Made by a program: the position numbers and the translations under genes. Shown one piece after another: positions 1-64,000 of a stretch of 64,000 nucleotides of DNA. Under the pieces are notes generated by a model that was not told the DNA's origin, ran no database searches, and saw only the letters and a program-made list of their open reading frames with translations. Source of the DNA: Olsenella sp. An188 (lineage in GTDB: Bacteria > Actinomycetota > Coriobacteriia > Coriobacteriales > Atopobiaceae). Where the stretch lies: contig NZ_NFKF01000001.1 of assembly GCF_002160255.1 (NCBI RefSeq), positions 186,001-250,000 of the forward strand, given 5' to 3'. Every line of letters starts with the position of its first letter. The first letter of the stretch is position 1.

Positions 1-393
1 CGCGTCGTCGAGGCTCTGCACGCCGACCGAGAGGCGCGTGGCGCCGGCCTCGCGCGCCGCGGCGAGCACGTCGTCGGTCAGGGAGTCGGGGTTGGCCTCG
101 CAGGTGAGCTCGGCGGGCGCGGCCACGCGCACGACCCTCTCGACGAGACGGCCCAGGCCGTCCGGCCCCAGAAGCGTCGGCGTACCCCCTCCCACGTAGG
201 CCGTCGCGCAGCCGTCGAGCAGCCCGAGCCCGGCCGCCTCGTCGAGCTGCGCCTCGAGCGCGCGGCGGTACGCCGCCATGAGCGGGTCGCCCGCGGGCGT
301 GGCCCACGACGCGAAGTCGCAGTACGCGCACTTCCTCGCGCAGAACGGTATGTGCAGGTAGAGGGCCCCGACCGAGGGGGCGCTAGCACACAT
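1..393 (-). CDS. hemW: HemW-like radical SAM protein, 5' part only
   Basis: The N-terminal 131 codons are present and the rest lies beyond the left edge. After a short leader the protein reads YLHIPFCARKCAYCDF, giving the radical-SAM cluster motif C18-x3-C22-x2-C25. It continues with a glycine-rich YVGGGTPTLL segment and a CEANPDSL segment, both typical of the HemW family (formerly called oxygen-independent coproporphyrinogen oxidase-like, now viewed as a heme chaperone). The ATG at 391-393 lies inside the last codons of the dihydrouridine synthase gene, an 11-base overlap that implies translational coupling. The lepA-dus-hemW order fits the frequent lepA/hemW linkage. Function is assigned from family motifs; the C-terminal domain that separates HemW from HemN cannot be seen. 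Confidence 0.9.
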   Translation of the reverse strand, partial: MCASAPSVGALYLHIPFCARKCAYCDFASWATPAGDPLMAAYRRALEAQLDEAAGLGLLDGCATAYVGGGTPTLLGPDGLGRLVERVVRVAAPAELTCEANPDSLTDDVLAAAREAGATRLSVGVQSLDDA

Positions 394-1398
394 GCGCGCG
401 GACCTCGTCGGCCACGGCGAGAAACTCGTCGGCCTCGACGCAGCTCATCGCGGCGTTTCTCCACCGCGCGGCGTCGGGCATGCCCTTGAAGTACCAGCCA
501 GCCAGGCTTCGGGCGCGCTTGAGGTGGGCCCCGGTCGCCTCGAGCAGGCGCACGTGGCACGCGAAGGCCGCGACCCTCTCGGAGGCCGTCGCCTCGTGGC
601 CCGAGAAGACCCACGGGTTGCCGTAGGTCCCGCGCGCCACCATCACGGCGGTGGCCCCGGTCTGGTCGAGCGCGCGAAGCGCCGCGGCGTGGTCGGTGAC
701 GTCGCCCGACGCGATCACGGGGATCCCCACGGCGTCGGCGACGCGGTCGAGGACGCCCCAGTCCGCCTCCCCGCGGTACATCTGCGTGGCAAAGCGCCCG
801 TGCACGGCGACCGCGGCCGCGCCGGCGTCCTCCATGGCGCGCGCGAACTCGGGCGCGACCTCCCGGCCCATGTGGCGTCCCCGGCGGATCTTGACCGTCA
901 CGTCGACCCCCGGGGCGCCCTCACGGCACGCGCGCACGATGGCGGCCGCCAGCCCGGGGTCCTCCATGAGCGCGGAGCCCTCTCCCTTGCGCGTCACCTT
1001 GGGAACGGGGCAGGCCATGTTGACGTCGATGAGCGCCAGGCGAGCCCCGAGCCGAGCGACGACGCGCTCCGCCCCCTCGCGGAAGAGCTCCGGCCTGCTG
1101 CCAAAGAGCTGCACCGCGACGTCAGGCTCGCCGTCGACGGGGTCAACGAGCTCCCAGCTCCTCTCGCCGTAGTGGAGGCCGGCCACGGACACCATCTCGG
1201 AGTATGCGAGGTCCGCGCCGCCGGCGCGCGCCATCAGGCGGTACGCGCCGTCGCTCACGCCCGCCATGGGCGCCATGATGAGCGGGTGCGCGGCGAGGCG
1301 CTCGGCGAGCGGGCGGTCCTTCTCGCCGCCTGCGAACGGGGTCACGACGGGGGCGAGCCCCGCGGCGGGCCCGTAGGAGGCCAGCACCTGGGAGGGCG

Positions 1399-1402
<4 letters not shown>
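383..1402 (-). CDS. dus: tRNA-dihydrouridine synthase
   Basis: FMN-dependent reductase that makes dihydrouridine in tRNA. The TIM barrel begins at [13 protein letters not shown] (about residue 43), and the catalytic cysteine is C131 in NMACPVPKV; a GRHMGREV segment and a [10 protein letters not shown] phosphate-binding segment follow. I place the start at GTG 1400-1402, giving 339 residues. It overlaps the lepA stop as GTGA, and the longer reading frame upstream only mirrors lepA. An N-terminal extension of about 40 residues precedes the barrel. Subfamily (DusB-like) is likely but not proven. Translation is probably coupled to lepA on one side and hemW on the other. Confidence 0.92.
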
Positions 1403-3210
<1,808 letters not shown>

Positions 3211-3217
3211 GGGGGAA

Positions 3218-3223
3218 ATGATA
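3218..3223 (-). promoter_or_regulatory. possible -10 box of lepA suggesting a leaderless mRNA
   Basis: On the minus strand TATCAT is followed by 7 bases and then the lepA ATG. With normal -10 spacing transcription would begin at or very near the A of ATG. The bases just before the ATG are TTTCCCCC, which cannot act as a ribosome-binding site. No convincing -35 is visible, so this is tentative. Confidence 0.35.
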
Positions 3224-3241
3224 GCGAACTCCGCCCCGTCA

Positions 3242-3250
3242 TGCTATACT
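3242..3250 (+). promoter_or_regulatory. extended -10 promoter of rpsT
   Basis: TGCTATACT on the plus strand is an extended -10 (TGC plus TATACT). It would give a leader of roughly 60 bases before rpsT. It matches the TGC-TANNNT pattern seen at several other promoters in this window. No clear -35 hexamer is visible. Confidence 0.5.
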
Positions 3251-3318
3251 CACCGAGTTGACCTCGCCGTGTCTCAGCACAGAGGCCTCAGATAGAAAAG
3301 AACCGAAAGGAACTGCAC

Positions 3319-3582
3319 GTGGCTAACATCAAGTCTCAGAAGAAGCGCATCATCACCGCTGAGAAGGCGCGTCAGCGCAACCGCGCGGTCCGCTCCGAGC
3401 TCAAGACCGCCGTCAAGGGCGTTCGCGCCGCCGTTGAGGCCGGCGACGCCGAGGCCGCCCAGCTCGCCGCCAACAAGGCGAGCCGCCTGCTCGACAAGGC
3501 CGCTTCCAAGGGCATCATCCACAAGAACCAGGCTGCCCAGCGCAAGAGCGGCGTTCAGAAGCTCGTCAACACCATCAAGTAG
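3319..3582 (+). CDS. rpsT: 30S ribosomal protein S20
   Basis: 87 residues beginning [11 protein letters not shown], the typical S20 opening, with the basic helical composition of the family (a three-helix bundle that binds 16S rRNA). The start is GTG at 3319, preceded by the purine-rich AAAGGA about 8 bases upstream; a GTG start is common for rpsT. It is one of only five plus-strand protein genes in the window and stands alone between its own promoter and a strong terminator, divergent from lepA. This is a common arrangement near holA-comEC. Confidence 0.97.
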
Positions 3583-3608
3583 CCTCTCGCCAGAGAGTAG
3601 CCCGCTTT

Positions 3609-3641
3609 GCGGACCCGGGGTGCTGCCCGGGTCCGCTTTTT
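3609..3641 (+). terminator. intrinsic terminator of rpsT
   Basis: An 11-bp perfect stem (GCGGACCCGGG with CCCGGGTCCGC), a 6-base loop and a T5 tract lie directly after the rpsT stop. Confidence 0.92.
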
Positions 3642-3696
3642 CATGCGGCGAGAAGTGCCGTGCGAGGCGCGCGGCTCCTCTCGTGCGCGTGGGGAA

Positions 3697-3840
3697 CGCA
3701 CTGGACGCCCGCACTTGAGGGGTGCGGCCCTTTGAGGGCCGGAGGCGCGCAGGGTGCGGGGTCCTTCTCGCCGCTTGGCGAGAAGTGCGTGGCTGAGCAG
3801 GCCGAGAGCCTGCACTTGAGGGGTGCGGGCGTCCAGTGCG
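3697..3840. repeat. 144-bp inverted-repeat module with a central GGCGAGAAG hairpin
   Basis: The ends are an 18-bp perfect inverted repeat (3697-3714 and 3823-3840, CGCACTGGACGCCCGCAC). Two direct copies of GCACTTGAGGGGTGCGG (3711-3727 and 3812-3828) lie at the inner edges. Near the centre CTTCTCGCC, GCTT and GGCGAGAAG (3764-3785) form a perfect 9-bp hairpin. There is no coding potential. It sits between the ends of rpsT (+) and holA (-), so it may also stop holA transcripts, but it has no T tract. Confidence 0.85.
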
Positions 3841-3856
3841 TCTCCCGCGACTCGCG

Positions 3857-4819
3857 CTACGCGACGCCGCAGACCCTCGCTATGAGGCGCACCATCTCCG
3901 CGTCCGGGTCCGCGCCGCCCTTGAGGGCCCGCTCCGCGTCCGCGCACGCGGCGAGCGCGGCCTCGAGCTCCCCGTCCGCGAAGGCGCGCGCCCAACGGCC
4001 GTGGTTCCTGACCTGCCACTCCTGCTTCTTGAGCTCGCCGGCGAGCGCGTGGGCCTGCCCGCGCGCGGCCAGGGAGCGGGCGCAGACGAGCTCCCTCAGG
4101 CGACCCGTGACGAGGGACAGCAGCCCGAGCGCGGACCCGTCGAGCAGGCGGTAGAGCGCGAGGGCGCGGTGGGCGTCGCGCGCGGAGAGGCGGTCGAGGA
4201 ACTCCCAGGGCTTCACCTCGGCGACGCGTGCCACGTTCTCCTCCACAAAGGGGCGCGTTATCGCGCCGCTCCCTCCCATGAGGGCGGCGAGGGTGGCGAT
4301 CTGGGTGTCGAGCATCGTGGTCGACTCCCCCACGCGCGCCACGAGCTCCGAGGCGGCGTCAGGCGATATGGACACGCCGTGGGCGGCCGCGAGCTTCTGC
4401 ACGTAGGGAGGGAGGTCGCGCCCCTTCTTGGCGGCGCACTCGATGACGGTGCGCGGCCCCACCTTGGCGACGGCCTTGTAGAGGCGCGTCGACTTGGCCA
4501 GGGTGGTCGCCACGAGCGCAAGCGTGCAGCTCTCGTTGGGGTTGTCGAGGTAGGAGACGATGGCCTCGGAGACGGCCTTGGGCAGCTTCTCGGCGTTCTC
4601 GACGACCACCACGCGACGGTCGCCCCCCATCGGGAGGGTGTTCAGCGAGGCGAGGACGGAGACGTCGTCGGTCTCGCCACTCGCCACGACCTCCTCGAGG
4701 TTGAAGGCCGAGAAGGGCCCGTCGACGCGCGCCCGGAGTCGGGCGACGGCCTGCTTGCGCTTGAGCTCGTCCGGTCCGACGATGAGGTAGGCCGGAAGCA
4801 GCGCCGGCTTGTCTGCCAT
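3857..4819 (-). CDS. holA: DNA polymerase III delta subunit
   Basis: 320 residues. The N-terminal AAA+-like domain has the family pattern LIVGPDELKRKQAV. It is followed by the segment GGDRRVVVVENAEKLPK and a C-terminal helical collar domain (LLSLVTGRLRELVCARSLAARG), as in HolA. The delta subunit opens the beta clamp within the clamp loader. The ATG at 4817-4819 follows a GGAGGG ribosome site. The gene lies downstream of comEA-comEC, as in many Gram-positive genomes, but 171 bases separate it from comEC and contain a candidate promoter of its own. Confidence 0.93.
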   Translation of the reverse strand: MADKPALLPAYLIVGPDELKRKQAVARLRARVDGPFSAFNLEEVVASGETDDVSVLASLNTLPMGGDRRVVVVENAEKLPKAVSEAIVSYLDNPNESCTLALVATTLAKSTRLYKAVAKVGPRTVIECAAKKGRDLPPYVQKLAAAHGVSISPDAASELVARVGESTTMLDTQIATLAALMGGSGAITRPFVEENVARVAEVKPWEFLDRLSARDAHRALALYRLLDGSALGLLSLVTGRLRELVCARSLAARGQAHALAGELKKQEWQVRNHGRWARAFADGELEAALAACADAERALKGGADPDAEMVRLIARVCGVA

Positions 4820-4968
4820 GTGTGTCCCTCCTGCGACTCGAGCGGCCCCGCGTGGTCTCCCCTGCCGCAGAAGATGCGGGCGGCCCTCACCACGTCCCCG
4901 TCAAGCGCAAGGGGCACCGCATGACTCATCGAGGGCGCAGTGCCCCCTGGGCCTTAGTCGTGGCCCCT

Positions 4969-4977
4969 AGTGTAGCA
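4969..4977 (-). promoter_or_regulatory. extended -10 promoter candidate of holA
   Basis: Minus-strand TGCTACACT fits the TGC-TANNNT pattern. It would give a long (about 140-base) leader before holA. No -35 was recognised. The rest of the 171-base comEC-holA gap shows no supported gene. Confidence 0.45.
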
Positions 4978-4990
4978 CGCGCGCCCGCCC

Positions 4991-7312
4991 TCATTGCCCC
5001 TTCCCCCTCTGGCAGCTCACGACCGGGCCCTCCTCGCCCGGCTCGACGCAGACGTCGCCGACGTCCTTGGTGCAGAGGAAGCGAGACCCAGCCCCCTCGA
5101 GCGCATCCACGCAGGCCGGGTCGGGATGGCCGTAGGAGTTTCCCTCCCCTGCGCTCGCCACGGCCACCTCGGCGTCGAGCGCGCGAGCCAGCTCGTCTGA
5201 GACGGAGGACGCAGATCCGTGGTGGCCCACCTTGAGCAGGTCCACGTCGCCCACGCGACCCGCCGCCAGCGCGGCGGAGGTCTCCTCGAGCTCGGCGTCT
5301 CCGGTGAGAAGCGCCGTGAGGGAGCGCCGCCCGTCATCGTAGGTGAGCAGAAGTTCGAGCGAGTCCGCGTTCTCGGTGCCGTCGGTCGGCCCCTCGGGCC
5401 ACACGCAGGCAAGCGAGAAGCGCCCTACCCTCAGCACGTCCCCCAGCGAGAGCTCCGCGGCGTCGGTCCCGGCCGCTACGCCCGCACCCACCACCACCAG
5501 ATCGGCGCCCACGGTGGAGAGCACGGCCTCGAGCCCTCCAGTGTGGTCGTCGTGCAGGTGCGTGATGACCACGGCGTCGAGGTGCGTGACGTTGCAGCGC
5601 GCGAGCGCGTCAAGCACCTCGTCCCCGGGGCCCGTGTCCACGAGAACCGCGGCCGCCCCGTCGGTGACGAGGATGGCGTCCCCCTGCCCGACGTCGAGCA
5701 CCCGCACGCACGCCGGGGCGAAGAGGCGCCAGCGCGCCCACCAGCCCACGCAGACGGCCAGCGCAACCGCAAGGCACCCCGCAAGCGCCCTACGGGTGAC
5801 GCGTGGCCACGCTACGAGGAGCGCCGCGAGGCATGCCGCGAGCACGGCGAGCGCCGGCCCCTCCTCGACGCTCACCGCCACGCTCGCCATCGGGACCCCG
5901 GCGAGCAGGCGCGCGAGCTCCATGACGACGGCGCCGACGACGTCGGCCCCCGCAAGCGCCACCGCCTGGGCCGCAGGCGCCCACACAAGGAGCCCCGCCG
6001 CGAGCCCGAGTGCCAGAAGCGCCGAGAAGAGCGGGGCGAGCACCACGTTGGCGACGGGGGCCACGAGCGAGAGCCGCGAGAACGCCGCGCACGTGAGCGG
6101 CGCCGTCACCGCCTGGGAGACGAGCGTGAGCGCAAGCGCCTCCTGCGCCCCCTCGCCCGCGCGCCAGAGCGCCCGGCCCACCCTGCCCCGAACCCGCCAC
6201 GTGCCCACGAGGACGCGCAGCAGGTAGCGCGCGTAGCCGCCGAGCGCGCAAATCCCGCACACGCAGCTCACCGAGAGCAGGTATCCCAGCTGCCCCGTCA
6301 CGCCCGGGTCGGCGAGCGCCATCGCGAGAGCCGCCGCGCTTGCCGAGGAGAGCGGGTGGGCGCGGCGGCCGACGAGCTGGGAGAGCTCCGCGACGAGCGA
6401 CATGGCCCACGCGCGCGACGCGGAGGAGGGCGCGCCGCAGAAGACGACGAAGCCGAGCGTCGACGCAAGCAGCACGGCCGAGCGGGGCAGGGGGCCAAGG
6501 CGCGTACGGGAGAGCGCGGCGCCCACGAAGGCGCCCACGAGAACGAGGTGACCGCCCGACACGGCCACGAGATGCGAGATGCCGCAGGTGGCGAAGATCT
6601 CGTCGAGCCCGCGCTCGGCCATCGCCACGGTGGACCCGCAGATGGCCCCCGCAAGCAGCGCACGCGCGTCGGAGGAGCCCGCGTCGAGGCTCTCCAGCAC
6701 GCGCGATCGCACGAGAAGCACCGCTCCCCAGGCCCCCGTCGCCGGCGCGCTCTCGAGCACCCTCACCACGCGGACCGTGCCGGCGAGCCCCTGCGCCCGC
6801 GAGCTCGCGCCCCAGTCCCCCGGCTCGTTCTCCTCGAAGCGCCCCACGCAGCGCAGCGTCGTCCCCAGCTCGACCGGCTCGTCCGCGAGCAGCCAGACGC
6901 GCCCGAGCGATCCGCCCTCCCCGCTCACCCGCGCCCTCCCGCGCCAGCCCGACGCGCCCTCGCTCATGTCCGCCTCGAGCGTGAGCTCCCAGGAGGAGAC
7001 CGGGCTCGTGGAGAGCGCGCCGGCAAGCGCCCCCTGACGCGCGAGCTCGCCGGCGCACACGACGCAGGCGCAGGAGGCTGCCACCCCGAGCGTGAGCGCG
7101 AGCGGGGCGGCGGCGCGTGCCCCCGTCCGCGAGAGCGCCAGGCAGGCAAGCCCCGCGAGCGCGAGCACGCCGGCGCCCGCGCAGAGAAGAGGCGCCGGCT
7201 CAGGCCCCGTCGCGAGGGCGACGCGCGCGCAGCCTATGACCACGACGAGGGCCCAGAGCGTGCCCGGGAGCGCCGGCCGGTCGGGCCGGTCGGCGCCCGG
7301 ACGCTCAGACAC
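4991..7312 (-). CDS. comEC: ComEC/Rec2 DNA-uptake channel with C-terminal beta-lactamase-fold domain
   Basis: 773 residues from GTG 7310-7312. That start overlaps the comEA stop by 8 bases. The N-terminal part is strongly hydrophobic, with several membrane spans and a soluble insert containing RFEENEPGDWG. It leads into the competence domain (ISHLVAVSGGHLVLVGAF). The C-terminal third is a metallo-beta-lactamase fold (DVGQGDAILV, THLHDDHTGG near residue 580, LLTGDAE, KVGHHGS). The family moves single-stranded DNA across the cytoplasmic membrane during natural transformation. The frame is intact and full length, so uptake may be functional. Pseudopilus genes are not in this window. Confidence 0.95.
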   Translation of the reverse strand: MSERPGADRPDRPALPGTLWALVVVIGCARVALATGPEPAPLLCAGAGVLALAGLACLALSRTGARAAAPLALTLGVAASCACVVCAGELARQGALAGALSTSPVSSWELTLEADMSEGASGWRGRARVSGEGGSLGRVWLLADEPVELGTTLRCVGRFEENEPGDWGASSRAQGLAGTVRVVRVLESAPATGAWGAVLLVRSRVLESLDAGSSDARALLAGAICGSTVAMAERGLDEIFATCGISHLVAVSGGHLVLVGAFVGAALSRTRLGPLPRSAVLLASTLGFVVFCGAPSSASRAWAMSLVAELSQLVGRRAHPLSSASAAALAMALADPGVTGQLGYLLSVSCVCGICALGGYARYLLRVLVGTWRVRGRVGRALWRAGEGAQEALALTLVSQAVTAPLTCAAFSRLSLVAPVANVVLAPLFSALLALGLAAGLLVWAPAAQAVALAGADVVGAVVMELARLLAGVPMASVAVSVEEGPALAVLAACLAALLVAWPRVTRRALAGCLAVALAVCVGWWARWRLFAPACVRVLDVGQGDAILVTDGAAAVLVDTGPGDEVLDALARCNVTHLDAVVITHLHDDHTGGLEAVLSTVGADLVVVGAGVAAGTDAAELSLGDVLRVGRFSLACVWPEGPTDGTENADSLELLLTYDDGRRSLTALLTGDAELEETSAALAAGRVGDVDLLKVGHHGSASSVSDELARALDAEVAVASAGEGNSYGHPDPACVDALEGAGSRFLCTKDVGDVCVEPGEEGPVVSCQRGKGQ

Positions 7313-8039
7313 AGATTCTCCCCTCGAGCTTGGCGTACTTCTTCTCCCCGATCCCGGAGACGCGCATGAGGTCCTCGGGCACGGAGAAGGGCCCGTTCTG
7401 CTCGCGGTCCTCGACGATGGCCCGGGCCGTCGCCTCCCCCACGCCCGGCAGCTCGTCGAGCTCCTCGATGGTCGCCGTGTTGATGTTGACGGGGGCGGGC
7501 GTGTCGTCAGCGCCGGACGCGGCGCCTGCAGAGCCCGCCTCGGCCGCGGCGGGCGCGTCCTCGCCCTCGAGCGGCACGTAGACCTTCTCGCCGTCCAGGA
7601 CGCCGGCCGCGAGGTTGATCGACGACGTGTCCGCCCCCTCGGCAAGGCCGCCCGCCGCCGCGATGGCGTCGTTCACGCGGGCGCCCTCCGCGAGCTCGTA
7701 GACGCCCGGCGCCGCCACGGCCCCGTCCACGTGCACGACGAGAACCGCCGGGTCGTCCTCAGGGGCCACGTCCCCCTCGCCGTCGCCAGCCGCGCCCCCG
7801 TCCTTCTCGCCCGCGTCGTCCGCGTCGGGGCCGGAAGGCGCGCTCGAGACGGCCGGGACCTCGACGGCGGCGCCCTCGCCGCGCTCTATCGTCACCCCGC
7901 CCGTGCCAAGCGCCCCGACCGCGACGACCACGACGAGCGCCACCATCGCCAGCGAGAGCGCCCCGGCGAGCGCGAGCCTCCCCGTCACGCCGTACCTTCG
8001 CGCGAGCCGCGCCGCCCCCCTCGACCGCCGCTGTGCCAT
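7305..8039 (-). CDS. comEA: ComEA-like DNA receptor (membrane anchor, SLBB, helix-hairpin-helix)
   Basis: 244 residues. A basic N-terminus (MAQRRSRGAARLARRYG) precedes one membrane span (about residues 19-45). A low-complexity Ala/Gly/Asp linker follows, then an SLBB-type domain (VHVDGAVAAPGVYEL, about 98-160) and two C-terminal helix-hairpin-helix motifs (VNINTATIEELDELPGVG and MRVSGIGEKKYAKLEG). Family members bind incoming double-stranded DNA at the cell surface and pass it to ComEC. The ATG follows an excellent GGAGGTGG site. Together with comEC it forms a two-gene competence operon. Confidence 0.94.
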   Translation of the reverse strand: MAQRRSRGAARLARRYGVTGRLALAGALSLAMVALVVVVAVGALGTGGVTIERGEGAAVEVPAVSSAPSGPDADDAGEKDGGAAGDGEGDVAPEDDPAVLVVHVDGAVAAPGVYELAEGARVNDAIAAAGGLAEGADTSSINLAAGVLDGEKVYVPLEGEDAPAAAEAGSAGAASGADDTPAPVNINTATIEELDELPGVGEATARAIVEDREQNGPFSVPEDLMRVSGIGEKKYAKLEGRICV

Positions 8040-8140
8040 GCGACCACCTCCGCCTCAAGCATGGCGGACGTCGGGCGCGCCGCGCGCCGCGGGCGGAGAA
8101 AGTCAGTCACGAACCTTCCGCGTACCTTCCGCGAATCTCT

Positions 8141-8175
8141 CGAAAAAAGAGAAGCGCCCCGGAAAACCGGGGCGC
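8141..8175 (-). terminator. intrinsic terminator after thiI
   Basis: The perfect 9-bp arms GCGCCCCGG and CCGGGGCGC (8154-8175) enclose AAAA. On the minus strand the stem is followed by TTCTCTTTTTT. It closes the mihF-gmk-rpoZ-thiI unit and separates it from comEA. The rest of the 185-base gap holds only the comEA ribosome site and no obvious promoter. Confidence 0.88.
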
Positions 8176-8224
8176 CGAACGACACGGGGCCGTCTGGGGG
8201 CCATGCCACCCGCGGAGCGCGGGG

Positions 8225-9472
8225 CTACCGCTCGCCCCCCTGGAAGGGAGAGAGCTCGCGATGGTGCTCGCGAAGCGTCCCGCGCGGCGCTCGGTAGGAC
8301 GGGCACTGCGAGAAGTCCCTCCACTCGACGCGGTCGACGAGCTCATCGACCATGGCCTCGTGGTCGAAGGACTCCCAGGCCTCGAGCACGTCCGCCAGGC
8401 GCGCGTGCGTCTCAGGACGGCGCGGCATGAACAGGGTGCAGCAGTCAGGTGCGGTCTCGCAGCAGATGTCGTAGGTGCCGATCTCGTGGGCGCGGGCGAT
8501 GATCTCCTGCTTGTCGGACCCGATGAGGGGCCTCAGGACCGGCATCGTGACGGCCTCGTTGACCGCGGCGATGTTGTCGAGCGTCTGGGACGCGACCTGC
8601 CCGAGGGACTCGCCGGTGACGAGCGCCTTGGCCCCCTCGAGACGCGCAATCCTCTCCGCGACCTGGAGCATGACGCGGCGGTACGTGATGATGCGGAGCC
8701 CCTGGGGCACGGCGAGTGAGATCTCCCTTTGACGCTCGCCGAAGGGCACCACGTAGAGTCGCCCGACGACGCCGGAGGGGGCCAGGGCGTCAACGAGGTC
8801 CTGGCAGAGCCACTCGCTCGTGTCGGAGGTCATCGGACGACCCGAGAAGTGCACGGGGACGCAGGTGGCCCCGCGACGGCCAACCATCCAGGTGGCCACG
8901 GGCGAGTCGAAGCCGCTCGAGAGCAGGGTGACGACCTTGCCGGCGGTGCCCACGGGAAGACCGCCAACCCCGGGCGCGGAGGCGGCGTAGACGAAGGTGT
9001 TTCCCTGGACCACGTGCACGACGACCGTGACGTCGGGGTGGTGGACGTCGACCTTCTTCTCGGGGAACGACTCGCACAGGACGGCCCCGACCAGGCGGTT
9101 CATCTCGAGGCTGTGGCGCTCGTAGGTGGTTGAGGAACGACGCGCGTGCACCTTGAAGGTCTCGAACTCGCCGGCCTCGGAGAGCGCCCGCACGGCGGCG
9201 GCGCAGTACTCGCCCTCGTCGAGCCCGCACTTGTAGGCGAGCGAGACGCGCGCCACGCCAGGCACGCGCCTGATTGCCGCGGCGAGCTCCTCGCTCGCGC
9301 GACGGTCCTCGGTCTCCACGGCTATGTGGCCCGAGATGCGCGAGACGCTCAGGATGGGGAACGCCTTGAGGGCGCGGTGCAGGTTGGTGACGAGCTGGTT
9401 CTCGAAGGTAGAGCGGTTCTTGCCCTTGAGGCCGATCTCGTGGTAGTGGACGAGGCAGAGTCTCTCGGTCAT
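8225..9472 (-). CDS. thiI: tRNA 4-thiouridine / thiazole sulfurtransferase ThiI
   Basis: 415 residues. An N-terminal ferredoxin-like and THUMP region (HYHEIGLKGKNR, then residues to about 170) precedes the PP-loop ATPase motif LSSGFDSPVA (184-193). The segment ETAPDCCTLFMPRRPETHA follows. ThiI adenylates U8 of tRNA and transfers sulfur to it; some family members also feed thiamin thiazole synthesis. The rhodanese domain of the E. coli protein is absent, as in Bacillus-type ThiI, so sulfur must come from a partner desulfurase not seen here. It follows rpoZ by 8 bases. Confidence 0.95.
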   Translation of the reverse strand: MTERLCLVHYHEIGLKGKNRSTFENQLVTNLHRALKAFPILSVSRISGHIAVETEDRRASEELAAAIRRVPGVARVSLAYKCGLDEGEYCAAAVRALSEAGEFETFKVHARRSSTTYERHSLEMNRLVGAVLCESFPEKKVDVHHPDVTVVVHVVQGNTFVYAASAPGVGGLPVGTAGKVVTLLSSGFDSPVATWMVGRRGATCVPVHFSGRPMTSDTSEWLCQDLVDALAPSGVVGRLYVVPFGERQREISLAVPQGLRIITYRRVMLQVAERIARLEGAKALVTGESLGQVASQTLDNIAAVNEAVTMPVLRPLIGSDKQEIIARAHEIGTYDICCETAPDCCTLFMPRRPETHARLADVLEAWESFDHEAMVDELVDRVEWRDFSQCPSYRAPRGTLREHHRELSPFQGGER

Positions 9473-9480
9473 GCGCAGGC

Positions 9481-9765
9481 CTACAGGACGATCGTGTTGG
9501 CGCCCCTGATGTCCTCGTCGAAGTCCTCCTTGACGAAGCTCAGGGTGTCCTCCTCGATCTCCTGCATGGCCACGGACACGGGGTCCTTGCCGGACACCAC
9601 GGTAGTGATGTCGTCAAAGTCCTGGATTGCGGTCACGCGCAGGTGCTGCCCACGAATCATGTTGTTGATGTCGCAGGCGCGCTTCGACGCGATCGAGCAG
9701 AGCAGGAACGGGTTGTGCTCGGTCTTGTCGAGCAGGGTGTCAATCTCAGGCTTGATCACAGACAT
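9481..9765 (-). CDS. rpoZ: RNA polymerase omega subunit
   Basis: 94 residues from MSVIKPEID, chosen because GGAGGT lies about 10 bases upstream. A longer in-frame start (9792) has no ribosome site and would overlap gmk further. The omega core is visible as NPFLLCSIASKRACDINNM, with an acidic C-terminus. Omega helps assemble RNA polymerase. The start overlaps the gmk stop by about 20 bases, so expression is coupled to gmk, the usual arrangement. Confidence 0.93.
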   Translation of the reverse strand: MSVIKPEIDTLLDKTEHNPFLLCSIASKRACDINNMIRGQHLRVTAIQDFDDITTVVSGKDPVSVAMQEIEEDTLSFVKEDFDEDIRGANTIVL

Positions 9766-10345
9766 CTTCTGTGGGACCTCCGTTGGTTTCATACGTTCTG
9801 ATCACATCTTGCAGCTCGGCGCAGGCCCGCTCGAGGTCGTCGTTGACGATGCGGACGTCGTAGAGCGACGCCTTGCCCATCTCCTCGCGCGCTCCGGACA
9901 GGCGCCGCTCGATTGACGCCTCGTCCTCGGTGCCGCGACCGCGCAGCCTGCGCTCGAGTTCCTCGGCGCTCGGCGGTTCGATGAAGACGAGCACGGCCTC
10001 GGGGTCGGCGCGTCGGACGTTGAGCCCGCCCTGGACGTCGATCTCGAGGATGACGGAGAGGCCGCGCCCCGTGACGCGCTCGACCTCGCGGCGCAGGGTC
10101 CCGTAGCGGTGACCGTGCACCCACGCCCACTCGAGGAACTCGCCGCCCTCGACGAGCCGGTCGAACTCGTCGTCGTCCATGAAGTAGTAGGACGTTCCCT
10201 CGACCTCTCCCGGACGCGGCTCGCGCGTCGTTGCAGAGACCGTCAGGCCCAGGCAGTCGAGACGCTCGCGCAGCATCGCGACGAGCGTGCCCTTGCCCAC
10301 GCCTGACGGCCCCGAGACGACGAAGGTTCTGGCTCTTCTCGACAC
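9746..10345 (-). CDS. gmk: guanylate kinase
   Basis: 199 residues with the P-loop SGPSGVGKGT (11-20), the GMP-binding region (SATTREPRPGE, GTSYYFM) and the LEIDVQGG motif. It phosphorylates GMP to GDP. The GTG start lies one base after the mihF stop. The mihF-gmk-rpoZ order is a hallmark actinobacterial arrangement. Confidence 0.97.
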   Translation of the reverse strand: MSRRARTFVVSGPSGVGKGTLVAMLRERLDCLGLTVSATTREPRPGEVEGTSYYFMDDDEFDRLVEGGEFLEWAWVHGHRYGTLRREVERVTGRGLSVILEIDVQGGLNVRRADPEAVLVFIEPPSAEELERRLRGRGTEDEASIERRLSGAREEMGKASLYDVRIVNDDLERACAELQDVIRTYETNGGPTEDVCDQA

Positions 10346-10346
10346 C

Positions 10347-10655
10347 TTACTTGGAGAGGGCCTCGACGAGCTGCTCGCGCTGGCGGGCGCCCAGGCCCTT
10401 GACGCGACGGGTGGCGGAGATGCCCAGCTCGTCCATGATCTTGGCGGCCTTGGCCTTGCCGTAGCCCGGAAGGGACTCGATGAGCGTGGAGACCTTCATA
10501 CGGCTGGCGATGGGATCGTCGGAGTCGAGGACGTCCTCAAGGGTGACCTTGCCGCTCTTGATCTTCTCGCGCAGCTCGGCGCGCTCGTGGCGGGCCTGGG
10601 CGGCCTTCTCGAGGGCGGCCTTGCGCTGCTCGTCGGTAAGCTGGGGTAGGGCCAT
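10347..10655 (-). CDS. mihF: actinobacterial integration host factor
   Basis: 102 residues (MALPQLTDEQR at the start). The C-terminal half has the mIHF helix-turn-helix (TLIESLPGYGKAKAAKIMDELGI) followed by the basic segment TRRVKGLGARQREQL. The family is a nucleoid protein specific to Actinobacteria and unrelated to HU/IHF of Proteobacteria. A GGAGGAAC ribosome site precedes the ATG. It is first in its operon. As a sequence-tolerant DNA-bending protein it is one candidate reader of the intergenic repeats described here, but that is speculation. Confidence 0.94.
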   Translation of the reverse strand: MALPQLTDEQRKAALEKAAQARHERAELREKIKSGKVTLEDVLDSDDPIASRMKVSTLIESLPGYGKAKAAKIMDELGISATRRVKGLGARQREQLVEALSK

Positions 10656-10852
10656 TTTGTTCCTCCAAACATCGTACTAACGGTTGAGACGCCGCGAGGC
10701 GGCGGCTCGCAAACATAGTTTGCCCATTTACCTCAGGTTTTGCAATACCCAATCATCAAAGCTGCAGGTCAGGGGCAATCCTTCACAAGATTGCCCCCGC
10801 GGGTGCAAAAATCGGCGGCCCGCCCGGGGTGGCCGGACGGGCCGCGGAGGCG
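10656..10852. promoter_or_regulatory. mihF upstream region with a 9-bp inverted repeat
   Basis: This AT-richer gap must contain the mihF promoter. A weak candidate is TTGCAA followed about 19 bases later by AACTAT on the minus strand. A perfect inverted repeat, GGGGCAATC ... GATTGCCCC (10772-10797, 8-base loop), lies upstream and could be an operator or hairpin. A GC hairpin (CGCCGCCTCGCGGCG) lies within the leader. Confidence 0.4.
10807..10846 (-). terminator. intrinsic terminator of the pyr operon
   Basis: A 13-bp stem with one wobble pair (GCGGCCCGTCCGG against CCGGGCGGGCCGC on the minus strand) is followed by GATTTTT, just after the pyrF stop. Confidence 0.85.
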
Positions 10853-11575
10853 CTAGGCCATGAGCTCTGCGCAGATGGCGTCGAAGGCTGCGACGGGGTC
10901 CTCGGCGCCGGTGATGGGACGGCCGATGACCAGCTTGGACGCCCCGGCCGCGACGGCGGCCGCGGGAGTGGCGATGCGCTTCTGGTCGCCGACCTCGGCG
11001 CCCGCGGGACGCACCCCGGGCGTGACGATGAGCGCGTCGGGCCCGAGGAGCTCGCGCATCTGGGCCGCCTCCTGCGGCGAGCAGACGATGCCGTCCGACC
11101 CGGCTCCATAGGCGACGCTCGCGAGACGGGCGACCTCGTCGGCCACGGGAGCGTCGACGCCGATCTCGGCGAGCGCGTCCTGGTCCATGCTCGTGAGCAC
11201 GGAGATGGCGACGAGGCGCGTGCGCTCGCCGCCGCGCGCCTCGGCCGCCTCCTCGGCCCCGGCCCTGGCCGCGGCCACCATGGCCGAGCCGCCCAGGCCG
11301 TGGATGGAGAGGATGTCGGCGCCCGTCAGCGAGGCGGAGCGAACCGCGCCCTGCACCTGGAACGGGATGTCGTGGACCTTGAGGTCGAGAAACACGCGAA
11401 GTCCGCGCTCGCGCATCGCGTCGACGATGGCGGGGCCCTCGGCGTAGAACAGCGTCATGCCGACCTTGACCCAGGTGGCCTTGCCGCCGAGCAGGTCGGC
11501 GAGCTCGAAGGCGCGCTCGCGGCTGCAGTCGAGGGCAATGATGATCTTGTCGCTGGCCTCTTCGTACGTCAGCAT
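10853..11575 (-). CDS. pyrF: orotidine-5'-phosphate decarboxylase
   Basis: 240 residues. The catalytic segment is FLDLKVHDIP (62-71), with the phosphate-binding VTPGVRPAG and VIGRPITGA near the C-terminus. It converts OMP to UMP, the last step of de novo UMP synthesis. The ATG lies within the end of pyrD (7-base overlap). It is the last gene of pyrR-B-C-K-D-F and is followed by a terminator. Confidence 0.96.
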   Translation of the reverse strand: MLTYEEASDKIIIALDCSRERAFELADLLGGKATWVKVGMTLFYAEGPAIVDAMRERGLRVFLDLKVHDIPFQVQGAVRSASLTGADILSIHGLGGSAMVAAARAGAEEAAEARGGERTRLVAISVLTSMDQDALAEIGVDAPVADEVARLASVAYGAGSDGIVCSPQEAAQMRELLGPDALIVTPGVRPAGAEVGDQKRIATPAAAVAAGASKLVIGRPITGAEDPVAAFDAICAELMA

Positions 11576-12498
11576 TCGAAGGCTCCAATCAGCTCGTTGA
11601 TGTCGGTGACCCCCTGCTCGGCCGCCCAGGCGGCGAGGCCGTCCACGATGCGCGCCGCGCAGGCGGGGTCGTAGAAGTTGGCGGTTCCCACGGTGACGGA
11701 GGTGGCGCCCGCCAGGATCATCTCGGCCGCGTCCTGCCAGCTCGCCACGCCACCCATGCCGTTGACGGGGATCTTGACGGCGCTCGCGGCCTCCCAGACC
11801 ATTCGGACGGCGATCGCGTGGATGGCGGGGCCGGAGACGCCGCCGGTCGGCTTGGACAGGCGGCTCCTCCTCGTGCGCACGTCGATGGACATGCCGTTAA
11901 TCGTGTTGATGAGCGAGAGCGCGTCGGCACCCTCGGCCTCGCAGGCGCGGGCGATCTCCGGCACGCGTACCGGCGCCATCTTGACGAGCAGGGGCCGGCT
12001 CACGCGCGGGCGCACGGCGCGCACGACCTCCGCCGCGCTCTCGGGCGTGCCGCCCACGAGCGCCCCGCCGCGCGCGATGTTGGGGCAGGAGATGTTCATC
12101 TCGACGCCGCTCGCCCACGGGCAGAGCTCCTCGATCTTCTCGACAGCGGCTATGTACTCATCGACCGAGTGCCCGGCCGCCTGGACGATGACGCGGCAGC
12201 CGCGCCCCTCGAGGCCGCTCAGGTACTCGCCGTACTGCTCGACCATGCCGGCGACGCCGGGGTTGGCGAGCCCCACCGTGTTCATCATGCCCGAGGGGAC
12301 CTCGCACATGCGCGGGGCGGGGTTGCCGAGCCAGGGCTCGGCCGAGCAGCCCTTGGTCGTTATGGCGCCGAGGCGCGACACGTCGAAGAAGCCCTCGAAG
12401 ACCGAGCCGAAGCCGAAGGTGCCCGACGCGGTGTTGACGGGGTTCTTCATGCGAACGCCGCCGAGGTCGACGGCCATGGAGACGCTGTTCTCGGCCAT
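11569..12498 (-). CDS. pyrD: dihydroorotate dehydrogenase, class 1B catalytic subunit
   Basis: 309 residues. FMN and substrate sites include NTASGTFGFG near the N-terminus and the catalytic-cysteine loop EMNISCPN. A C-terminal GMGGVASW / GATSVTVGTA phosphate-binding region follows. Class 1B enzymes pair with the PyrK electron-transfer subunit and use NAD. The start shares one base with the pyrK stop (TAATG), so the two subunits are translationally coupled; a longer upstream frame only mirrors pyrK. Confidence 0.95.
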   Translation of the reverse strand: MAENSVSMAVDLGGVRMKNPVNTASGTFGFGSVFEGFFDVSRLGAITTKGCSAEPWLGNPAPRMCEVPSGMMNTVGLANPGVAGMVEQYGEYLSGLEGRGCRVIVQAAGHSVDEYIAAVEKIEELCPWASGVEMNISCPNIARGGALVGGTPESAAEVVRAVRPRVSRPLLVKMAPVRVPEIARACEAEGADALSLINTINGMSIDVRTRRSRLSKPTGGVSGPAIHAIAVRMVWEAASAVKIPVNGMGGVASWQDAAEMILAGATSVTVGTANFYDPACAARIVDGLAAWAAEQGVTDINELIGAFEC

Positions 12499-13286
12499 TA
12501 CCACGCCACCTCCTCGGCGTCGAAGACCGGGCCGTCCTTGCAGCAGGACTTGTAGCTGCCGTCGGCCATGGCCACGTTGCAGGTGCCGCACGCGCCGAAC
12601 CCGCAGCACATCATGCGCTCCATGGAGACGCGGCAGGCCACGCCCGCCTCGCGGCACAGGCGCGCGACGCCGGCCATCATGACCTCGGGCCCGCAGGCGT
12701 AGACCACGTCGTAGCCGCCCGCGGCGAGAAGCTCGGACAGGGCGTCGGTGGTGAACCCGCGCCGCCCGGCCGTGCCGTCGTCGGTGGTGACCTCGACGCG
12801 ACCGGCGCCGAGGGCGCGCAGCTCCTCGACGCCCCAGAGCCTGGAGGCCGTCTGGGCGCCGACCACGGCGTCGAGGTCGACGCCGGCCCCCGCGAGCATG
12901 CGCGCGCAGGCGACGACGGGCGTCACGCCCACTCCGCCGGCGACCACGCAGGCGCGCCGGGCGCCCTCGACAAGCGGCCAGGGGTTGCCGCAGGGGCCCA
13001 CGGCGCTCGAGCGGGCCCCGGGCGCCATGGCGGCGAGGCGGCGGGTGCCGTCGCCGACCACGGCGTAGACGATCTCGACGGTCCCGGCCTCGGCGTCGGC
13101 GCGGCTGAAGGACAGAGGGATCCTCAGGATCTGGCTCGCGTCTCCGGGCACGGCCACGTTGACGAACTGGCCCGCCTCGAGCCCAGCGGCGAGCGCCGGG
13201 GCCGAGAGCACGATCCGCATGAGGCCCTCGGCGACCGGCTCGTTGGAGACGACCTCGAAGTCGTGGACGCCCGCCGCGGCCGTCAT
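12498..13286 (-). CDS. pyrK: dihydroorotate dehydrogenase electron-transfer subunit
   Basis: 262 residues from an ATG that overlaps the pyrC stop (ATGA). The ferredoxin-reductase-like fold has an FAD-binding LRIPLSFS segment, a VAGGVGVTPV nucleotide-binding loop and YACGPEVM. A C-terminal [2Fe-2S] region MCCGFGACGTC ... SCC follows. It passes electrons from PyrD to NAD. Gene order and subunit pairing identify it as PyrK rather than another flavin reductase. Confidence 0.94.
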   Translation of the reverse strand: MTAAAGVHDFEVVSNEPVAEGLMRIVLSAPALAAGLEAGQFVNVAVPGDASQILRIPLSFSRADAEAGTVEIVYAVVGDGTRRLAAMAPGARSSAVGPCGNPWPLVEGARRACVVAGGVGVTPVVACARMLAGAGVDLDAVVGAQTASRLWGVEELRALGAGRVEVTTDDGTAGRRGFTTDALSELLAAGGYDVVYACGPEVMMAGVARLCREAGVACRVSMERMMCCGFGACGTCNVAMADGSYKSCCKDGPVFDAEEVAW

Positions 13287-14596
13287 CGAAGGACCCTCGG
13301 GACGGGGGTGATCGCTCCGTCGGTCATCGTGCGGCGGCCGGCGACGAAGACGTCGGTGGCGGCGCCGGTGAGCGTGGCGCCGAGCCAGGCGGAGTTCTTG
13401 GAGCGGCTCTGGAGCCAGTCCTCGGTGACCGTCACCTGGGCGGTCGGGTCGACCAGGGTGAGGTCGGCGACGGAGCCGGCCTCGACGCGCACCTCGGGGA
13501 GGCGCAGCGCGCGGCGCGGGTTCACGGCCATGACCTCGACGAGGCGCGACCAGCTCATCGTCCCCGGCAGCACGAGGTTGGTGAGCATGAGAGGCAGGGC
13601 CGTCTCGAGGCCCACGATGCCGAAGAAGGCGATCTCCCACTCGCAGTCCTTCTCGTGCGGGGCATGCGGGGCGTGGTCGGTCACGAGGCAGTCGATGGAG
13701 CCGTCGAGGATGCCCTCGCGGAGCGCCGCGGCGTCGGAGGCGCGGCGCAGCGGCGGGTTCATCTTGAGGTTGGTGTCGTAGGCGTCGGTGATGTCCTCCT
13801 CGGAGAGGAAGAGGTGGTGCGGGGTGACCTCGCAGGTCACGGGCAGGCCCTCGGCCTTGGCGGCGCGGACAAGCTCGAGGCCCTTCTCGGTGGAGATGTG
13901 CGCGATGTGCAGGGCGCAGCCGGTCATGCGGCACAGCTCGATGTCGCGGTAGATCTCGAGCTCCTCGCCGAGCGCCGGCCATCCGAACATGCCGAGGCGC
14001 GTGCTCGCGCGGCCCTCGTTGATGACGCCGTGGGTGGTCAGGCTCTCGATCTCGCAGTGGGCAGAGACGACCTTGTCGAACTGGGAGACGTACTCCATGC
14101 AGGTGCGCATCATGCCCGCGCTCTGCACGCCGTGACCGTCGTCGGAGAAGGCCACGGCCCCCTCCATGACCATGTCGCCGATCTCGGCGAGCGTCTCGCC
14201 CTTCTCGCCCACCGTGAGCGCGCCGATCGGGCGCACGTGGCACAGCCCCGCGTGGCGGGCGCGGTCGATCTGGTAGCGGACCTCTGCGCCGGTGTCGGTC
14301 ACCGGGTCGGTGTTGGGCATCGTGGCCACGTCGGTGAAGCCGCCGTGGGTGGCCGCGCGGGCGCCGGTCTCGATGGTCTCCTTGTACTCGAAGCCGGGGT
14401 CGCGGAAGTGGACGTGCATGTCGACGAGGCCGGGCACGAGGTACTTGCCGGAGGCGTCGATCACCTGCGCGCCCTCGGGGGCATCGAGGCCCTCGCCGAC
14501 CTGGGCGATCCTCTCGCCGTCCAGGATCACGTCGCAGACGCCGTCGAGGCCGACCTGCGGGTCGACGACGTGGGCACCCCTAAGCAGAAACGCCAT
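13283..14596 (-). CDS. pyrC: dihydroorotase
   Basis: 437 residues, class I length. Metal-binding HVHFRDPG (61-68) is followed by the EVTPHHLFLSE segment and the catalytic aspartate in VTDHAPHAPHE. It cyclises carbamoyl-aspartate to dihydroorotate. It overlaps pyrB by 17 bases at its start and pyrK by 4 at its end. Confidence 0.96.
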   Translation of the reverse strand: MAFLLRGAHVVDPQVGLDGVCDVILDGERIAQVGEGLDAPEGAQVIDASGKYLVPGLVDMHVHFRDPGFEYKETIETGARAATHGGFTDVATMPNTDPVTDTGAEVRYQIDRARHAGLCHVRPIGALTVGEKGETLAEIGDMVMEGAVAFSDDGHGVQSAGMMRTCMEYVSQFDKVVSAHCEIESLTTHGVINEGRASTRLGMFGWPALGEELEIYRDIELCRMTGCALHIAHISTEKGLELVRAAKAEGLPVTCEVTPHHLFLSEEDITDAYDTNLKMNPPLRRASDAAALREGILDGSIDCLVTDHAPHAPHEKDCEWEIAFFGIVGLETALPLMLTNLVLPGTMSWSRLVEVMAVNPRRALRLPEVRVEAGSVADLTLVDPTAQVTVTEDWLQSRSKNSAWLGATLTGAATDVFVAGRRTMTDGAITPVPRVLR

Positions 14597-15515
14597 TGTT
14601 CTCTCCTCCCAGAAGCAGGTACATCTCGGCCATGCGCGTGAGGACGCCGGCGTTCACCTGGTCGAGGATCCTCGAGCGGGCGCAGTCGGCGACGTCGGCG
14701 TTGATCTCCATGCCGCGGTTCATGGGGCCCGGGTGGCAGATGATGGCCTCGGGCTTCATGCGCTCGACGCGGCTCATGTCGAGGCCCCACAGGCGGTTGT
14801 ACTCGCGGCGCGACGGGATTGCGGCGCCCTCCATGCGCTCGAGCTGGACGCGCAGCATGTAGACGACGTCCATCTCGGGGATGACGGCGTCGAGGTCGGC
14901 GGTCTGGGGCACGCCGTAGTAGTCGGGGTCGTCGACCTGGAAGGTCGGCGGGCCCACGAGCGTGACGTCGGCGCCCATCGTCTTGAGGGCGGGCACGAGG
15001 CTGCCGCAGACGCGGCTGTGCGAGAGGTCGCCCACGATGGCGACCTTGAGGCCGTCGAGGTGGCCGAAGTTCTCGCGGATGGTGTAGAGGTCGAGCATGG
15101 CCTGCGTGGGGTGCTGGTGCTTGCCGTCGCCGGCGTTGATGACGACGGCGTCGGTGTGCTCGGTGATCTTCTGCGGCGTGCCGGCGAGCTTGGCGCGGCA
15201 GATGAACATGTCGACGTTCATGGCGTCGATCGTCTCGATGGTGTCGGCGAGGCTCTCGCCCTTCACGACCGAGGAGGTGGCGCCGCCCATGGAGAGGGAG
15301 TCGGCGGAGAGGCGCTTCTCGGCGAGCTCGAAGGAGCTCTTGGTGCGCGTCGACGGCTCGAGGAACAGGTTCACGATCGTGCGGCCGCGCAGCGCGGGGA
15401 CCTTCTTGATGGCACGCTTGTTGACCTCGGAGAACGAGCGCGCCGTGTCGAGGATCTGGGTGATGTCGTCGGCGGTGAGGCTCGTCGTGTCGATCAGGTG
15501 TTTGACGGACAGCAT
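14580..15515 (-). CDS. pyrB: aspartate carbamoyltransferase catalytic subunit
   Basis: 311 residues. The carbamoyl-phosphate motif is FLEPSTRTKSSFE (51-63), and HPTQAMLDLYT binds substrate. No pyrI regulatory subunit is encoded nearby, consistent with the unregulated trimeric type. Control of the pathway instead probably comes from the PyrR attenuator upstream. The ATG follows directly on the pyrR stop (TAGATG). Confidence 0.96.
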   Translation of the reverse strand: MLSVKHLIDTTSLTADDITQILDTARSFSEVNKRAIKKVPALRGRTIVNLFLEPSTRTKSSFELAEKRLSADSLSMGGATSSVVKGESLADTIETIDAMNVDMFICRAKLAGTPQKITEHTDAVVINAGDGKHQHPTQAMLDLYTIRENFGHLDGLKVAIVGDLSHSRVCGSLVPALKTMGADVTLVGPPTFQVDDPDYYGVPQTADLDAVIPEMDVVYMLRVQLERMEGAAIPSRREYNRLWGLDMSRVERMKPEAIICHPGPMNRGMEINADVADCARSRILDQVNAGVLTRMAEMYLLLGGENNGVSA

Positions 15516-16088
15516 CTAGTTGGCACCTCCAGTGCTCTCATCGGTCGGCTTGGTCCAGATCTCGACCGAGTTCGCCTCGTCATAGGGGCGAAGGGACACG
15601 CGGACGTCCTCCTCGTGGGAGGAGGGCACGTTCTTGCCGACGTAGTCGGCGCGGATGGGGAGCTCGCGGTGACCGCGGTCGACCATGACGGCCAGCTGCA
15701 CCGTGCTGGGGCGGCCGAGGTCGATGAGGGCGTCCAGGGCGGCGCGGATCGTGCGCCCGGTGTAGAGGACGTCGTCGACGAGGACGATGTCGCGGCCGTC
15801 GACGCCGAAGGGGATGTCGGTCCCGTACTCTACAGGGGCGATCTTCCTGCTCACGTCGTCACGATAGAAGCTGACGTCAAGCGATCCGATGGGGGGACGC
15901 TGCCCCTCGATCTTCTCGATCTCGTCGGCGAGCAGGGGCGCGAGTGCGGCGCCGCGGCGCACGATTCCAACGAGCGCGACGCTTCCGGCCCCCTCGTTCC
16001 TCTCGATGATCTCATGGGCGATGCGGGTGAGCGCGCGACTCATGGCCTGCTCGTCCATGATCTGGGCCTTGAGCTTGGCCTGTTCCAT
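15516..16088 (-). CDS. pyrR: PyrR, pyrimidine operon RNA-binding attenuation protein / uracil phosphoribosyltransferase
   Basis: 190 residues. The PRPP-binding loop DIVLVDDVLYTGRT and the surrounding phosphoribosyltransferase fold are clear, and LVGIVRRGAALAP is the other phosphate loop. In Gram-positive bacteria PyrR binds UMP and pyr leader RNA. A matching leader lies directly upstream, so the gene is probably autoregulated. A GAAGGGAG ribosome site precedes the ATG. First gene of pyrR-B-C-K-D-F. Confidence 0.95.
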   Translation of the reverse strand: MEQAKLKAQIMDEQAMSRALTRIAHEIIERNEGAGSVALVGIVRRGAALAPLLADEIEKIEGQRPPIGSLDVSFYRDDVSRKIAPVEYGTDIPFGVDGRDIVLVDDVLYTGRTIRAALDALIDLGRPSTVQLAVMVDRGHRELPIRADYVGKNVPSSHEEDVRVSLRPYDEANSVEIWTKPTDESTGGAN

Positions 16089-16104
16089 GGGACTCCCTTC
16101 TCAC

Positions 16105-16205
16105 AAAAAGACGCCCTGCCGTATGCCGGCACGAGCGTCGATAAGGCTATGGAAGCGTCCCGTGGGACCTGACCTTGCTGGCGTCTCGCACCGGCTTAAA
16201 GAATC
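16105..16205 (-). promoter_or_regulatory. PyrR-binding leader and attenuator of the pyr operon
   Basis: The transcribed leader contains CUUUAAGCC ... GUGCGAGACGCC ... GCAAGG (16173-16201), which fits the pattern of Gram-positive PyrR-binding loops. Downstream is an intrinsic terminator: GACGC ... GCGTC plus TGCCG-GCATA-CGGCA, followed by TTTTT (16105-16139). GACGCC in the binding region could also pair with GGCGTC in the terminator, giving a plausible anti-structure. Low UMP would allow read-through. The mechanism is inferred from sequence and known pyr systems. Confidence 0.78.
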
Positions 16206-16211
16206 CACCCC

Positions 16212-16220
16212 ACTGTAGCA
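16212..16220 (-). promoter_or_regulatory. extended -10 promoter of pyrR
   Basis: TGCTACAGT on the minus strand places the transcript start about 115 bases before pyrR, just upstream of the PyrR loop. The motif CTTCTCGCC ends 18 bases upstream, where a -35 would lie. Confidence 0.6.
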
Positions 16221-16257
16221 CATGAGCGGTCCGCGGGCGAGAAGCGCGCGCAGGCCC

Positions 16258-17010
16258 CTAGCCGAACTGGGCGCGATAGGCGGCGCAGACCTCCTTCACG
16301 GGGCCGTCCATGCGCTGCTCGCCCTTCTCGATCCACACGGCACGCTGGCAGATGCGCTCGACCTGCTCCATGGAGTGGGAGACGAAGAGCACGGTGACGT
16401 TTCCGGACTCGATGAAGTGCTGGATGCGCTCCTCGCACTTCTGTTGGAAGAAGACGTCGCCCACGGAGAGGGTCTCGTCGACGATCAGCACGTCAGGCTC
16501 TGTGACCGTGGCGATGGCGAAGGCGATGCGCGCGACCATGCCCGAGGAGTAGTTCTTGAGGGGCATGTCCATGAAGTTCTGGAGCTCGGCGAAGTCGATG
16601 ATGTCCTGGAGGTGCTCGTCGATGAAGGAGCGGGAGTAGCCGAGGAGCGCCCCGTTGAGGTAGATGTTCTCGCGGGCGGTGAGCTCGGGGTCGAAGCCGG
16701 CGCCGAGCTCGATGAGCGGCGCGATGTTGCCGCGCACCGAGATGGAGCCCTCGGAGGGCTCAAGCACGCCTGCGATGCACTTGAGCATCGTGGACTTGCC
16801 GGACCCGTTGGTGCCCACGAGCCCCACGACCTCGCCGCGGCGGACCTTGAAGCTGATGTGGTTCAGGGCGCGGAACTCCTTGAAGAACAGCTCGTGCCTC
16901 ATGAGCTTGATGAAGTACTCCTTGAGGTTGTTGAGCTGCTCGCTTGCTATGTTGAAGATCATCGAGACGTCGTTGACCTCGATGGCGTACTCGGACGTGG
17001 AATCTGCCAT
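16258..17010 (-). CDS. ABC transporter ATP-binding protein, polysaccharide/teichoic acid export type
   Basis: 250 residues. Walker A is GTNGSGKS (66-73), the signature is NYSSGM, and Walker B is VLIVDE. The spacer segment RGNIAPLIELGAGFDPELT is characteristic of the Wzt/TagH/RfbE group. Paired with the permease just upstream (gap of 9 bases), it would energise export of an undecaprenyl-linked glycan or teichoic-acid-like polymer. It lacks the extra C-terminal substrate domain of some Wzt proteins. The cargo cannot be told, as no polymer synthesis genes adjoin. Confidence 0.9.
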   Translation of the reverse strand: MADSTSEYAIEVNDVSMIFNIASEQLNNLKEYFIKLMRHELFFKEFRALNHISFKVRRGEVVGLVGTNGSGKSTMLKCIAGVLEPSEGSISVRGNIAPLIELGAGFDPELTARENIYLNGALLGYSRSFIDEHLQDIIDFAELQNFMDMPLKNYSSGMVARIAFAIATVTEPDVLIVDETLSVGDVFFQQKCEERIQHFIESGNVTVLFVSHSMEQVERICQRAVWIEKGEQRMDGPVKEVCAAYRAQFG

Positions 17011-17019
17011 GCGGACCGC

Positions 17020-17844
17020 CTAGATGTAGAGGATGAACTTGTGCTCGGTCTTGCGGAACACGAAGTAGCCGAGGGCGAGCGCGGCGAGCGCCCACGCGAC
17101 GCTCAGCACGATGACCGTGAGGCCCGGGCTCGTCTGGTAGACGATGGCGCAGCGCATCATGTCGATGTAGTTGTACATCGGGTTGAGCTTCACGACCGCG
17201 ATCACGAACCACGGGGCGCTCGAGTTGGTGAGCAGGGAGAGGTCCCAGAAGATCGGCGTGAGGTAGGTCCAGGCGGTGATGAGCACGCTCCAGAGGTGGA
17301 TCATGTCGCGGAAGAACACGGCGGCCGCGCCTATCAGCAGGCTGATGCCCATGCAGAAGACCATGAGCAGCAGCAGCGCCGGGACCATCCACACGATGTG
17401 CCAGGTGGGGATGACCTGGAAGAAGAGCATGACGATGGCGACGGCGATGAGCGAGAACGAGAAGTTGAAGGCGGCGGAGAAGACCTTCTGCACGGGGAAG
17501 ACCCAGCGGTCGACCTTGACCTTCTTGAGCAGCGGGGCGGCGTCGATGATCGAGCGCAGGCCCGCGCTCGTCGACTCGTTCATGAGCGCAAAGGTGATGT
17601 TGCCCACGATGAGGTAGAGCGGGTAGTTCTCGACGTTCGAGCCGCGCAGGAAGTAGGAGAACACGAAGCTCATGATGATCATCATGAGCAGGGGGTTCAG
17701 CACGCTCCAGATGACGCCGAGCACGGAGCGGCGGTAGCGGAGCTTGAAGTCCTTGTTGACGAGCTGCTGGAGGATGAACTTGTCCTTGGCGTAGTTGCTC
17801 GTGACGTGGGCGAGCTTCTCGGTCGCCGCGTGTGGGTGGCTCAA
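17020..17844 (-). CDS. ABC-2 type permease, polysaccharide/teichoic acid export
   Basis: 274 residues with about six membrane spans. The N-terminal amphipathic segment LVNKDFKLRYRRSVLGVIWS is diagnostic of Wzm/TagG permeases. The start is TTG 17842-17844, chosen because GGAGG lies 7 bases upstream. It forms an operon with the ATPase that follows. The 311 bases upstream, to tRNA-Asn, hold an inverted repeat and the tRNA terminator but no other gene I can support. Confidence 0.9.
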   Translation of the reverse strand: MSHPHAATEKLAHVTSNYAKDKFILQQLVNKDFKLRYRRSVLGVIWSVLNPLLMMIIMSFVFSYFLRGSNVENYPLYLIVGNITFALMNESTSAGLRSIIDAAPLLKKVKVDRWVFPVQKVFSAAFNFSFSLIAVAIVMLFFQVIPTWHIVWMVPALLLLMVFCMGISLLIGAAAVFFRDMIHLWSVLITAWTYLTPIFWDLSLLTNSSAPWFVIAVVKLNPMYNYIDMMRCAIVYQTSPGLTVIVLSVAWALAALALGYFVFRKTEHKFILYI

Positions 17845-17969
17845 GGCATGGCCTCCGGTCGACGGTTTGCTGACCCTGAAATCCTAACACAGGGGCTCGC
17901 GGGTCATAGAAACGGCAGAGACCTAGGGCGCCGGACCCGTCTCCCCTGCCCCCCGCCCCCCCATTTCGC

Positions 17970-18072
17970 ATCGTGTACACCTCCGCCGGGTCGGCGCTCT
18001 TCTCGACAAGTCGTCTAGCTGGGCGTTTGCGAGAAGGACCTCGACTCGAACCTACCTCGGGGTGTACACGAT
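17970..18072. repeat. inverted repeat of a GTGTACAC palindrome, enclosing opposed CGAGAAG motifs
   Basis: ATCGTGTACACC (17970-17981) and GGTGTACACGAT (18061-18072) are perfect 12-bp inverted copies, each containing the palindrome GTGTACAC. Between them lie CTTCTCG (17999-18005) and GCGAGAAGG (18029-18037) in opposite orientations. The interval is non-coding. Confidence 0.75.
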
Positions 18073-18104
18073 ACGCAGCGCGGGGACTCGCGACGGCCAG
18101 CGTG

Positions 18105-18147
18105 CAAAAAGAAAGCAGGCCACCGAGCAAAACGCCCGATGACCTGC
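18105..18147 (-). terminator. intrinsic terminator of tRNA-Asn
   Basis: On the minus strand GCAGGTCA pairs with TGGCCTGC, with an inner CGGGC/GCTCG stem, followed by TTTCTTTTT. It lies 9 bases after the tRNA CCA end. Confidence 0.88.
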
Positions 18148-18155
18148 GAAAGTTC

Positions 18156-18230
18156 TGGCTCCCCGGGTAGGATTCGAACCTACGACACGCTGATTAACAG
18201 TCAGCTGCGCTACCACTGCGCCACCGGGGA
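18156..18230 (-). tRNA. tRNA-Asn (anticodon GTT)
   Basis: The cloverleaf reads TCCCCGG (acceptor), a D arm with GCGCAG...CTGA, the anticodon arm GCTGA-CTGTTAA-TCAGC, a T arm with GTTCGAATCC, CCGGGGA and discriminator G. The CCA end is encoded. Anticodon GTT reads Asn codons. It stands alone with its own promoter and terminator. Confidence 0.97.
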
Positions 18231-18250
18231 ATGTGTTCGCGCAAGAAGTA

Positions 18251-18278
18251 AGTATACAGATGCGCGCACGAGACGCAA
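18251..18278 (-). promoter_or_regulatory. promoter of tRNA-Asn
   Basis: TTGCGT, a 16-base spacer and TATACT lie about 20 bases upstream of the tRNA 5' end on the minus strand. Confidence 0.78.
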
Positions 18279-18332
18279 GCAGAATTTTGGAAAATCTGCC
18301 GCGCGGGGAAAACGGGACGGGACCAGGCCGCC

Positions 18333-18755
18333 CTAGCGGTCCACCACCTCGTCGTGGGCCTTGTTCGCGTAGGCGAAGGCGCAGGTGCCGAGAACCGCGA
18401 GCACGAGCTCGACCCACGAGGCCTGGCCCGAGGCGAGGCCGAGCCCGAACTCGATGACGCAGGCCACGACGAGCAGCAGGTCGAGCCTCTTGAAGGCGCT
18501 CACGTGGCGCGGGTTGTTGGCGGCGCGGGCACCCATGACGCCGACCACGAGGCAGTAGGCACCCACGAGCAGCCCGACGATCCCGAGCACCTCGGCGGCA
18601 ATGACGCCGTCGGTCGCCTCCCCCGCGACGTCGAAGGTGAGCCCGGCGGCGAGCGGCGAGGCGACGAGCATGAAGATGCCGGCGATGACGTCGAGCAGAC
18701 CGAACCCCATGAGGCCGAACGAGAGCAGCTTGAGCCGCTTCTGGAGACTTGACAT
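18333..18755 (-). CDS. small four-helix membrane protein of unknown function
   Basis: 140 residues from MSSLQKRLKLLSF, chosen because AAAGGAG lies 6-7 bases upstream; a longer frame has no ribosome site. Four hydrophobic segments are visible (about residues 10-30, 45-70, 88-105 and 112-130), joined by short polar loops such as GARAANNPRHVSAFKRLD. I recognise no family motif. It follows rpoD by 84 bases, which include a hairpin, so it may be partly read through from rpoD. Its position between rpoD and tRNA-Asn gives no functional hint. Confidence 0.75.
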   Translation of the reverse strand: MSSLQKRLKLLSFGLMGFGLLDVIAGIFMLVASPLAAGLTFDVAGEATDGVIAAEVLGIVGLLVGAYCLVVGVMGARAANNPRHVSAFKRLDLLLVVACVIEFGLGLASGQASWVELVLAVLGTCAFAYANKAHDEVVDR

Positions 18756-18839
18756 TGCGCTCCTTTCTCCGGCGCCGCGGCGCGGCGCACAAGGAACGGC
18801 GGCCGCGACCACCTGCCGCGACCGCCGAAGTGGACGGAC

Positions 18840-20204
<1,365 letters not shown>

Positions 20205-20248
20205 GGGGGTCCTTTCGACGTGCAAACTTTCGGAATTATACCCAAACA

Positions 20249-22183
20249 CTACTCGGAGGAAACAGAGGATAGCCTACGGGAGAGCTCGCCCGCGCGCCGC
20301 TGGAGCGCGGTCGCCTCCTCGAAGAGGGCCTCGGACTCGTCGCCCGCCGCGCTCCCGCGCAGCAGCGCCCGTATCTGGCGCACCCTCCGCCGGCACGAGA
20401 AGAGCTCGACGTTGTCAACGACGAAGTCGAGCTTCTCGTCGTCGGACAGCTCGCTCTCCTCCATCACGCGCCCGCCCGAGAGGATGCGCGGCGCGTCGGG
20501 CACGACCGCGCTCGCCGCCGCGACGACCTCGGCCGGGGAGGCTCCCTCGGGGGTGGACAGCATCGCCCAGGCCATGGCCTCGTGACGCTCGTCGACCCAG
20601 GAGAGCCCCGCGATCCGCTCCGCGTACGCCCTGAGGGCGTCGCACCTCAGCGAGAGGGCGCAGAGCAGCTCCCTCTCGGCGGCGGCCTGCATCCGCTCGT
20701 CCGCGGAGAGCGCGCCCAGCGAGGGCCCGGCCGAGGCGGGCGGGGGCGGCGCCACCTGGTCGTACGCCTCGGCGGGCACGTAGTCGTAGGCGTCCGGAGC
20801 CTCGGCGTCCTCGACGGCCGCCCGGGCGGCGGGGCGCGACGCGGGCGCCTCCGGGCGCGCCGTCCTTCTCGGCCGCTCCTCGTCGAGCTCGGCGACGGGC
20901 GCCTCGCGTATGGCGCGCTTGGTCTCCTCCACGTCCATGCCGAGCGTGTCGGCAAGCCGCGTGGCGTACTCGTCGAGAAGGACCGAGTGCTTGAGCGGCG
21001 CGAGCAGCCCCGCCATGTCCTCGAGCGCGCGCACGCGACGCCCGGGGGCGGACAGGTCGTGCCCGGCGAGGCGCTTCTCGAAGACGAAGTCCATGAGCGG
21101 GCGGGCGCCGTCGAGCTGGGCGCGCATCTCGTCGGCGCTGTGGGAGGCGAGAAACTCCATCGGGTCCTGGCTGTCCGGCAGCACAACGCACAGCAGCGCC
21201 GCCGAGGTCTTGTCGAGGTAGCGCACCGCGCGCTCGGCCGCGCGCTGGCCGGCGGCGTCGCCGTCGAACAGGCACACGATCCGGCTCACGCGCTGGCGCT
21301 CCATGAGGCGCACGTGGTCCAGGCGAAACGCGGTGCCCAGCGCCGCCACCGTGTTGGTGAAGCCCGCCTCGTGCATGGCGATGACGTCGGTGTAGCCCTC
21401 GCAGACGATGGCCTCGGCCGTGGCCGCCATCGACTCCTTGGCCTTGTCGTAGGCGAAGAGGTGCTTGCCCTTGTTGAAGGCCGGCGTGTCGCGCGTGTTG
21501 ACGTACTTGGCCACGCCCTCGCCCTTGGCGCCCAGGATGCGGCCGCCGAAGGCGATGGTGCGCCCCAGCTCGTCGTGGATGGGAAACATCACGCGCTCGT
21601 AGAAGCGGTCGGACAGGCGCCCTGAGCGCTCCATGGCGAGGTCGGCCGAGACCAGCTCGGCGGCCGAGAAGCCCTTCGCGCGCAGCTGCGCCACGAGCTG
21701 GCCGCGCCCCGGGGCGTAGCCCAGCCCCCAGCGGCGGCAGACGTCCGAGCCGAAGCCGCGCCCCGCGAAGTAGGCGCGCGCCGCCGCGGGGCCCTCGCCG
21801 CGGCCTCGCATGAGCATGAGGTGGTAGTAGGCCTCGGCCTCGCCGAGCGCCTCCATGAGCCGGGTCCTCCTGGGCCCGCGACGCCCGCCGCGCTCCTCGG
21901 AGAGCTCTATCCCCGCGCGGTCCGCGAGGTAGCGGATCGCGTCCGGGAACTCGAGGTTCTCGCGGCGCTGCACGTAGGAGAAGACGTCGCCGCCGTCGCC
22001 GCAGCCGAAGCAGTGCCAGAGGCCGGTGGCGGGGTTGACCTTGAACGAGGGGCTCTTCTCGCCGTGGAAGGGGCAGCAGCCCCAGAACTCCTGGCCCCTC
22101 TGCCGCAGCTCCACGGTCTCGGACACAAGCTGCACGAAGTCGGTGGCCTGGCGGACCTTCTCCTTGTCCTCGTCGGAAATCAC
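20249..22183 (-). CDS. dnaG: DNA primase
   Basis: 644 residues. The CHC2 zinc motif has C37, H40, C58 and C61 ([12 protein letters not shown]...WHCFGCG). The TOPRIM domain shows CEGYTD and [10 protein letters not shown] low-complexity linker leads to a helical C-terminal helicase-binding domain. It makes RNA primers at the replication fork. The GTG start overlaps the truB-ribF stop as GTGA, giving translational coupling. rpoD follows. Confidence 0.96.
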
Positions 22184-24357
22184 GGGCGCACCTCCCCCCG
22201 CGAGCGGGCCACAAGCTCGTCAAGCGAGAAGTCCGGCACGCGCGAGAGCGTGATGGGCGCCTCCCCCAGCACCTGGCGCACCCAATCGACGTTGCCGAGC
22301 ACCGTGCGCTCGAGCTCCTCGACGGAGTCGAAGCGGCGCGGCTCGCGCAGCCAGCGGACAAAGACCACGTGCACGCTCTGGCCATAGAGGTCGCCCTCGA
22401 AGCCGAGGAGCGTCGCCTCCAAGAACTGCGTCCCCTCCTCGCCCGGCGAGAAGGACCGCGGCTTGCCCACGTTGATGGCGGCGGGATAGGCCTCGACTGC
22501 GCCGCCGTTCTCGCACGTGCGGCTCACGACCACGTAACCCGCGTAGACACCCTCGGCCGGCAGCGCCAGGCCGTCAAGCACGCGCACGTTTGCCGTGGGG
22601 AATCCGAAGCCCGTGCCCTCGCCGCGACCGTGCTCGACCTCGCCCGCCACGTGGTGACAGCGGCCGAGAAGGGCGGCGGCCTGCTCCACTGCGCCCTCGG
22701 CGAGAAGGGCGCGGATGCGCGTGGAGGTGATCGGGGCGCCGCCCGCGTCGGCGAGGCGCATGCCGATGACGTCGAAGCCGTCGCGCGAGCCGAGCTCGGA
22801 GAGGGCGGCCACGTCGCCGGCGCCGCCGGCGCCCAGGCGGAAGTCCTCTCCCACCACAATGGCCACCACGTCACCGAGCGCGTCGAGCGCCTCGCGCACG
22901 AAGCGCTCGTAGGGCAGCGCGGCCACCTCGGGCGTGAAGTCAACCACGAGCACGGCGTCCACGTCCCAAAGCCTGAACAGCATGGAGGGACGCTCACCGG
23001 CAAGCGTGAGATCGACCGGCGCCTCATCTCCGACGAGCACGCGGGCGGGATCGGGCGTGAAGGTCACGGCCATCAGCATGGCGCCGCGCTCGTCGGCCTC
23101 CTTGCGGGCCCTGGCAATGAGTGCCTGATGGCCGCGGTGCAGGCCGTCGAAGGCGCCGATGGCGCAGACGATGCGCGAGTTCTCGCCCGCGAAGCGCCAG
23201 GCACCGTCGGGCGATGGCCCATCCGCGGGTCGAAGCCACTCGAGGTCGAGGCCGCTGCGCTCGAGGGTCCATCCGCGCACCACGCCACCGGCGAGGCACA
23301 CGTTGTTGCTCCCGCCGCCGCGACGACCTCCCATGCCAAGGGCATCCCGCACGAGACCCTCGGCCGCGAGCGCGTCAAGCGGGCGATCCGGTCCAGCCTC
23401 GGCGAGCGCGCAAGCAGCGCGCACACCCTCGATGGCCTGCGGGAAGTTGGTGGAGCACGCCAGGCTCGCGCCGCGGCGCTCCCAGATACCGGCAAGCCCG
23501 CCGCCAAAGGTGAGGGCCACGCGCTCGCCGGGCGCCGGCGGGCGGGAGACAATCCCGTCGAGCACCATCCCCGGCTCGATCCTGCGACCACAGGAGACGT
23601 CCACGACCTCGCTCACGTCGAGCTCGCGCACGGGCAGGCCAAGCACGGCCGCCGGGTCGAGGCAGCGCTCGCGCGCCAGCTCGGCCCCGCCGGCCTCGAG
23701 CTCCTCGAGGCTCACGCAGTCCGCCAGCGTCACCGGGCCCGAGAAGGTCCGCGTGAGGCGCGACACGTGCGCGTAGCAGCCGAGCTCGCGGCCCAGGTCA
23801 CGCGCAATGGAGCGCACGTAGGTGCCCTTGGACACGTCGAGCTCGAGCTCCCAGGTGCGGGCATCGCGGTCCACGCCCAGAAGCTTGGCTTCGTAGACGA
23901 GGATGCGGCGCGCCGCCAGCTCGATCTTCTCGCCGGCGCGGGCCGCGTCGTAGGCGCGCCTGCCGCCCACGGACACCGCAGAGTAGGCGGGTGGTACCTG
24001 GTCGTGCCAGCCGACAAGCGAACAGACCGTGGCGTACGCATGCTGGATGTAGCAGTCCCCCGGCACCTCGGCCGTGCGTGTGATCTCGCCCTCTGCGTCG
24101 TCGGTGGTTGTCTCCGCGCCGAGCTGGAAGGTGGCGCGGTAGCCCTTGCGGTCGAGCGTGAGCAGGCCCAGCAGCTTGGTGGCCTGGCCGATGCCCACCA
24201 CGAGCACGCCGGTGGCGGCCGGGTCGAGCGTGCCGGCGTGGCCCACGCGCTTCTCCCCCACCGCGCGGCGCACGCGGGAGACCACGTCGTGGCTGGTCAT
24301 GCCGGCGGGCTTGTCTATAGCAAGAAGCGCCGAGAAGGCGCTCGGACGGCGGCTCAA
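22180..24357 (-). CDS. fused tRNA pseudouridine-55 synthase and riboflavin kinase/FAD synthetase
   Basis: A single 725-residue frame. Residues 1-300 are TruB: LLAIDKPAGMTSHDVV, catalytic D45 in GHAGTLDPAATG, and KGTYVRSIARDLG. A linker of roughly 95 residues follows, rich in Ala and Gly. Residues about 395-725 are RibF: the FMN adenylyltransferase motif IGAFDGLHRGHQ (400-411), ITSTRIR, then the flavokinase segment GFGFPTANV and INVGKPRSF. truB and ribF are often neighbours, but here no stop separates them. The start is TTG overlapping the nrnA stop (TTGA). Both active sites look intact. Confidence 0.93.
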   Translation of the reverse strand: MSRRPSAFSALLAIDKPAGMTSHDVVSRVRRAVGEKRVGHAGTLDPAATGVLVVGIGQATKLLGLLTLDRKGYRATFQLGAETTTDDAEGEITRTAEVPGDCYIQHAYATVCSLVGWHDQVPPAYSAVSVGGRRAYDAARAGEKIELAARRILVYEAKLLGVDRDARTWELELDVSKGTYVRSIARDLGRELGCYAHVSRLTRTFSGPVTLADCVSLEELEAGGAELARERCLDPAAVLGLPVRELDVSEVVDVSCGRRIEPGMVLDGIVSRPPAPGERVALTFGGGLAGIWERRGASLACSTNFPQAIEGVRAACALAEAGPDRPLDALAAEGLVRDALGMGGRRGGGSNNVCLAGGVVRGWTLERSGLDLEWLRPADGPSPDGAWRFAGENSRIVCAIGAFDGLHRGHQALIARARKEADERGAMLMAVTFTPDPARVLVGDEAPVDLTLAGERPSMLFRLWDVDAVLVVDFTPEVAALPYERFVREALDALGDVVAIVVGEDFRLGAGGAGDVAALSELGSRDGFDVIGMRLADAGGAPITSTRIRALLAEGAVEQAAALLGRCHHVAGEVEHGRGEGTGFGFPTANVRVLDGLALPAEGVYAGYVVVSRTCENGGAVEAYPAAINVGKPRSFSPGEEGTQFLEATLLGFEGDLYGQSVHVVFVRWLREPRRFDSVEELERTVLGNVDWVRQVLGEAPITLSRVPDFSLDELVARSRGEVRP

Positions 24358-25376
24358 CGAGCCTCACCCTCCTGCGCGTAGAGCGCGCGGAGCTTGGGCA
24401 GCACCACGGAGAGCGCCTGGTCGATGTCGCCCTCCACGGTGAAGCCAGCCGCGGCGGGATGCCCGCCACCGCCCATCTCGCGCGCGACCGCCGAGATGTC
24501 GCGGTCGGACTTGGCACGCAGGTTCCCGCGCACCTTGCCCCCGGGCACCTCCTTCAGGAACAGCGCGATCTCGGAGCCGTCCACGCGGCGCACCACGTCG
24601 ACGAGGCCGTCGCACTCGGCCACCGGCACGCCCGTGGCCGCGAAGTCGGCCGACGTGGCGTAGCTGTAGGCAATCTTGCCGCCCTCGAAGGTGGCGATGC
24701 GGCCCATGACGGTTGCCGAGAGGTGCAGGTAGCCCAGGAGGTCGCTCTGATAGACGTGAAGCGCCACCTCCGAGGGGGAGGCTCCGGCGTCCACGAGGGC
24801 GCTCGCCACGCGGAAGCACTCCCCGTTGGCGTTCTGGTACTGGAAGCGCCCGGTGTCCGTGACGAGCGCGCACAGCAGGCACTGCGCCATGGAGCGCGTG
24901 AGCGCGCCGGCCACGTGCAGGGCGTACTCCGCCACGATCACCCCCGCCGCCGCGGCGTCGGTGCGCACCACGCCCGCGTCCCAGAAGCGCTCCGTCGCGG
25001 GATGGTGGTCGATGACCGCCACGGAGCGCGAGCGGCCGAGGACGGCCTCGGCCTCGTTGAGGCGGCTCGGGTGCGAGAGGTCGACGCAGAAGAACAGGTC
25101 GGGCGCCCCGTAGTAGTCGGCGGCGCGCACGAGGCGCTGCGCCCCGGGAAGGAACGCGTAGGTGCGCGGCACCACGTCCGAGTCGGCGAGAAGGGCGCTC
25201 ACGCGCTTCTCGGGCCAGGTGCGCTCGATGAGCTCGACGAGCGCGAGCTCGGAGCCGAGCGCGTCGCCGTCCGGCGAGGTGTGCGCGCAGACGGCGATGG
25301 TGGAAGCGCCCTCGATGAGGTGCGTTATCTCGTCGAAGCTCTCCCGCTGACCAGCGGGAGCGTCCCCACACAGCAC
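24354..25376 (-). CDS. nrnA: DHH/DHHA1 phosphoesterase, NrnA type
   Basis: 340 residues. DHH-family metal motifs are AHTSPDGDALGS near the N-terminus, FCVDLSHPSR, VIDHHPA and TDTGRFQY. The DHHA1 domain ends with MGGGGHPAAAGF. Family members degrade nanoRNA and dephosphorylate pAp. The GTG start lies 10 bases after the rbfA stop behind TAGGAGG. The rbfA-nrnA-truB order is widely conserved. Confidence 0.93.
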   Translation of the reverse strand: MLCGDAPAGQRESFDEITHLIEGASTIAVCAHTSPDGDALGSELALVELIERTWPEKRVSALLADSDVVPRTYAFLPGAQRLVRAADYYGAPDLFFCVDLSHPSRLNEAEAVLGRSRSVAVIDHHPATERFWDAGVVRTDAAAAGVIVAEYALHVAGALTRSMAQCLLCALVTDTGRFQYQNANGECFRVASALVDAGASPSEVALHVYQSDLLGYLHLSATVMGRIATFEGGKIAYSYATSADFAATGVPVAECDGLVDVVRRVDGSEIALFLKEVPGGKVRGNLRAKSDRDISAVAREMGGGGHPAAAGFTVEGDIDQALSVVLPKLRALYAQEGEAR

Positions 25377-25386
25377 GGGCGGCCTC

Positions 25387-25794
25387 CTACCCCTCGTCGC
25401 TCTCGGCCCCCGGGCGCTCCACGGGGTAGCCGAACTCGTCCTTCTCCACGCCGAGCGTGGGCGGCACGTCCTCGAGGGCGCGGCTGATGCGCTCCGCCTC
25501 GTCAGTCGTGGTGTCGATGCGAAAGTCCAGCTCGGGCGTGACGCGCCAGCCGAGCGCGCGGCCCAGCAGCGAGCGGATGCGCCCCTTGGCGCGCGCGAGG
25601 GCGGCGCTGACCTCGTCGTAGCGGTCCGCGTCGCAGCTCACGTAGGCACGCAGGTAGGACTTGTCGACGGAGACCTCGACGCCCGTGATGGTCACGAAGG
25701 CCAGGTCGGGGTCGGAGATCTCGAAGAGCAGGATGTTGGCGAGCTTGACGCGCGCCTGCTCGTTTGTTCTCCTCGAGTGCTGGTTCTGCTTCAT
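25387..25794 (-). CDS. rbfA: ribosome-binding factor A
   Basis: 135 residues from ATG 25792-25794; the longer upstream frame is the mirror of infB. The protein shows RTNEQARVKLANILLFEIS, VTITGVEVSVDKSYLRAYVS and LGWRVTPELDFRID, the KH-like fold of RbfA. It helps mature the 30S subunit by acting near the 16S 5' helix. It lies 50 bases downstream of infB, with a strong intercistronic hairpin between them. Confidence 0.94.
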   Translation of the reverse strand: MKQNQHSRRTNEQARVKLANILLFEISDPDLAFVTITGVEVSVDKSYLRAYVSCDADRYDEVSAALARAKGRIRSLLGRALGWRVTPELDFRIDTTTDEAERISRALEDVPPTLGVEKDEFGYPVERPGAESDEG

Positions 25795-25807
25795 ATCACG
25801 CTCCAAC

Positions 25808-25836
25808 GGGGGCGGGGCCCGGGCGGGCCCCGCCCC
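25808..25836 (-). other. GC hairpin between infB and rbfA
   Basis: GGGGCGGGGCCC (25809-25820) and GGGCCCCGCCCC (25825-25836) form a perfect 12-bp stem with a 4-base loop in the infB-rbfA gap. No T tract follows, so it is unlikely to be an ordinary terminator. It may be a processing or stability element that adjusts rbfA levels. Confidence 0.7.
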
Positions 25837-25844
25837 GCACGCTG

Positions 25845-28478
25845 CTACTCCGTACGGGCGACCTGCTCGATGCGGTAGCCCTCGATCTGGTCGCCGGGCT
25901 TGACGTCCTGGAAGTTCTCCAGGCCGATGCCGCACTCGAAGCCGGCCTTGACGCTCTTGACGTCGTCCTTGTAGCGGCGAAGCGACGCGATCTTGCCGTC
26001 GTAGACGACGATGCCGTCGCGCACGAGGCGCACCGAGTCGTCGCGGCTGATCTCGCCCTCCTGGACCATGCAGCCCGCGGCGATGCCGACCTTGGGCACC
26101 TTGAAGGTGTCGCGGACCTCGGCGGTACCGGTCTGCACCTCGACCTCGGTGGGCTTGAGCATGCCGATGCGGGCGGCGTCGATGTCCTCGATCGCCTTGT
26201 AGATGACGCTGTAGGTGCGGATCTCGACGCCGTCGCGCTCCGCGGCCGCGCGGGCCTTGGCCTCCGGGCGCACGCCGAAGCCGATGATGATGGCGTTGGA
26301 GGCGTCGGCGAGGACGACGTCGGTCTCGGTGATGGCGCCGACGGCGGAGTGGATCGTGTTGATGCGCACCTCGGACTGGTCCATCTTGTCGAGGGAGTCC
26401 TGGAGCGCCTCGATCGAGCCCTGGACGTCCGCCTTGATGATGAGGTTGAGCTCCTTGACCTCGGCGTCGGCCATCGTGTCGAAGAGGTTCTCGAGCGTGA
26501 CGTGCTTGACGCGGTTCTGCTCCTCGATGCGGGCCTTGAGGGCGCGCTGGTCGGCGAGGTCGCGGGCGTCGCGCTCGTCGTGGAAGACGCGGAACTCGTC
26601 GCCGGCCATCGGCACGCTCTGGAGGCCGAGGATCTCCACGGCGTCGGAGGGGTGCGCCTCGGTGACGGAGTTGCCCTTCGGGTCGAGCATGGCGCGGACG
26701 CGGCCGTAGGACATGCCGGCGACGAGCGCGTCGCCGATGCGCAGGGTGCCGCGGGTCACGAGGACCGTGGCCACCGAGCCGCGGCCGCGGTCGAGCTTGG
26801 CCTCGAGGACGTTGCCGGAGGCGAAGGTGTCCGGGTTGGCCTTGAGCTCGAGGACGTCGGCCTGGAGAAGCACGGTCTCGAGCAGCTCGTCGATGCCGAT
26901 CTTCTTCTTGGCGGAGATGTTGACGAACATGTTCTGCCCGCCCCACTCCTCGGGGATGATGCCGTACTCGGTGAGCTCCTGGCGCACCTTGTCGGGGTTG
27001 GCGCCCGGCTTGTCGATCTTGTTGACGGCCACGATGATGGGCACGCCCGCCGCCTTGGCGTGGTTGATCGACTCGACGGTCTGGGGCATGACGCCGTCGT
27101 CGGCCGCCACGATCAGGATGACGATGTCGGTCACCTTGGCGCCGCGGGCGCGCATGGCCGTGAAGGTCTCGTGGCCCGGCGTGTCGATGAAGGTGATGAG
27201 GCGGTCGTTGATCTTGACCTGGGAGGCGCCGATGGCCTGCGTGATGCCGCCGGCCTCGCCCTCGGCGACGCCGGTGTGGCGGATGGCGTCGAGAAGCGAC
27301 GTCTTGCCGTGGTCGACGTGGCCCATGACGGTGACCACCGGCGGGCGCGGCCTGAGGTCGGCCGGGTCGTCGTAGAACGTGAAGGAGTTCTCCTCCTCCT
27401 TGCTCATCACCTTGACGTCGCGCCCGAGGTCCTCGGCCACGAGCTCGATGAGCTCGTCGGACATCGACTCGGTGAGCGTGAGCGGGGTGCCGAGCAGGAA
27501 CAGGCGCTTGATGATGTCGTTGGCGGGCACGCCGAGCAGCTCGGCGAGGTCGCCGACCGTGGAGCCCTGCGGGACCTTCACGGTGTCGAGCTGCGAGAGG
27601 TCCTGGTCGTTGGCGATTGCCTCCTCGATGCGGTGCGCCTCGGCGGCCTGCTCGGCCTGCTTGACGCGACGCTCCTTGCGGCGCTTGCGGCGGCCGGTGG
27701 ACTCGCGCGAGGCCTCCTCGACGGCCACGCGGGCCTCCTCGAGGACGCGGCTGCGGTTGTAGGCCTCGGCCTCGCGGGCCATGCGGCTGTAGCGGTCCTC
27801 GCCGTCGCCCTCGCCGCGGCGCCCCTTCTTGCCGCGCCTGCGCCCGCCCGCGGACTCGCCCGCGGGGGCGGAGGGGGCAGCCGAGGCGGCGGGGACGGGG
27901 GCGGAGTGGTGCGAGCCGGAGCGCGCGGACTCCGAGCGCTTCTGCGAGCGGCCCTGGCCCGCGGCCTTCTGGGCGGCGGCCTGCTCGGCCTGCTGCTTCA
28001 GGATCTGCTCCTGCTGCGCGATCTGGTCGAGCAGCGAGGTGAACGACGGGACGCTCTTGGGGGCGTTGTCGCGCACGCGGTTCTTCTCGGCCTCCTCGGC
28101 GGCGCGGCGCTCCGCCTCGGCCTTCTCGGCCTCGGCCTTCCTGCGGGCCTCCTCTGCGGCGGCGCGGCGGCGCTCCTCCTCGGCGCGCTCGCGCTCGCGG
28201 CGCTGCTCGGCGGCGATGCGCTCGGCCTCGGCCTTCTCGGCGGCGATGCGGGCCTCCTCGGCCTTGGCCTCCTCCTCGGCGCGACGGGCGGCCTCGATCT
28301 CGGCCGCGCGGGCCTCGAGGATGGGCTTGAGCTTCTTGCGGACCATGGAGACGTACGCGTCCTCGAGCGTCGAGGACGCGGACTTGGCCGGTATCTTCAT
28401 GTCGCGGAGGTGCTCGAGCATCTCCTTGCTCGACATGCCGTACTCCTTAGCGAGGTCGTGTACGCGCGTCTTTGCCAT
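25845..28478 (-). CDS. infB: translation initiation factor IF-2
   Basis: 877 residues. The N-terminal IF2N domain ([19 protein letters not shown]) is followed by a long charged Ala/Glu/Arg-rich helix (about residues 60-270) and a second IF2N-like segment ([19 protein letters not shown]). The G domain has [14 protein letters not shown] and NKID, and three further beta-barrel domains follow. It delivers initiator tRNA to the ribosome. The gene follows nusA by 86 bases; the ylxR and ribosomal L7Ae-like genes that often sit here are absent. Confidence 0.97.
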
Positions 28479-28564
28479 GTGACCTACCTTCCCAAAGAAC
28501 GGGCGAGAAGCCCGTGGTCAATCGTGTCGTGCGGTCCCGCCGGGCGCGGGCGCGGCTGCCCGCC

Positions 28565-29806
28565 CTAGATGAGCGAGTCGGGGTCGGAGCTGACCTCGGC
28601 GGAGGCCATCTGCTCGTGCACGCCGCAGAAGCGCGAGCCGGGGCGCGCCATGTTGCGGCACTGGATGCCGTTGGCGCCCACGTACTCGCAGCGGTGCTCG
28701 CCCTCCTCGGGAGCGTCCTCCTCGACCGTGGCGCGGGGCAGGTCGCGCAGGACGCCGGCGGCCAGGGACTCGTTCTTGATGTCGATGTGCAGGCCCGTGA
28801 GGCGCGCGGCCAGGCGGGCGTTCTGGCCCTCCTTGCCGATTGCGAGCGAGAGCTGGTCGTCGGGGACGATCACCGTGGCGTAGCCAGTCTCCTGGTCGAT
28901 GATGACGCGGGAGACGCGCGCCGGGGAGAGCGCGGAGGCGACGCAGCGGGCCGGGTCGTCGCTCCACAGGACCACGTCCACGCGCTCGCCGCGGAGCTCG
29001 GAGACGACGGTGCGGACGCGGCTGCCCTTCGGGCCAACGCAGGCCCCCACCGGGTCGAGGCGGTCGTCGTTGGAGGAGACGGCCACCTTGGAGCGGATGC
29101 CGGGCTCGCGGGCGACGCTGCGCACCTCGACGACCCCGTCGTAGACCTCGGGGACCTCGAGCTCGAAGAGCCGACGCAGGAGGTCGGGGTGGGTGCGGGA
29201 GACCACGATCGGCGGGCGCTGGCGCTCGCCGCGGACCACCGGCTGGGTGGAGTTGGGGTCGCGCACGTCGATGATGATGGCCTTGATGCGCTGGTTGTGG
29301 CCGTAGCGCTCGCCGGCGGGGCGCTCGTTGCGCTCCTCCGGGTGGCGGCGCTGGTCGAAGTGGGGAAGCTCGGCCTCGACGCCCTCGCGGATCTTGATGA
29401 TCGTGAAGTCAGGGGTGGTCTGCAGCACGGTGCCGGTGATGATGTCGCCCACGCGCTGGGAGAACTCCTCGTAGATCTGCACGCGAGCGGCGTTGCGCAC
29501 GATGGCCTTGATCTCGGCCTTGGCGTGCTGGGCGGCGATGCGGCTCGTGTCGGGCGGGGTGACGTCGACCTCCTCGAACTCGGCGTACTCGCCGGTCTCC
29601 GGGTCCTCCTCCCCCACCGGGACGAGCTCGTAGACGTAGACCTTGCCGGTGGCGCGGTCGATCGTGACGCGGGCGCCGAAGGGCAGGTGCAGGACGTCGG
29701 CGTAGCTCTTGGCGAGGGACTGCTCGAGGCGGTCGATCAGGTAGAGCTGGTCAATGTGCTTCTCCTGGCAGAGGAGCTCGAGGGCTTCCATCATCTCAGA
29801 GGCCAT
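28565..29806 (-). CDS. nusA: transcription factor NusA with an added C-terminal zinc-finger-like tail
   Basis: 413 residues. The N-terminal polymerase-binding domain ([23 protein letters not shown]) is followed by the S1 domain ([21 protein letters not shown]), KH1 ([21 protein letters not shown]) and KH2 ([16 protein letters not shown]). After KH2 an acidic linker leads to a tail with C373-x9-C383-x10-C394-x2-H397 ([15 protein letters not shown] ... GSRFCGVHE). This pattern fits a small C3H zinc site. NusA modulates pausing, termination and antitermination. The tail is not part of standard NusA, and no ylxR gene follows. Confidence 0.93.
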
Positions 29807-29818
29807 GGTTGTTCCTTC

Positions 29819-30322
29819 CTAGTTCTTCTCGCCGGCCGCGGAGAAGTCCGGCTTGATCGTGCACTTGCGGATGTCGTCGTAGTCGAGCGCGACGCGCTCG
29901 CCGTCAACCTCGACGAGCACCGTCTGCGAGCCGCCCTCGCCCTCGATGCCGAGGAGGGTGCCGGTGTAGCGGCGGCGCCCCTCGCCCGGGACGAGGCTGA
30001 CCGCGACGGTCTGCCCGGCGAAGCGGGCGAAGTCGCGGGGCTTGCGCAGCGGCCGCGACAGCCCCGGCGAGGACACCTCGAGGGTGAAGCTCGACGGGAT
30101 GGGGTCGAGCTCGTCGAGCGCCTCGGAGATCCAGGAGGTCTCCTCGGTCACCTCGTCGAGCGAGATCGTGGGCGCGCCCTCGTCGGCGTGGTCGATCCGC
30201 ACGCGGACGCACGGCGCCTTGGTGGCGCCCACCACCTCGACGTCGACGACGTCGATGCCGCGCTCGGCCGCGCGGGCCTCCAGGGCGTCGATGATCTGAC
30301 GCTCGAGACCGGTCTTGGGCAT
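29819..30322 (-). CDS. rimP: ribosome maturation factor RimP
   Basis: 167 residues. The protein carries VRVRIDHADEGAPTISLDEV and the strongly conserved LEVSSPGLSRPLRKPRDF, both RimP hallmarks. An SH3-like C-terminal part follows. It is needed for 30S assembly. A GGTGAGGAGGG ribosome site precedes the ATG. First gene of the rimP-nusA-infB-rbfA unit. Confidence 0.95.
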   Translation of the reverse strand: MPKTGLERQIIDALEARAAERGIDVVDVEVVGATKAPCVRVRIDHADEGAPTISLDEVTEETSWISEALDELDPIPSSFTLEVSSPGLSRPLRKPRDFARFAGQTVAVSLVPGEGRRRYTGTLLGIEGEGGSQTVLVEVDGERVALDYDDIRKCTIKPDFSAAGEKN

Positions 30323-30407
30323 GGTCCCTCCTCACCTGCATACAGAAAGGAAGCGGGGCGAGAGGATCCACCCCACTTCCTACGATTACAGCTTCGAATA
30401 CGCAGCT

Positions 30408-30436
30408 AGTCTACGGTGTTTCTCGCCGAGCGTCAA
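30408..30436 (-). promoter_or_regulatory. promoter of the rimP-nusA-infB operon
   Basis: TTGACG, a 17-base spacer and TAGACT on the minus strand would start transcription near 30401, about 80 bases before rimP. The spacer contains CGGCGAGAA, part of the recurrent word. A GGAAG...CTTCC hairpin with inner GGGG/CCCC lies in the leader. Confidence 0.75.
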
Positions 30437-30558
30437 GCTTGCCTCCACGATGTCAACACAAGTCGCGTCGGCGAGCGGTCGGGCACGGGGTCGCCCGGCC
30501 GTCACGGGCCAGGGTTGCCTGGTGCGCAGCGCATGCCCCTCCCGGGCAGAAACCTCCT

Positions 30559-30715
30559 GCGATTGGGTGGCAACCTTGATGTGCCGCCGGCCGAAGGAGC
30601 CGGTTTCGGGTCCCCAGGAAGACCTCGTAACGACAAAACCGCAGGTGGCGAGAAGAACGGTGGGCGCGCAGGCACTCACAGGCGCCGCCGTCCATCAAGG
30701 ATGCCACCCAATCGC
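30559..30715. repeat. 157-bp module bounded by 23-bp inverted repeats
   Basis: The left arm (30559-30581) begins GCGATTGGGTGGCA; the right arm (30693-30715) is its inverted copy with one mismatch in 23. A GGCGAGAAGAAC motif lies inside at about 30649. It occupies the 593-base gap between rimP and leuS. Open frames cross it on both strands, but none has a convincing start site or family match, so I treat it as non-coding. No target-site duplication is evident. Confidence 0.75.
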
Positions 30716-30844
30716 CCGGCGTTTGTGCCACAGGAGCGCCCGGCAGGAACCGGAGCAGAGGGAAACGCACAATCGCACAGGTTTTATGGCACGTGGCTTA
30801 TGACATGCGGCTCCGCGGCACATGTCCGGCGACCGCGAGAAGCG

Positions 30845-30886
30845 CGGGCCCCGGGCTCCCCGCCGTGCGGGAGCTCCCGGGGCCCG
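30845..30886 (-). terminator. GC hairpin after leuS
   Basis: A long GC stem (CGGGCCCCGGGAGCTCCCG against CGGGGAGCCCGGGGCCCG on the minus strand, with a bulge) lies 30 bases past the leuS stop. It is followed by CGCTTCTCGC, one copy of the recurrent word, rather than by a T tract. Confidence 0.6.
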
Positions 30887-30915
30887 TGGGGGGCTGGTCT
30901 CGCGAGGCGCCGTCG

Positions 30916-33483
30916 CTAGACGGCCACGATGTTGACCAGGCGGCCCTTGATGACGATGACCTTCTTGATCTGCTTGCCGGCGAGCTGCTCAGCCACGGCT
31001 GCCTTGGCGGCCTCGGCCATCTCGTCGTCGGTTGCGTCGGCGGCGACGGTCACGCGGCCGCGCACCTTGCCCTTGATCTGGACGGCGATCTCGACCTCGT
31101 CGGCCCTGGCGGCCGCCTCGTCGAACTCCGGCCAGGCGGCGTTGTAGACCGAGCCCTCCTGGCGCAGGGCCTCGTGCCAGAGCTCCTCGGCCCAGTGCGG
31201 GCAGATCGGCGCGAGCATGGTCACGATCGCGTGCGCAACGGCGAAGCACAGCGCGGCGTCGCGCCTCTCCACCGGCACGTCGTTGACGTACCTGGACGCG
31301 GCGTTGGTGATCTCCATGACCGCGGAGATGGCGGTGTTGAACTGGCCGCGGTCGAAGTCGGCGGTGCACTTGAGGCCCATGGCGTTGAGGGTGCGCCACA
31401 GCTCCTTGCCCGCGGCGTCGAGCCCGCCGGCGTCGACGGCGCGCTCCTCGGTGCCCTGGGAGAGCAGCCAGGCCACGCGCCAGGCGCGCTTGATGAAGCG
31501 GTTGGCGCCCGCGACGGCCTCCTCGTCCCAGTTGAAGTCCTTCTCGGGCGGGGCGATGAAGAGGATGGCCAGGCGCATGGTGTCCGCGCCGAAGGGCTCG
31601 ATCACCGAGGACGGCGGGACGACGTTGCCCTTGGACTTGGACATGGTGTCGCCGTTGGCGTCCTTGACCATGCCCTGGCAGAGCAGGTTCTCGAAGGGCT
31701 CGTCGCAGTCGATCATGCCGAGGTCGCGCAGGACCTTGGTGAAGAAGCGGCTGTAGAGCAGGTGCAGGATGGCGTGCTCGATGCCGCCGATGTAGTTGTC
31801 CACCGGCATCCAGCGGTCAACGGCCTCCTTGGAGAAGGGCAGCTCCTCGTTGTGCGGGTCGCAGTAGCGCAGGTAGTACCAGCTCGAGCACGTGAAGGTG
31901 TCCATCGTGTCGGTGATGCGGCGGGCCGGCCTGCCGCACTTCGGGCAGGTGGTCTCGTAGAACGGCGCGTACTCGGCGAGCGTCTCGCCCGCACCGAGGT
32001 CGAGGTTGTCCGGCAGGCGCACCGGCAGGTCCTCGTAGGGCACGGGCACGTCGCCGCAGCAGTCGCAGTGGATCATCGGGATGGGGTTGCCCCAGTAGCG
32101 CTGGCGGCTGATCAGCCAGTCGCGCAGGCGGAACTGCACGGTCTTGCGGCCCAGGCCCTGCTCGCCGAGCCACTCGATGATGGCGTCGACGGCCTCGGAG
32201 TGCTTGCCGCCCTTCATGCCGGTGAACCGGCCGGACTGCACGAGGTAGCCCTCGGCCTCCATGGCGTGGTCCCAGTCCACGGAGGTCACGACGAGCTCGC
32301 GCTCGTCCTTGAGCCGCTCGTAGAGCGGGTCGTCCTTCTCGCAGATGATCGGGGCGATCTCCAGGCCGTACTTCTTGGCGAAGTCGAAGTCGCGCTGGTC
32401 GCCGCAGGGCACGCCCATGACGGCGCCGGTGCCGTAGTCCATGAGGACGTAGTCGGCGACCCAGATCGGGGCCGGGCGGCCGTTAACCGGGTTGATGACG
32501 TAGCGGCCGGTGAACACGCCGTGCTTCTCGCGCTCGGAGCCCTGGCGGTCGACCGAGGAGACCTTCTCGGCCGCAGCCTTGAGCTCGAGGAAGGCCGGCT
32601 CGTGCTCGGTGCCGGCCACGAGCTCGGCGGCGAGCGGGCTCTCCGGCGGCAGCAGGAAGAAGCTCACGCCGAAGAGCGTGTCCGGGCGCGTGGTGAAGAC
32701 GGTGATCTTGGTGTCGGTGGGCGTCACGCCGTCGACGTCGGCCAGCGTGAAGTCGATCTCGGCGCCCTCGGAGCGGCCGATCCAGTTGGACTGCATGGCG
32801 CGCACGCGCTCGGGCCACTTGCCCTCGAGGAGCTTGAGGTCGTCGAGCAGCTCCTGGGCGTAGTCGGTGATCTTGAAGTACCACTGGGAGAGCGGGCGCT
32901 TCTCGGGGATCGAGCCGCAGCGCCAGCACTTGCCGTCAACGACCTGCTCGTTGGCGAGCACGGTCTGGCAGCCCGGGCACCAGTTGACCGGCGAGGTGTC
33001 GCGGTAGACGAGGCCCCTCTCCCACATCTTGAGGAAGATCCACTGGCCCCACCTGTAGTACTCGGGGTCGCAGGTGTTGAACATGCGGTCGTAGTCGTAG
33101 GAGAAGCCCATGCGCCGCATGGTCTTGACGGCCTGCTCGATGTTCTTGTGCGTCCAGACGCCGGCCTGCGTGTTGTGCTTGATGGCGGCGTTCTCGGCGG
33201 GCAGGCCGAAGGCGTCGAAGCCCATGGGGTGCAGCACGTCGAAGCCGCGCATGCGGGCCTGGCGGGCCATGGCGTCGCCGATCGTGTAGTTGCGCGCGTG
33301 GCCCATGTGCAGGTCGCCCGAGGGGTACGGGAACATCTCGAGCACGTACTTCTTGGGCTTGTCGGGGCTCTCCTCGGTCTTGTAGAGCTCCTCGGCGTCC
33401 CAGGCCGCCTGCCACTTTGTCTCGATGGCCTCGGCGTCGTAGGTCGGGACCTCGAAGTCGGTCTTCTTAGCGTCGTCGCACAT
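30916..33483 (-). CDS. leuS: leucyl-tRNA synthetase
   Basis: 855 residues from ATG 33481-33483, chosen because GAAGGAG lies just upstream; an earlier in-frame ATG overlaps the promoter -10. The HIGH motif appears as HMGH in [16 protein letters not shown]. The editing domain is present ([15 protein letters not shown]), as is a zinc-type cysteine cluster (CPGCQTV...CWRCG), and KMSKS appears as MSKSKGN. It charges tRNA-Leu. It stands alone between repeat-rich gaps. Confidence 0.97.
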
Positions 33484-33520
33484 CTGCGCTGCTCCTTCGT
33501 TGCGGTACTCCAACCGTGCC

Positions 33521-33529
33521 ATTGTAGCA
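33521..33529 (-). promoter_or_regulatory. extended -10 promoter of leuS
   Basis: TGCTACAAT on the minus strand gives a short leader of about 30 bases. CTTCTCGCC, the recurrent word, ends 17 bases upstream of TACAAT at the -35 position; no TTGACA-like hexamer is present. Confidence 0.65.
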
Positions 33530-33577
33530 GCACGCGAGCGCCCGGCGAGAAGAACCTCGCGACGCGGGAGGTCCGAG

Positions 33578-33622
33578 CCCCGCGCACGGTTTTCGCGCGC
33601 AGGACGTGCGTTTGGCTCGGGC
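33578..33622 (+). repeat. 45-bp dispersed hairpin repeat, copy 1 of 3
   Basis: The unit begins with CGCGCACGG, has a variable middle, and ends GTGCGTTTGGCTCGGG. The two other copies are at 39486-39530 and 39559-39603, all 45 bases long. Pairing of CGCACG with CGTGCG and, just outside, CCGAGCC with GGCTCGG makes a hairpin. Confidence 0.75.
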
Positions 33623-33652
33623 TATGGGGCGCGACGAGAGCGCTCGCCTTGA

Positions 33653-33879
33653 GCGCTTAAGAAAACCGGGTTGTGGCAATCCGGCACCTGAACGTGCTTA
33701 ACAATCTGGTGTTATGGCAGCGGCGTCAGGGTGCGTGCTTAGAGATTCGGGGTTGTGGCGGCACTGGACTCCCCAAACACCCAGCACTCCCGGCCAAAAG
33801 CGGGCCAAAGACTGCCACGACCCCGGATTTCTAAGCACGAGAAGCGCCGCGATTGCCACAACCCCGTTTCTCTAAGCGC
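33653..33879. repeat. 41-bp-period array: three direct copies facing two inverted copies
   Basis: Plus-strand copies start at 33653, 33694 and 33735; minus-strand copies occupy 33810-33838 and 33851-33879. The step is 41 bases in both arms. Each 28-29-base unit fits GYGCTTA, about six variable bases, CGGGGTTGTGGCA and a short tail. Spacers are 12-13 bases and a 47-base centre separates the arms. The outer pair matches at about 25 of 29 positions. No coding frame is supported. It lies in the leuS-guaB gap. A sixth, partial unit is at 42188-42209. Confidence 0.85.
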
Positions 33880-34008
33880 GCCACGGCGCCCCATCAAACG
33901 TGGCGAGAAGGACGTGCCGCACAAGTGCCCTGAAGGAGCCCTCCCGGGCGCTCTTTCCCTCGCCTGTGCGGCGTCGGGCGCGGCAGGCGCCCGCCGCCGT
34001 ACGCAAGA

Positions 34009-34044
34009 GGCCGCCCCGGGGCCACGTCAGGCCCCGGGGCGGCC
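34009..34044 (-). terminator. perfect 15-bp hairpin after guaB
   Basis: GGCCGCCCCGGGGCC and its exact complement enclose a 6-base loop 34 bases past the guaB stop. No T tract is present. A GGCGAGAAGAAC copy lies between the stop codon and the hairpin. Confidence 0.65.
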
Positions 34045-34077
34045 GTCGCGCCGCAGGTTCTTCTCGCCGGACGGTGC

Positions 34078-35589
34078 CTAGCGGTAGCTGAAGCCGTGCT
34101 GGGAGTCCTTGACCACGACGTCGTGCGCGCCGCCCTCGACGATGGAGGTCGAGCTCACGAGCGTGAGGCGGGCCTTCTCCTGCAGCTCCTTGATGGTCTT
34201 GGCGCCGCAGTTGCACATCGTGGACTTGATCTTGTAGAGCGTGTTGCGCACACCCTCCTTGAGCGAGCCGGCGTAGGGCACGTAGGAGTCCACGCCCTCG
34301 ACGAAGCCCAGCTTGGAGGCGCCGCCCTGGTCGTAGCGCTGCCAGTTGCGGGCGCGCGCGGAGCCCTCGCCCCAGTACTCCTTCATGTACTGGCCGTTCA
34401 CGTTGACGCGCTCGGTGGGAGACTCGTCGAAGCGCGCGAAGTAGCGGCCGAGCATCATGAAGTCGGCGCCCATGGCCAGCGCGAGCGTCATGTGGTAGTC
34501 GTAGACGATGCCGCCGTCGGAGCACACGGGCACGTAGACGCCCGTCTCCTCGAAGTACTTGTCGCGCGCGCGGCAGACGTCGATGACCGCGGAGGCCTGG
34601 CCACGGCCGATGCCCTTGGTCTCACGCGTGATGCAGATCGAGCCGCCGCCGATGCCGACCTTCACGAAGTCCGCGCCGCAGTCCGCGAGGAAGCGGAAGC
34701 CGTCCTCGTCCACCACGTTGCCGGCGCCCACGCGCACGGAGTCGCCGTAGTTGGCGCGAATCCACTCGATGGTGCGCTTCTGCCACTCGGAGAAGCCCTC
34801 GGAGGAGTCGATGCACAGCACGTCGGCGCCGGCCTCGACGAGCAGCGGCACGCGCTCGGCGTAGTCACGGGTGTTGATGCCCGCGCCCACCATGTAGCGC
34901 TTGTTGGCGTCGAGCAGCTCGTCGGGGTTGGACTTGTGCTGGTCGTAGTCCTTGCGGAAGACGATGCCCATGAGGTGGTCGTTGTCATCCACCACGGGCA
35001 GGGCGTTGAGCTTGTGCTCCCAGATGACGTCGTTGGCGCTCTTGAGCGTGATGTCCTTGTCGCCCACGATGAGCTTCTCGCGCGGGGTCATGAACTCGGC
35101 GACCTTCATGGAGTGGTCGTCTCGCGTGGGACGGTAGTCGCGACTCGTGACGATGCCGAGGAGCTTGCCACGCGGGGTGCCGTCGTCGGTGACGGGCATG
35201 GTGGAGTGGCCGGTCCTGGCCTTGAGGTCCATGACCTGCTCCATGGTCATGTTCGGGGTGAGCGTGGAGTCGGACTGGACAAAGCCCGCCTTGAAGTCCT
35301 TGACGGCCTTGACCATGGCGGCCTCGGACTCGGGCGTCTGGTTGCCGTAGATGAAGGCCATGCCGCCCTCCATGGCGAGCGCCACGCCCATGTCCACGCC
35401 GGAGACCGACTGCATGATGGCCGAGACCATCGGGATGTTGAGGCTGATGGCCGGCTCCTCGCCGCGGCGGAACTTCACGAGCGGCGTCTTGAGGGACACG
35501 TTGGCGGGGATGTTCTCCGCCGAGGAGTATCCGGGGACGAGCAGGTACTCAGAAAAGGTGTGGGACTCCCCCTCGAAGAACGTTGCCAT
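34078..35589 (-). CDS. guaB: inosine-5'-monophosphate dehydrogenase
   Basis: 503 residues from [10 protein letters not shown]. Two CBS domains occupy the middle ([32 protein letters not shown]). The catalytic loop with its cysteine is [13 protein letters not shown], and [20 protein letters not shown] binds phosphate. The C-terminal part is longer than in many IMPDHs and contains [13 protein letters not shown]. It makes XMP, the committed step to GMP. The start was chosen for the GAGAGGAG site; a longer frame overlaps the promoter. Confidence 0.95.
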
Positions 35590-35645
35590 GTGGTGTGGCT
35601 CCTCTCCCCGCCCGCGGCGGTGCCTGTCCTGGCCGAATTTGAGCC

Positions 35646-35654
35646 ATTGTAGCA
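35646..35654 (-). promoter_or_regulatory. extended -10 promoter of guaB
   Basis: TGCTACAAT on the minus strand lies 57 bases before the ATG, with TGAAAA about 16 bases upstream as a weak -35. It diverges from the araC-type promoter. Confidence 0.6.
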
Positions 35655-35723
35655 TCCGCTCACGGGTTTTTCAGGGACCGCCCACCGAGAAGTTCCAGCT
35701 CACGAGAAGGACACGGCGGGACG

Positions 35724-35729
35724 TACAAT
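35724..35729 (+). promoter_or_regulatory. -10 box of the AraC-type regulator gene
   Basis: TACAAT on the plus strand lies 32 bases before the ATG. There is no standard -35; two CGAGAAG words (about 35687 and 35703) occupy that region. Confidence 0.45.
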
Positions 35730-35760
35730 GTTGCCGCATCGAGCGGAAGGGGGGGCTTTG

Positions 35761-36576
35761 ATGGACGGCGGGCGCGTACTTGCCGCGATTGAGACGGTCG
35801 TGGCGCGGACGCGGGCGAAGGACCCGCTTCGCGGCGAGAACCTCGCGCTTCTCGCGTGGCCGGGCGGCGAGGAACCGCGCGAGCGCCTGGGGGCCGAGGG
35901 CTTCGACCTGATCTCCATGAGCTGCCCGCTCGGCGTCGTTGCCGGCGAGGCGGCCGCCGGACGGGAGCGGGAGACGGTGTTTCTCGCCCTGTACTTCAGG
36001 GCCGAGCGCTTCGTCCAAGGGCTCCTGCCCATCGCCACCCCGCGCTCGCACCTCTTCCGCGTGCTCACGTCCACGCACGCCATACAGACCGTGAGGATGA
36101 CGTCGCCCGACCACGAGCTCCTGAGCGACCTGTTCGCGCAGGAGGCCGTGACCTGCGCCGAGCGCCGCGACGGCTGGGAGCAGGTCGCGGAGGCCCTCGG
36201 GTTTGCAATCACGGCGGCGGTCAGCCCCGCCCTGCCCGAGGAGGAGCCAGCCTCGGCGGAGGAGACGCTCGCCGTGATCCTGTCCGACATCGCCGCCCGG
36301 CCGGAGAGCGTGACGCTCGCCGACCTCGCGCAGCGCTACTCCTACAGCCAGAGCTACCTCTCCGAGCTCATCCACGAGCGCTGCGGCAAGACCTTCGGGG
36401 AGCTCGTCCGCGAGCAGCGCATGGAGCGCGCCGCCATGCTCCTGCGGGCGACGAGCCTGCCGGTGGCCGAGGTCGCCCGGCGCGTAGGATACGCCGGCAC
36501 GAGCAACTTCTACCGCGCGTTCCGGGAGCAGTACGGCTGCTCGCCGGCCGAGCTACGCGCGGGCGACCGGAAATAA
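35761..36576 (+). CDS. AraC-family transcriptional regulator
   Basis: 271 residues from ATG 35761, chosen for the GGAAGGGGGG site upstream. The N-terminal half (to about residue 165) is an unassigned sensor-like domain. The C-terminal 100 residues are a double helix-turn-helix of AraC type: VTLADLAQRYSYSQSYLSELIHE, then LPVAEVARRVGYAGTSNFYRAFREQYG. It is convergent with an ABC exporter pair, whose genes end 97 bases away, and divergent from guaB. It may regulate that exporter, but this rests on proximity only. The ligand is unknown. Confidence 0.9.
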   Translation: MDGGRVLAAIETVVARTRAKDPLRGENLALLAWPGGEEPRERLGAEGFDLISMSCPLGVVAGEAAAGRERETVFLALYFRAERFVQGLLPIATPRSHLFRVLTSTHAIQTVRMTSPDHELLSDLFAQEAVTCAERRDGWEQVAEALGFAITAAVSPALPEEEPASAEETLAVILSDIAARPESVTLADLAQRYSYSQSYLSELIHERCGKTFGELVREQRMERAAMLLRATSLPVAEVARRVGYAGTSNFYRAFREQYGCSPAELRAGDRK

Positions 36577-36577
36577 C

Positions 36578-36643
36578 CCACATTTGGTTTTGTGAAGTCG
36601 GCGTTTGCCCAGTTGGACTTCTGACCACGCTAGTCAAATGTGG
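36578..36643. terminator. two-stage hairpin between convergent genes
   Basis: CCACATTTG (36578-36586) pairs with CAAATGTGG (36635-36643), with an inner GAAGTC/GACTTC pair. On the plus strand GATTGTTTT follows. It probably ends transcription of the AraC-type gene and perhaps of the ABC genes from the other side. It is AT-richer than its surroundings. Confidence 0.55.
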
Positions 36644-36673
36644 ATTGTTTTCCAGGCAGCGCGCGGGACGGGC

Positions 36674-38281
36674 TCAGCGCACGCGCTCGAGGCGCCCTCC
36701 CTCGATGCGCAGAACCTGGTCGGCGGCCGCGTCAAGGTCGTCGGAGTGCATGATCGCCACGACGGTCCTGCGCCCGCGCAGCCCCGCCAGGTAGTCGCAG
36801 AGCCTCGCGCTCGTGGCCGCGTCGAGGTTGGTGAGCGGCTCGTCGAGAAGGACCACCGGCTCCGGGCGCGAGAGCGCGCGCAGAAGCCCCAGCTTCTGGC
36901 GCTCGCCGAGCGAGAGGTTGATCGTGGAGCCGTCGATCTCCTTCTCCGCGAAGCCCGAGACGTCGAGCACGCGTGCCACCTCCGGGTCGGCCGTGCCGCC
37001 GAGCAGGTTGCACTCGAGGTCGCCCGTCACCACCGGCACCGGGTAGGTGAGGTAGGCCGCGTGCGCAAGCTCGGGGGCGAGCTCGGCCGTGCCGTCGAGG
37101 TCGTCCGGGTCGGAGAGGCCGCGCAGGAAGTCAAGCAGCATGGACTTGCCCGAGCCGTTGGCGCCGCGCAGCACCACGAGCTCGCCGCGGCGAATCGTGA
37201 GGTCGTGCGTCTCCCAGAGTCGCCGGCCCTCCTCGCCGCGCTCGGGCGTCGCCCACAGCGTGCCGTCGACGCGCGCGATCACGTCGTCATCGTCACCCGC
37301 GCGCCGGAGCGCCTCGAAGCCCGACGGCTCCTCGGCAGCCGCGGCCAGCTCGCCCAGGCGCTCCGCGTGCACGCGGTTGCCGCGGACGTTGGCAAGCTTT
37401 GAGAGCAGCGTGGAGAGCGGGGCCTGAGCGAGCTGCGCGATCTGGTACGCAACGAAGACCTGACCCGCGCCGGCCGCGCCCGTCGCGCAGTGCCAGACCT
37501 CCACGGCCATCATCGCAGCCGCCAGCACGCAGGAGAGGATGCTCGGCAGCTCGTCAATCAGGGCCTCGTTGAAGCGGTAGCGCGTCACGAAGTCGAGGTA
37601 GCCTGCCGAGCACTCGCGGTAGCGCGTGGAGAAGAAGGCGTCAGCCGCGGCGGCGTTGATCGAGCGCTTCTCCTCCACGATGCGCTTGGACTCGCCGAGC
37701 CAGGCGTCCTGTGCGGAAATCCCCTCGCCCTGGAGGCGCGCGAGGCGGCGGGCCGGCAGGCGCAGCGCGAGCGCGAAGGCGGGCGCGTATGCCAGAAGCA
37801 TCGCGGCGAGAAGGACGTCCTGTGCCGCGGCGATCGCCACGAGCGCCGCGAGCGCCAGGCCTGAGCCGAGCACCGAGACGTTGAGGTCGGCGCACATGGT
37901 GCCGTAGACCTCCGTGGAGCCCGTGAGGACGTTGACGTAGTAGCCCTTGTCGTGCCGCGCGAAGGCTCGGCTCGGGGCCGCGAGCAGCTGGCGGGCCGCG
38001 CTCGCGGCCGCGTCCATGGCTCGCGAGACGCCCGCCCAGCGCGGCACCCACGCGCCGAGAAGGACCGCGGCGGCCGTGGCCAGCGCGGCAAGCGCGAGCG
38101 CCGCGACGAGGCGCGCGCCGACGTCCTCCCCGGCGGTGAGCGCGTCGATGGCGGCTCCCACCGCAAGGCTCGCACACGAGCAGGCAACGGTCGCCGCCGC
38201 CACGCCAACGGCGCGGGCGAGGTTGGCGGGCCTGGGGTCGAAGACGGGGTAGGCACGGGAGGTGAGGCTTGCGCTACGCAT
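36674..38281 (-). CDS. ABC exporter subunit, membrane plus ATPase domains
   Basis: 535 residues. The membrane domain (residues about 1-310) has six likely spans and the long intracellular helices of a type I exporter. The ATPase domain has Walker A GANGSGKS, a degenerate signature NLSLGERQ instead of LSGGQ, Walker B PVVLLDEP and the H-loop IMHSDD. Its start overlaps the stop of the partner gene by 8 bases (ATGCGTAG). The partner has the same membrane fold but no ATPase. Substrate unknown; peptide, lipid or heme/thiol export are all possible for the family. Confidence 0.88.
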   Translation of the reverse strand: MRSASLTSRAYPVFDPRPANLARAVGVAAATVACSCASLAVGAAIDALTAGEDVGARLVAALALAALATAAAVLLGAWVPRWAGVSRAMDAAASAARQLLAAPSRAFARHDKGYYVNVLTGSTEVYGTMCADLNVSVLGSGLALAALVAIAAAQDVLLAAMLLAYAPAFALALRLPARRLARLQGEGISAQDAWLGESKRIVEEKRSINAAAADAFFSTRYRECSAGYLDFVTRYRFNEALIDELPSILSCVLAAAMMAVEVWHCATGAAGAGQVFVAYQIAQLAQAPLSTLLSKLANVRGNRVHAERLGELAAAAEEPSGFEALRRAGDDDDVIARVDGTLWATPERGEEGRRLWETHDLTIRRGELVVLRGANGSGKSMLLDFLRGLSDPDDLDGTAELAPELAHAAYLTYPVPVVTGDLECNLLGGTADPEVARVLDVSGFAEKEIDGSTINLSLGERQKLGLLRALSRPEPVVLLDEPLTNLDAATSARLCDYLAGLRGRRTVVAIMHSDDLDAAADQVLRIEGGRLERVR

Positions 38282-39311
38282 GGATTGCTCCTTCGGTCGA
38301 GGCGGACGGGACGGCGCACGGGCGGGAGGTTCTTCTCAGCCGCTCGAAGCCGCTCGGCTCGGCGGCCTCGCGCTCGAGCTCGCGCAGGAGGCCCACGTTC
38401 ACTCGGTTCGCGGCAAAGACGCTCGCCATCTCACAGAGGAAGGACATCGGCTGGCCGAACAGGCCCGCGAGCTGCCAGGCGGCAATGACCGTCCCCACGC
38501 CCGTCCTCCCCGTCGCCACGAGCAGCGCGCAGGCGACAACGGCGATCACCTGGACGAGCGTGCCAGACGAGGTGGGCAGGCTGGTCGAGAGCGTGTCCGC
38601 TAGCAGGTAGCCGCGGCGCCACCTGCGGTAGGACTCGGTGCGCTCCCGGTAGCGCCGCCCGTAGAAGCCCTCGGCACCCGCGGCAACGGCGGCGCGGCGC
38701 TCCTCCACCAGGCGGCGGGCCTCGTCGAGCCAGGCCTCGCGCATCGGCATCATCCTCGTCTGCAGCCGGTTCGCGGCACGCGACGGAAGCAGGGAGAGCG
38801 GAACGTAGACGAGCGCGCAGAGGGCGAGGACGCCCGCAAGCGTCGGGTCGACGAGCACGGCAAAAACGAGCAGGGCGGCGAGCGAGAGCATCGCACCCGG
38901 CACGTACGTGCTCGTGGCCACGACGATGCAGCCGTGCGCGAAGGAAGCCATGTTCACGAGGTTGAGGTAGTGGCCGGCCTCGTGCCGCACGAAGGCGCGC
39001 TGCGGCATATGGAGCACGAGGTCGATGGCGCGCTCGGAGGAGTCGACCTCACGCCGCAGGTTGGCGCGCTGGGGCAACCAGCCGGTGAGACCGAAGGTGG
39101 CGAGCTGCGCCGCCAGCGAGAGCGCGAGATAGCCGAGAAGCGCAGGCGCGGCCGTGGTCGTGCCCAGCGCCCCGGCGGCAACGTCGCTCACGAGCGAGCC
39201 CGCGACGAGCGCCGCGGTCGCCGCGAGCACCGTGCCCAGGGCAGACCCGAGCGCGATGAGCGCGTAGCTCGGCCTCAGCTCGAAGACGGGAAACTGCGTG
39301 CGGTGCCTCAT
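38274..39311 (-). CDS. ABC exporter membrane subunit without ATPase domain
   Basis: 345 residues. It mirrors the membrane domain of the next gene: FPVFELRPSY near the N-terminus (cf. YPVFDPRPAN in the partner), a FVRHEAGHYLNLV segment (cf. FARHDKGYYVNVL) and FERLRR near the end (cf. FEALRR). It stops where an ATPase domain would begin and ends at an intact stop, with no frame-shifted remnant behind it since the next gene starts at once. The pair therefore appears to be an asymmetric exporter. AAAGGAG precedes the ATG. Confidence 0.82.
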   Translation of the reverse strand: MRHRTQFPVFELRPSYALIALGSALGTVLAATAALVAGSLVSDVAAGALGTTTAAPALLGYLALSLAAQLATFGLTGWLPQRANLRREVDSSERAIDLVLHMPQRAFVRHEAGHYLNLVNMASFAHGCIVVATSTYVPGAMLSLAALLVFAVLVDPTLAGVLALCALVYVPLSLLPSRAANRLQTRMMPMREAWLDEARRLVEERRAAVAAGAEGFYGRRYRERTESYRRWRRGYLLADTLSTSLPTSSGTLVQVIAVVACALLVATGRTGVGTVIAAWQLAGLFGQPMSFLCEMASVFAANRVNVGLLRELEREAAEPSGFERLRRTSRPCAVPSASTEGAIHA

Positions 39312-39336
39312 GGGCCGCTCCTTTCGACGAGGGAGC

Positions 39337-39366
39337 CGCGCCCCCGTTTTGGGAGGAGGGGGCGCG
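39337..39366 (-). promoter_or_regulatory. leader hairpin upstream of the ABC exporter genes
   Basis: CGCGCCCCC and GGGGGCGCG form a 9-bp stem with a 12-base loop in the leader, just before the ribosome site. A possible -10 (TACGAT on the minus strand, 39375-39380) lies 9 bases upstream. It could affect translation. Confidence 0.4.
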
Positions 39367-39485
39367 ACGGCCCAATCGTAGGGTCACGCAACCGCGCCGC
39401 AGCTCATGGACGCCGACCGTCCGAAGTGCCGTGACCATCCCGCCGAAATTCCGGCGTAACCGCGCACGCCGTGGCATCGCCCGGG

Positions 39486-39530
39486 CGTCGCGCACGGTTC
39501 TTCTCGCCAATGCGTGCGCCTGGCCCGGGG
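39486..39530 (+). repeat. 45-bp dispersed hairpin repeat, copy 2 of 3
   Basis: The unit starts CGTCGCGCACGGTTC and ends GCGTGCGCCTGGCCCGGGG. Its variable middle contains CTTCTCGCC, the recurrent word. Copy 3 begins 73 bases downstream. Confidence 0.7.
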
Positions 39531-39545
39531 CACCGGGCGGCCAGC

Positions 39546-39604
39546 AAAAAGCCCCGAGCCTCGCGCACGGAACCTGGTCCTGGAGCGTGCGTTTGGCTCG
39601 GGGC
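39546..39604 (-). terminator. 45-bp repeat copy 3 of 3, serving as terminator of the glycosyltransferase gene
   Basis: The repeat occupies 39559-39603. With flanking bases GCCCCGAGCC pairs with GGCTCGGGGC, and CGCACG with CGTGCG inside. On the minus strand the stem is followed by TTTTTGC, so it looks like an intrinsic terminator for the upstream glycosyltransferase gene. The rest of the 326-base gap holds the second repeat copy, CTTCTCGCC words and no gene. Confidence 0.7.
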
Positions 39605-39637
39605 AGAAAAGCCGGCCGGCGGCGAGAAGGGCGCGCC

Positions 39638-40942
39638 CTACGCGGCGCCGCCTCCCACGACGTCGTCAACGTTGACGGCGATGTCGTGCTTGGTGGGAAC
39701 CCACTCGACCTTCTTGAACAGGGCGGCCACCGTGATGGGGATGTAGGTCATCATGAAGATCGGGAAGGTGAAGATGTTGGTCACGACGCGCCACCTCTTG
39801 CGCGCGTGGATCTTCTTGCGCTCGGAGATGGTGGTGATGACGGCCAGGATGAAGAAGACCACGTACATGGAGGCGAAGGTCATGACGAGCGAGCCCACGC
39901 ACATGGAGAGCTCGCCCTGGGTGGCGATGAAGCCGTGGCTGAGCGAGCCCACGATGAGGTAGGTGGCGTTCACGAAGAAGGAGAGCAGCGTCAAGATCAT
40001 GCCGGGCGCCACCGTCATGAGCATGTCGTAGCTCGCGAACTGCCCCTTGGAGATTCCCTTGGCAAGGTCGCGCCCGTAGGAGAAGAACACCTGGTAGAAG
40101 CCCTTGGTCCAGCGCATGCGCTGCGTCCAGGACGCCTTGAAGGTCACCGGCTGCTCGTCGAAGAACTCGGCGGGGGCGTAGCCGATCTGCACGTTGTTGG
40201 CGCAGCAGAACGTGGAGAACTGGATGTCCTCGGTGAGCGTGTGGAAGTCCCAGCCGTGCATGCCGCGCACGATGCGCTCGGAGACCATCCAGCCCGAGCC
40301 GGAGATCGCGCAGCTCGTGCCTACCATCATGCGGGCGTTGTTGAGGAACTTCGCCTCGCGCATGAACCACAGCGCGTAGGCCGAGCTGATCCAGCTCGAG
40401 TCGAAGTTCTTGGAGTTGCGATATCCCGTGCAGACGAGGTAGCCCGCGTCGAAGGCCTGGTTCATGACGGAGATGAAGTCCTTGGAGACGAGGTTGTCGG
40501 CGTCGAGGACCACGAAGGCCTCGTACCTGTCGCCGTACTCGTTGAGGATGCGGTCGAAGCCGTAGTCGAGCGCCCAGCTCTTGCCGCGGCGCGCGAGGTC
40601 GTTTCGGTCCCACACGATGGCGCCGGCCTTCTCGGCCTCCTCGTGGGTGTTGTCCGTGCAGGCGTCGCACACCACGAAGACGTCCATGAGCTCGCGCGGG
40701 TAGTCCTGCGCCAGGATCGAGCGCACGAGGTTGCCGATGACGACCTCCTCGTTGTGGGCGGAGATGAAGAACGCGTAGCGGTGCTGCTTCTTGGCCTTGG
40801 GCAGCCGCACGGTGCCCTTGAGCATGACGCGCACGATGTAGACGATCTGGTAGAAGTACGCCAGCGTGAAGAACAGCCAGATGATCAGGTTGAAGATGAC
40901 GATCGGCGTGAGGCCGAGCCTGTTGAACTCCATCAGCGGCAT
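39638..40942 (-). CDS. membrane family-2 glycosyltransferase
   Basis: 434 residues. An N-terminal membrane span (about residues 12-40) leads to the GT-A domain with FFISAHNEEVVIGN, the D-x-D motif VVLDADN, the acceptor-site TEDIQF and the processive-type QRMRW. Three to four membrane spans follow (TVAPGMILTLLSFFVNATYLI and on). The QxxRW-like motif and spans fit enzymes that polymerise or add sugars to lipid or extracellular glycans. It lies 23 bases downstream of rluD, in one operon with it. The sugar is unknown. Confidence 0.88.
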   Translation of the reverse strand: MPLMEFNRLGLTPIVIFNLIIWLFFTLAYFYQIVYIVRVMLKGTVRLPKAKKQHRYAFFISAHNEEVVIGNLVRSILAQDYPRELMDVFVVCDACTDNTHEEAEKAGAIVWDRNDLARRGKSWALDYGFDRILNEYGDRYEAFVVLDADNLVSKDFISVMNQAFDAGYLVCTGYRNSKNFDSSWISSAYALWFMREAKFLNNARMMVGTSCAISGSGWMVSERIVRGMHGWDFHTLTEDIQFSTFCCANNVQIGYAPAEFFDEQPVTFKASWTQRMRWTKGFYQVFFSYGRDLAKGISKGQFASYDMLMTVAPGMILTLLSFFVNATYLIVGSLSHGFIATQGELSMCVGSLVMTFASMYVVFFILAVITTISERKKIHARKRWRVVTNIFTFPIFMMTYIPITVAALFKKVEWVPTKHDIAVNVDDVVGGGAA

Positions 40943-40965
40943 GTTCCTACCCCTTGCGTCGTCGC

Positions 40966-41988
40966 CTATCCCGAGACGCCGAGCCCGGGGCAGATCCTCT
41001 CCCCCACCGCAGTGCGTCCCATAGAGCTTTCCTTCAGTGATTCTAGTACATCAAGCAGGTCTTCCGGCAGGCGGTCGGCAAGCTCTATCGTCTCTCCCGT
41101 GGCCGGGTGGTCGAACCTGATGTGCCAGGAGTGCAGGAACTGGCGAGAAAGGCCGAGGTTCTGGCGCTCGTCCCCGCGCCCGTAGAGCTGGTCTCCCACG
41201 AGCGGGTGGCCGACGTGGCGCATGTGGACGCGGATCTGGTGCGTGCGCCCCGTGTAGAGGTGGCACTCGACGAGCGTGTATCCGTCGTCGCGCCGGCCCG
41301 CCTCAAAGCGCTCGAGCACGCGGAAGGTCGTGATGGCCTCGCGCGCGCCGGGGGAGTCCGAGACGGCCATGCGGATGCGGTCGCGCGTGGAGCGGGCGAT
41401 GCCCGTCTCGATGGTGCCCTCGTCGTGGGCCACGTAGCCGTGCACGAGCGCCACGTAGCGGCGGTCGAGCACGCGCAGGCGGATGAGGTCCTGCAGCGCC
41501 TTCTGGGTGGCGTCGTCCTTGGCGGCCACCATGAGCCCGGTGGTGTCCATGTCCAGCCGGTGCACGATGCCGGGGCGCTCCTCGCCCTGCAGCATGCCGA
41601 GGTGAGCGTAGCCGCAATGCGCCACGAGGGCGTTTGCCAGCGTGTCGTCCACGTGCCCGGGGCTCGGGTGGCAGACGAGGCCCGCCTGCTTGGAGAGCAC
41701 GATGAGGTGCTCGTCCTCGAAGCGGACGTCGAGGTCGATGTAGGGGTTCGGCGCGAGCGGGCCGCCCTGGGGCTGCTCCTCCCCCACGAGCGCGCGCACG
41801 CGGTCGCCCAGCAGCACGCGCTCGGACTTGGAGGTTGCGGGCGTCTCGTTGATGGTGACGGCGCCCTCCTCCACGAGCCGCGCGCACGCCGAGCGGCTCG
41901 GCATGTCGGGGGCGGAGGCGAGAAACGCGTCGAGCCGCATGCCGTCCGACTCCGGCCCCACGAGCAGGTTCACGATGCGGGAGGGCAT
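40966..41988 (-). CDS. rluD: 23S rRNA pseudouridine synthase, RluD family
   Basis: 340 residues. An N-terminal S4 RNA-binding domain (RLDAFLASAPDMPSRSACARLVEEGAVTINE) precedes the catalytic domain with the aspartate in HRLDMDTTGLMV and the family segment YTGRTHQIRVHMRHVGHPLVGD. RluD modifies helix 69 of 23S rRNA; precise target positions are inferred from the family. AAAGGAG precedes the ATG. It follows lspA, as in many bacteria, but a 313-base repeat-rich gap separates them. Confidence 0.92.
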   Translation of the reverse strand: MPSRIVNLLVGPESDGMRLDAFLASAPDMPSRSACARLVEEGAVTINETPATSKSERVLLGDRVRALVGEEQPQGGPLAPNPYIDLDVRFEDEHLIVLSKQAGLVCHPSPGHVDDTLANALVAHCGYAHLGMLQGEERPGIVHRLDMDTTGLMVAAKDDATQKALQDLIRLRVLDRRYVALVHGYVAHDEGTIETGIARSTRDRIRMAVSDSPGAREAITTFRVLERFEAGRRDDGYTLVECHLYTGRTHQIRVHMRHVGHPLVGDQLYGRGDERQNLGLSRQFLHSWHIRFDHPATGETIELADRLPEDLLDVLESLKESSMGRTAVGERICPGLGVSG

Positions 41989-42038
41989 GGGGTCGGGCTC
42001 CTTTCCTGCGACGGGCGCGCGGTTCTTCTCGGCAGGCT

Positions 42039-42047
42039 ATCGTAGCA
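42039..42047 (-). promoter_or_regulatory. extended -10 promoter of rluD
   Basis: TGCTACGAT on the minus strand places the start about 45 bases before the ATG. GCCGAGAAGAAC, a copy of the recurrent word with one change, lies right at the start of the transcript. Confidence 0.55.
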
Positions 42048-42116
42048 CGGACGCGGGGCGGGCCGTGCGCTAGCCGCCACGCGGCGGCCCCGCTGCCCCA
42101 CCTCGCCTTCCCTTGT

Positions 42117-42244
42117 CCGCACAATTCCGGAATTGTGCGGCCGGCGTGCGGGCACTTGAGCGCAAAGCACCAGTTGAGGTCCTTCTCGCGCTTAGAAAAG
42201 CGGGGTTGTCCGGGGCGGATTTCGCACAATTCCGAAATTGTGCG
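42117..42244. repeat. two GCACAATTCC palindromes flanking a GGGGTTGT repeat unit
   Basis: 42117-42140 is a perfect 24-bp palindrome (CCGCACAATTCC and its complement). 42223-42244 is a near-perfect 22-bp copy. Between them are CCTTCTCGC (about 42181) and GCGCTTAGAAAAGCGGGGTT (42188-42207), a unit of the 33.65-33.88 kb array. Another motif, GGCGAGAAGGGC, lies at about 42282. The gap from 41989 to 42301 has no supported gene. Confidence 0.8.
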
Positions 42245-42301
42245 GCGAGCTAGAAGGGCGGCTGACGAGCGGGGCGCCGGGCGAGAAGGGCGACGGTCAC
42301 G

Positions 42302-42832
42302 TCAGCTCGCCCGGCGGCCGTCCCCCTCCGCGGCGCGCTCGCGCTCGAGGCGGGAGTCCCAGCGCCACCAGAGCACCACGGCGAGAAGAACCCCGCAGGT
42401 CACGAAGATGTCCGCCACGTTGAAGACCGCAAAGTCGAAGAGCGTGGTGTCGAAGAAGTCGGTCACGGCCCCCGCGGCCACGCGGTCGATGGCGTTGCCG
42501 ACGCCGCCGCCCGCCACGGCGGCGATCGTGAGCGCAAGCGACAGCGGGGCCTCGGGGCGGCGCCACGCAAACCACGCGCCGAAGGCAACCACGGCCGCCG
42601 CGATGGCGACGAAGACGGGGCCCGCCCCCTCGCCGAGCGAGAAGGCGGCACCCGTGTTGTAGACGAGCGTGAGGTCCATGACGCCCGGGACGAGCGTCAC
42701 GGGCTCGCCGGGCGTGAGCGCCGCGCGGGCGGCCGCCTTGCTCAGCTGGTCGAGGGCCACCACCGCGACCAGGACCAGGCCAAACAGGGCGAGCCGCCGC
42801 GCACCGGCGCGCTCTGCGCTCCGAGCCGACAA
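42302..42832 (-). CDS. lspA: lipoprotein signal peptidase
   Basis: 176 residues with four membrane spans. Catalytic aspartates sit in NAIDRV and FNVADIFV, and YNTGAAFSL is conserved. It cleaves prolipoprotein signal peptides. It begins 3 bases after the ileS stop; ileS-lspA linkage is widespread. CCCTTCTCGCC follows directly after its stop codon. Confidence 0.94.
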   Translation of the reverse strand: MSARSAERAGARRLALFGLVLVAVVALDQLSKAAARAALTPGEPVTLVPGVMDLTLVYNTGAAFSLGEGAGPVFVAIAAAVVAFGAWFAWRRPEAPLSLALTIAAVAGGGVGNAIDRVAAGAVTDFFDTTLFDFAVFNVADIFVTCGVLLAVVLWWRWDSRLERERAAEGDGRRAS

Positions 42833-42835
42833 GCG

Positions 42836-45667
42836 CTATCCCTCCAGCGCGGCCACGGCGTGCGAGCAGCGCTCGCACAGGCCGTCGTCGCCCAGCTCGC
42901 GGAAGTTCCAGCAGCGCGGGCACTTCTCGCCGTGGGCGGGCTCGACGGAGCAGGCCAGCTCGTCGCCGGCGACGAGCTCGACCTCGGAGCACACGAAGGG
43001 CTCGGCGAGGTCGCAGCCGCACTCGCCCGCGAGCAGCGAGAGGACGCCCTCGGGCGCCGTGAGCGTGGCGCGGGCGGCCTGCGGGGTCTTCTCGGCGAGC
43101 GTCCCGTCGGCGATGGCGGTCTCGTAGGCCTTGGTGAAGGCGGCGCGGGCCTCGACCATCGCGTCGTAGGCGGCCAGGTACGGCTCGTAGGCCTCGGCCG
43201 TCCAGGGCGCCTGGTACCAGTCGAGAAGGGCCGCGAACTCCTGGCCGTCGCGCAGCGAGGCGGGCAGGTAGCCCATGGCCTCGTCGGTGGTGTAGACGAG
43301 GATCGGCTGCAGGTCGTGCACCAGCATCGAGAGGATCTGCGCCCAGACGGTGAGCGCGGAGCGGCGCTCGAAGCCGTTCTTCTCGCCGCAGTAGACGCGG
43401 TCCTTGGTGGCGTTGAGATAGCCGTTGGAGAGGTCGCCGATCACGTAGTCGTAGAGGGCGCGGAAGACCACGTTGAAGCGGTAGGACTCGTAGGCGGCGG
43501 CCACCTGGTCGTGGACCTGGCACATGCGCGCGAGGGCGAGCTTGTCGTAGGGCAGCAGGTCCTCGTAGGCCACGGCGTCGGTGGCCGGGTCGAACTGGCC
43601 CTCGATCTCGCCGAGCAGGAAGCGCAGCGTGTTGCGGAAGCGACGGTAGGCCTCGCCCACGTGGTCGAGGATCTGGCCGTCGCAGGGCACGTCGGTGGAG
43701 GTGTCGACCGAGGCCACCCACAGGCGCACGATGTCGGCGCCGCGCGTGTCGCACTCGGCGTTGGGGTCGATCACGTTGCCGAGCGACTTGGACATCTTGC
43801 GCCCCTGGCCGTCGAGCGTGAAGCCCTGGGAGACCACGGAGCGGTACGGGGCCTTGCCGTAGGCGCCCACGGACGTCATGAGCGAGCTCATGAACCAGCC
43901 GCGGTGCTGGTCGGAGCCCTCGAGGTACATGTCGGCCGGGAACTTGAGGTAGTCGCGGTGGCGGCAGACGGCGGTGTGGGAGACGCCGGAGTCCCACCAC
44001 ACGTCGAGGATGTCGCGGTTGGCCTTGAGGTGGTGACCGCCGCACCTGGGGCAGACGCAGGCGTCGCCGAGGTAGCTCGCCGGGTCGTCGGTGAACCAGC
44101 AGTCGGAGCCCTTGGTGCGGAAGAGCTCGATCACGGCGTCGAGCGTGTCGTCGTTCATGACGGTCTCGCCGCAGTCGGCGCAGGTGAAGGCCGGGATGGG
44201 CACGCCCCAGTTGCGCTGGCGCGAGATGCACCAGTCCGGGCGCCCCTCGACCATCGATCCGATGCGCTTGACGGCGTGGCTCGGGTAGAAGGCGACGTTC
44301 TCGAGCTCGGAGAGCGCCTGCTCGCGCAGGCTGGCGCCGCCAGCGAGCGGCTTGTCCATCGAGACGAACCACTGGCTCGTGGCGCGGAAGATCACCGGCT
44401 CCTTGCAGCGCCAGCAGTGCGGGTAGCTGTGGTTGATGTCCTCGTGCAGGATCAGCGTGCCGCGCTCGCGCAGCCACTCGATGATCTTGGGGTTGGCCTC
44501 GTTGACCTCCATGCCGGACCACGGGCCGCCGGTGCCCATGCCGTCGCCCACGAAGAAGCGGCCGTCGTCGTCAACGGGCATGACCGTGGGGATGCCAAAC
44601 TTCTGGCCGGCGAGGTAGTCGTCCACGCCGTGGCCGGGAGCGCAGTGGACGATGCCCGTGCCGTCGTCCAGGGTGACGTAGTCGGCGTAGATGAACTCGC
44701 CCGTCTCGCCCTGGTCGCCAAAGATCGGCTGCTTGTAGCGGTTGTGCGCGAGCTGCTCGCCGGTGGCGCGCCAGGGCTCGCCGCCCTCGCCGCGCACGAG
44801 CTCGAGCTCGCCGTAGCCGAACTTCTCCACGAGGCGCGCGGCGAGCGCCTCGGCCACGATCTCGGCGTGGCCGTCGTGGACGAGCGCCACGTAGGTGGCC
44901 TCGGGGTGCAGGATGACGGCGTCGTCGGCCGGCAGCGTCCAGGGCGTCGTGGTCCAGATGTCCACGAAGAGCCTGCCCGCCCAGGCCTCGAGGCCCTCGG
45001 GCACGGTGGTCATCTCGAAGCGCACGAAGATGGCGGGGCTGACCTCGTCGGAGTACTCGATCTCGGCCTCGGCGAGGGCGGTGTGGCAGTGGGAGCACCA
45101 GTGGACTGGCTTGGAGCCGCGGTAGATCGCGCCCGCGTCGAAGATGGCCTTGAAGATCTCGATGTCGGTGGCGTCGTAGTCGTTGACGTAGGTGAGGTAG
45201 GGGTTGTCCCACTCGCCGAGCACGCCGAGGCGCTTGAAGCCCTGGCGCTGGGTGTCGACCTGCTCGACGGCCATCTTGCGGCACAGCTCGCGGATCTTCT
45301 CGGTGGGCAGCTGGTTGAACTTCTCGGTGCCGAGCATGGTCTCCACCTTGTGCTCGATGGGCTGGCCGTGGCAGTCCCAGCCGGGCACGTACGGCGTCTG
45401 GAAGCCGCGCATGGACCAGTAGCGGTTGATGATGTCCTTGGAGATCTTGTTCTGCGCGTGACCGAGGTGGATGGGGCCGTTGGCGTACGGGGGGCCGTCG
45501 TGCAGCACGAACTTGTCGTGGCCCTCGTTCTTCTTGAGCATGAGCTCGTAGACGCCGGCCTCCTCCCAGGCCGCCAGGCGCTTGGGCTCGTTCTGCGCTA
45601 GGCTCGCGCGCATGGGAAAGCCCGTGCTCGGGAGGTTGGTCGTCTTCTTGTACTCGTTCTTCGCCAC
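42836..45667 (-). CDS. ileS: isoleucyl-tRNA synthetase
   Basis: 943 residues from GTG 45665-45667, behind AGAGGAA. The HIGH motif is PPYANGPIHLGH, the editing domain is present (VDIWTTTPWTLPADDAV), and KMSKS is GRKMSKSLGN. A C-terminal zinc site CPRCWNFRE...CERC closes the protein. It charges tRNA-Ile. A longer upstream frame overlaps the T-box leader and is not real. The gene is controlled by that leader. Confidence 0.97.
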   Translation of the reverse strand: MAKNEYKKTTNLPSTGFPMRASLAQNEPKRLAAWEEAGVYELMLKKNEGHDKFVLHDGPPYANGPIHLGHAQNKISKDIINRYWSMRGFQTPYVPGWDCHGQPIEHKVETMLGTEKFNQLPTEKIRELCRKMAVEQVDTQRQGFKRLGVLGEWDNPYLTYVNDYDATDIEIFKAIFDAGAIYRGSKPVHWCSHCHTALAEAEIEYSDEVSPAIFVRFEMTTVPEGLEAWAGRLFVDIWTTTPWTLPADDAVILHPEATYVALVHDGHAEIVAEALAARLVEKFGYGELELVRGEGGEPWRATGEQLAHNRYKQPIFGDQGETGEFIYADYVTLDDGTGIVHCAPGHGVDDYLAGQKFGIPTVMPVDDDGRFFVGDGMGTGGPWSGMEVNEANPKIIEWLRERGTLILHEDINHSYPHCWRCKEPVIFRATSQWFVSMDKPLAGGASLREQALSELENVAFYPSHAVKRIGSMVEGRPDWCISRQRNWGVPIPAFTCADCGETVMNDDTLDAVIELFRTKGSDCWFTDDPASYLGDACVCPRCGGHHLKANRDILDVWWDSGVSHTAVCRHRDYLKFPADMYLEGSDQHRGWFMSSLMTSVGAYGKAPYRSVVSQGFTLDGQGRKMSKSLGNVIDPNAECDTRGADIVRLWVASVDTSTDVPCDGQILDHVGEAYRRFRNTLRFLLGEIEGQFDPATDAVAYEDLLPYDKLALARMCQVHDQVAAAYESYRFNVVFRALYDYVIGDLSNGYLNATKDRVYCGEKNGFERRSALTVWAQILSMLVHDLQPILVYTTDEAMGYLPASLRDGQEFAALLDWYQAPWTAEAYEPYLAAYDAMVEARAAFTKAYETAIADGTLAEKTPQAARATLTAPEGVLSLLAGECGCDLAEPFVCSEVELVAGDELACSVEPAHGEKCPRCWNFRELGDDGLCERCSHAVAALEG

Positions 45668-45679
45668 GCTCGTTCCTCT

Positions 45680-45972
45680 CTTCTCGTCCACCGGAACGCA
45701 AGAAGCGCCCCGCCCCACATGCTGGGACGAAGCGCTTTCCTCAGGCACTTCGCTTGTGAACCACCCAGCGAGCGGATCTCCGCCTTACTCGGCTGGCCTG
45801 TCTCGGCGGCCACTCCGGCGACGCCTACTCGCGCGGCGAGAAGGACCTGACCTCGCCGGCTTTGGGGCCGCGGCTCCGGGGTGATCTTCGCCCGGACGCG
45901 ACCGCGGGCTCCCACCGTCCCCGCTCTCTCTTGGCCGCGCGACCCGGGGTACTCTCCCCTTCATCGCCTGTG
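45680..45972 (-). promoter_or_regulatory. T-box riboswitch leader of ileS
   Basis: The leader begins near the promoter with GAGAGTA and AGAGAGCGGGGA / GGTGGGAGCCCGCGG, as in Stem I. A candidate Ile specifier AUC lies in CGAAGATCACC (45883-45885). A central stem-rich part ends with the T-box sequence GGGTGGTTCAC (45757-45767), whose GGTGG contains the uncharged-tRNA-binding UGG. A stem AAGCGC ... GCGCTT (45703-45738) and the ribosome site follow. There is no T tract, so control of translation initiation, as known for actinobacterial ileS T-boxes, is more likely than termination. Confidence 0.85.
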
Positions 45973-45978
45973 GTCAGG

Positions 45979-45987
45979 ATGGTAGCA
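45979..45987 (-). promoter_or_regulatory. extended -10 promoter of ileS
   Basis: TGCTACCAT on the minus strand lies just upstream of the T-box leader and fits the TGC-TANNNT pattern. Confidence 0.6.
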
Positions 45988-46063
45988 CGTCTGGCCGCGT
46001 CGGTCACGTCCCGTTCATCTCCTCCGCGCCCGGGCCGCTCGGCCCGGCCGGCGGGTGGATTCT

Positions 46064-46091
46064 TTGTGCCGTGCACGCGACGCGCTAATCT
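46064..46091 (+). promoter_or_regulatory. promoter candidate of ftsH
   Basis: TTGTGC, a 16-base spacer and TAATCT on the plus strand lie about 70 bases before the ftsH ATG. It is divergent from the ileS promoter. The remaining intergenic bases show no gene. Confidence 0.45.
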
Positions 46092-46162
46092 TGGGTATCT
46101 ATGGTCCATGGGCGGAAACGCGACCGCCCGCAGACGATCGAACGAAGGGCAACGAAAACACG

Positions 46163-48070
<1,908 letters not shown>

Positions 48071-48095
48071 CGACCGCTGCCCGCGAGTTCCAGGC

Positions 48096-48167
48096 AAGGG
48101 ACGCCCGCCCTTCTCCCACGCTCACTGCTTCGCAGAAGTCGCGTGGCGAGAAGGGCGGGCGTCCCTT
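48096..48167. terminator. 20-bp perfect hairpin between convergent ftsH and the TrmH-family gene
   Basis: The arms (48096-48115 and 48148-48167) are exact inverted copies ending in CCCTTCTC and GAGAAGGG, so the recurrent word is part of the stem. On the plus strand TTCTGCC follows. It is probably a two-way terminator. The 32-base loop has no feature I recognise. Confidence 0.75.
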
Positions 48168-48246
48168 TCTGCCGCTGAGGCATTGCCGCGCGGCGCCAAC
48201 ATCTTGGGCGCGAAGCCGTCGCACGCCGCCCGGCGCGAGGGGGTGG

Positions 48247-49065
48247 CTAGCGGAAGAGCTGCCAGAAGGCGACGGCGGAGCTCGCGGCAACGTTGAGGGA
48301 GTCGACGCCGCGCCCCATCGGGATGACGACGCTGCGGTCGCACGCCTCGATGGTCCTTCTCGCCAGGCCGGTCCCCTCGGTGCCAAAGACGAGCGCCCGA
48401 CGCTCCGAGGAGAGCAGGGACGCGTCGTCGAGGGGCACCGCGCCCTCCACGAGCGCCATGGCCATGACGTCGAAGCCGCGGCCTCGCAGCCCGGAGAGGG
48501 CCGCGGCGGGCCAGTCGCGCGCGTCGAAGCGCGCCCACGGCACCCTGAAGACCGTCCCCATGGACACGCGCACCGACCTGCGCACGAGGGGGTCGGCGCA
48601 GCGCGGCGAGAGCAGGACCGCATCTGCTCCGAGAGCGGCGGCCGAGCGGAAGAGGGCGCCCACGTTGGTCACGTCGACGAGGTCCTCCAGGACGGCGACG
48701 CGACGCGCGTGGGCGAGCGCCTCGTCCGGCGTGAGGGGGCGCGGACGGCGCAGGGCCGCGAGCAGGCCGCGCGTCACCTGGTAGCCCACGAGGCGCTTCA
48801 CCTGCTCGTGCGGGAGGACGTAGGCGGCCACGTCGTCCCCGACGCGCTCGAGAAGCCCCTCCGACGCCCCGAGGTCACGCTCGTCGACCAGCAGCGAGAG
48901 GACCTCGAGGCCCGAGTCGAGCGCCACCTCCACGACGAGGCGCGACTCGGCCACGACGACGCCCCTCTCGGCGTCGAGGCGGTTTCTCAGCTGGTGGTCG
49001 CTCAGGCGCGCGTACACGTCGAGCCTCGCGTCGTCCAGCGATTCGATCCTCGTGACGAGGGCCAT
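48247..49065 (-). CDS. TrmH (SpoU) family RNA 2'-O-methyltransferase
   Basis: 272 residues. An N-terminal substrate-binding domain (to about residue 105) precedes the SPOUT knot with motif 1 VDVTNVGALFRSAAALGAD, motif 2 LVFGTEGTGL and motif 3 VVIPMGRGVDSLNVAASSAV. The family methylates ribose in rRNA or tRNA. RlmB or a thiostrepton-resistance-like 23S methylase are both possible and I cannot choose. It stands alone, convergent with ftsH and divergent from the L,D-transpeptidase gene. Confidence 0.9.
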   Translation of the reverse strand: MALVTRIESLDDARLDVYARLSDHQLRNRLDAERGVVVAESRLVVEVALDSGLEVLSLLVDERDLGASEGLLERVGDDVAAYVLPHEQVKRLVGYQVTRGLLAALRRPRPLTPDEALAHARRVAVLEDLVDVTNVGALFRSAAALGADAVLLSPRCADPLVRRSVRVSMGTVFRVPWARFDARDWPAAALSGLRGRGFDVMAMALVEGAVPLDDASLLSSERRALVFGTEGTGLARRTIEACDRSVVIPMGRGVDSLNVAASSAVAFWQLFR

Positions 49066-49188
49066 GACCTCTCCCCTCCCGCTTTGTCAGGTGTATCATG
49101 CTTGCGTACCCAGCGGCATGCGGGCCGCGCGGCGCGCCGCGCGGCAGGAGACGGCCGCCGCCGAGACTGTTTCGCGAGGTAAGAGTAT

Positions 49189-50649
49189 ATGCCCAGCCAC
49201 ATGACAAGCAAGCCCGGCACCTCCGCGCCCAAGCGGGGGCGCAGACGCAGGCTCTGGATCGTGCCCGTCGTCCTCGTGGTGCTTCTCGCCGCGGCGTACC
49301 TGGGAGGCGTGGCGGCGTTCAACGTCGTCTTCATGCCCGGCACCACCCTTGACGGCACCGACGTCTCGCTGCGCCCCGTCTCCGAGGTCGCGGCCGAGAA
49401 GGGCGCGTCGCTCGACGGGCTCGAGACTCACGTCACCGGAGACGGCCTCGACGTTTTGGTGCGCGCCTCGGACATCGACCTCACCTGCGACGGCGAGGCC
49501 TACGCGCGCTCCGCCCTCGCGCAGGTGAACGCCTGGGCGTGGCCCTACGAGATCTTCCAGACGCGACAGCCGAGCGCCGAGGCGGGGGCCACGTTCGACC
49601 GCGACAAGCTCGTCGCGCTCATCCAGCCCACGATCGACGAGAGCGCCGCGCTCGCCGCCGAGCAGGGCGGGTCGGGCATCTCCTACAACGCCGAGTCCGG
49701 CGCGTTCGAGCTCAACGAGGGCACCGTCGCCCGCCACATCAACGTCGACTCCGTCGTGGACGTCCTCGAGCAGGCGTTCTCCGAGCGCAGGGACGAGGTC
49801 GTCATCGGCGAGGAGTGCCTCGACGTGGGCGACTCGCTCACCACCGCGCTCGACACCGCCAACTCCTACCTCGCCGCAACGCTCACCCTCAACCTGGGCG
49901 GCTCCCACGCCTACGACGTCACCGCCGAGAAGATCGCGGGCTGGGTCGTGATAGCCGACGACCTGAGCGTCTCGCTCGACACGGCCGCCATCGACGAGTG
50001 GGGCCACGGGGAGCTCTCCGACAAGCTCGACACCGTGGGAACCGAGCGCACCTACACCCGCCCCGACGGGAAGGCCTGCACCGTGAACGACGGCGCCGCG
50101 GCCTTCGGTCGCAGCACCTACGGCTGGATCATCGACGGCGGCGCGACGGCCGAGCAGGTCGCCGCCGCCATCCAGGCCGGCCAGCCCGCCACCATCGAGA
50201 TCCCCACCCTCCAGACGGCCGCCGCCGTGGCCGACGGCGGGGCGGACTGGGGGACGCGCTGGATCGACGTGGACATCTCCGAGCAGCAGGCCTACCTCTA
50301 CGACAACGGCGAGCTCCTCTGGAGCGCCCCGATCACGACGGGCCAGCCCAACCTCGGCAACGACACGCCGAGCGGCGTGTGGTACATCAACAACATGCAG
50401 TCGGGAGACATCAACCTCCGCGGGCCCGAGACCGAGGACGGGACCCTCGAGTGGGACAGCCACGTGCAGTTCTGGCTCCCGTTCGTGGGCAACATCGTGG
50501 GCTTCCACAACGCCCCCTGGCAGTCCGTCTACGGCGGGCAGATCTACCTCTGGAACGGCAGCCACGGCTGCGTGCGCATGAGCTACGACGACGCTCAGGC
50601 CCTCTACGCCGTGGCCAAGGTCGGCGACGCGGTGGTCGTGCACAGCTAG
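49189..50649 (+). CDS. membrane-anchored L,D-transpeptidase (YkuD) with peptidoglycan-binding region
   Basis: 486 residues from ATG 49189 behind GAGGTAA. A basic N-terminus (KRGRRRRLW) and one span (about 24-46) anchor it. The middle has two repeats of a VanW-neighbour or PG-binding-4-like fold (each with an ...TFDRDKL / GRSTYGWIIDGG type turn). The YkuD domain (about 360-486) carries the active-site pattern GFHNAPW ... GSHGCVRMS with the catalytic Cys. It forms 3-3 cross-links or attaches proteins to peptidoglycan. A TTGTCA hexamer upstream (49084-49089) may be part of its promoter. Confidence 0.9.
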   Translation: MPSHMTSKPGTSAPKRGRRRRLWIVPVVLVVLLAAAYLGGVAAFNVVFMPGTTLDGTDVSLRPVSEVAAEKGASLDGLETHVTGDGLDVLVRASDIDLTCDGEAYARSALAQVNAWAWPYEIFQTRQPSAEAGATFDRDKLVALIQPTIDESAALAAEQGGSGISYNAESGAFELNEGTVARHINVDSVVDVLEQAFSERRDEVVIGEECLDVGDSLTTALDTANSYLAATLTLNLGGSHAYDVTAEKIAGWVVIADDLSVSLDTAAIDEWGHGELSDKLDTVGTERTYTRPDGKACTVNDGAAAFGRSTYGWIIDGGATAEQVAAAIQAGQPATIEIPTLQTAAAVADGGADWGTRWIDVDISEQQAYLYDNGELLWSAPITTGQPNLGNDTPSGVWYINNMQSGDINLRGPETEDGTLEWDSHVQFWLPFVGNIVGFHNAPWQSVYGGQIYLWNGSHGCVRMSYDDAQALYAVAKVGDAVVVHS

Positions 50650-50654
50650 CGCGT

Positions 50655-50688
50655 GGCGGTCGGGACAGCCTGCCCTGTCCCGACCGCC
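50655..50688. terminator. bidirectional hairpin between the L,D-transpeptidase gene and ffh
   Basis: GGCGGTCGGGACA and its exact complement form a 13-bp stem with an 8-base loop between two convergent stops. T tracts are missing on both sides. Confidence 0.75.
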
Positions 50689-50700
50689 ATACGGACCCCC

Positions 50701-52083
50701 CTAGAAGGGGAAGCCCCCGCGCCCGCCGCCCATGCCGCGCATCATCTGCTGCATGGCGCGACGGCCCTTCTTGCCGCCGCCCTGGGCGGCGAGGCCGCGC
50801 ATCTTGCCCATCATCTTGTTCATCTCGTCCCACTGCCTGATGAGCTGGTTGAGCTCCTGGACGGAGCGCCCCGAGCCGGCCGCGATGCGCTTGCGGCGCT
50901 GGCCGTTGATGATCTTGGGCCGCGCACGCTCCTCCTTGGTCATCGAGCGAATCATCGCCTCGATGCGCGTGAGCTGGGTGTCATCCATGGCACCGGCGGG
51001 GATCTGGCCCATCGCGCGCTCCATGCCAGGAAGCATACCCATGATCTTCTGAAGGCCGCCCATCTTGCGGATCTGCTGCATCTGGGCGAGAAGGTCGTCC
51101 ATGGTGAAGCCCTCGCGCAGCATCCGCTCCGCGTCGGCCATCTGCTGCTCGTCGGCGACCTTCTGCGCCTGCTCGATGATGCCGACCACGTCGCCCATGC
51201 CCAGGATGCGCTTGGCCATGCGGTCGGGGTGGAAGACCTCGAGCGAGTCGGGCTTCTCGCCCATCGAGACGAACTTGATCGGCTTGCCGGTGACCTCGCG
51301 CACCGAGAGGGCGCCGCCGCCGCGGGCGTCGCCGTCGAGCTTCGACATGATGACGCCGTCGAAGTCCACGCGGTTTGCGAACTCCGTGACCACGTTGACG
51401 ATGTCCTGGCCCGTCATGGCGTCGACGACCATGAGGATCTGGTCGGGGCGGACGGCCTTCTTGATGGCCACGGCCTCCTGCATCATCTCCTCGTCGATCT
51501 GCAGGCGGCCGGCCGTGTCCACGATCACGATGTCGTTGAGGTGGTCGACGGCCTCGCGCACGGCCCCCTCGGCCACGGCCACGGCGTCACGCCCGTCGCC
51601 GCGGAAGACCGAGACGCCGATCTCGCCTCCGAGCGTGGCGAGCTGGTCGGCGGCTGCGGGGCGGTGCGTGTCGCAGGCCGCCAGCAGCGGGCTGTGGCCC
51701 TGCTGCTTGAGCAGGTAGGCGAGCTTGGCCGCGGCGGTCGTCTTGCCCGAGCCCTGCAGGCCCACGAGCATGATCACGTTGGGGGTGCGGTTCTGCGCGA
51801 GCGTGAGCTTGGAGTCGGTGGAGCCGAGAAGGACCGTGAGCTCGTCGAGGACGATCTTGACGACGTTCTGGGCGGGCGTGAGCGACCCGAGGACGTCCGC
51901 GCCGAGGCACTTCTCCTTGCAGCGCGCCACGAAGCTCTTGACGACGCGGTAGTTGACGTCCGCCTCGAGCAGCGCCATGCGGATCTCGCGCATGGCGACG
52001 TTGATGTCGTCCTCCGTGAGGCGGCCCTTGCCGCGCAGCTTGTCGAAGGTGTCCTGGAGGCGGTCGGAGAGCGAGTTGAACAT
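50701..52083 (-). CDS. ffh: signal recognition particle GTPase Ffh
   Basis: 460 residues from ATG 52081-52083, two bases after the ftsY stop. The N domain is followed by the G domain (GLQGSGKTTAAAKLA, DTAGRLQ, SKLDGDARGG) and a Met-rich M domain ending in MMRGMGGGRGGFPF that binds SRP RNA and signal peptides. It targets membrane proteins to the translocon together with FtsY encoded just upstream. No SRP RNA gene was found in this window. Confidence 0.97.
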   Translation of the reverse strand: MFNSLSDRLQDTFDKLRGKGRLTEDDINVAMREIRMALLEADVNYRVVKSFVARCKEKCLGADVLGSLTPAQNVVKIVLDELTVLLGSTDSKLTLAQNRTPNVIMLVGLQGSGKTTAAAKLAYLLKQQGHSPLLAACDTHRPAAADQLATLGGEIGVSVFRGDGRDAVAVAEGAVREAVDHLNDIVIVDTAGRLQIDEEMMQEAVAIKKAVRPDQILMVVDAMTGQDIVNVVTEFANRVDFDGVIMSKLDGDARGGGALSVREVTGKPIKFVSMGEKPDSLEVFHPDRMAKRILGMGDVVGIIEQAQKVADEQQMADAERMLREGFTMDDLLAQMQQIRKMGGLQKIMGMLPGMERAMGQIPAGAMDDTQLTRIEAMIRSMTKEERARPKIINGQRRKRIAAGSGRSVQELNQLIRQWDEMNKMMGKMRGLAAQGGGKKGRRAMQQMMRGMGGGRGGFPF

Positions 52084-52085
52084 GG

Positions 52086-52985
52086 TCACATCCCTTCGCC
52101 CACGAGCGCGCTCGTGAACTCGAGCGCGTCGAAGGTCTGGAGGTCGTCGAGGGTCTCGCCCACGCCGATGCGGTAGATGGGCAGGCCCAGCTGGCTGGAT
52201 ATGGCAAGCGCGATGCCGCCCTTGGCGGTGCCGTCGAGCTTGGTCACGATGAGGCCGTCGAGCTCGAGCGCGTCGTTGAACTCGCGCGCCTGGTTGAGCC
52301 CGTTCTGGCCGGTGGTCGCGTCGATGACGAGGACGACCGAGACGGGCAGCTTCGAGCGCCTGCGGGTGACGCTCACCACCTTCGCGAGCTCGCGCATGAG
52401 GTCGGAGGAGGTGTGCAGGCGGCCCGCCGTGTCGATGAGCACGAGCCTGGCGTCGCGCCGCTCGGCCTCCTCGACCACGTCGTAGCAGACGCTCGCCGGG
52501 TCCGCGCCGCGCTCGCGCGTGATCACGTCGACCCCGGCGCGCTCCCCCCAGACCTCGAGCTGCTCGATGGCCGCGGCTCGGAAGGTGTCCGCGCCGCCGA
52601 TGACGCACGAGACCCCGTCCTCGCGGGCGCGTCCGGCGAGCTTGCCCACCGTCGTCGTCTTGCCCGCCCCGTTGATGCCCACGAACAGCACGCAGCTCGG
52701 GAGGTCGCTGAAGGGGTCGCGCGACGCCGTCGGGAACTCCTCGGCGAGCCGGCGCGCGAGCGCGCCCTTGAGCTGCTCGGCGCGCGTCAGGTTCTCGCGG
52801 GCGGCCTGCTCGCGCAGGTCGTCGGTCACGCGCATGGCGACCTCGGCGCCCATGTCGCCCATCACGAGCGTGTCCTCGAGGTCCTCCCAGAAGTCCTCGT
52901 CGACCTCGCCGCCCATGTAGAAGATCTCGTTGATGGCCTCGCGCGAGCGCTTGAGGCCCGCCTTCAGGCTGTCGAGAAGGCCCAT
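52086..52985 (-). CDS. ftsY: signal recognition particle receptor FtsY
   Basis: 299 residues: a short N-terminal helix (MGLLDSLKAGLKRSRE) and the NG GTPase core with GINGAGKTTTVGKLA, DTAGRLHT and TKLDGTAKGG. The acidic A domain found in many FtsY proteins is absent, so membrane contact must rely on the N-terminal helix. The ATG follows directly on the smc stop (TAGATG). Confidence 0.96.
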   Translation of the reverse strand: MGLLDSLKAGLKRSREAINEIFYMGGEVDEDFWEDLEDTLVMGDMGAEVAMRVTDDLREQAARENLTRAEQLKGALARRLAEEFPTASRDPFSDLPSCVLFVGINGAGKTTTVGKLAGRAREDGVSCVIGGADTFRAAAIEQLEVWGERAGVDVITRERGADPASVCYDVVEEAERRDARLVLIDTAGRLHTSSDLMRELAKVVSVTRRRSKLPVSVVLVIDATTGQNGLNQAREFNDALELDGLIVTKLDGTAKGGIALAISSQLGLPIYRIGVGETLDDLQTFDALEFTSALVGEGM

Positions 52986-55900
52986 CTATGCATCAACCAC
53001 CTTTCCTGTGGCACGGTCAAGGCGCTGGGAGACGACGCGGCTCACGCCGTCGGCCTGCATCGAGACGCCGTAGAGCACGTCCGCCTGCTCCATCGTGCGG
53101 CGCTGGTGCGAGATCACGATGAGCTGGGTGGTCTCCTTGAGCTGCTCGATGGCGTCGAGGAGCTTGGAGAGGTTGGAGTCGTCGAGCGCCGCCTCGACCT
53201 CGTCGAACACGTAGAACGGCACGGTTCGCACCTTGTAGACGGCAAAGAGCAGCGCGAGCGCGGTGAGCGACTTCTCGCCGCCGCTCATGAGCATCATCTT
53301 GGAGATGCGCTTGCCCCTCGGCTGCGCCACGATCTCTATGCCGGTGTCCGCGGGGTTGTCCGGGTCGGTCATCTCGATGTGGGCGCGCCCGCCCGGGAAC
53401 AGCAGCGAGAAGATCTCCGAGAAGTTCCTGTTCACCTTGTCGAAGACGGTGAGGAAGCGGTTGCGCATCTTCCGGTCGATGGCGGCCGTGATCTTCCTCA
53501 GCGAGGCGCGGGCGCCCTCGAGGTCGGCGACCTGCTCGTCGATGTAGTCCGCGCGCTCCTTCAGGCGCAGGTACTCGTCCATCGCGACGGCGTTCACCGG
53601 GCCGATCGACTCGATCTGGCGCCTCAGCTCGGCCACGCGCCGCTCTGCGGCGTCGCGGTCCTCGGGCTCGGGGATCTCGAGCGCCTCGTCGAGGACGGCG
53701 CCGGTGGCCACGATCGCGTTGATGGCGCCCTCGACCTGCACCTCGAGCCTGCCCAGGTCCACCTTGACCTCGGAGGCGGCGGCGCGGGCGCGCTCGAGCT
53801 CCTCCGAGGCCTCGCTCACGGCCTTGCGGGCGTCGCCGATCGTGCGCTTGAGCGAGTCGGAGTCCGCCTCGGCGAGCGAGGCGCGGTCCTTGAGGCGGGC
53901 GGCCCACTCGAGGGCGCGCGAGCGGATGGCGTCGTAGCGGTCGTGCAGCGGGTCCACGCGCAGGCGCACGACCTCGAGGGCTCGCGAGCCGCGCTCGGTG
54001 GCCACGATGCGGTCGTCGAGCTCCCGCACGCGGCGCTCGAGCTCGGAGGCGCGCGTCTCGAGGTTGGCGCGGCGCTCGCTCGCCATGGCGAGCTCGAGGC
54101 GTGCGTCGGAGAGCTCGCGGCTCGCCTTCCCCTGCGCCGCGACCGCCTCCTGGTGCGCGTCGCTCTTCTCGGAGAGCTCGGTGGCGAGGGCGTCGGCGCG
54201 CTCTCGGGCCGCGCGCGCGGCGGCGCGGTGGTCCTCGATCTGCTCGCGGGCGGCGGCCGCACGCTCGGCGGACGCCTCGCGACGCTTGGTCACCTGGGCA
54301 CGCTCCGAGCTCGCGGCGGCGAGCTGGGCCTCGAGGCGGCCGCGCTCCGACTGCGCGGAGGAGAGCTCGGCGGAGAGCCGGGCCACCTCGCCCTTGGCGG
54401 AGGCCGCCTCGTCGCGGGCGGAGGCGAGGGCCTCCTCGGCGCGCGCGGCCTCGTCGATCGCGGAGGCGAGGGCCTCCTCGAGCGCCTGCATCCCCTCGGA
54501 GAGGGCCCTGATGCGGCGCTTCCTCTCGAGCGCGCCGGCCTCGTTGGAGGGCGCCGTTCCCACGTGCACCCTTCCGTCGGGGAGCACGGCCACGCCGTCC
54601 TCGGTCACGAACGTGAGCGCTGGCCATCCCTCGTGGGCGCGAAGCGCGTCCGCCGCGCCGCGCACGAGGCGCACGTCGCCCAGAAGCGCCCCGAGCAGGT
54701 CGCGCGCGTCGTCTGCCACCCTGAGGCGGTCGACGAGCGCCGTCCCCGGCGCCCCCTGCGCACCCGCGGCCACGCGGGCCGCGCGGCGCGACACGATCGT
54801 CGCCCTGCCGCCCGCGTCCGCGAGCTCGAGGGCGCGCGCGGCCACGCCGGCGGCGGCGTCGGCGTCGGCCACGACGAGGGCGGCGAGGTCGTCGCCGAGC
54901 AGCTGCTCGACGAGGGCCTCGATCGCGGGGTCCGCGTCGATGAGGTCGGCGAGGCGGCACTCCACGCGCTCGCCCTCCCCCTCGGCGAGGGCCGCCACGA
55001 GCGGGCTCGACTTTTCCACGTCCGCGTCGACGGAGCGCAGCGCGTCCAGGGTGGCGCTCGCCGAGGAGAGCCTGAGGCGCGCCTCGGACTCCGCCTCCCG
55101 GGCCGAGGTGAGCTCCGCGGTGCTGCGGTTGATCGAGGCGGCTATCTCGTCGGCACGGGAGCGGGCGCCGACGAGCTCCTCCTCGAGGCGCTCGGCGCGC
55201 TCGGTGCGCTCCGCGACGGCCTCCTCGGTCGTGCGGATGGACTCGTCGAGCTGCTCGAGGCGCGAGGCGAACATCTGGTCCTCGACCTCGGCGTTGCCGA
55301 TCTGGTCCTCGAGCTTGGCGTAGGCGAGCGTCTCGCGGTCCGCCTCGGAGCGCGCGGCCCGCTCCGCCGAGCTCACGCGCGAGAGCTCGGCGTCGAGGGC
55401 GCGCCGGTTTGCGACAGCGGCGTGCGACGCGCGCGAGAGCTCCTCGACGCTCTCCCTGAGGTCCGCCTCGCGCACGCGCACGTCGGAGAGGTCCCCGGCG
55501 AGGCGCTCGTGCTCCCCCGCCGCGTCGGCGCGCTGCTTCTCCATCGCGGAGAGCTGCATGCGCATGTCCGAGAGCCGCGAGACCATGTTCTTGCCCTTCT
55601 CCTCGAGAAGGCGCATGTCGGAGTCCATGCGCCCGAGGAGGTCCTGCATGCGGCGGCGCTGCTCGCCGAGGTCGCCCACGAAGAGGCCCTTCTGCTCGAG
55701 CAGCGACTGGAGCTTCTCGAGCTCGCGGCTCTTCTCGCCGTGGCGGTACTGGGCGAGCTCGATCGCGGCGTCCGCCTCGCGGCCCCGGTCGGAGAGGCGG
55801 CTGTAGCTCTGCTGGAGCCTGCGCAGGTCGTCGACGGCGAGCTGGACCTCGAGCCCCTTGAGCTCCTCCTCGAGCGCGCGGGCGCGCTGGGCCTTGTCGA

Positions 55901-56525
55901 CCTGCCGCTCGAGCGGACGGAGCTGGCGGGCGAGCTCGCGCGAGAGGACCTTCGCGCGGGCGAGGTTCTCGTCCATCGAGGCGAGCTTGCGCTGGCTGCG
56001 CTCCTTGCGGCGACGGTGCTTGGAGATGTCGGCCGCCTCCTCGATGAGCGCACGGCGCTCCTCGGGCCGGCTCGAGAGGATCGAGTCGAGCTTGCCCTGG
56101 GAGATGATCGAGTGGGTGTCCTTGCCGAGGCCCGAGTCGTGCAGGATGTCCTGCACGTCCATGAGGCGGCTCGGGGCGCCGTTGATGAGGTACTCCGACT
56201 CGCCGGAGCGGTACATCCGGCGCGTGATGCCGACCTCGGCGAAGTCGATGGGCAGGGTGTGGTCGGAGTTGTCGAGCACGAGCGTGACCTCGGCCACGCC
56301 CACGGCCCCGCGCGCGGAGGACCCCGAGAAGATGACGTCCTCCATCGCCTGGCCGCGCAGCTGCTTGGCGCTCTGCTCGCCGAGCACCCACAGGATGGCG
56401 TCGGAGACGTTTGACTTGCCCGAGCCGTTGGGGCCCACCACCACCGTGAGGCCGGGGTCGAAGGCCATCTGCGTGCGGTCGGCGAACGACTTGAATCCCT
56501 TGAGTGTGAGCGACTTGAGGTACAA
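52986..56525 (-). CDS. smc: chromosome segregation protein SMC
   Basis: 1179 residues. The N-terminal Walker A is VGPNGSGKSN. Long coiled coils (about 170-500 and 680-1020) flank a hinge (about 515-640; DALRSVDADVEKSSPLVAAL onwards). The C-terminal ATPase half has LMSGGEKSLTALAL, VFDEVEAALDD and VISHQR. It is the condensin core for chromosome compaction. The start is TTG 56523-56525 behind AAGGAG. It follows rnc by 18 bases. ScpA/ScpB are not in this window. Confidence 0.97.
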   Translation of the reverse strand: MYLKSLTLKGFKSFADRTQMAFDPGLTVVVGPNGSGKSNVSDAILWVLGEQSAKQLRGQAMEDVIFSGSSARGAVGVAEVTLVLDNSDHTLPIDFAEVGITRRMYRSGESEYLINGAPSRLMDVQDILHDSGLGKDTHSIISQGKLDSILSSRPEERRALIEEAADISKHRRRKERSQRKLASMDENLARAKVLSRELARQLRPLERQVDKAQRARALEEELKGLEVQLAVDDLRRLQQSYSRLSDRGREADAAIELAQYRHGEKSRELEKLQSLLEQKGLFVGDLGEQRRRMQDLLGRMDSDMRLLEEKGKNMVSRLSDMRMQLSAMEKQRADAAGEHERLAGDLSDVRVREADLRESVEELSRASHAAVANRRALDAELSRVSSAERAARSEADRETLAYAKLEDQIGNAEVEDQMFASRLEQLDESIRTTEEAVAERTERAERLEEELVGARSRADEIAASINRSTAELTSAREAESEARLRLSSASATLDALRSVDADVEKSSPLVAALAEGEGERVECRLADLIDADPAIEALVEQLLGDDLAALVVADADAAAGVAARALELADAGGRATIVSRRAARVAAGAQGAPGTALVDRLRVADDARDLLGALLGDVRLVRGAADALRAHEGWPALTFVTEDGVAVLPDGRVHVGTAPSNEAGALERKRRIRALSEGMQALEEALASAIDEAARAEEALASARDEAASAKGEVARLSAELSSAQSERGRLEAQLAAASSERAQVTKRREASAERAAAAREQIEDHRAAARAARERADALATELSEKSDAHQEAVAAQGKASRELSDARLELAMASERRANLETRASELERRVRELDDRIVATERGSRALEVVRLRVDPLHDRYDAIRSRALEWAARLKDRASLAEADSDSLKRTIGDARKAVSEASEELERARAAASEVKVDLGRLEVQVEGAINAIVATGAVLDEALEIPEPEDRDAAERRVAELRRQIESIGPVNAVAMDEYLRLKERADYIDEQVADLEGARASLRKITAAIDRKMRNRFLTVFDKVNRNFSEIFSLLFPGGRAHIEMTDPDNPADTGIEIVAQPRGKRISKMMLMSGGEKSLTALALLFAVYKVRTVPFYVFDEVEAALDDSNLSKLLDAIEQLKETTQLIVISHQRRTMEQADVLYGVSMQADGVSRVVSQRLDRATGKVVDA

Positions 56526-56543
56526 GGCGCGTCTCCTTGGCGT

Positions 56544-57266
56544 CTAGTTGGTGGTCCCGGCGCCCTCGAAGTCGCCCGTCTCGGCGTAGCCGAGCCGAAC
56601 GAGCGCGTCGACGGCGGCGGCGCTCTCGGAGGACTTCTTTGAAGACCCCGACCCGCGGCCGATGCGGCGCCCCTCGACCAGCACCACCGAGGTGAAGGTG
56701 GGGTCGTGCGCGGGCCCCTCCTCGGAGACGAGCTTGTACTCGGGGCCGCAGCGCATCTCGCGCTGCGTGACCTCCTGGAGGCGCGACTTGGGGCTGATGG
56801 GCTTTCTCGCGAGCGCCGGGGAGACCTCGGGGCCGAGCGTGGCCATCACGAAGGCGTGGGTCACGTCGTAGCCGGCGTCGAGGTACAGCGCGCCCACGAG
56901 CGCCTCGTAGACGTTCTCGAGGGCCGAGTGCATGCCGCGCGCCCCCGTGCCGAGCTCGGACTCCCCCATCAGGATGAGGGGGCCCACGCCGAGGCGCTCG
57001 GCCACGCTCGAGAGCATCTTTCCCGAGACGAGGCTGATCTTGGCCTGCGTAAGCTCGCCCTCGTCCATGTCGGGGAAGCGCGCGAAGAGGTCGCGCGCCA
57101 CGATGGCGCCCAGGATGGAGTCCCCGAGGAACTCCAGGCGCTCGTAGGACGCGCTGACCCCCCGCCCCTCGGCGGCCGAGGGATGCGTGAGCGCGGAGAC
57201 GATGAGCTCGCGCCTCTCAAAGTGGTGGCCGCAGATCCTCTCGGCCTCGGCCACCCGATCGTGCAT
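56544..57266 (-). CDS. rnc: ribonuclease III
   Basis: 240 residues from MHDRVAEAERI; the frame extends further upstream, but only into acpP. The RNase III signature is YERLEFLGDSILG with the downstream ENVYEALVGALYLDAG. The C-terminal dsRNA-binding domain starts near SPKSRLQEVTQ and ends with GSSKKSSESAAAVDALVRLG. It processes rRNA and other double-stranded RNA. It lies between acpP and smc, a very common order. Some uncertainty remains over the exact start. Confidence 0.93.
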   Translation of the reverse strand: MHDRVAEAERICGHHFERRELIVSALTHPSAAEGRGVSASYERLEFLGDSILGAIVARDLFARFPDMDEGELTQAKISLVSGKMLSSVAERLGVGPLILMGESELGTGARGMHSALENVYEALVGALYLDAGYDVTHAFVMATLGPEVSPALARKPISPKSRLQEVTQREMRCGPEYKLVSEEGPAHDPTFTSVVLVEGRRIGRGSGSSKKSSESAAAVDALVRLGYAETGDFEGAGTTN

Positions 57267-57288
57267 CTTCAACGAACGCGCCCCCAGC

Positions 57289-57528
57289 TTAGCGGGCGCC
57301 CGCGATGGCGTCGACCACCTGGCCGATCGTGGAGATCGAGGCGACGGCATCGTCGGCGAACGTCATGGAGAACTCGTCCTCGAGGGCGGTGACGAGCTCG
57401 AGCAGGTCGAACGAGTCGGCACCGAGCTCCTTCAGGTTGGTCTCCTCGTTGAGCTGGACGTCGGAGCCCAGGGAGAGGGTGTCGTCAACGACCTCGATGA
57501 CCTTGGCGAGAACTGCGTCGCGGTCCAT
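57289..57528 (-). CDS. acpP: acyl carrier protein
   Basis: 79 residues from MDRDAVLAKVIEVV behind AAGGAGG. The phosphopantetheine attachment serine is S39 in LGADSFDLLEL. It carries acyl chains in fatty-acid synthesis. It is 22 bases before the rnc start and downstream of plsX, the usual plsX-acpP-rnc cluster. Confidence 0.96.
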   Translation of the reverse strand: MDRDAVLAKVIEVVDDTLSLGSDVQLNEETNLKELGADSFDLLELVTALEDEFSMTFADDAVASISTIGQVVDAIAGAR

Positions 57529-57580
57529 GATTCCTCCTTGCGTGCGGGGGCGTGCCCCGTCTATCCTGACCATCCTTTTG

Positions 57581-57586
57581 ATTCTA
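57581..57586 (-). promoter_or_regulatory. -10 box candidate of acpP
   Basis: TAGAAT on the minus strand lies 52 bases before acpP, just after the plsX stop. There is no clear -35. A GGGGGC-GT-GCCCC-type hairpin lies in the leader. Confidence 0.4.
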
Positions 57587-57613
57587 CCCCTCCGGGAAGG
57601 CGGAGCGGGCGCG

Positions 57614-58603
57614 CTACTCCGATATCTCGCAGGCGTCCGCGATCCGCTCGACGAGGCGCGCCCTCACCGCCGCGGCGGCCGAGAGCGTGCCCCTGCGAAC
57701 GGCCTGCGCGCTCGTGGCGCCGTGCCCCTTCACCACCGGGGCGCGCAGGCCGAGCAGGACGGCGCCGCCGTACTCGTCGCCGGACATCTCGGCGGCCAGG
57801 GACTTGAGCGAGCCGGAGAGCAGGGCCATGCCGATCTTGTTGGTGAGCGACGCCTCCATCGCGGCCTTGAGGCGCCTGATCACGAACTTGCCGGTGCCCT
57901 CGATGGACTTGAGCGCGACGTTGCCGGTGAACCCGTCGGCCACGATCACGTCGAAGGTGCCGGCGAGCAGGTCGGTCCCCTCCGCGTTGCCTGCGAACCC
58001 GCAGTCCCCCGCCTCGAGGGCGGCATGGTAGGCGAGCGCCATCTCGGAGCCCTTCGTCTCCTCGGAGCCGTTGCACAGAAGCCCCACCCGCGGGCTCTCG
58101 ACGCCCAGGACCGCGCGGGAGTAGGCACGACCCATCTGCGCGAACTGGACCATCACGTCGGGCTTGACGTCGGCGTTGGCGCCCATGTCGAGAAAGACCG
58201 TGGGACGCCCCGAGATGCCCGGGAACGGCAGGCAGAGGGCCGGGCGCTTGACGCCCTTGATTCGGCCCACGCCGAAGGTCGCCGCGGTGAGCACCGCGCC
58301 GGTCGAGCCCGCGGAGAAGAGGCCGTCCGCCTCGCCCGCGCGCACGGCGGAGGCGGCGCGCACGATGCTCGCGTCCTTCTTCCTGCGCACGGCGTTGGCC
58401 GGGTGCTCGGACATCTCGATGACCTCGGTCGTCACGAGGGGGCGGGCCCGCTCGTGCGAGGCCGCGAAGGGCTCGACGACGTCGGCCGCCCCGGCCACGA
58501 GCACCTCCAGGTCGGCATCGTCGGCGAGCGCCGCGGCGACGCCCTCGAGAAGAACGGCGGGCTCCTTGTCCGCGCCCATGACGTCAACGCAGATCGTGGT
58601 CAT
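57614..58603 (-). CDS. plsX: phosphate acyltransferase PlsX
   Basis: 329 residues beginning MTTICVDVMGADKEP, the PlsX opening (DxMGGD-like). FSAGSTGAVLTAA, FLDMGANADVKPD and ADGFTGNVALK are family segments. It makes acyl-phosphate from acyl-ACP for phospholipid synthesis. It has its own promoter region and is separated from rpmF by a terminator and an inverted repeat. Confidence 0.95.
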   Translation of the reverse strand: MTTICVDVMGADKEPAVLLEGVAAALADDADLEVLVAGAADVVEPFAASHERARPLVTTEVIEMSEHPANAVRRKKDASIVRAASAVRAGEADGLFSAGSTGAVLTAATFGVGRIKGVKRPALCLPFPGISGRPTVFLDMGANADVKPDVMVQFAQMGRAYSRAVLGVESPRVGLLCNGSEETKGSEMALAYHAALEAGDCGFAGNAEGTDLLAGTFDVIVADGFTGNVALKSIEGTGKFVIRRLKAAMEASLTNKIGMALLSGSLKSLAAEMSGDEYGGAVLLGLRAPVVKGHGATSAQAVRRGTLSAAAAVRARLVERIADACEISE

Positions 58604-58649
58604 GCTTCCTCCTTAGCCGGCCGCTCGGGCCGTCGTGTCTGCCTCACCC

Positions 58650-58655
58650 ATTATG
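58650..58655 (-). promoter_or_regulatory. -10 box candidate of plsX
   Basis: CATAAT on the minus strand lies 46 bases before plsX. The GAGAAGGGCG of the left repeat arm (58668-58686) falls about 17 bases upstream, at the -35 position. Confidence 0.45.
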
Positions 58656-58667
58656 ACGCAAGGTGCA

Positions 58668-58764
58668 GCCCGACGCCCTTCTCGCCAGCACGCCCCAGCT
58701 CCTCGGCGGCGCACGCCGCTGCGAGGGGCCGTCGGAGGGCGCCGGGCGAGAAGGGCCGTCGGGC
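58668..58764. repeat. inverted repeat built on GGCGAGAAGGGC
   Basis: GCCCGACGCCCTTCTCGCC (58668-58686) faces GGCGAGAAGGGCCGTCGGGC (58745-58764), the same sequence inverted with one extra base. About 58 bases lie between, including a GGCGGCG...CGCCGC hairpin. It lies between the rpmF terminator and the plsX promoter. Confidence 0.8.
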
Positions 58765-58782
58765 CGCCCGGCCCCGGGGCAC

Positions 58783-58814
58783 GAAAAAACGGCCGGTCCC
58801 GAGGGGCCGGCCGT
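58783..58814 (-). terminator. intrinsic terminator of rpmF
   Basis: ACGGCCGG and CCGGCCGT form an 8-bp stem followed on the minus strand by TTTTTTCG, 23 bases past the rpmF stop. Confidence 0.92.
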
Positions 58815-58836
58815 GACGCTCAATCCGTCCCGAGGG

Positions 58837-59016
58837 CTACTCGGTGACGATGACCTCGCGGTCCTTGTAGTGGCCGCAGTTGGGGCACACGTGGTGCGGG
58901 AGCTTGGGGGCGCCGCACTGCGGGCACACGGAGCGGGCCGGGGCGGCCAGCTTGCTGTTGGCCGAACGGCGGGTGTGGGTGGCGCTGCGGCCCTTCTTTT
59001 GCTTGGGTACTGCCAT
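58837..59016 (-). CDS. rpmF: 50S ribosomal protein L32
   Basis: 59 residues: MAVPKQKKGRSATHTRRSAN at the start, then a zinc ribbon C31-x2-C34 ... C44-x2-C47 (CPQCG, CPNCG) and the ending YKDREVIVTE. This is the zinc-binding (C+) form of L32; no zinc-free paralog is in the window. It has its own promoter in the gap after yceD and its own terminator. Confidence 0.97.
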   Translation of the reverse strand: MAVPKQKKGRSATHTRRSANSKLAAPARSVCPQCGAPKLPHHVCPNCGHYKDREVIVTE

Positions 59017-59095
59017 GTCAAACCTCTCTTGTCACGAACCTACGCCCACCGCTCGCGCACGGAGACGTATAAGTGCCAGAATCATGCAAGGCGAT

Positions 59096-59104
59096 ACTAT
59101 AGCA
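59096..59104 (-). promoter_or_regulatory. extended -10 promoter of rpmF
   Basis: TGCTATAGT on the minus strand gives a leader of about 73 bases. It fits the TGC-TANNNT pattern. Confidence 0.6.
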
Positions 59105-59139
59105 CGCCTCCCAGGAAAGTGCACGCAATCAGCAATTCT

Positions 59140-59739
59140 TCACTCCGTCGGGCCTGTGGGCGCGTCGTCCTCGTCGCCCCCGCCCGTGAGGTCGAGCCCC
59201 GCGAGCGCCGAGAAGGGCGAGGACTCCATGCGCTCACGCTCGCGCTCGGCCTCCAGCTCGGCAGCGTGCCCGCAGTCCTCGACGTTGAGGTTGGCGCCGC
59301 AGACCGGGCAGAGGCCGCGGCAGTCCTCGCGGCACAGGACCACGAAGGGCGTCTCCATGACGAGGGCGGCGACGAGGGCCCCGGAGAGGTCGATCGTGCG
59401 GTCGGCGGAGACGAGCTCGTAGTCCGCCTCGTCCTCGTCCTCCCCGAGGTTCTCGGGCTCCTCGAAGAGGTAGTACTCGTCGACCTCGGAGGCGACGTCG
59501 AACTCGGCGCGCTCGAGGCAGCGGTCGCAGGTCCCGACCACGTGCGCGCGGACGAGCCCTGTCGCTAGGATGCCCTCGCCGGCGTTGGTGAGCACGACGT
59601 CGTAGTCGATCCCGCCGGGGAGCTCGAAGTCGTGGTCGCCGAGCGAGTAGGAGTGCTCGTCGACGTGGCCGGCCGCCGACCAGGTGTCACCCGGGTTGGC
59701 GAGCCGGTCGTCGATGCAGATGACGATGGGGTCCATCAT
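59140..59739 (-). CDS. yceD: YceD/DUF177 family protein
   Basis: 199 residues. The family core is visible: LVRAHVVGTCDRCLERAEFDV in the middle and REDCRGLCPVCGANLN toward the end, with paired cysteines that may bind zinc. The C-terminal tail is acidic. YceD proteins are linked to rRNA/ribosome biogenesis and are usually next to rpmF, as here. Two adjacent in-frame ATGs (59737 and 59734) are possible starts, right after the upstream stop. Confidence 0.9.
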   Translation of the reverse strand: MMDPIVICIDDRLANPGDTWSAAGHVDEHSYSLGDHDFELPGGIDYDVVLTNAGEGILATGLVRAHVVGTCDRCLERAEFDVASEVDEYYLFEEPENLGEDEDEADYELVSADRTIDLSGALVAALVMETPFVVLCREDCRGLCPVCGANLNVEDCGHAAELEAERERERMESSPFSALAGLDLTGGGDEDDAPTGPTE

Positions 59740-59740
59740 G

Positions 59741-60238
59741 CTACCAGGGCACGTTGTTGGTGGTGTTGCGCGGGCCGGAGTTCTCGTCGAGGGTCTGGCG
59801 CACGCGCGAGACCGAGCTCGTGAGACTCTTGAGGTTCTCCTCGAGGTGGGCGAGCACCGTGTCGGCGTACTCCTCGGCGTTGTAGCGGGTGTCGCGCTCG
59901 TACTGGGCCGCCTGGTCGCGCACGGCGTCGGCCTGCTGCTGGGCGAGGCGCACGATCTCCTGGTCGCCCGCGAGGATCATGGCCTGCTGCTGCGCGTCGG
60001 CGATGATGGAGCTGGCCTGCTGCTGCGCGCGGTCGAGGGTCTCCTGCTCCTCCTTGATGATGCGGCGCGCGTCCTGGAACTCCTGCGGGAAGACGCGGCG
60101 GATCTCGTCAAGGATCTCGTAGACGTCCTGCGCGTCGACGATCTTCTTCTGGCCGTTGTCCATGAGCGGGGACTTGGCCTCGTTCACGATCTGCTCGAGC
60201 TCGTCGACCAAGCTCTCGATTTCCTCACCTGGCTGCAT
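59741..60238 (-). CDS. coiled-coil protein (DivIVA-like or ATP-synthase-B-like), function unknown
   Basis: 165 residues, almost wholly helical, with repeated glutamine and alanine heptads (DRAQQQASSIIADAQQQAMIL). There is no signal peptide or membrane span. Proteins of this type lie between coaD and yceD in actinobacteria and are annotated as cell-division initiation or hypothetical proteins. A structural or polar-growth role is possible but not shown here. It has a candidate promoter of its own and is one base before yceD. Confidence 0.8.
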   Translation of the reverse strand: MQPGEEIESLVDELEQIVNEAKSPLMDNGQKKIVDAQDVYEILDEIRRVFPQEFQDARRIIKEEQETLDRAQQQASSIIADAQQQAMILAGDQEIVRLAQQQADAVRDQAAQYERDTRYNAEEYADTVLAHLEENLKSLTSSVSRVRQTLDENSGPRNTTNNVPW

Positions 60239-60295
60239 CTATGGTTCCTTTCGCGTGACTCATCGGATGCCTGGTTGCCCCGGCCTCTTGTCAGC

Positions 60296-60304
60296 ATGGT
60301 AGCA
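60296..60304 (-). promoter_or_regulatory. extended -10 promoter of the coiled-coil gene and yceD
   Basis: TGCTACCAT on the minus strand, about 50 bases before the coding start, fits the TGC-TANNNT pattern. The surrounding gap is relatively AT-rich. Confidence 0.55.
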
Positions 60305-60363
60305 GATTAAGTGGCTTATCACGAAACGCGTCGTTCTGTCAACGAGAAAGACAGCGCGGGGCC

Positions 60364-60873
60364 CTAGCGGAAGTGCTCGCGCAGCCGCTCGTCGACGTTC
60401 GCCGGCACGAGGATGCTCACGTCCGAGCCCATCGAGGCGATCTCGCGCACTATGGACGACGAGACGTAGCCGTACTGGGGGCTCGACATGACGAATATCG
60501 ACTCGATGTCGGGCGCGAGGTGGCTGTTGAGGTCGGCCTGCTGGAGCTCGTACTCGAAGTCGGTCATCGCCCTGAGGCCCTTGACCACGCCTCCCGCGCC
60601 GAGCTCCTTGCAGAAGTTGACGAGTAGGCCCGTGAAGGGCATGACCTCGATGTCGGGCGGCAGGCCCTCGAGCTCGAGCGCGTCGCGGATCATCTCGACG
60701 CGCTCGTCGAGCGTGAAGGCGGTGCCGCGCCCGTGCTTGTTGACCGAGGCGGCCACGGCCACGGTCACCCTGGGAAAGAGCCTGCGCGTGCGGCGGATGA
60801 CGTCGAGGTGCCCGTAGGTCACCGGGTCGAAGGTCCCGGGAACGACGACGTGGGTGATGAGGTCACTGCTCAT
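60364..60873 (-). CDS. coaD: phosphopantetheine adenylyltransferase
   Basis: 169 residues. The nucleotidyltransferase motif is VPGTFDPVTYGHLDVI, and QYGYVSSSIVREIAS carries the SSS motif. GLRAMTDFEYELQ is a CoaD signature. It makes dephospho-CoA. The ATG lies 11 bases inside the rsmD end, giving coupling; rsmD-coaD linkage is very common. Confidence 0.96.
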   Translation of the reverse strand: MSSDLITHVVVPGTFDPVTYGHLDVIRRTRRLFPRVTVAVAASVNKHGRGTAFTLDERVEMIRDALELEGLPPDIEVMPFTGLLVNFCKELGAGGVVKGLRAMTDFEYELQQADLNSHLAPDIESIFVMSSPQYGYVSSSIVREIASMGSDVSILVPANVDERLREHFR

Positions 60874-61456
60874 GCTGGTCCTCCGAGCTCCGTGCGACGA
60901 GAAGGTCGACGGTCGTGATTCCGTGTGTCTTTGACTTGGCGAGAAGGACGCCCTCGCAGGCGAGCCCGCCGGCGTCCGAGGCGTGCTCGTAGACGATGAC
61001 GGCCCCGTCGGCGAGCTGGCCCGACGTGCGGAGCCCCTCGACGAGCCCCGACACGCGAGGCGCCTCGACGGCGTAGGGCGGGTCGAGGAAGACGACGTCG
61101 AAGGGGGCCCCGGGCAGGCCGCGGCCCGCGAGGGCGAAGACGTCGCCCGAGAGGGCCGAGAGCTCCTCGGGGCGCGCGCCGAGCGAGGAGGCGCTGCGGC
61201 GGATGCGCTGGACGGCGCGCCGGTCGCGGTCGACGAGGGTCGCGTGCGCCGCGCCGCGCGAGAGCAGCTCGAGCGCCATCGCCCCCGATCCCGCGAAGGC
61301 GTCGAGAACCGAGTCCCCCGCGAGGTCGAGCCCGCGCGCGGAGAGGATCATCGAGGCGATCTGCTCGCGCGTGCGGTCGGTCGTCGGGCGCGTCACGCCG
61401 CGCCCCTCGGGAGCCTCGATCTGCCTGCCCCGCCACTTTCCCCCGACGATCCTCAT
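60863..61456 (-). CDS. rsmD: 16S rRNA (guanine-966-N2)-methyltransferase RsmD
   Basis: 197 residues from MRIVGGKWRGRQIEAP; a longer upstream frame only mirrors recG. The SAM-binding segment is VLDAFAGSGAMALE, and the catalytic motif is FLDPPYAV. The N-terminal RPTTDRTREQIASMI is typical. The ATG overlaps the recG stop (ATGA). Confidence 0.95.
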   Translation of the reverse strand: MRIVGGKWRGRQIEAPEGRGVTRPTTDRTREQIASMILSARGLDLAGDSVLDAFAGSGAMALELLSRGAAHATLVDRDRRAVQRIRRSASSLGARPEELSALSGDVFALAGRGLPGAPFDVVFLDPPYAVEAPRVSGLVEGLRTSGQLADGAVIVYEHASDAGGLACEGVLLAKSKTHGITTVDLLVARSSEDQHEQ

Positions 61457-63615
61457 GCGTGCTCCAGCTCCTCGAAGTAGCCGCCAAACCTGTCCCGCAC
61501 CTCGATCGCCATGGCCCGGTGCCCCGGCGCGGCCAGGCGCGGGTCCTCGAGCGCGATCTCGCGGGCGTCGGCGTGGGCCGCCTCGACGAGGTCGCGGTCG
61601 GCGTCGAGGTCGGAGATCTCGAGCGAGACCCCGCCGCTCTGGCGGTAGCCGAGCACCTCGCCCTCGCGGCGCAGCCTCAGGTCGAGCTCGGCGAGCTCGA
61701 AGCCGTCCGAGGTGGCCTCGAGCGCCGCGAGGCGCTCCCGGGCGCGGCTGTCGCGTCTCGCGGCGCAGCAGAGGTAGACCGTCCCCGCCACGTCGCCGCG
61801 GCCGACGCGCCCGCGCAGCTGATGCAGGGTCGCGAGGCCGAAGCGGTCGGCGTCGAGCACGACCATCGCGGTCGCGTTGGGGACGTCGACGCCCACCTCG
61901 ACGACCGTCGTCGCCACGAGCACCTTGGTCCGCCCCGCGCGGAAGCGCTCCATCGCGAGGTCCTTCTCGCCGGGCGCCATGCGCCCCGTGAGCAGGTCGC
62001 AGGCAACGCCCGGGAGGACCTGCGAGCGGAGCTCGGAGAGCGTGGAGGTCGCCGAGCGGACGCGCGAGCCGCTCGAGCGCAGCGCCTCGGGCACGTCCTC
62101 GAGCTCGTCGCCCTCGTCGGAGTCGTCGACGAGCGGGCAGATCACGTACGCCTGGCGACCGGCCGCCACGGCCTCGCGGACGGCGCCCCATGCCACGTCC
62201 AGGCTGTCGGGCGAGATCACGTGCGTGGACACCCCGGCACCCGCGCGCGGGCGTCGGCGGATGCGGGAGAGGTCGACGTCGCCGTAGACGGACAGCGCGA
62301 GCGTCCGCGGGATGGGCGTCGCCGTCATGGCGAGCAGGTCCGCCCCAGGGCCCTTGCGGCGCAGCGCCGCTCGCTGGTCCACGCCAAAGCGGTGCTGCTC
62401 GTCAATCACCACGAGCGTGAGCGCGGAGAACTCGAGGCCCTCGGAGAGCAGCGCCGTCGTGCCAAAGACCACCGATACCTCGCCGCGCGCGCAGGCCGCC
62501 TCGGTGAGCGCGCGCTCGTCGGCGGGCGTCGCGCCGGTGACGAGCGCCCAGCTCACGTGGGCGGCGTCGAGCACGGGACCGAGCTTCTCGGCGTACTGGC
62601 GCGCGAGCACCGAGGTGGGGGCCATCATCGCCGCCTGGGTCCCGGTGTCCGCGACGGCCGCGAGCGCCACGGCGGCCACGGCGGTCTTGCCCGTGCCCAC
62701 GTCGCCGAGCAGCAGGCGGTTCATCACGCGCGGCGCGGCCATGTCCGAGAGGATCTCGTCCACGCAGGCGCGCTGCTCGTCGGTCAGCGAGAAGGGCAGC
62801 GCGGCGAGAAGCGCCTCCACGTGCGGGCCGTCGGCCACGTGGCGGGTCGGCTCCACGCCCGCGAGCTCGATGTTGCGCCGGCAGAGCAGGGCGAGCTGCA
62901 GGCAGAGCAGCTCGTCGTAGGCCAGGCGGCGCCGGGCCCGCTCCGCGGAGGCGGGCGAGGCCGGGAAGTGGACCTCGCGCAGGGCCCGGGCGAGCGTCAT
63001 GAGGCCGTGGCGCGCGGCGAGGGACGCCGGGAGCCAGTCGCACACGTCGCCGGCGTCGGCGAGCGCCGCGGACACGATCCGGCGCATCCACGAGGCGCTC
63101 AGGCCCTCCCCCACCGGGTGCACCGGGAGCACGCGCGCGTACCCGCCGGCGTCCCCCGGGGCCCCCACGACCTCGTAGAAGGGGGACCTCATCTGCCTGA
63201 AGCCGTAGCCGAAGGTCACCTTCCCGGAGAGCGCCACCACGTCTCCGGCCTTGAGCTGCTCGGCGACCCACGGCTGGCGGAAGAACGACGCAACGAGCAC
63301 GCCCGTCTGGTCGACGACCCAGACCTCGACCACCTGCATGCGCGGCCGCGGACGCTTGAGGCTCACCTTGTCGACCGTGGCGACGACGGTGGCGTCGGAG
63401 CCCACGTCGGCCATCGCGATCGGGGTCACGCGCGTGAAGTCGAGGTAGCGGCTCGGGATGTGGAGCAGGAGGTCGCGCACGCGCCTCACGCCCAGCCGCT
63501 CGAGCGCGGCCTCGCGCGCGCCGCGCACGTAGCGCAGCCTCGACACAGAGTCGGAGAGGGCGCAGGTTCTCTGCACCCTCTCCGCGGCACTGGCTATGGT
63601 CGGGCGGCGCCCCAC
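61453..63615 (-). CDS. recG: ATP-dependent DNA helicase RecG
   Basis: 720 residues. The wedge/OB domain (about 25-180) is followed by SF2 helicase motifs: I GDVGTGKTA, Ia APTSVLARQYA, II VIDEQHRFGVDQR, III MTATPIPRTLAL, V ATTVVEVGVDVPNA and VI QLRGRVGRG. It remodels stalled forks. The start is GTG 63613-63615, 4 bases after the fakA stop. The ribosome site is weak. Confidence 0.96.
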   Translation of the reverse strand: MGRRPTIASAAERVQRTCALSDSVSRLRYVRGAREAALERLGVRRVRDLLLHIPSRYLDFTRVTPIAMADVGSDATVVATVDKVSLKRPRPRMQVVEVWVVDQTGVLVASFFRQPWVAEQLKAGDVVALSGKVTFGYGFRQMRSPFYEVVGAPGDAGGYARVLPVHPVGEGLSASWMRRIVSAALADAGDVCDWLPASLAARHGLMTLARALREVHFPASPASAERARRRLAYDELLCLQLALLCRRNIELAGVEPTRHVADGPHVEALLAALPFSLTDEQRACVDEILSDMAAPRVMNRLLLGDVGTGKTAVAAVALAAVADTGTQAAMMAPTSVLARQYAEKLGPVLDAAHVSWALVTGATPADERALTEAACARGEVSVVFGTTALLSEGLEFSALTLVVIDEQHRFGVDQRAALRRKGPGADLLAMTATPIPRTLALSVYGDVDLSRIRRRPRAGAGVSTHVISPDSLDVAWGAVREAVAAGRQAYVICPLVDDSDEGDELEDVPEALRSSGSRVRSATSTLSELRSQVLPGVACDLLTGRMAPGEKDLAMERFRAGRTKVLVATTVVEVGVDVPNATAMVVLDADRFGLATLHQLRGRVGRGDVAGTVYLCCAARRDSRARERLAALEATSDGFELAELDLRLRREGEVLGYRQSGGVSLEISDLDADRDLVEAAHADAREIALEDPRLAAPGHRAMAIEVRDRFGGYFEELEHA

Positions 63616-63619
63616 GGAC

Positions 63620-64000
63620 CTACTCGATCGAGAAGATCACGGGGTAGAGGGGCTGCTCGCCGCGGTGGGCGTCGACCTCGAGGTCGGGCTGCGCCTCCTC
63701 GATGCGCCCGAGAAGGGCCTCGAAGGCCTCGTCGTCCATGTCCTGGCCGGCGAGGATCGTGAGCGAGTCGCCCTCCTCCTCGTCCTGCATCTTGGCGATG
63801 AGCTCGAGCGTGACGTCTGCCACCGAGCTGCCCACCACGTCGATGGAGTCGTCCTGGATGCCCATGACGTCGCCGGCGTGGATGGGGCTGCCGTCGGCGG
63901 CCTGCGAGTCGCGCACCGCCGTGGTGACCTCGCCGCCGCGCACGCCCTGGATGGCCTCGGTCATGGCCTCGACGTTGTCCTCGAGCGAACCCTGCGGGTC
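63620..64000 (-). CDS. fakA: fatty-acid kinase FakA / DAK2-domain protein, C-terminal part only
   Basis: The last 126 codons are visible; the 5' part lies beyond the right edge. The sequence shows GVRGGEVTTAVRDS, IHAGDVMGIQDDSI and an acidic LTILAGQDMDDEAFEALL, ending YPVIFSIE. These are features of the C-terminal domain of the YloV/FakA family, which phosphorylates fatty acids bound to FakB. Position before recG supports this (fakA-recG-rsmD-coaD order). Confidence 0.87.
   Translation of the reverse strand, partial: DPQGSLEDNVEAMTEAIQGVRGGEVTTAVRDSQAADGSPIHAGDVMGIQDDSIDVVGSSVADVTLELIAKMQDEEEGDSLTILAGQDMDDEAFEALLGRIEEAQPDLEVDAHRGEQPLYPVIFSIE

Follow-up and report, generated by a model that had tools for sequence, protein, structure and literature searches.

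Five short units in two facing arms occupy the gap between leuS and guaB in Olsenella sp. An188, and this array is confirmed as one of about 22 of the same kind in the genome, a larger family than the initial annotation of the single array had noted. The arrays are DNA-level, helically phased, base-constrained multi-site elements under selection in place: the distances between their sites follow the turn of the double helix, and particular bases within the sites are held while the spacers between them change.

The array between leuS and guaB

The window analysed is a 64,000-nucleotide stretch of the An188 genome (contig NZ_NFKF01000001.1, positions 186,001–250,000), and coordinates are given within it unless a contig or locus is named. 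The initial annotation had described a five-unit array with two opposed arms between leuS and guaB. All five units are present at that location, the plus-strand units start at 33653, 33694 and 33735 as given, and the 41-bp step is exact in both arms. The two minus-strand units are also present, but the 29-mers first proposed for them start 3 bp before the units themselves. The features of the gap are as follows.

33544..33556, plus strand: GGCGAGAAGAACC motif, upstream of the leuS promoter
33653..33678, plus strand: unit 1, plus arm, GCGCTTAAGAAAACCGGGTTGTGGCA
33694..33719, plus strand: unit 2, plus arm, GTGCTTAACAATCTGGTGTTATGGCA
33735..33760, plus strand: unit 3, plus arm, GTGCTTAGAGATTCGGGGTTGTGGCG
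33775..33787, plus strand: weak copy of the central core motif, AAACACCCAGCAC, with 3 mismatches to the consensus AAANSCNCAGKTR
33813..33838, minus strand: unit 4, minus arm, GTGCTTAGAAATCCGGGGTCGTGGCA
33854..33879, minus strand: unit 5, minus arm, GCGCTTAGAGAAACGGGGTTGTGGCA
34056..34068, minus strand: GGCGAGAAGAACC motif, directly past the guaB stop codon

Two details of the earlier description needed correction. The string CGGGGTTGTGGCA, put forward as common to the units, is shared by some of them and absent from others (unit 2 has TGGTGTTATGGCA and unit 4 CGGGGTCGTGGCA), and the spacers, reported as 12–13 bases, are 17 bp when measured with the 24-bp core unit. Six matches to the unit pattern (≤3 mismatches) occur in the window, five of them in this array, against 0.10 expected from shuffling.

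About 22 arrays of one design

A search for further copies throughout the 2.14-Mb genome, which the initial annotation had proposed, returned 110 matches to the unit pattern at ≤3 mismatches (54 forward, 56 reverse), compared with 5 for a reversed control (3 and 2). Nearly all of these lie in about 22 arrays, most of which have two facing arms, each with two to four units. Complete arrays hold four to six bipartite units in two facing arms at a 41-bp step; a few arrays are interrupted by contig ends or have units missing from one arm. Units within an array differ at scattered positions, as they would in a local decayed duplication, but some 22 arrays of the same design in one genome, with conservation in other species, leave that explanation with a vanishingly small probability, and it was rejected.

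The unit is a 24-bp core, GCTTA-N8-GGGTTRTGGCA, which carries approximately 35 bits across 91 aligned units, a figure to be read with the fact that these units were chosen by pattern, so that the most strongly conserved positions partly reflect that choice. The 12 bases on either side hold little information in the same alignment, except for the base adjoining each end. The unit is asymmetric, its profile having no conserved internal dyad as judged by eye. Spacers are dissimilar between the arrays of An188, except in one recent group. Array segments at C1:501k, on the 4.6-kb contig C4 and at the start of C13 are near-identical and mosaic, and also break the assembly; they point to array segments having been copied ectopically, or converted, in the recent past.

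All 22 arrays in An188 are intergenic with respect to the called genes, and their neighbours are unrelated (leuS/guaB, gltB, prs/pth, pgm/rpsI, dnaX, mfd, coaX, nth, fba and others). Array-bearing gaps were tandem, divergent and convergent in 9, 6 and 3 cases, compared with 13, 5 and 3 for other long gaps at the same loci. Nothing ties the arrays to a single pathway, promoter type or terminator. The variety of unrelated neighbours, and of their orientations, makes an operator of leuS or guaB unlikely, and the partition sites and multi-site operators with which the array had been compared at first remain analogies. A truncated Mutator-family (IS256-type) transposase fragment adjoins one array.

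Distances between sites follow the helical turn

Almost every step between same-strand units in An188 measures 41 bp; a few measure 42 bp and two 52–53 bp, the latter longer by one turn. The distances between innermost facing units are 55, 65/66, 76, 87, 96, 117/118, 127/128 and 149 bp. Their best period is 10.38 bp (R = 0.965), a fit matched in 0/20,000 simulations, or in 8/20,000 when each of the eight length classes is counted once. The outer frame, defined as the distance between the second unit from each end of an array, was measured in 17 arrays and took values of 117 bp (four arrays), 127/128 bp (four), 137/138 bp (four), 148/149 bp (four) and 159 bp (one), with a period of 10.48 bp (R = 0.96, 0/20,000 simulations). 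Outer-frame lengths are therefore a ladder of single B-DNA turns, with a period of 10.4–10.5 bp. Extra units tend to occupy the longer frames, and distances from core to arm are likewise phased. The arrays of T. gallinarum (G086), with a 42-bp step and 98–129 bp between arms, independently gave a period of 10.34 bp (R = 0.95).

Distances between sites are thus limited to whole helical turns, as in a phased multi-site DNA–protein element, and spacing in B-DNA turns is a property of the double helix with proteins on one face. The one-turn frame ladder, the phased inner distances and the anchor conservation described below bear out the earlier suggestion that a step of 41 bp, near four turns, could place a bound protein on a single helix face.

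Sites are constrained in sister species

Constraint was compared in ten arrays occupying orthologous gaps in T. gallinarum and its sister species G098. Anchor positions (GCTTA, GT and GTTG) had changed at 9/440 (2.0%), compared with 56/359 (15.6%) of spacer positions, a difference of p = 9e-13 that is optimistic because the anchor set was picked after the per-position counts had been seen; the plain comparison of whole units with spacers gave p = 0.003. The remaining unit positions had changed at 83/520, at a rate indistinguishable from that of the spacers (p = 0.93). Units in T. gallinarum were picked by consensus match, which slightly favours low anchor counts, but the bias is small, since only one array failed to keep its full complement of four or five units. 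The arms of the ten arrays contained zero gap columns; the centres contained two gaps in different arrays, one a run of 10 bp (one turn) and the other of a single base. The sites are thus under base-specific constraint, the second property of a phased multi-site DNA–protein element. On these alignments, anchor conservation is constraint at the locus, more than shared origin, and the arrays have the look of DNA sites kept by selection for a sequence-specific protein that assembles along one face of the double helix.

Arrays turn over between species

Among the database records matched, convincing arrays were confined to Atopobiaceae-type records. Besides An188, itself a member of the Atopobiaceae and a relative of Thermophilibacter, they were found in Olsenella profusa An794, O. 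uli An733, Ca. Olsenella pullistercoris, one Atopobiaceae MAG and one other Atopobiaceae genus (G043). Matches with a 21-bp period in Chlamydia, Peribacillus, Blautia and Verrucomicrobia were simple tandem repeats without facing arms, and were discarded.

In T. mediterraneus, the closest relative (leuS N-terminus 99% identical to that of An188), the array was absent from six of seven orthologous gaps and shorter and degenerate in the other; the leuS–guaB gap of this species was searched and holds no array. The same gap carries arrays of the same kind in T. gallinarum, G098 and G093 and a degenerate cousin in G089, and it is the only one of approximately 14 array-bearing gaps in T. gallinarum that also bears an array in An188. 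At one gap, T. gallinarum has this array and G098 a different facing-arm array, built of CCAGGGTNTGTGCACT units, between flanks that are 96–97% identical. Whole-array gain, loss and replacement between species are clear from these comparisons, and with such turnover, function at any one locus is dispensable. The sequence of the unit itself differs genome-wide by species, ending ...GTTRTGGCA in An188 and ...GTNGTTGYA in T. gallinarum and G098, and reading GTTGYC... in G090 and G112, as predicted for one trans-acting protein per genome.

Further arrays, tandem or facing and differing by species, were seen in the leuS–guaB gap of other relatives (loci L098–L125), composed of GGTTTGGGTTCAC, GGTTATGCGC, AAAGTCACGCTTTG palindromes or CGCATATGGCCGGATTTTGGCACC; several of them have a CAGGTAG-like centre.

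A central core and a second, palindromic family

The core AAANSCNCAGKTR is clear in seven arrays of An188 and in most arrays of T. gallinarum and G098, at phased distances from both arms; six-unit arrays have no clear core. Genome-wide scans for CNCAGGTAGANGNC found the core enriched over a reversed control across Atopobiaceae, but most of the matches examined look coding or are without arms, so the core alone is not diagnostic. A second, related element also lies in the window.

42118..42244, plus strand: second, related element, with two 22-bp palindromes (CGCACAATTCCGGAATTGTGCG) 105 bp apart
42163..42176, plus strand: core within this element, CAAAGCACCAGTTG
42188..42212, plus strand: lone unit within this element

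In the genome of An188 this second family comprises perfect 22-bp palindromes 102–105 bp apart (ten turns) with the same core and a lone unit, and it recurs at C1:25k, 109k, 444k, 483k and 501k (the last in the flank of an array) and at C10:173k, sometimes as a run of three palindromes spaced about 104 bp apart. Ten-turn spacing around a shared core was counted in favour of a phased complex.

Comparison with known elements

REP, BIME and REPIN sequences are dispersed and extragenic, with facing units whose sequence is species-specific, and some are bound by proteins (PMC2817692, PMC3116915). The arrays resemble them in being extragenic and present in many copies, with facing pairs and species-specific units. 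REPs, however, are palindromic, bear a GTAG-type (GTAG/GGAG-like) head and are linked to RAYTs, whereas the units of the arrays are non-palindromic, are spaced on a one-turn ladder and conserve bases rather than pairing, in a genome without a Y1 transposase. With neither a palindromic unit nor a Y1 transposase in An188, and no general compensatory change between arms, identity with REP, REPIN or RAYT systems was rejected. Copies of a MITE are alike over their full length, whereas the spacers of the arrays are unlike between copies in An188, one recent group excepted.

Looping operators such as those of lac, ara, gal and lambda cI place their sites on one face of the helix, and tolerate changes of distance by whole turns. 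Such operators serve one promoter, whereas about 22 copies of the array stand beside unrelated genes. Phage attP and the ends of Mu and Tn7 have a core-plus-arm or repeated-site architecture, and the arrays likewise place phased arm sites to either side of a central core, over about 230 bp in all; they differ in that no dedicated integrase was found, copies are many, there is no cargo and there are no clean junctions. The arrangement of a core with phased arm sites is present, with a clear core in fewer than half of the An188 arrays, but a tyrosine recombinase att site was rejected, as the genome has no cognate integrase and its only two PF00589 proteins are Xer-like by count. The sopC centromere of the F plasmid consists of 43-bp repeats, a step of about four turns, but at a single locus and as direct repeats only, whereas the arrays have facing arms and are dispersed in the chromosome. 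In CRISPRs too, conserved repeats alternate with dissimilar spacers that are equally long; the arrays are set apart by their two facing arms, their 17-bp spacers and a total of four to six repeats, and the initial judgement that the array is not a CRISPR holds on geometry, since the arms face each other in all complete arrays.

The initial annotation knew of no described element of this form, and none was found in the open-access literature, where searches on the unit sequence, the genus names and Coriobacteriia intergenic repeats returned nothing relevant. The case for novelty rests on this literature and on the failed tests for REP/REPIN, MITE, att-site, CRISPR and RNA-family identity. The principle of phased looping is well known; the element itself is undescribed in the open-access literature searched.

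A candidate assembly site, and the alternatives

That a phased protein–DNA complex forms at the arrays is highly probable. An architectural role for such a complex, favoured by exclusion and by the distribution of the sites, falls a little short of even probability. We hold with corresponding caution the whole claim, that each array is where one sequence-specific DNA-binding protein assembles on the chromosome, with an architectural, looping role favoured: its chance of being right is nearly, but not quite, one in two. Protomers of the putative protein would bind the bipartite 24-bp units on one helix face, at intervals of four turns within each of two facing arms. Pairing of these arms would span a centre whose length could vary only by whole turns, and would produce a small loop or wrapped complex over the central core motif. 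The role would be position-flexible, in local architecture, a domain boundary or anchoring, as opposed to the regulation of one gene, given that the genes around the sites are unrelated and of every orientation and that sites can be replaced from one species to the next. A cognate binding protein was not found, and genome context linked none to the arrays; this, the turnover of arrays between species and the want of a clear core in six-unit arrays count against the claim.

Two other readings deserve weight. The arrays may be a non-autonomous mobile element moved between intergenic gaps by an enzyme, with the arms as its two ends and the units as transposase sites, in which case phasing would reflect the need for both ends to meet over very short DNA. 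The array-less orthologous gaps of close relatives, the replacement of one facing-arm family by another between near-identical flanks, and the near-identical segments at C1:501k, C4 and C13, which indicate that copies do spread, are all consistent with this. Functionless insertions, however, should decay evenly, and the anchors and spacers of orthologues have not; nor should spacers differ between copies when many insertions would need to be recent. Y1/RAYT transposases (PF01797), of which seven relatives have one to five, number none in An188, and no unit flanks those Y1 genes of relatives that were examined. The only two tyrosine recombinases (PF00589) in the genome are taken as XerC and XerD by number and score, target-site duplication was not clear at the empty gaps examined (one candidate is a 9-bp repeat, CCTGGGCGG), and searches of phages, plasmids and viral contigs recovered no copy of the array. 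We consider this reading unlikely but serious; mobile origin and host function are not mutually exclusive, and a mobile origin is possible. Less likely again are multi-site operators through which a global transcription regulator loops DNA at many promoters. Phased, looping operators are a known mode of repression, and some arrays do lie in divergent gaps or upstream of genes, but the neighbours share no gene class, convergent genes flank three or four of the arrays, use of gap orientations equals background, and position turns over while units stay constrained.

The remaining two have little probability. A structured RNA or cruciform with pairing arms would explain the very stable predicted fold (−134.5 kcal/mol; z = −8.9 on the plus strand and −6.5 on the minus), yet long predicted pairing between arms follows from the consensus that the units share. 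Arm spacers match in only 3/18 arrays (permutation p = 0.06), free bases inside units gave p = 0.06–0.15, and spacing tracks the 10.4–10.5 bp turn of B-DNA and not an RNA helix. No Rfam family was matched, a tRNA being the only RNA found in the window, and with no general covariation between arms the initial proposal of a branched RNA hairpin is not supported. Slightly more improbable still is a partition (centromere-like) system with many chromosomal sites, which is suggested by analogy with the step of the sopC repeats; the arrays are dispersed round the genome and not clustered near one locus, have facing arms with a quantised centre, and turn over between sister species.

The assembly-site reading can be extended, as a distinctly more tentative proposal, to an undescribed class of Atopobiaceae element in which a central core would be combined with facing arms of helically phased sites from several interchangeable families (24-bp units every 41–42 bp, palindromes roughly every 104 bp, and other motifs roughly every 20–31 bp), each read by its own protein. 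Families would swap at the same gaps between sister species, giving dispersed, insulator-like loop anchors under fast turnover of the recognition code.

Sequence alone rarely reveals that a dispersed non-coding element acts as a DNA duplex with protein bound along one face; in this case the one-turn length ladder and the base-level footprint both point to such action. Were the protein found, each genome would offer approximately 22 natural loop or anchor sites, complete with natural length variants, in which to test both the organisation of DNA between unrelated genes and the rapid gain, loss and swapping of sites. If the reading is true, the arrays would also explain part of the long intergenic gaps in this group of gut bacteria.

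Other motifs associated with the gaps

The motif GGCGAGAAGAACC, which flanks the leuS–guaB array, has 220 exact copies in the genome, compared with 0 for a reversed control. Its GGCGAGAAGRACC form occurs 48 times in 35 kb between genes and 11 times in 182 kb within genes, and 22/48 of the intergenic copies are inside arrays. Copies of GGCGAGAAGAACC in the window include those at 33544, 34056, 39497 and 42380, and in most relatives the motif follows the guaB stop codon and precedes the leuS −10 box.

A family of hairpins, CCGAGCCAAACGCACG..CGTGCGTTTGGCTCGG, in which a GTTCTTCTCGCC-like centre is frequent, is represented in the window at 33573–33620, at 480–900 of locus L094, and in L096 and L097. 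Three tandem copies at 73 bp (seven turns) were seen at C1:329k, and two in the array-less leuS–guaB gap of T. mediterraneus. The CAGGTAGATG core also occurs as inverted pairs in G007 (C211:5932–5997) and G097 (L078), which may be another arrangement of these parts; the pair in G097 has one outward-facing unit on each side.

Follow-up and report, generated by a model that had tools for sequence, protein, structure and literature searches.

Short repeats between genes are common in bacteria, and their spread is usually inferred from sequence. As described in the cited parts of the respective papers, the BIME-1/RIB elements of enterobacteria consist of two REPs around an IHF site and are located between genes (PMC2817692), and REPs in turn serve as targets for insertion sequences (ISs) of five families (PMC1525189). 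A GTAG/CGTC tag belongs to the definition of REPs of the REPIN/RAYT type, and some REP dimers elsewhere sit inside palindromes (PMC3733652). Correia elements also carry an IHF site, and Correia/NEMIS and RUP are regarded as bacterial MITEs (PMC2229807, PMC10969869). The sections of the MITE review on size and ends report that members of the QMITE and Chunjie families vary widely in size and that direct repeats wane with time (PMC10969869). For IESs of Paramecium shorter than 150 bp, a length period of ~10.2 bp was read as looping in a transpososome-like complex; the cited part of this work also states that repressor loops likewise depend on helical geometry, and refers to helical-twist experiments on bacterial transposons (PMC3464196).

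In this study, we analyzed a module of two palindromes located in a stretch of 64,000 nucleotides from Olsenella sp. An188 (in the following, the window), together with its copies in the same genome (G000; 2.14 Mb, 16 contigs, 99.94% complete) and in a comparison of 31 genomes of the genus. The module is a repeated, sharp-ended unit found only between genes, the arms of which are placed at a nearly invariant distance of ten helical turns and the interior of which is variable. A description of these repeats was not found in the open-access literature, which is weak evidence, as most subscription journals lie outside it.

Among known systems, BIME-1/RIB are nearest in anatomy and MITEs are nearest in kind. 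As in BIME-1/RIB, two palindromes flank a short intergenic segment with a presumed protein site; in contrast to them, each arm of the module is a full, near-perfect palindrome, the spacing is fixed near 104 bp, and there is no RAYT in the genome. The module shares with Correia/NEMIS and RUP a length below 200 bp, inverted ends, many intergenic copies, and stable predicted hairpins. The general description of MITEs, which have terminal inverted repeats, a length of <500 bp, and numerous copies between genes, also applies to it (~126 bp, 24 copies, palindromic ends). However, neither a TA end nor a target duplication was seen by eye and no partner IS was found in a search that covered Y1_Tnp genome-wide and part of the flanking proteins, and in contrast to MITEs several arm families occur around one kind of core, with lengths locked per family. 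The lengths of Paramecium IESs likewise follow the helical repeat, which is 10.2 bp there versus 10.34 bp in the sister arrays analyzed below; these IESs are eukaryotic and excised by a domesticated piggyBac transposase, whereas for the modules no excision is known.

Anatomy of the module between rluD and lspA

Direct reading of the window confirmed the matched palindromes that a preliminary description had placed about 105 bp apart at 42117-42244, the start-to-start spacing of P1 and P2 being 105 bp (Table 1). Their half-site has six matches in the window compared to 1.46 expected, a number reached by none of 100 shuffles. The unit between the palindromes that had been matched to the array at 33.65 kb was recovered as one of five window matches to the array motif (≤3 mismatches; 0 expected).

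Table 1. Coordinates of the analyzed features in the window.
Feature	Position	Strand	Remarks
Whole P-module (palindrome - 85 bp - palindrome)	42117..42245	+	Intergenic, lspA stop side / rluD start side; copy-to-copy similarity ends at palindromes
Left palindrome P1, CCGCACAATTCCGGAATTGTGCGG	42117..42140		Perfect 24-bp palindrome (direct reading); core GCACAATTCCGGAATTGTGC at 42119-42138
Right palindrome P2, CGCACAATTCCGAAATTGTGCG	42223..42244		Near-perfect, symmetry broken by central CCGA; core GCACAATTCCGAAATTGTGC at 42224-42243
Central core CCAGTTGAGGTCCTTCTCGC	42170..42189	+	CCWG element and genus-wide CTTCTCGC motif; from alignment of 24 modules
Copy of dispersed GGTTCTTCTCGC motif	42178..42189	+	1 mismatch; includes CCTTCTCGC
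Array-type unit GCTTAGAAAAGCGGGGTTGTCCG	42190..42212	+	Relative of the 33.65-kb array unit
RluD-type pseudouridine synthase gene (flanking)	40966..41988	-	PF00849 + S4
lspA, signal peptidase II (flanking)	42302..42832	-	PF01252
Element of the second arm family	33655..33877		Units 33655+, 33696+, 33737+, 33814-, 33855-; 41, 41, 77, 41 bp apart

This unit, designated as a sixth one, is one of 54 genome-wide matches (≤2 mismatches). Palindrome and array unit occur together elsewhere in the genome as well, since six of these 54 strong matches lie inside P-modules, at a fixed offset of 68–71 bp from the first palindrome. To say that the palindromes flank a repeat unit understates the anatomy, for they seem to serve as arms of an element, with the array units in the same role in a second, related kind. 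The proposal that three types of repeats work or move together is partly supported, by the co-occurrence elsewhere and by copy-to-copy similarity that stops at the palindromes, but each type also occurs separately: among the 31 genus genomes, CTTCTCGC is present in 31, the array motif (≤3 mismatches) in 10, and the palindrome in 4.

In an alignment of the 24 copies, most share a register of palindrome, ~30 bp, CC(A/T)GTTG, GAGGTTCTTCTCGC, often GCTTAGAnAAnCGGGGTTGTCC, and palindrome, with CCCAGCTCGC as an alternative in a subset of modules. The conserved central core between the palindromes is a candidate protein site. Extended core sequences (≤3 mismatches) were detected 12 times, in 1 of the 31 genus genomes only (that of the window), and 11 of the 12 are located inside modules. 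The GGTTCTTCTCGC motif has 20 matches in the window (≤1 mismatch; e.g. 33545, 34056, 39496) compared to 0.54 expected, and its 14-mer form is present in 31/31 genus genomes. With a slightly different regular expression for GGTTCTTCTCGC, 10 of 24 matches were intergenic, although genes make up 91% of the window.

Distribution and spacing of the palindrome pairs

The genome-wide search revealed the palindrome as a dispersed repeat, mostly in pairs at near-constant spacing. With ≤2 mismatches, 46 forward and 44 reverse matches were obtained, and the reversed pattern gave none. In the stretches fetched from this genome, 46 of 49 palindromes (≤5 mismatches; a weak unpaired window match at 20222 is left out of this count) are paired. 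The spacing of the resulting 24 pairs is 104 bp (19), 103 bp (3), 105 bp (1), or 102 bp (1), i.e. 103–105 bp in 23/24. Pairwise blastn comparison of the 24 modules including 200-bp flanks showed that similarity stops at a median of 3 and 2.5 bases past the palindromes; long tails of similarity in the list mostly represent neighboring or double modules. Because copies cease to be alike at the palindromes, P-84-P constitutes a discrete element that is dispersed in the genome. Two double modules (L042:14514-14810 and L044:14560-14855) are alike over 335 bp at otherwise unrelated sites.

None of the 35 places (23 in the genome of the window, 10 in T. mediterraneus, and one each in G020 and G013) overlaps a gene predicted by our own codon script. 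The many neighboring genes are unrelated, and their arrangement may be tandem, convergent, or divergent. At one place (L045:4333-5463; G000 C11:177332-178462), two P-modules of the same orientation, ~1 kb apart, bracket small genes which resemble a RelB antitoxin and a YafQ toxin fragment.

Beyond its 20-bp core, P1 is extended by copy-specific complementary bases, with a mean run of 3.13 versus 1.76 when partners were shuffled, and P2 in the same way (2.11 versus 1.36 shuffled). The outer flanks are also complementary to each other (1.92 versus 1.43 shuffled, p 0.002), while the inner flanks showed no excess of complementarity (1.53 versus 1.54 shuffled). These comparisons (n 38) include a G020 row, L095, which loses its register where the contig ends. 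This complementarity of the outer arms is similar to the REP dimers inside palindromes mentioned in the cited part of PMC3733652.

Searching the 31 genomes with ≤1 mismatch gave 47 palindromes in the genome of the window, 21 in Thermophilibacter mediterraneus (G008), 2 in G020, 1 in G013, and 0 in the 27 others. The 13 pairs read in T. mediterraneus comprise eight at 104 bp and one each at 103, 105, 100, 114, and 125 bp, so that 10/13 are at 103–105 bp and the exceptions are 100, 114 (+10), and 125 (+21). Five intergenic sites, from a total of ten in T. mediterraneus, are common to both species: rluD-lspA, upstream of serC, ybaK-murJ, an XRE gene, and an ABC-permease/PTS pair, where serC, ybaK, murJ, XRE, ABC-permease, and PTS are what we take these genes to be from their protein sequences. 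With 5 of 10 sites being the same, many copies are old and not recently moved.

At the XRE site, a single 30-bp palindrome is present in G013 and a pair in both An188 and T. mediterraneus; upstream of serC, An188 has one palindrome and T. mediterraneus a pair. Both of these single-palindrome sites can be explained equally well by a deletion between direct repeats and by an ancestral state with one palindrome. The interiors at the XRE site have an identity of 0.87 with 0 gaps, and those of the permease site in An188 and G020 0.93 with 0 gaps. Between An188 and T. mediterraneus, the identities at the permease site (0.52) and at ybaK-murJ (0.46) are inside the shuffled range, with lengths equal or differing by 1 bp. 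At ybaK-murJ (L036:4452, L090:3706), reverse-complement identity is 0.59 versus 0.46 in direct comparison, and the module there may be flipped, i.e. opposite in orientation between the two species. The interior at rluD-lspA comprises 105 bp in T. mediterraneus versus 85 bp in An188. In seven relatives the two genes abut, and others carry different inverted-repeat elements (mostly judged by eye); a clean empty site for the whole P-module, which was sought at rluD-lspA in these relatives, was not among them, and hence there is no simple before/after pair.

The pair pattern was found in six stretches of genome_contigs, a collection that possibly lacks a record of the genome analyzed here: three belong to T. 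mediterraneus, one to Ca. Olsenella pullistercoris, and two to Marmoricola and Lentisphaerae, the latter (spacings 116 and 120) being taken for chance. No match was obtained for the module in phages and plasmids or for the palindrome pair in viral_contigs, and a phage, plasmid, or viral origin was rejected on this basis.

In three modules of T. mediterraneus (L089, L094, L105), an IS of ~1.18 kb interrupts the last palindrome; it has inverted ends TGTGGCCCCTAACGAG and two reading frames matching PF12760 and PF12762, i.e. of the IS1595 type. An 8-bp repeat, TTCGAAAT, accompanies this IS at two of the three modules; a further copy (C1:922952) is located outside a palindrome and has the 8-bp repeat TATAAAGA. 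L105 additionally contains a tangled second IS copy, the junction of which has an N. A duplication of the whole palindrome by the IS1595-like element was considered and dropped once the IS ends were correctly placed. The position of this IS inside the module palindrome is similar to the targeting of REPs by IS1397, IS621, and ISKpn1. It differs in that IS1595 is absent from the five REP-targeting families named in the cited part of PMC1525189 and in that another copy lies outside the palindrome.

Arrays with a 41-bp period and related arm families

The arrays with a 41-bp period seem to represent a second family of arms. In 19 of the 21 array loci read, the 23-bp unit is arranged as '++ ... 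--'; besides the array at 33655-33877, the genome contains 18 further arrays (L038, L108-L113, L115-L117, L119-L124). The direct spacing is 41 bp, sometimes 42, 44, 52, or 53 bp. The inner spacing from the last plus to the first minus unit in 19 arrays takes values of 56 (5), 66 (2), 67, 77, 88, 97, 118 (4), 119, 128 (2), and 129 bp, forming a ladder with a best period of 10.34 bp (R 0.97; 0/3000 random sets were as good). Array sites were called with a score threshold of our own, and two loci with minus-strand units only (L114, L118) were left out of the ladder. As arrays and modules are homologous copies, counts overstate independence and a test on distinct values is safer; for these alone R was 0.95, with 0/3000 random sets as good. 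Most array centers carry the CTTCTCGC motif, and several have by eye a CCWG core, such as CTACCTGGGGGTTCTTCTCGCC at L122.

Elements with a CCTGCGG-type core were found more widely. In many genus genomes, the core ACCTGCGGATATATG (≤2 mismatches) is more frequent than the reversed pattern; there are 31 versus 1 reversed matches in G049, a member of the same family, but only 2 versus 0 in An188. Inverted arms with a score of at least 10 were present at 31/41 places (40 fetched loci) versus 4/205 shuffles. Seven arm families have locked lengths of 102 bp (6/7; the other 103), 97 bp (5/5), 84 bp (5/6; the other 83), 73 bp (5/5), 77 bp (3/3), 77 bp (6/6), and 78 bp (3/3), with a median interior identity of 0.52–0.90; longer spans of 138, 141, 149, and 152 bp, which are due to additional tandem arms, are not included in these locked lengths. 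The likeness of CCWGTTG in An188 to CCTGCGG or ACCTGCGG in the relatives was judged by eye and position only. In G010 (loci L163 and L196-L199), arms TAACATGCACAGTTCCG contain GCACAGTTCCG, which is close to half of the An188 palindrome, and the latter could be a mirrored arm of the G010 TAACATGCACAGTTCCG kind. With slightly less than even confidence, we propose that the genus Thermophilibacter and its family share a superfamily of elements located between genes, in which inverted-arm families would be interchangeable around one kind of core, DNA twist would fix the length, and a protein machine would synapse the two arms over 70–125 bp.

Possible nature of the element

The constant distance between the arms, together with the drifting sequence and the ladder of one-turn steps, points to something that must hold both arms on one face of the helix, and the spacing of ten turns suggests a need for proteins to clasp the two ends simultaneously. 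The chances seem to us about even that the module represents a MITE/BIME-type miniature element, mobile now or until recently, the ends of which are joined across very short DNA so that twist fixes its length. A DNA-recombining protein would grip both arms at once, and the ~85 bp between them would be looped, probably aided by a protein bending the core. Only lengths placing both arms on the same helix face would work, and thereby helical twist would fix the length of the element; insertion appears to favor palindromic spots between genes. Work on IS50 by Goryshin in 1994 is reportedly a precedent for such effects of helical twist. Dispersal as a sharp-edged unit beside unrelated genes favors mobility, but target duplication and transposase were not found and old sites are shared, which calls for caution. 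By eye, target-site duplications were not seen in the 30-bp flanks of the 24 P-modules and in those of 39 related elements, and a transposase was not recognized in the part of the flanking proteins that was read. A review notes that such direct repeats wane with time (PMC10969869).

Because repressor loops behave likewise, geometry alone does not tell whether the element is mobile or serves as a looping site. The latter would be a fixed site for regulation or chromosome structure, where a dimeric protein bound to both palindromes loops the 84 bp (lac/ara-type), selection keeps the same face, and copies were spread by recombination instead of transposition. The near-perfect dyad symmetry with a free central N4 points to such a site, as do the spacing of 103–105 bp in 10/13 T. 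mediterraneus pairs despite diverged interiors, the five intergenic sites common to both species, and the 41-bp (4-turn) tandem arms of the sister family. Moreover, at the permease and ybaK-murJ sites, where interiors are no more alike than shuffled and the length is the same within 1 bp, ongoing selection would explain the equal length as well as mobility. Nevertheless, we judge a looping site rather unlikely, given the variety of unrelated neighbor genes and of their relative orientations (tandem, convergent, divergent), the palindrome missing from 27/31 genus genomes, and copy-specific complementary arm extensions, which are unexpected for a plain operator. The latter, as complementary change in the arms, would fit an RNA-level element of the REP/BIME kind, with transcribed hairpins at gene 3′ ends acting on mRNA stability or termination and a spacing that reflects descent. 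Several copies begin 18–60 bp past a stop codon, and 8/8 folded stretches (six modules, two on both strands) beat shuffles with z −3.8 to −8.6, although these scores largely restate the presence of palindromes. BIME-1/RIB are located at the 3′ ends of transcription units; of the modules, 11/16 tandem ones, compiled by hand (divergent, convergent, tRNA-adjacent, IS-split, and single-palindrome places left out), are nearer to the stop, which is not significant (Wilcoxon p 0.09), and 3/23 places in the genome are between divergent genes. RNA pairing also gives no reason for a 10.3-bp ladder, and a role of this kind is improbable in our view. At gathering score, Rfam covariance models detected one tRNA only in the window and 0 matches in 12 loci; known RNA families were thus rejected for the module.

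An origin as REPIN-type elements that a RAYT (Y1 tyrosine transposase) mobilizes would agree with the two flanking REP-like palindromes around a spacer, the extragenic location, and the species-limited occurrence. A cognate RAYT is absent, however, as PF01797 (Y1_Tnp) has 0 matches in the genome of the window versus matches in 28/31 genus genomes, among them 25 of the 27 free of the palindrome, and by eye the palindrome ends of the 24 modules have no GTAG or CGTC tag. The absent transposase led us to reject this origin, and we regard it as highly improbable. Even less credit is due to a chance grouping of unrelated dispersed repeats: CTTCTCGC and GCTTAG can each be found in places that lack the palindrome, but the fixed-register arrangement in most of the 24 copies and also in T. 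mediterraneus already refutes it.

For the miniature mobile element with a twist-fixed length, the geometry itself is informative, as the spacing of the arms is held while the sequence drifts and the sister family steps by one turn. This leads to a testable physical prediction, namely that an addition of 5 bp between the arms fails and one of 10 bp works. The spacing rule provides a handle for finding the protein, and in it the length periodicity of Paramecium IESs would have its counterpart in bacteria. If the wider superfamily proposed above is real, the genus and its family would harbor a natural bacterial helical-twist experiment, like that of the Paramecium IESs.
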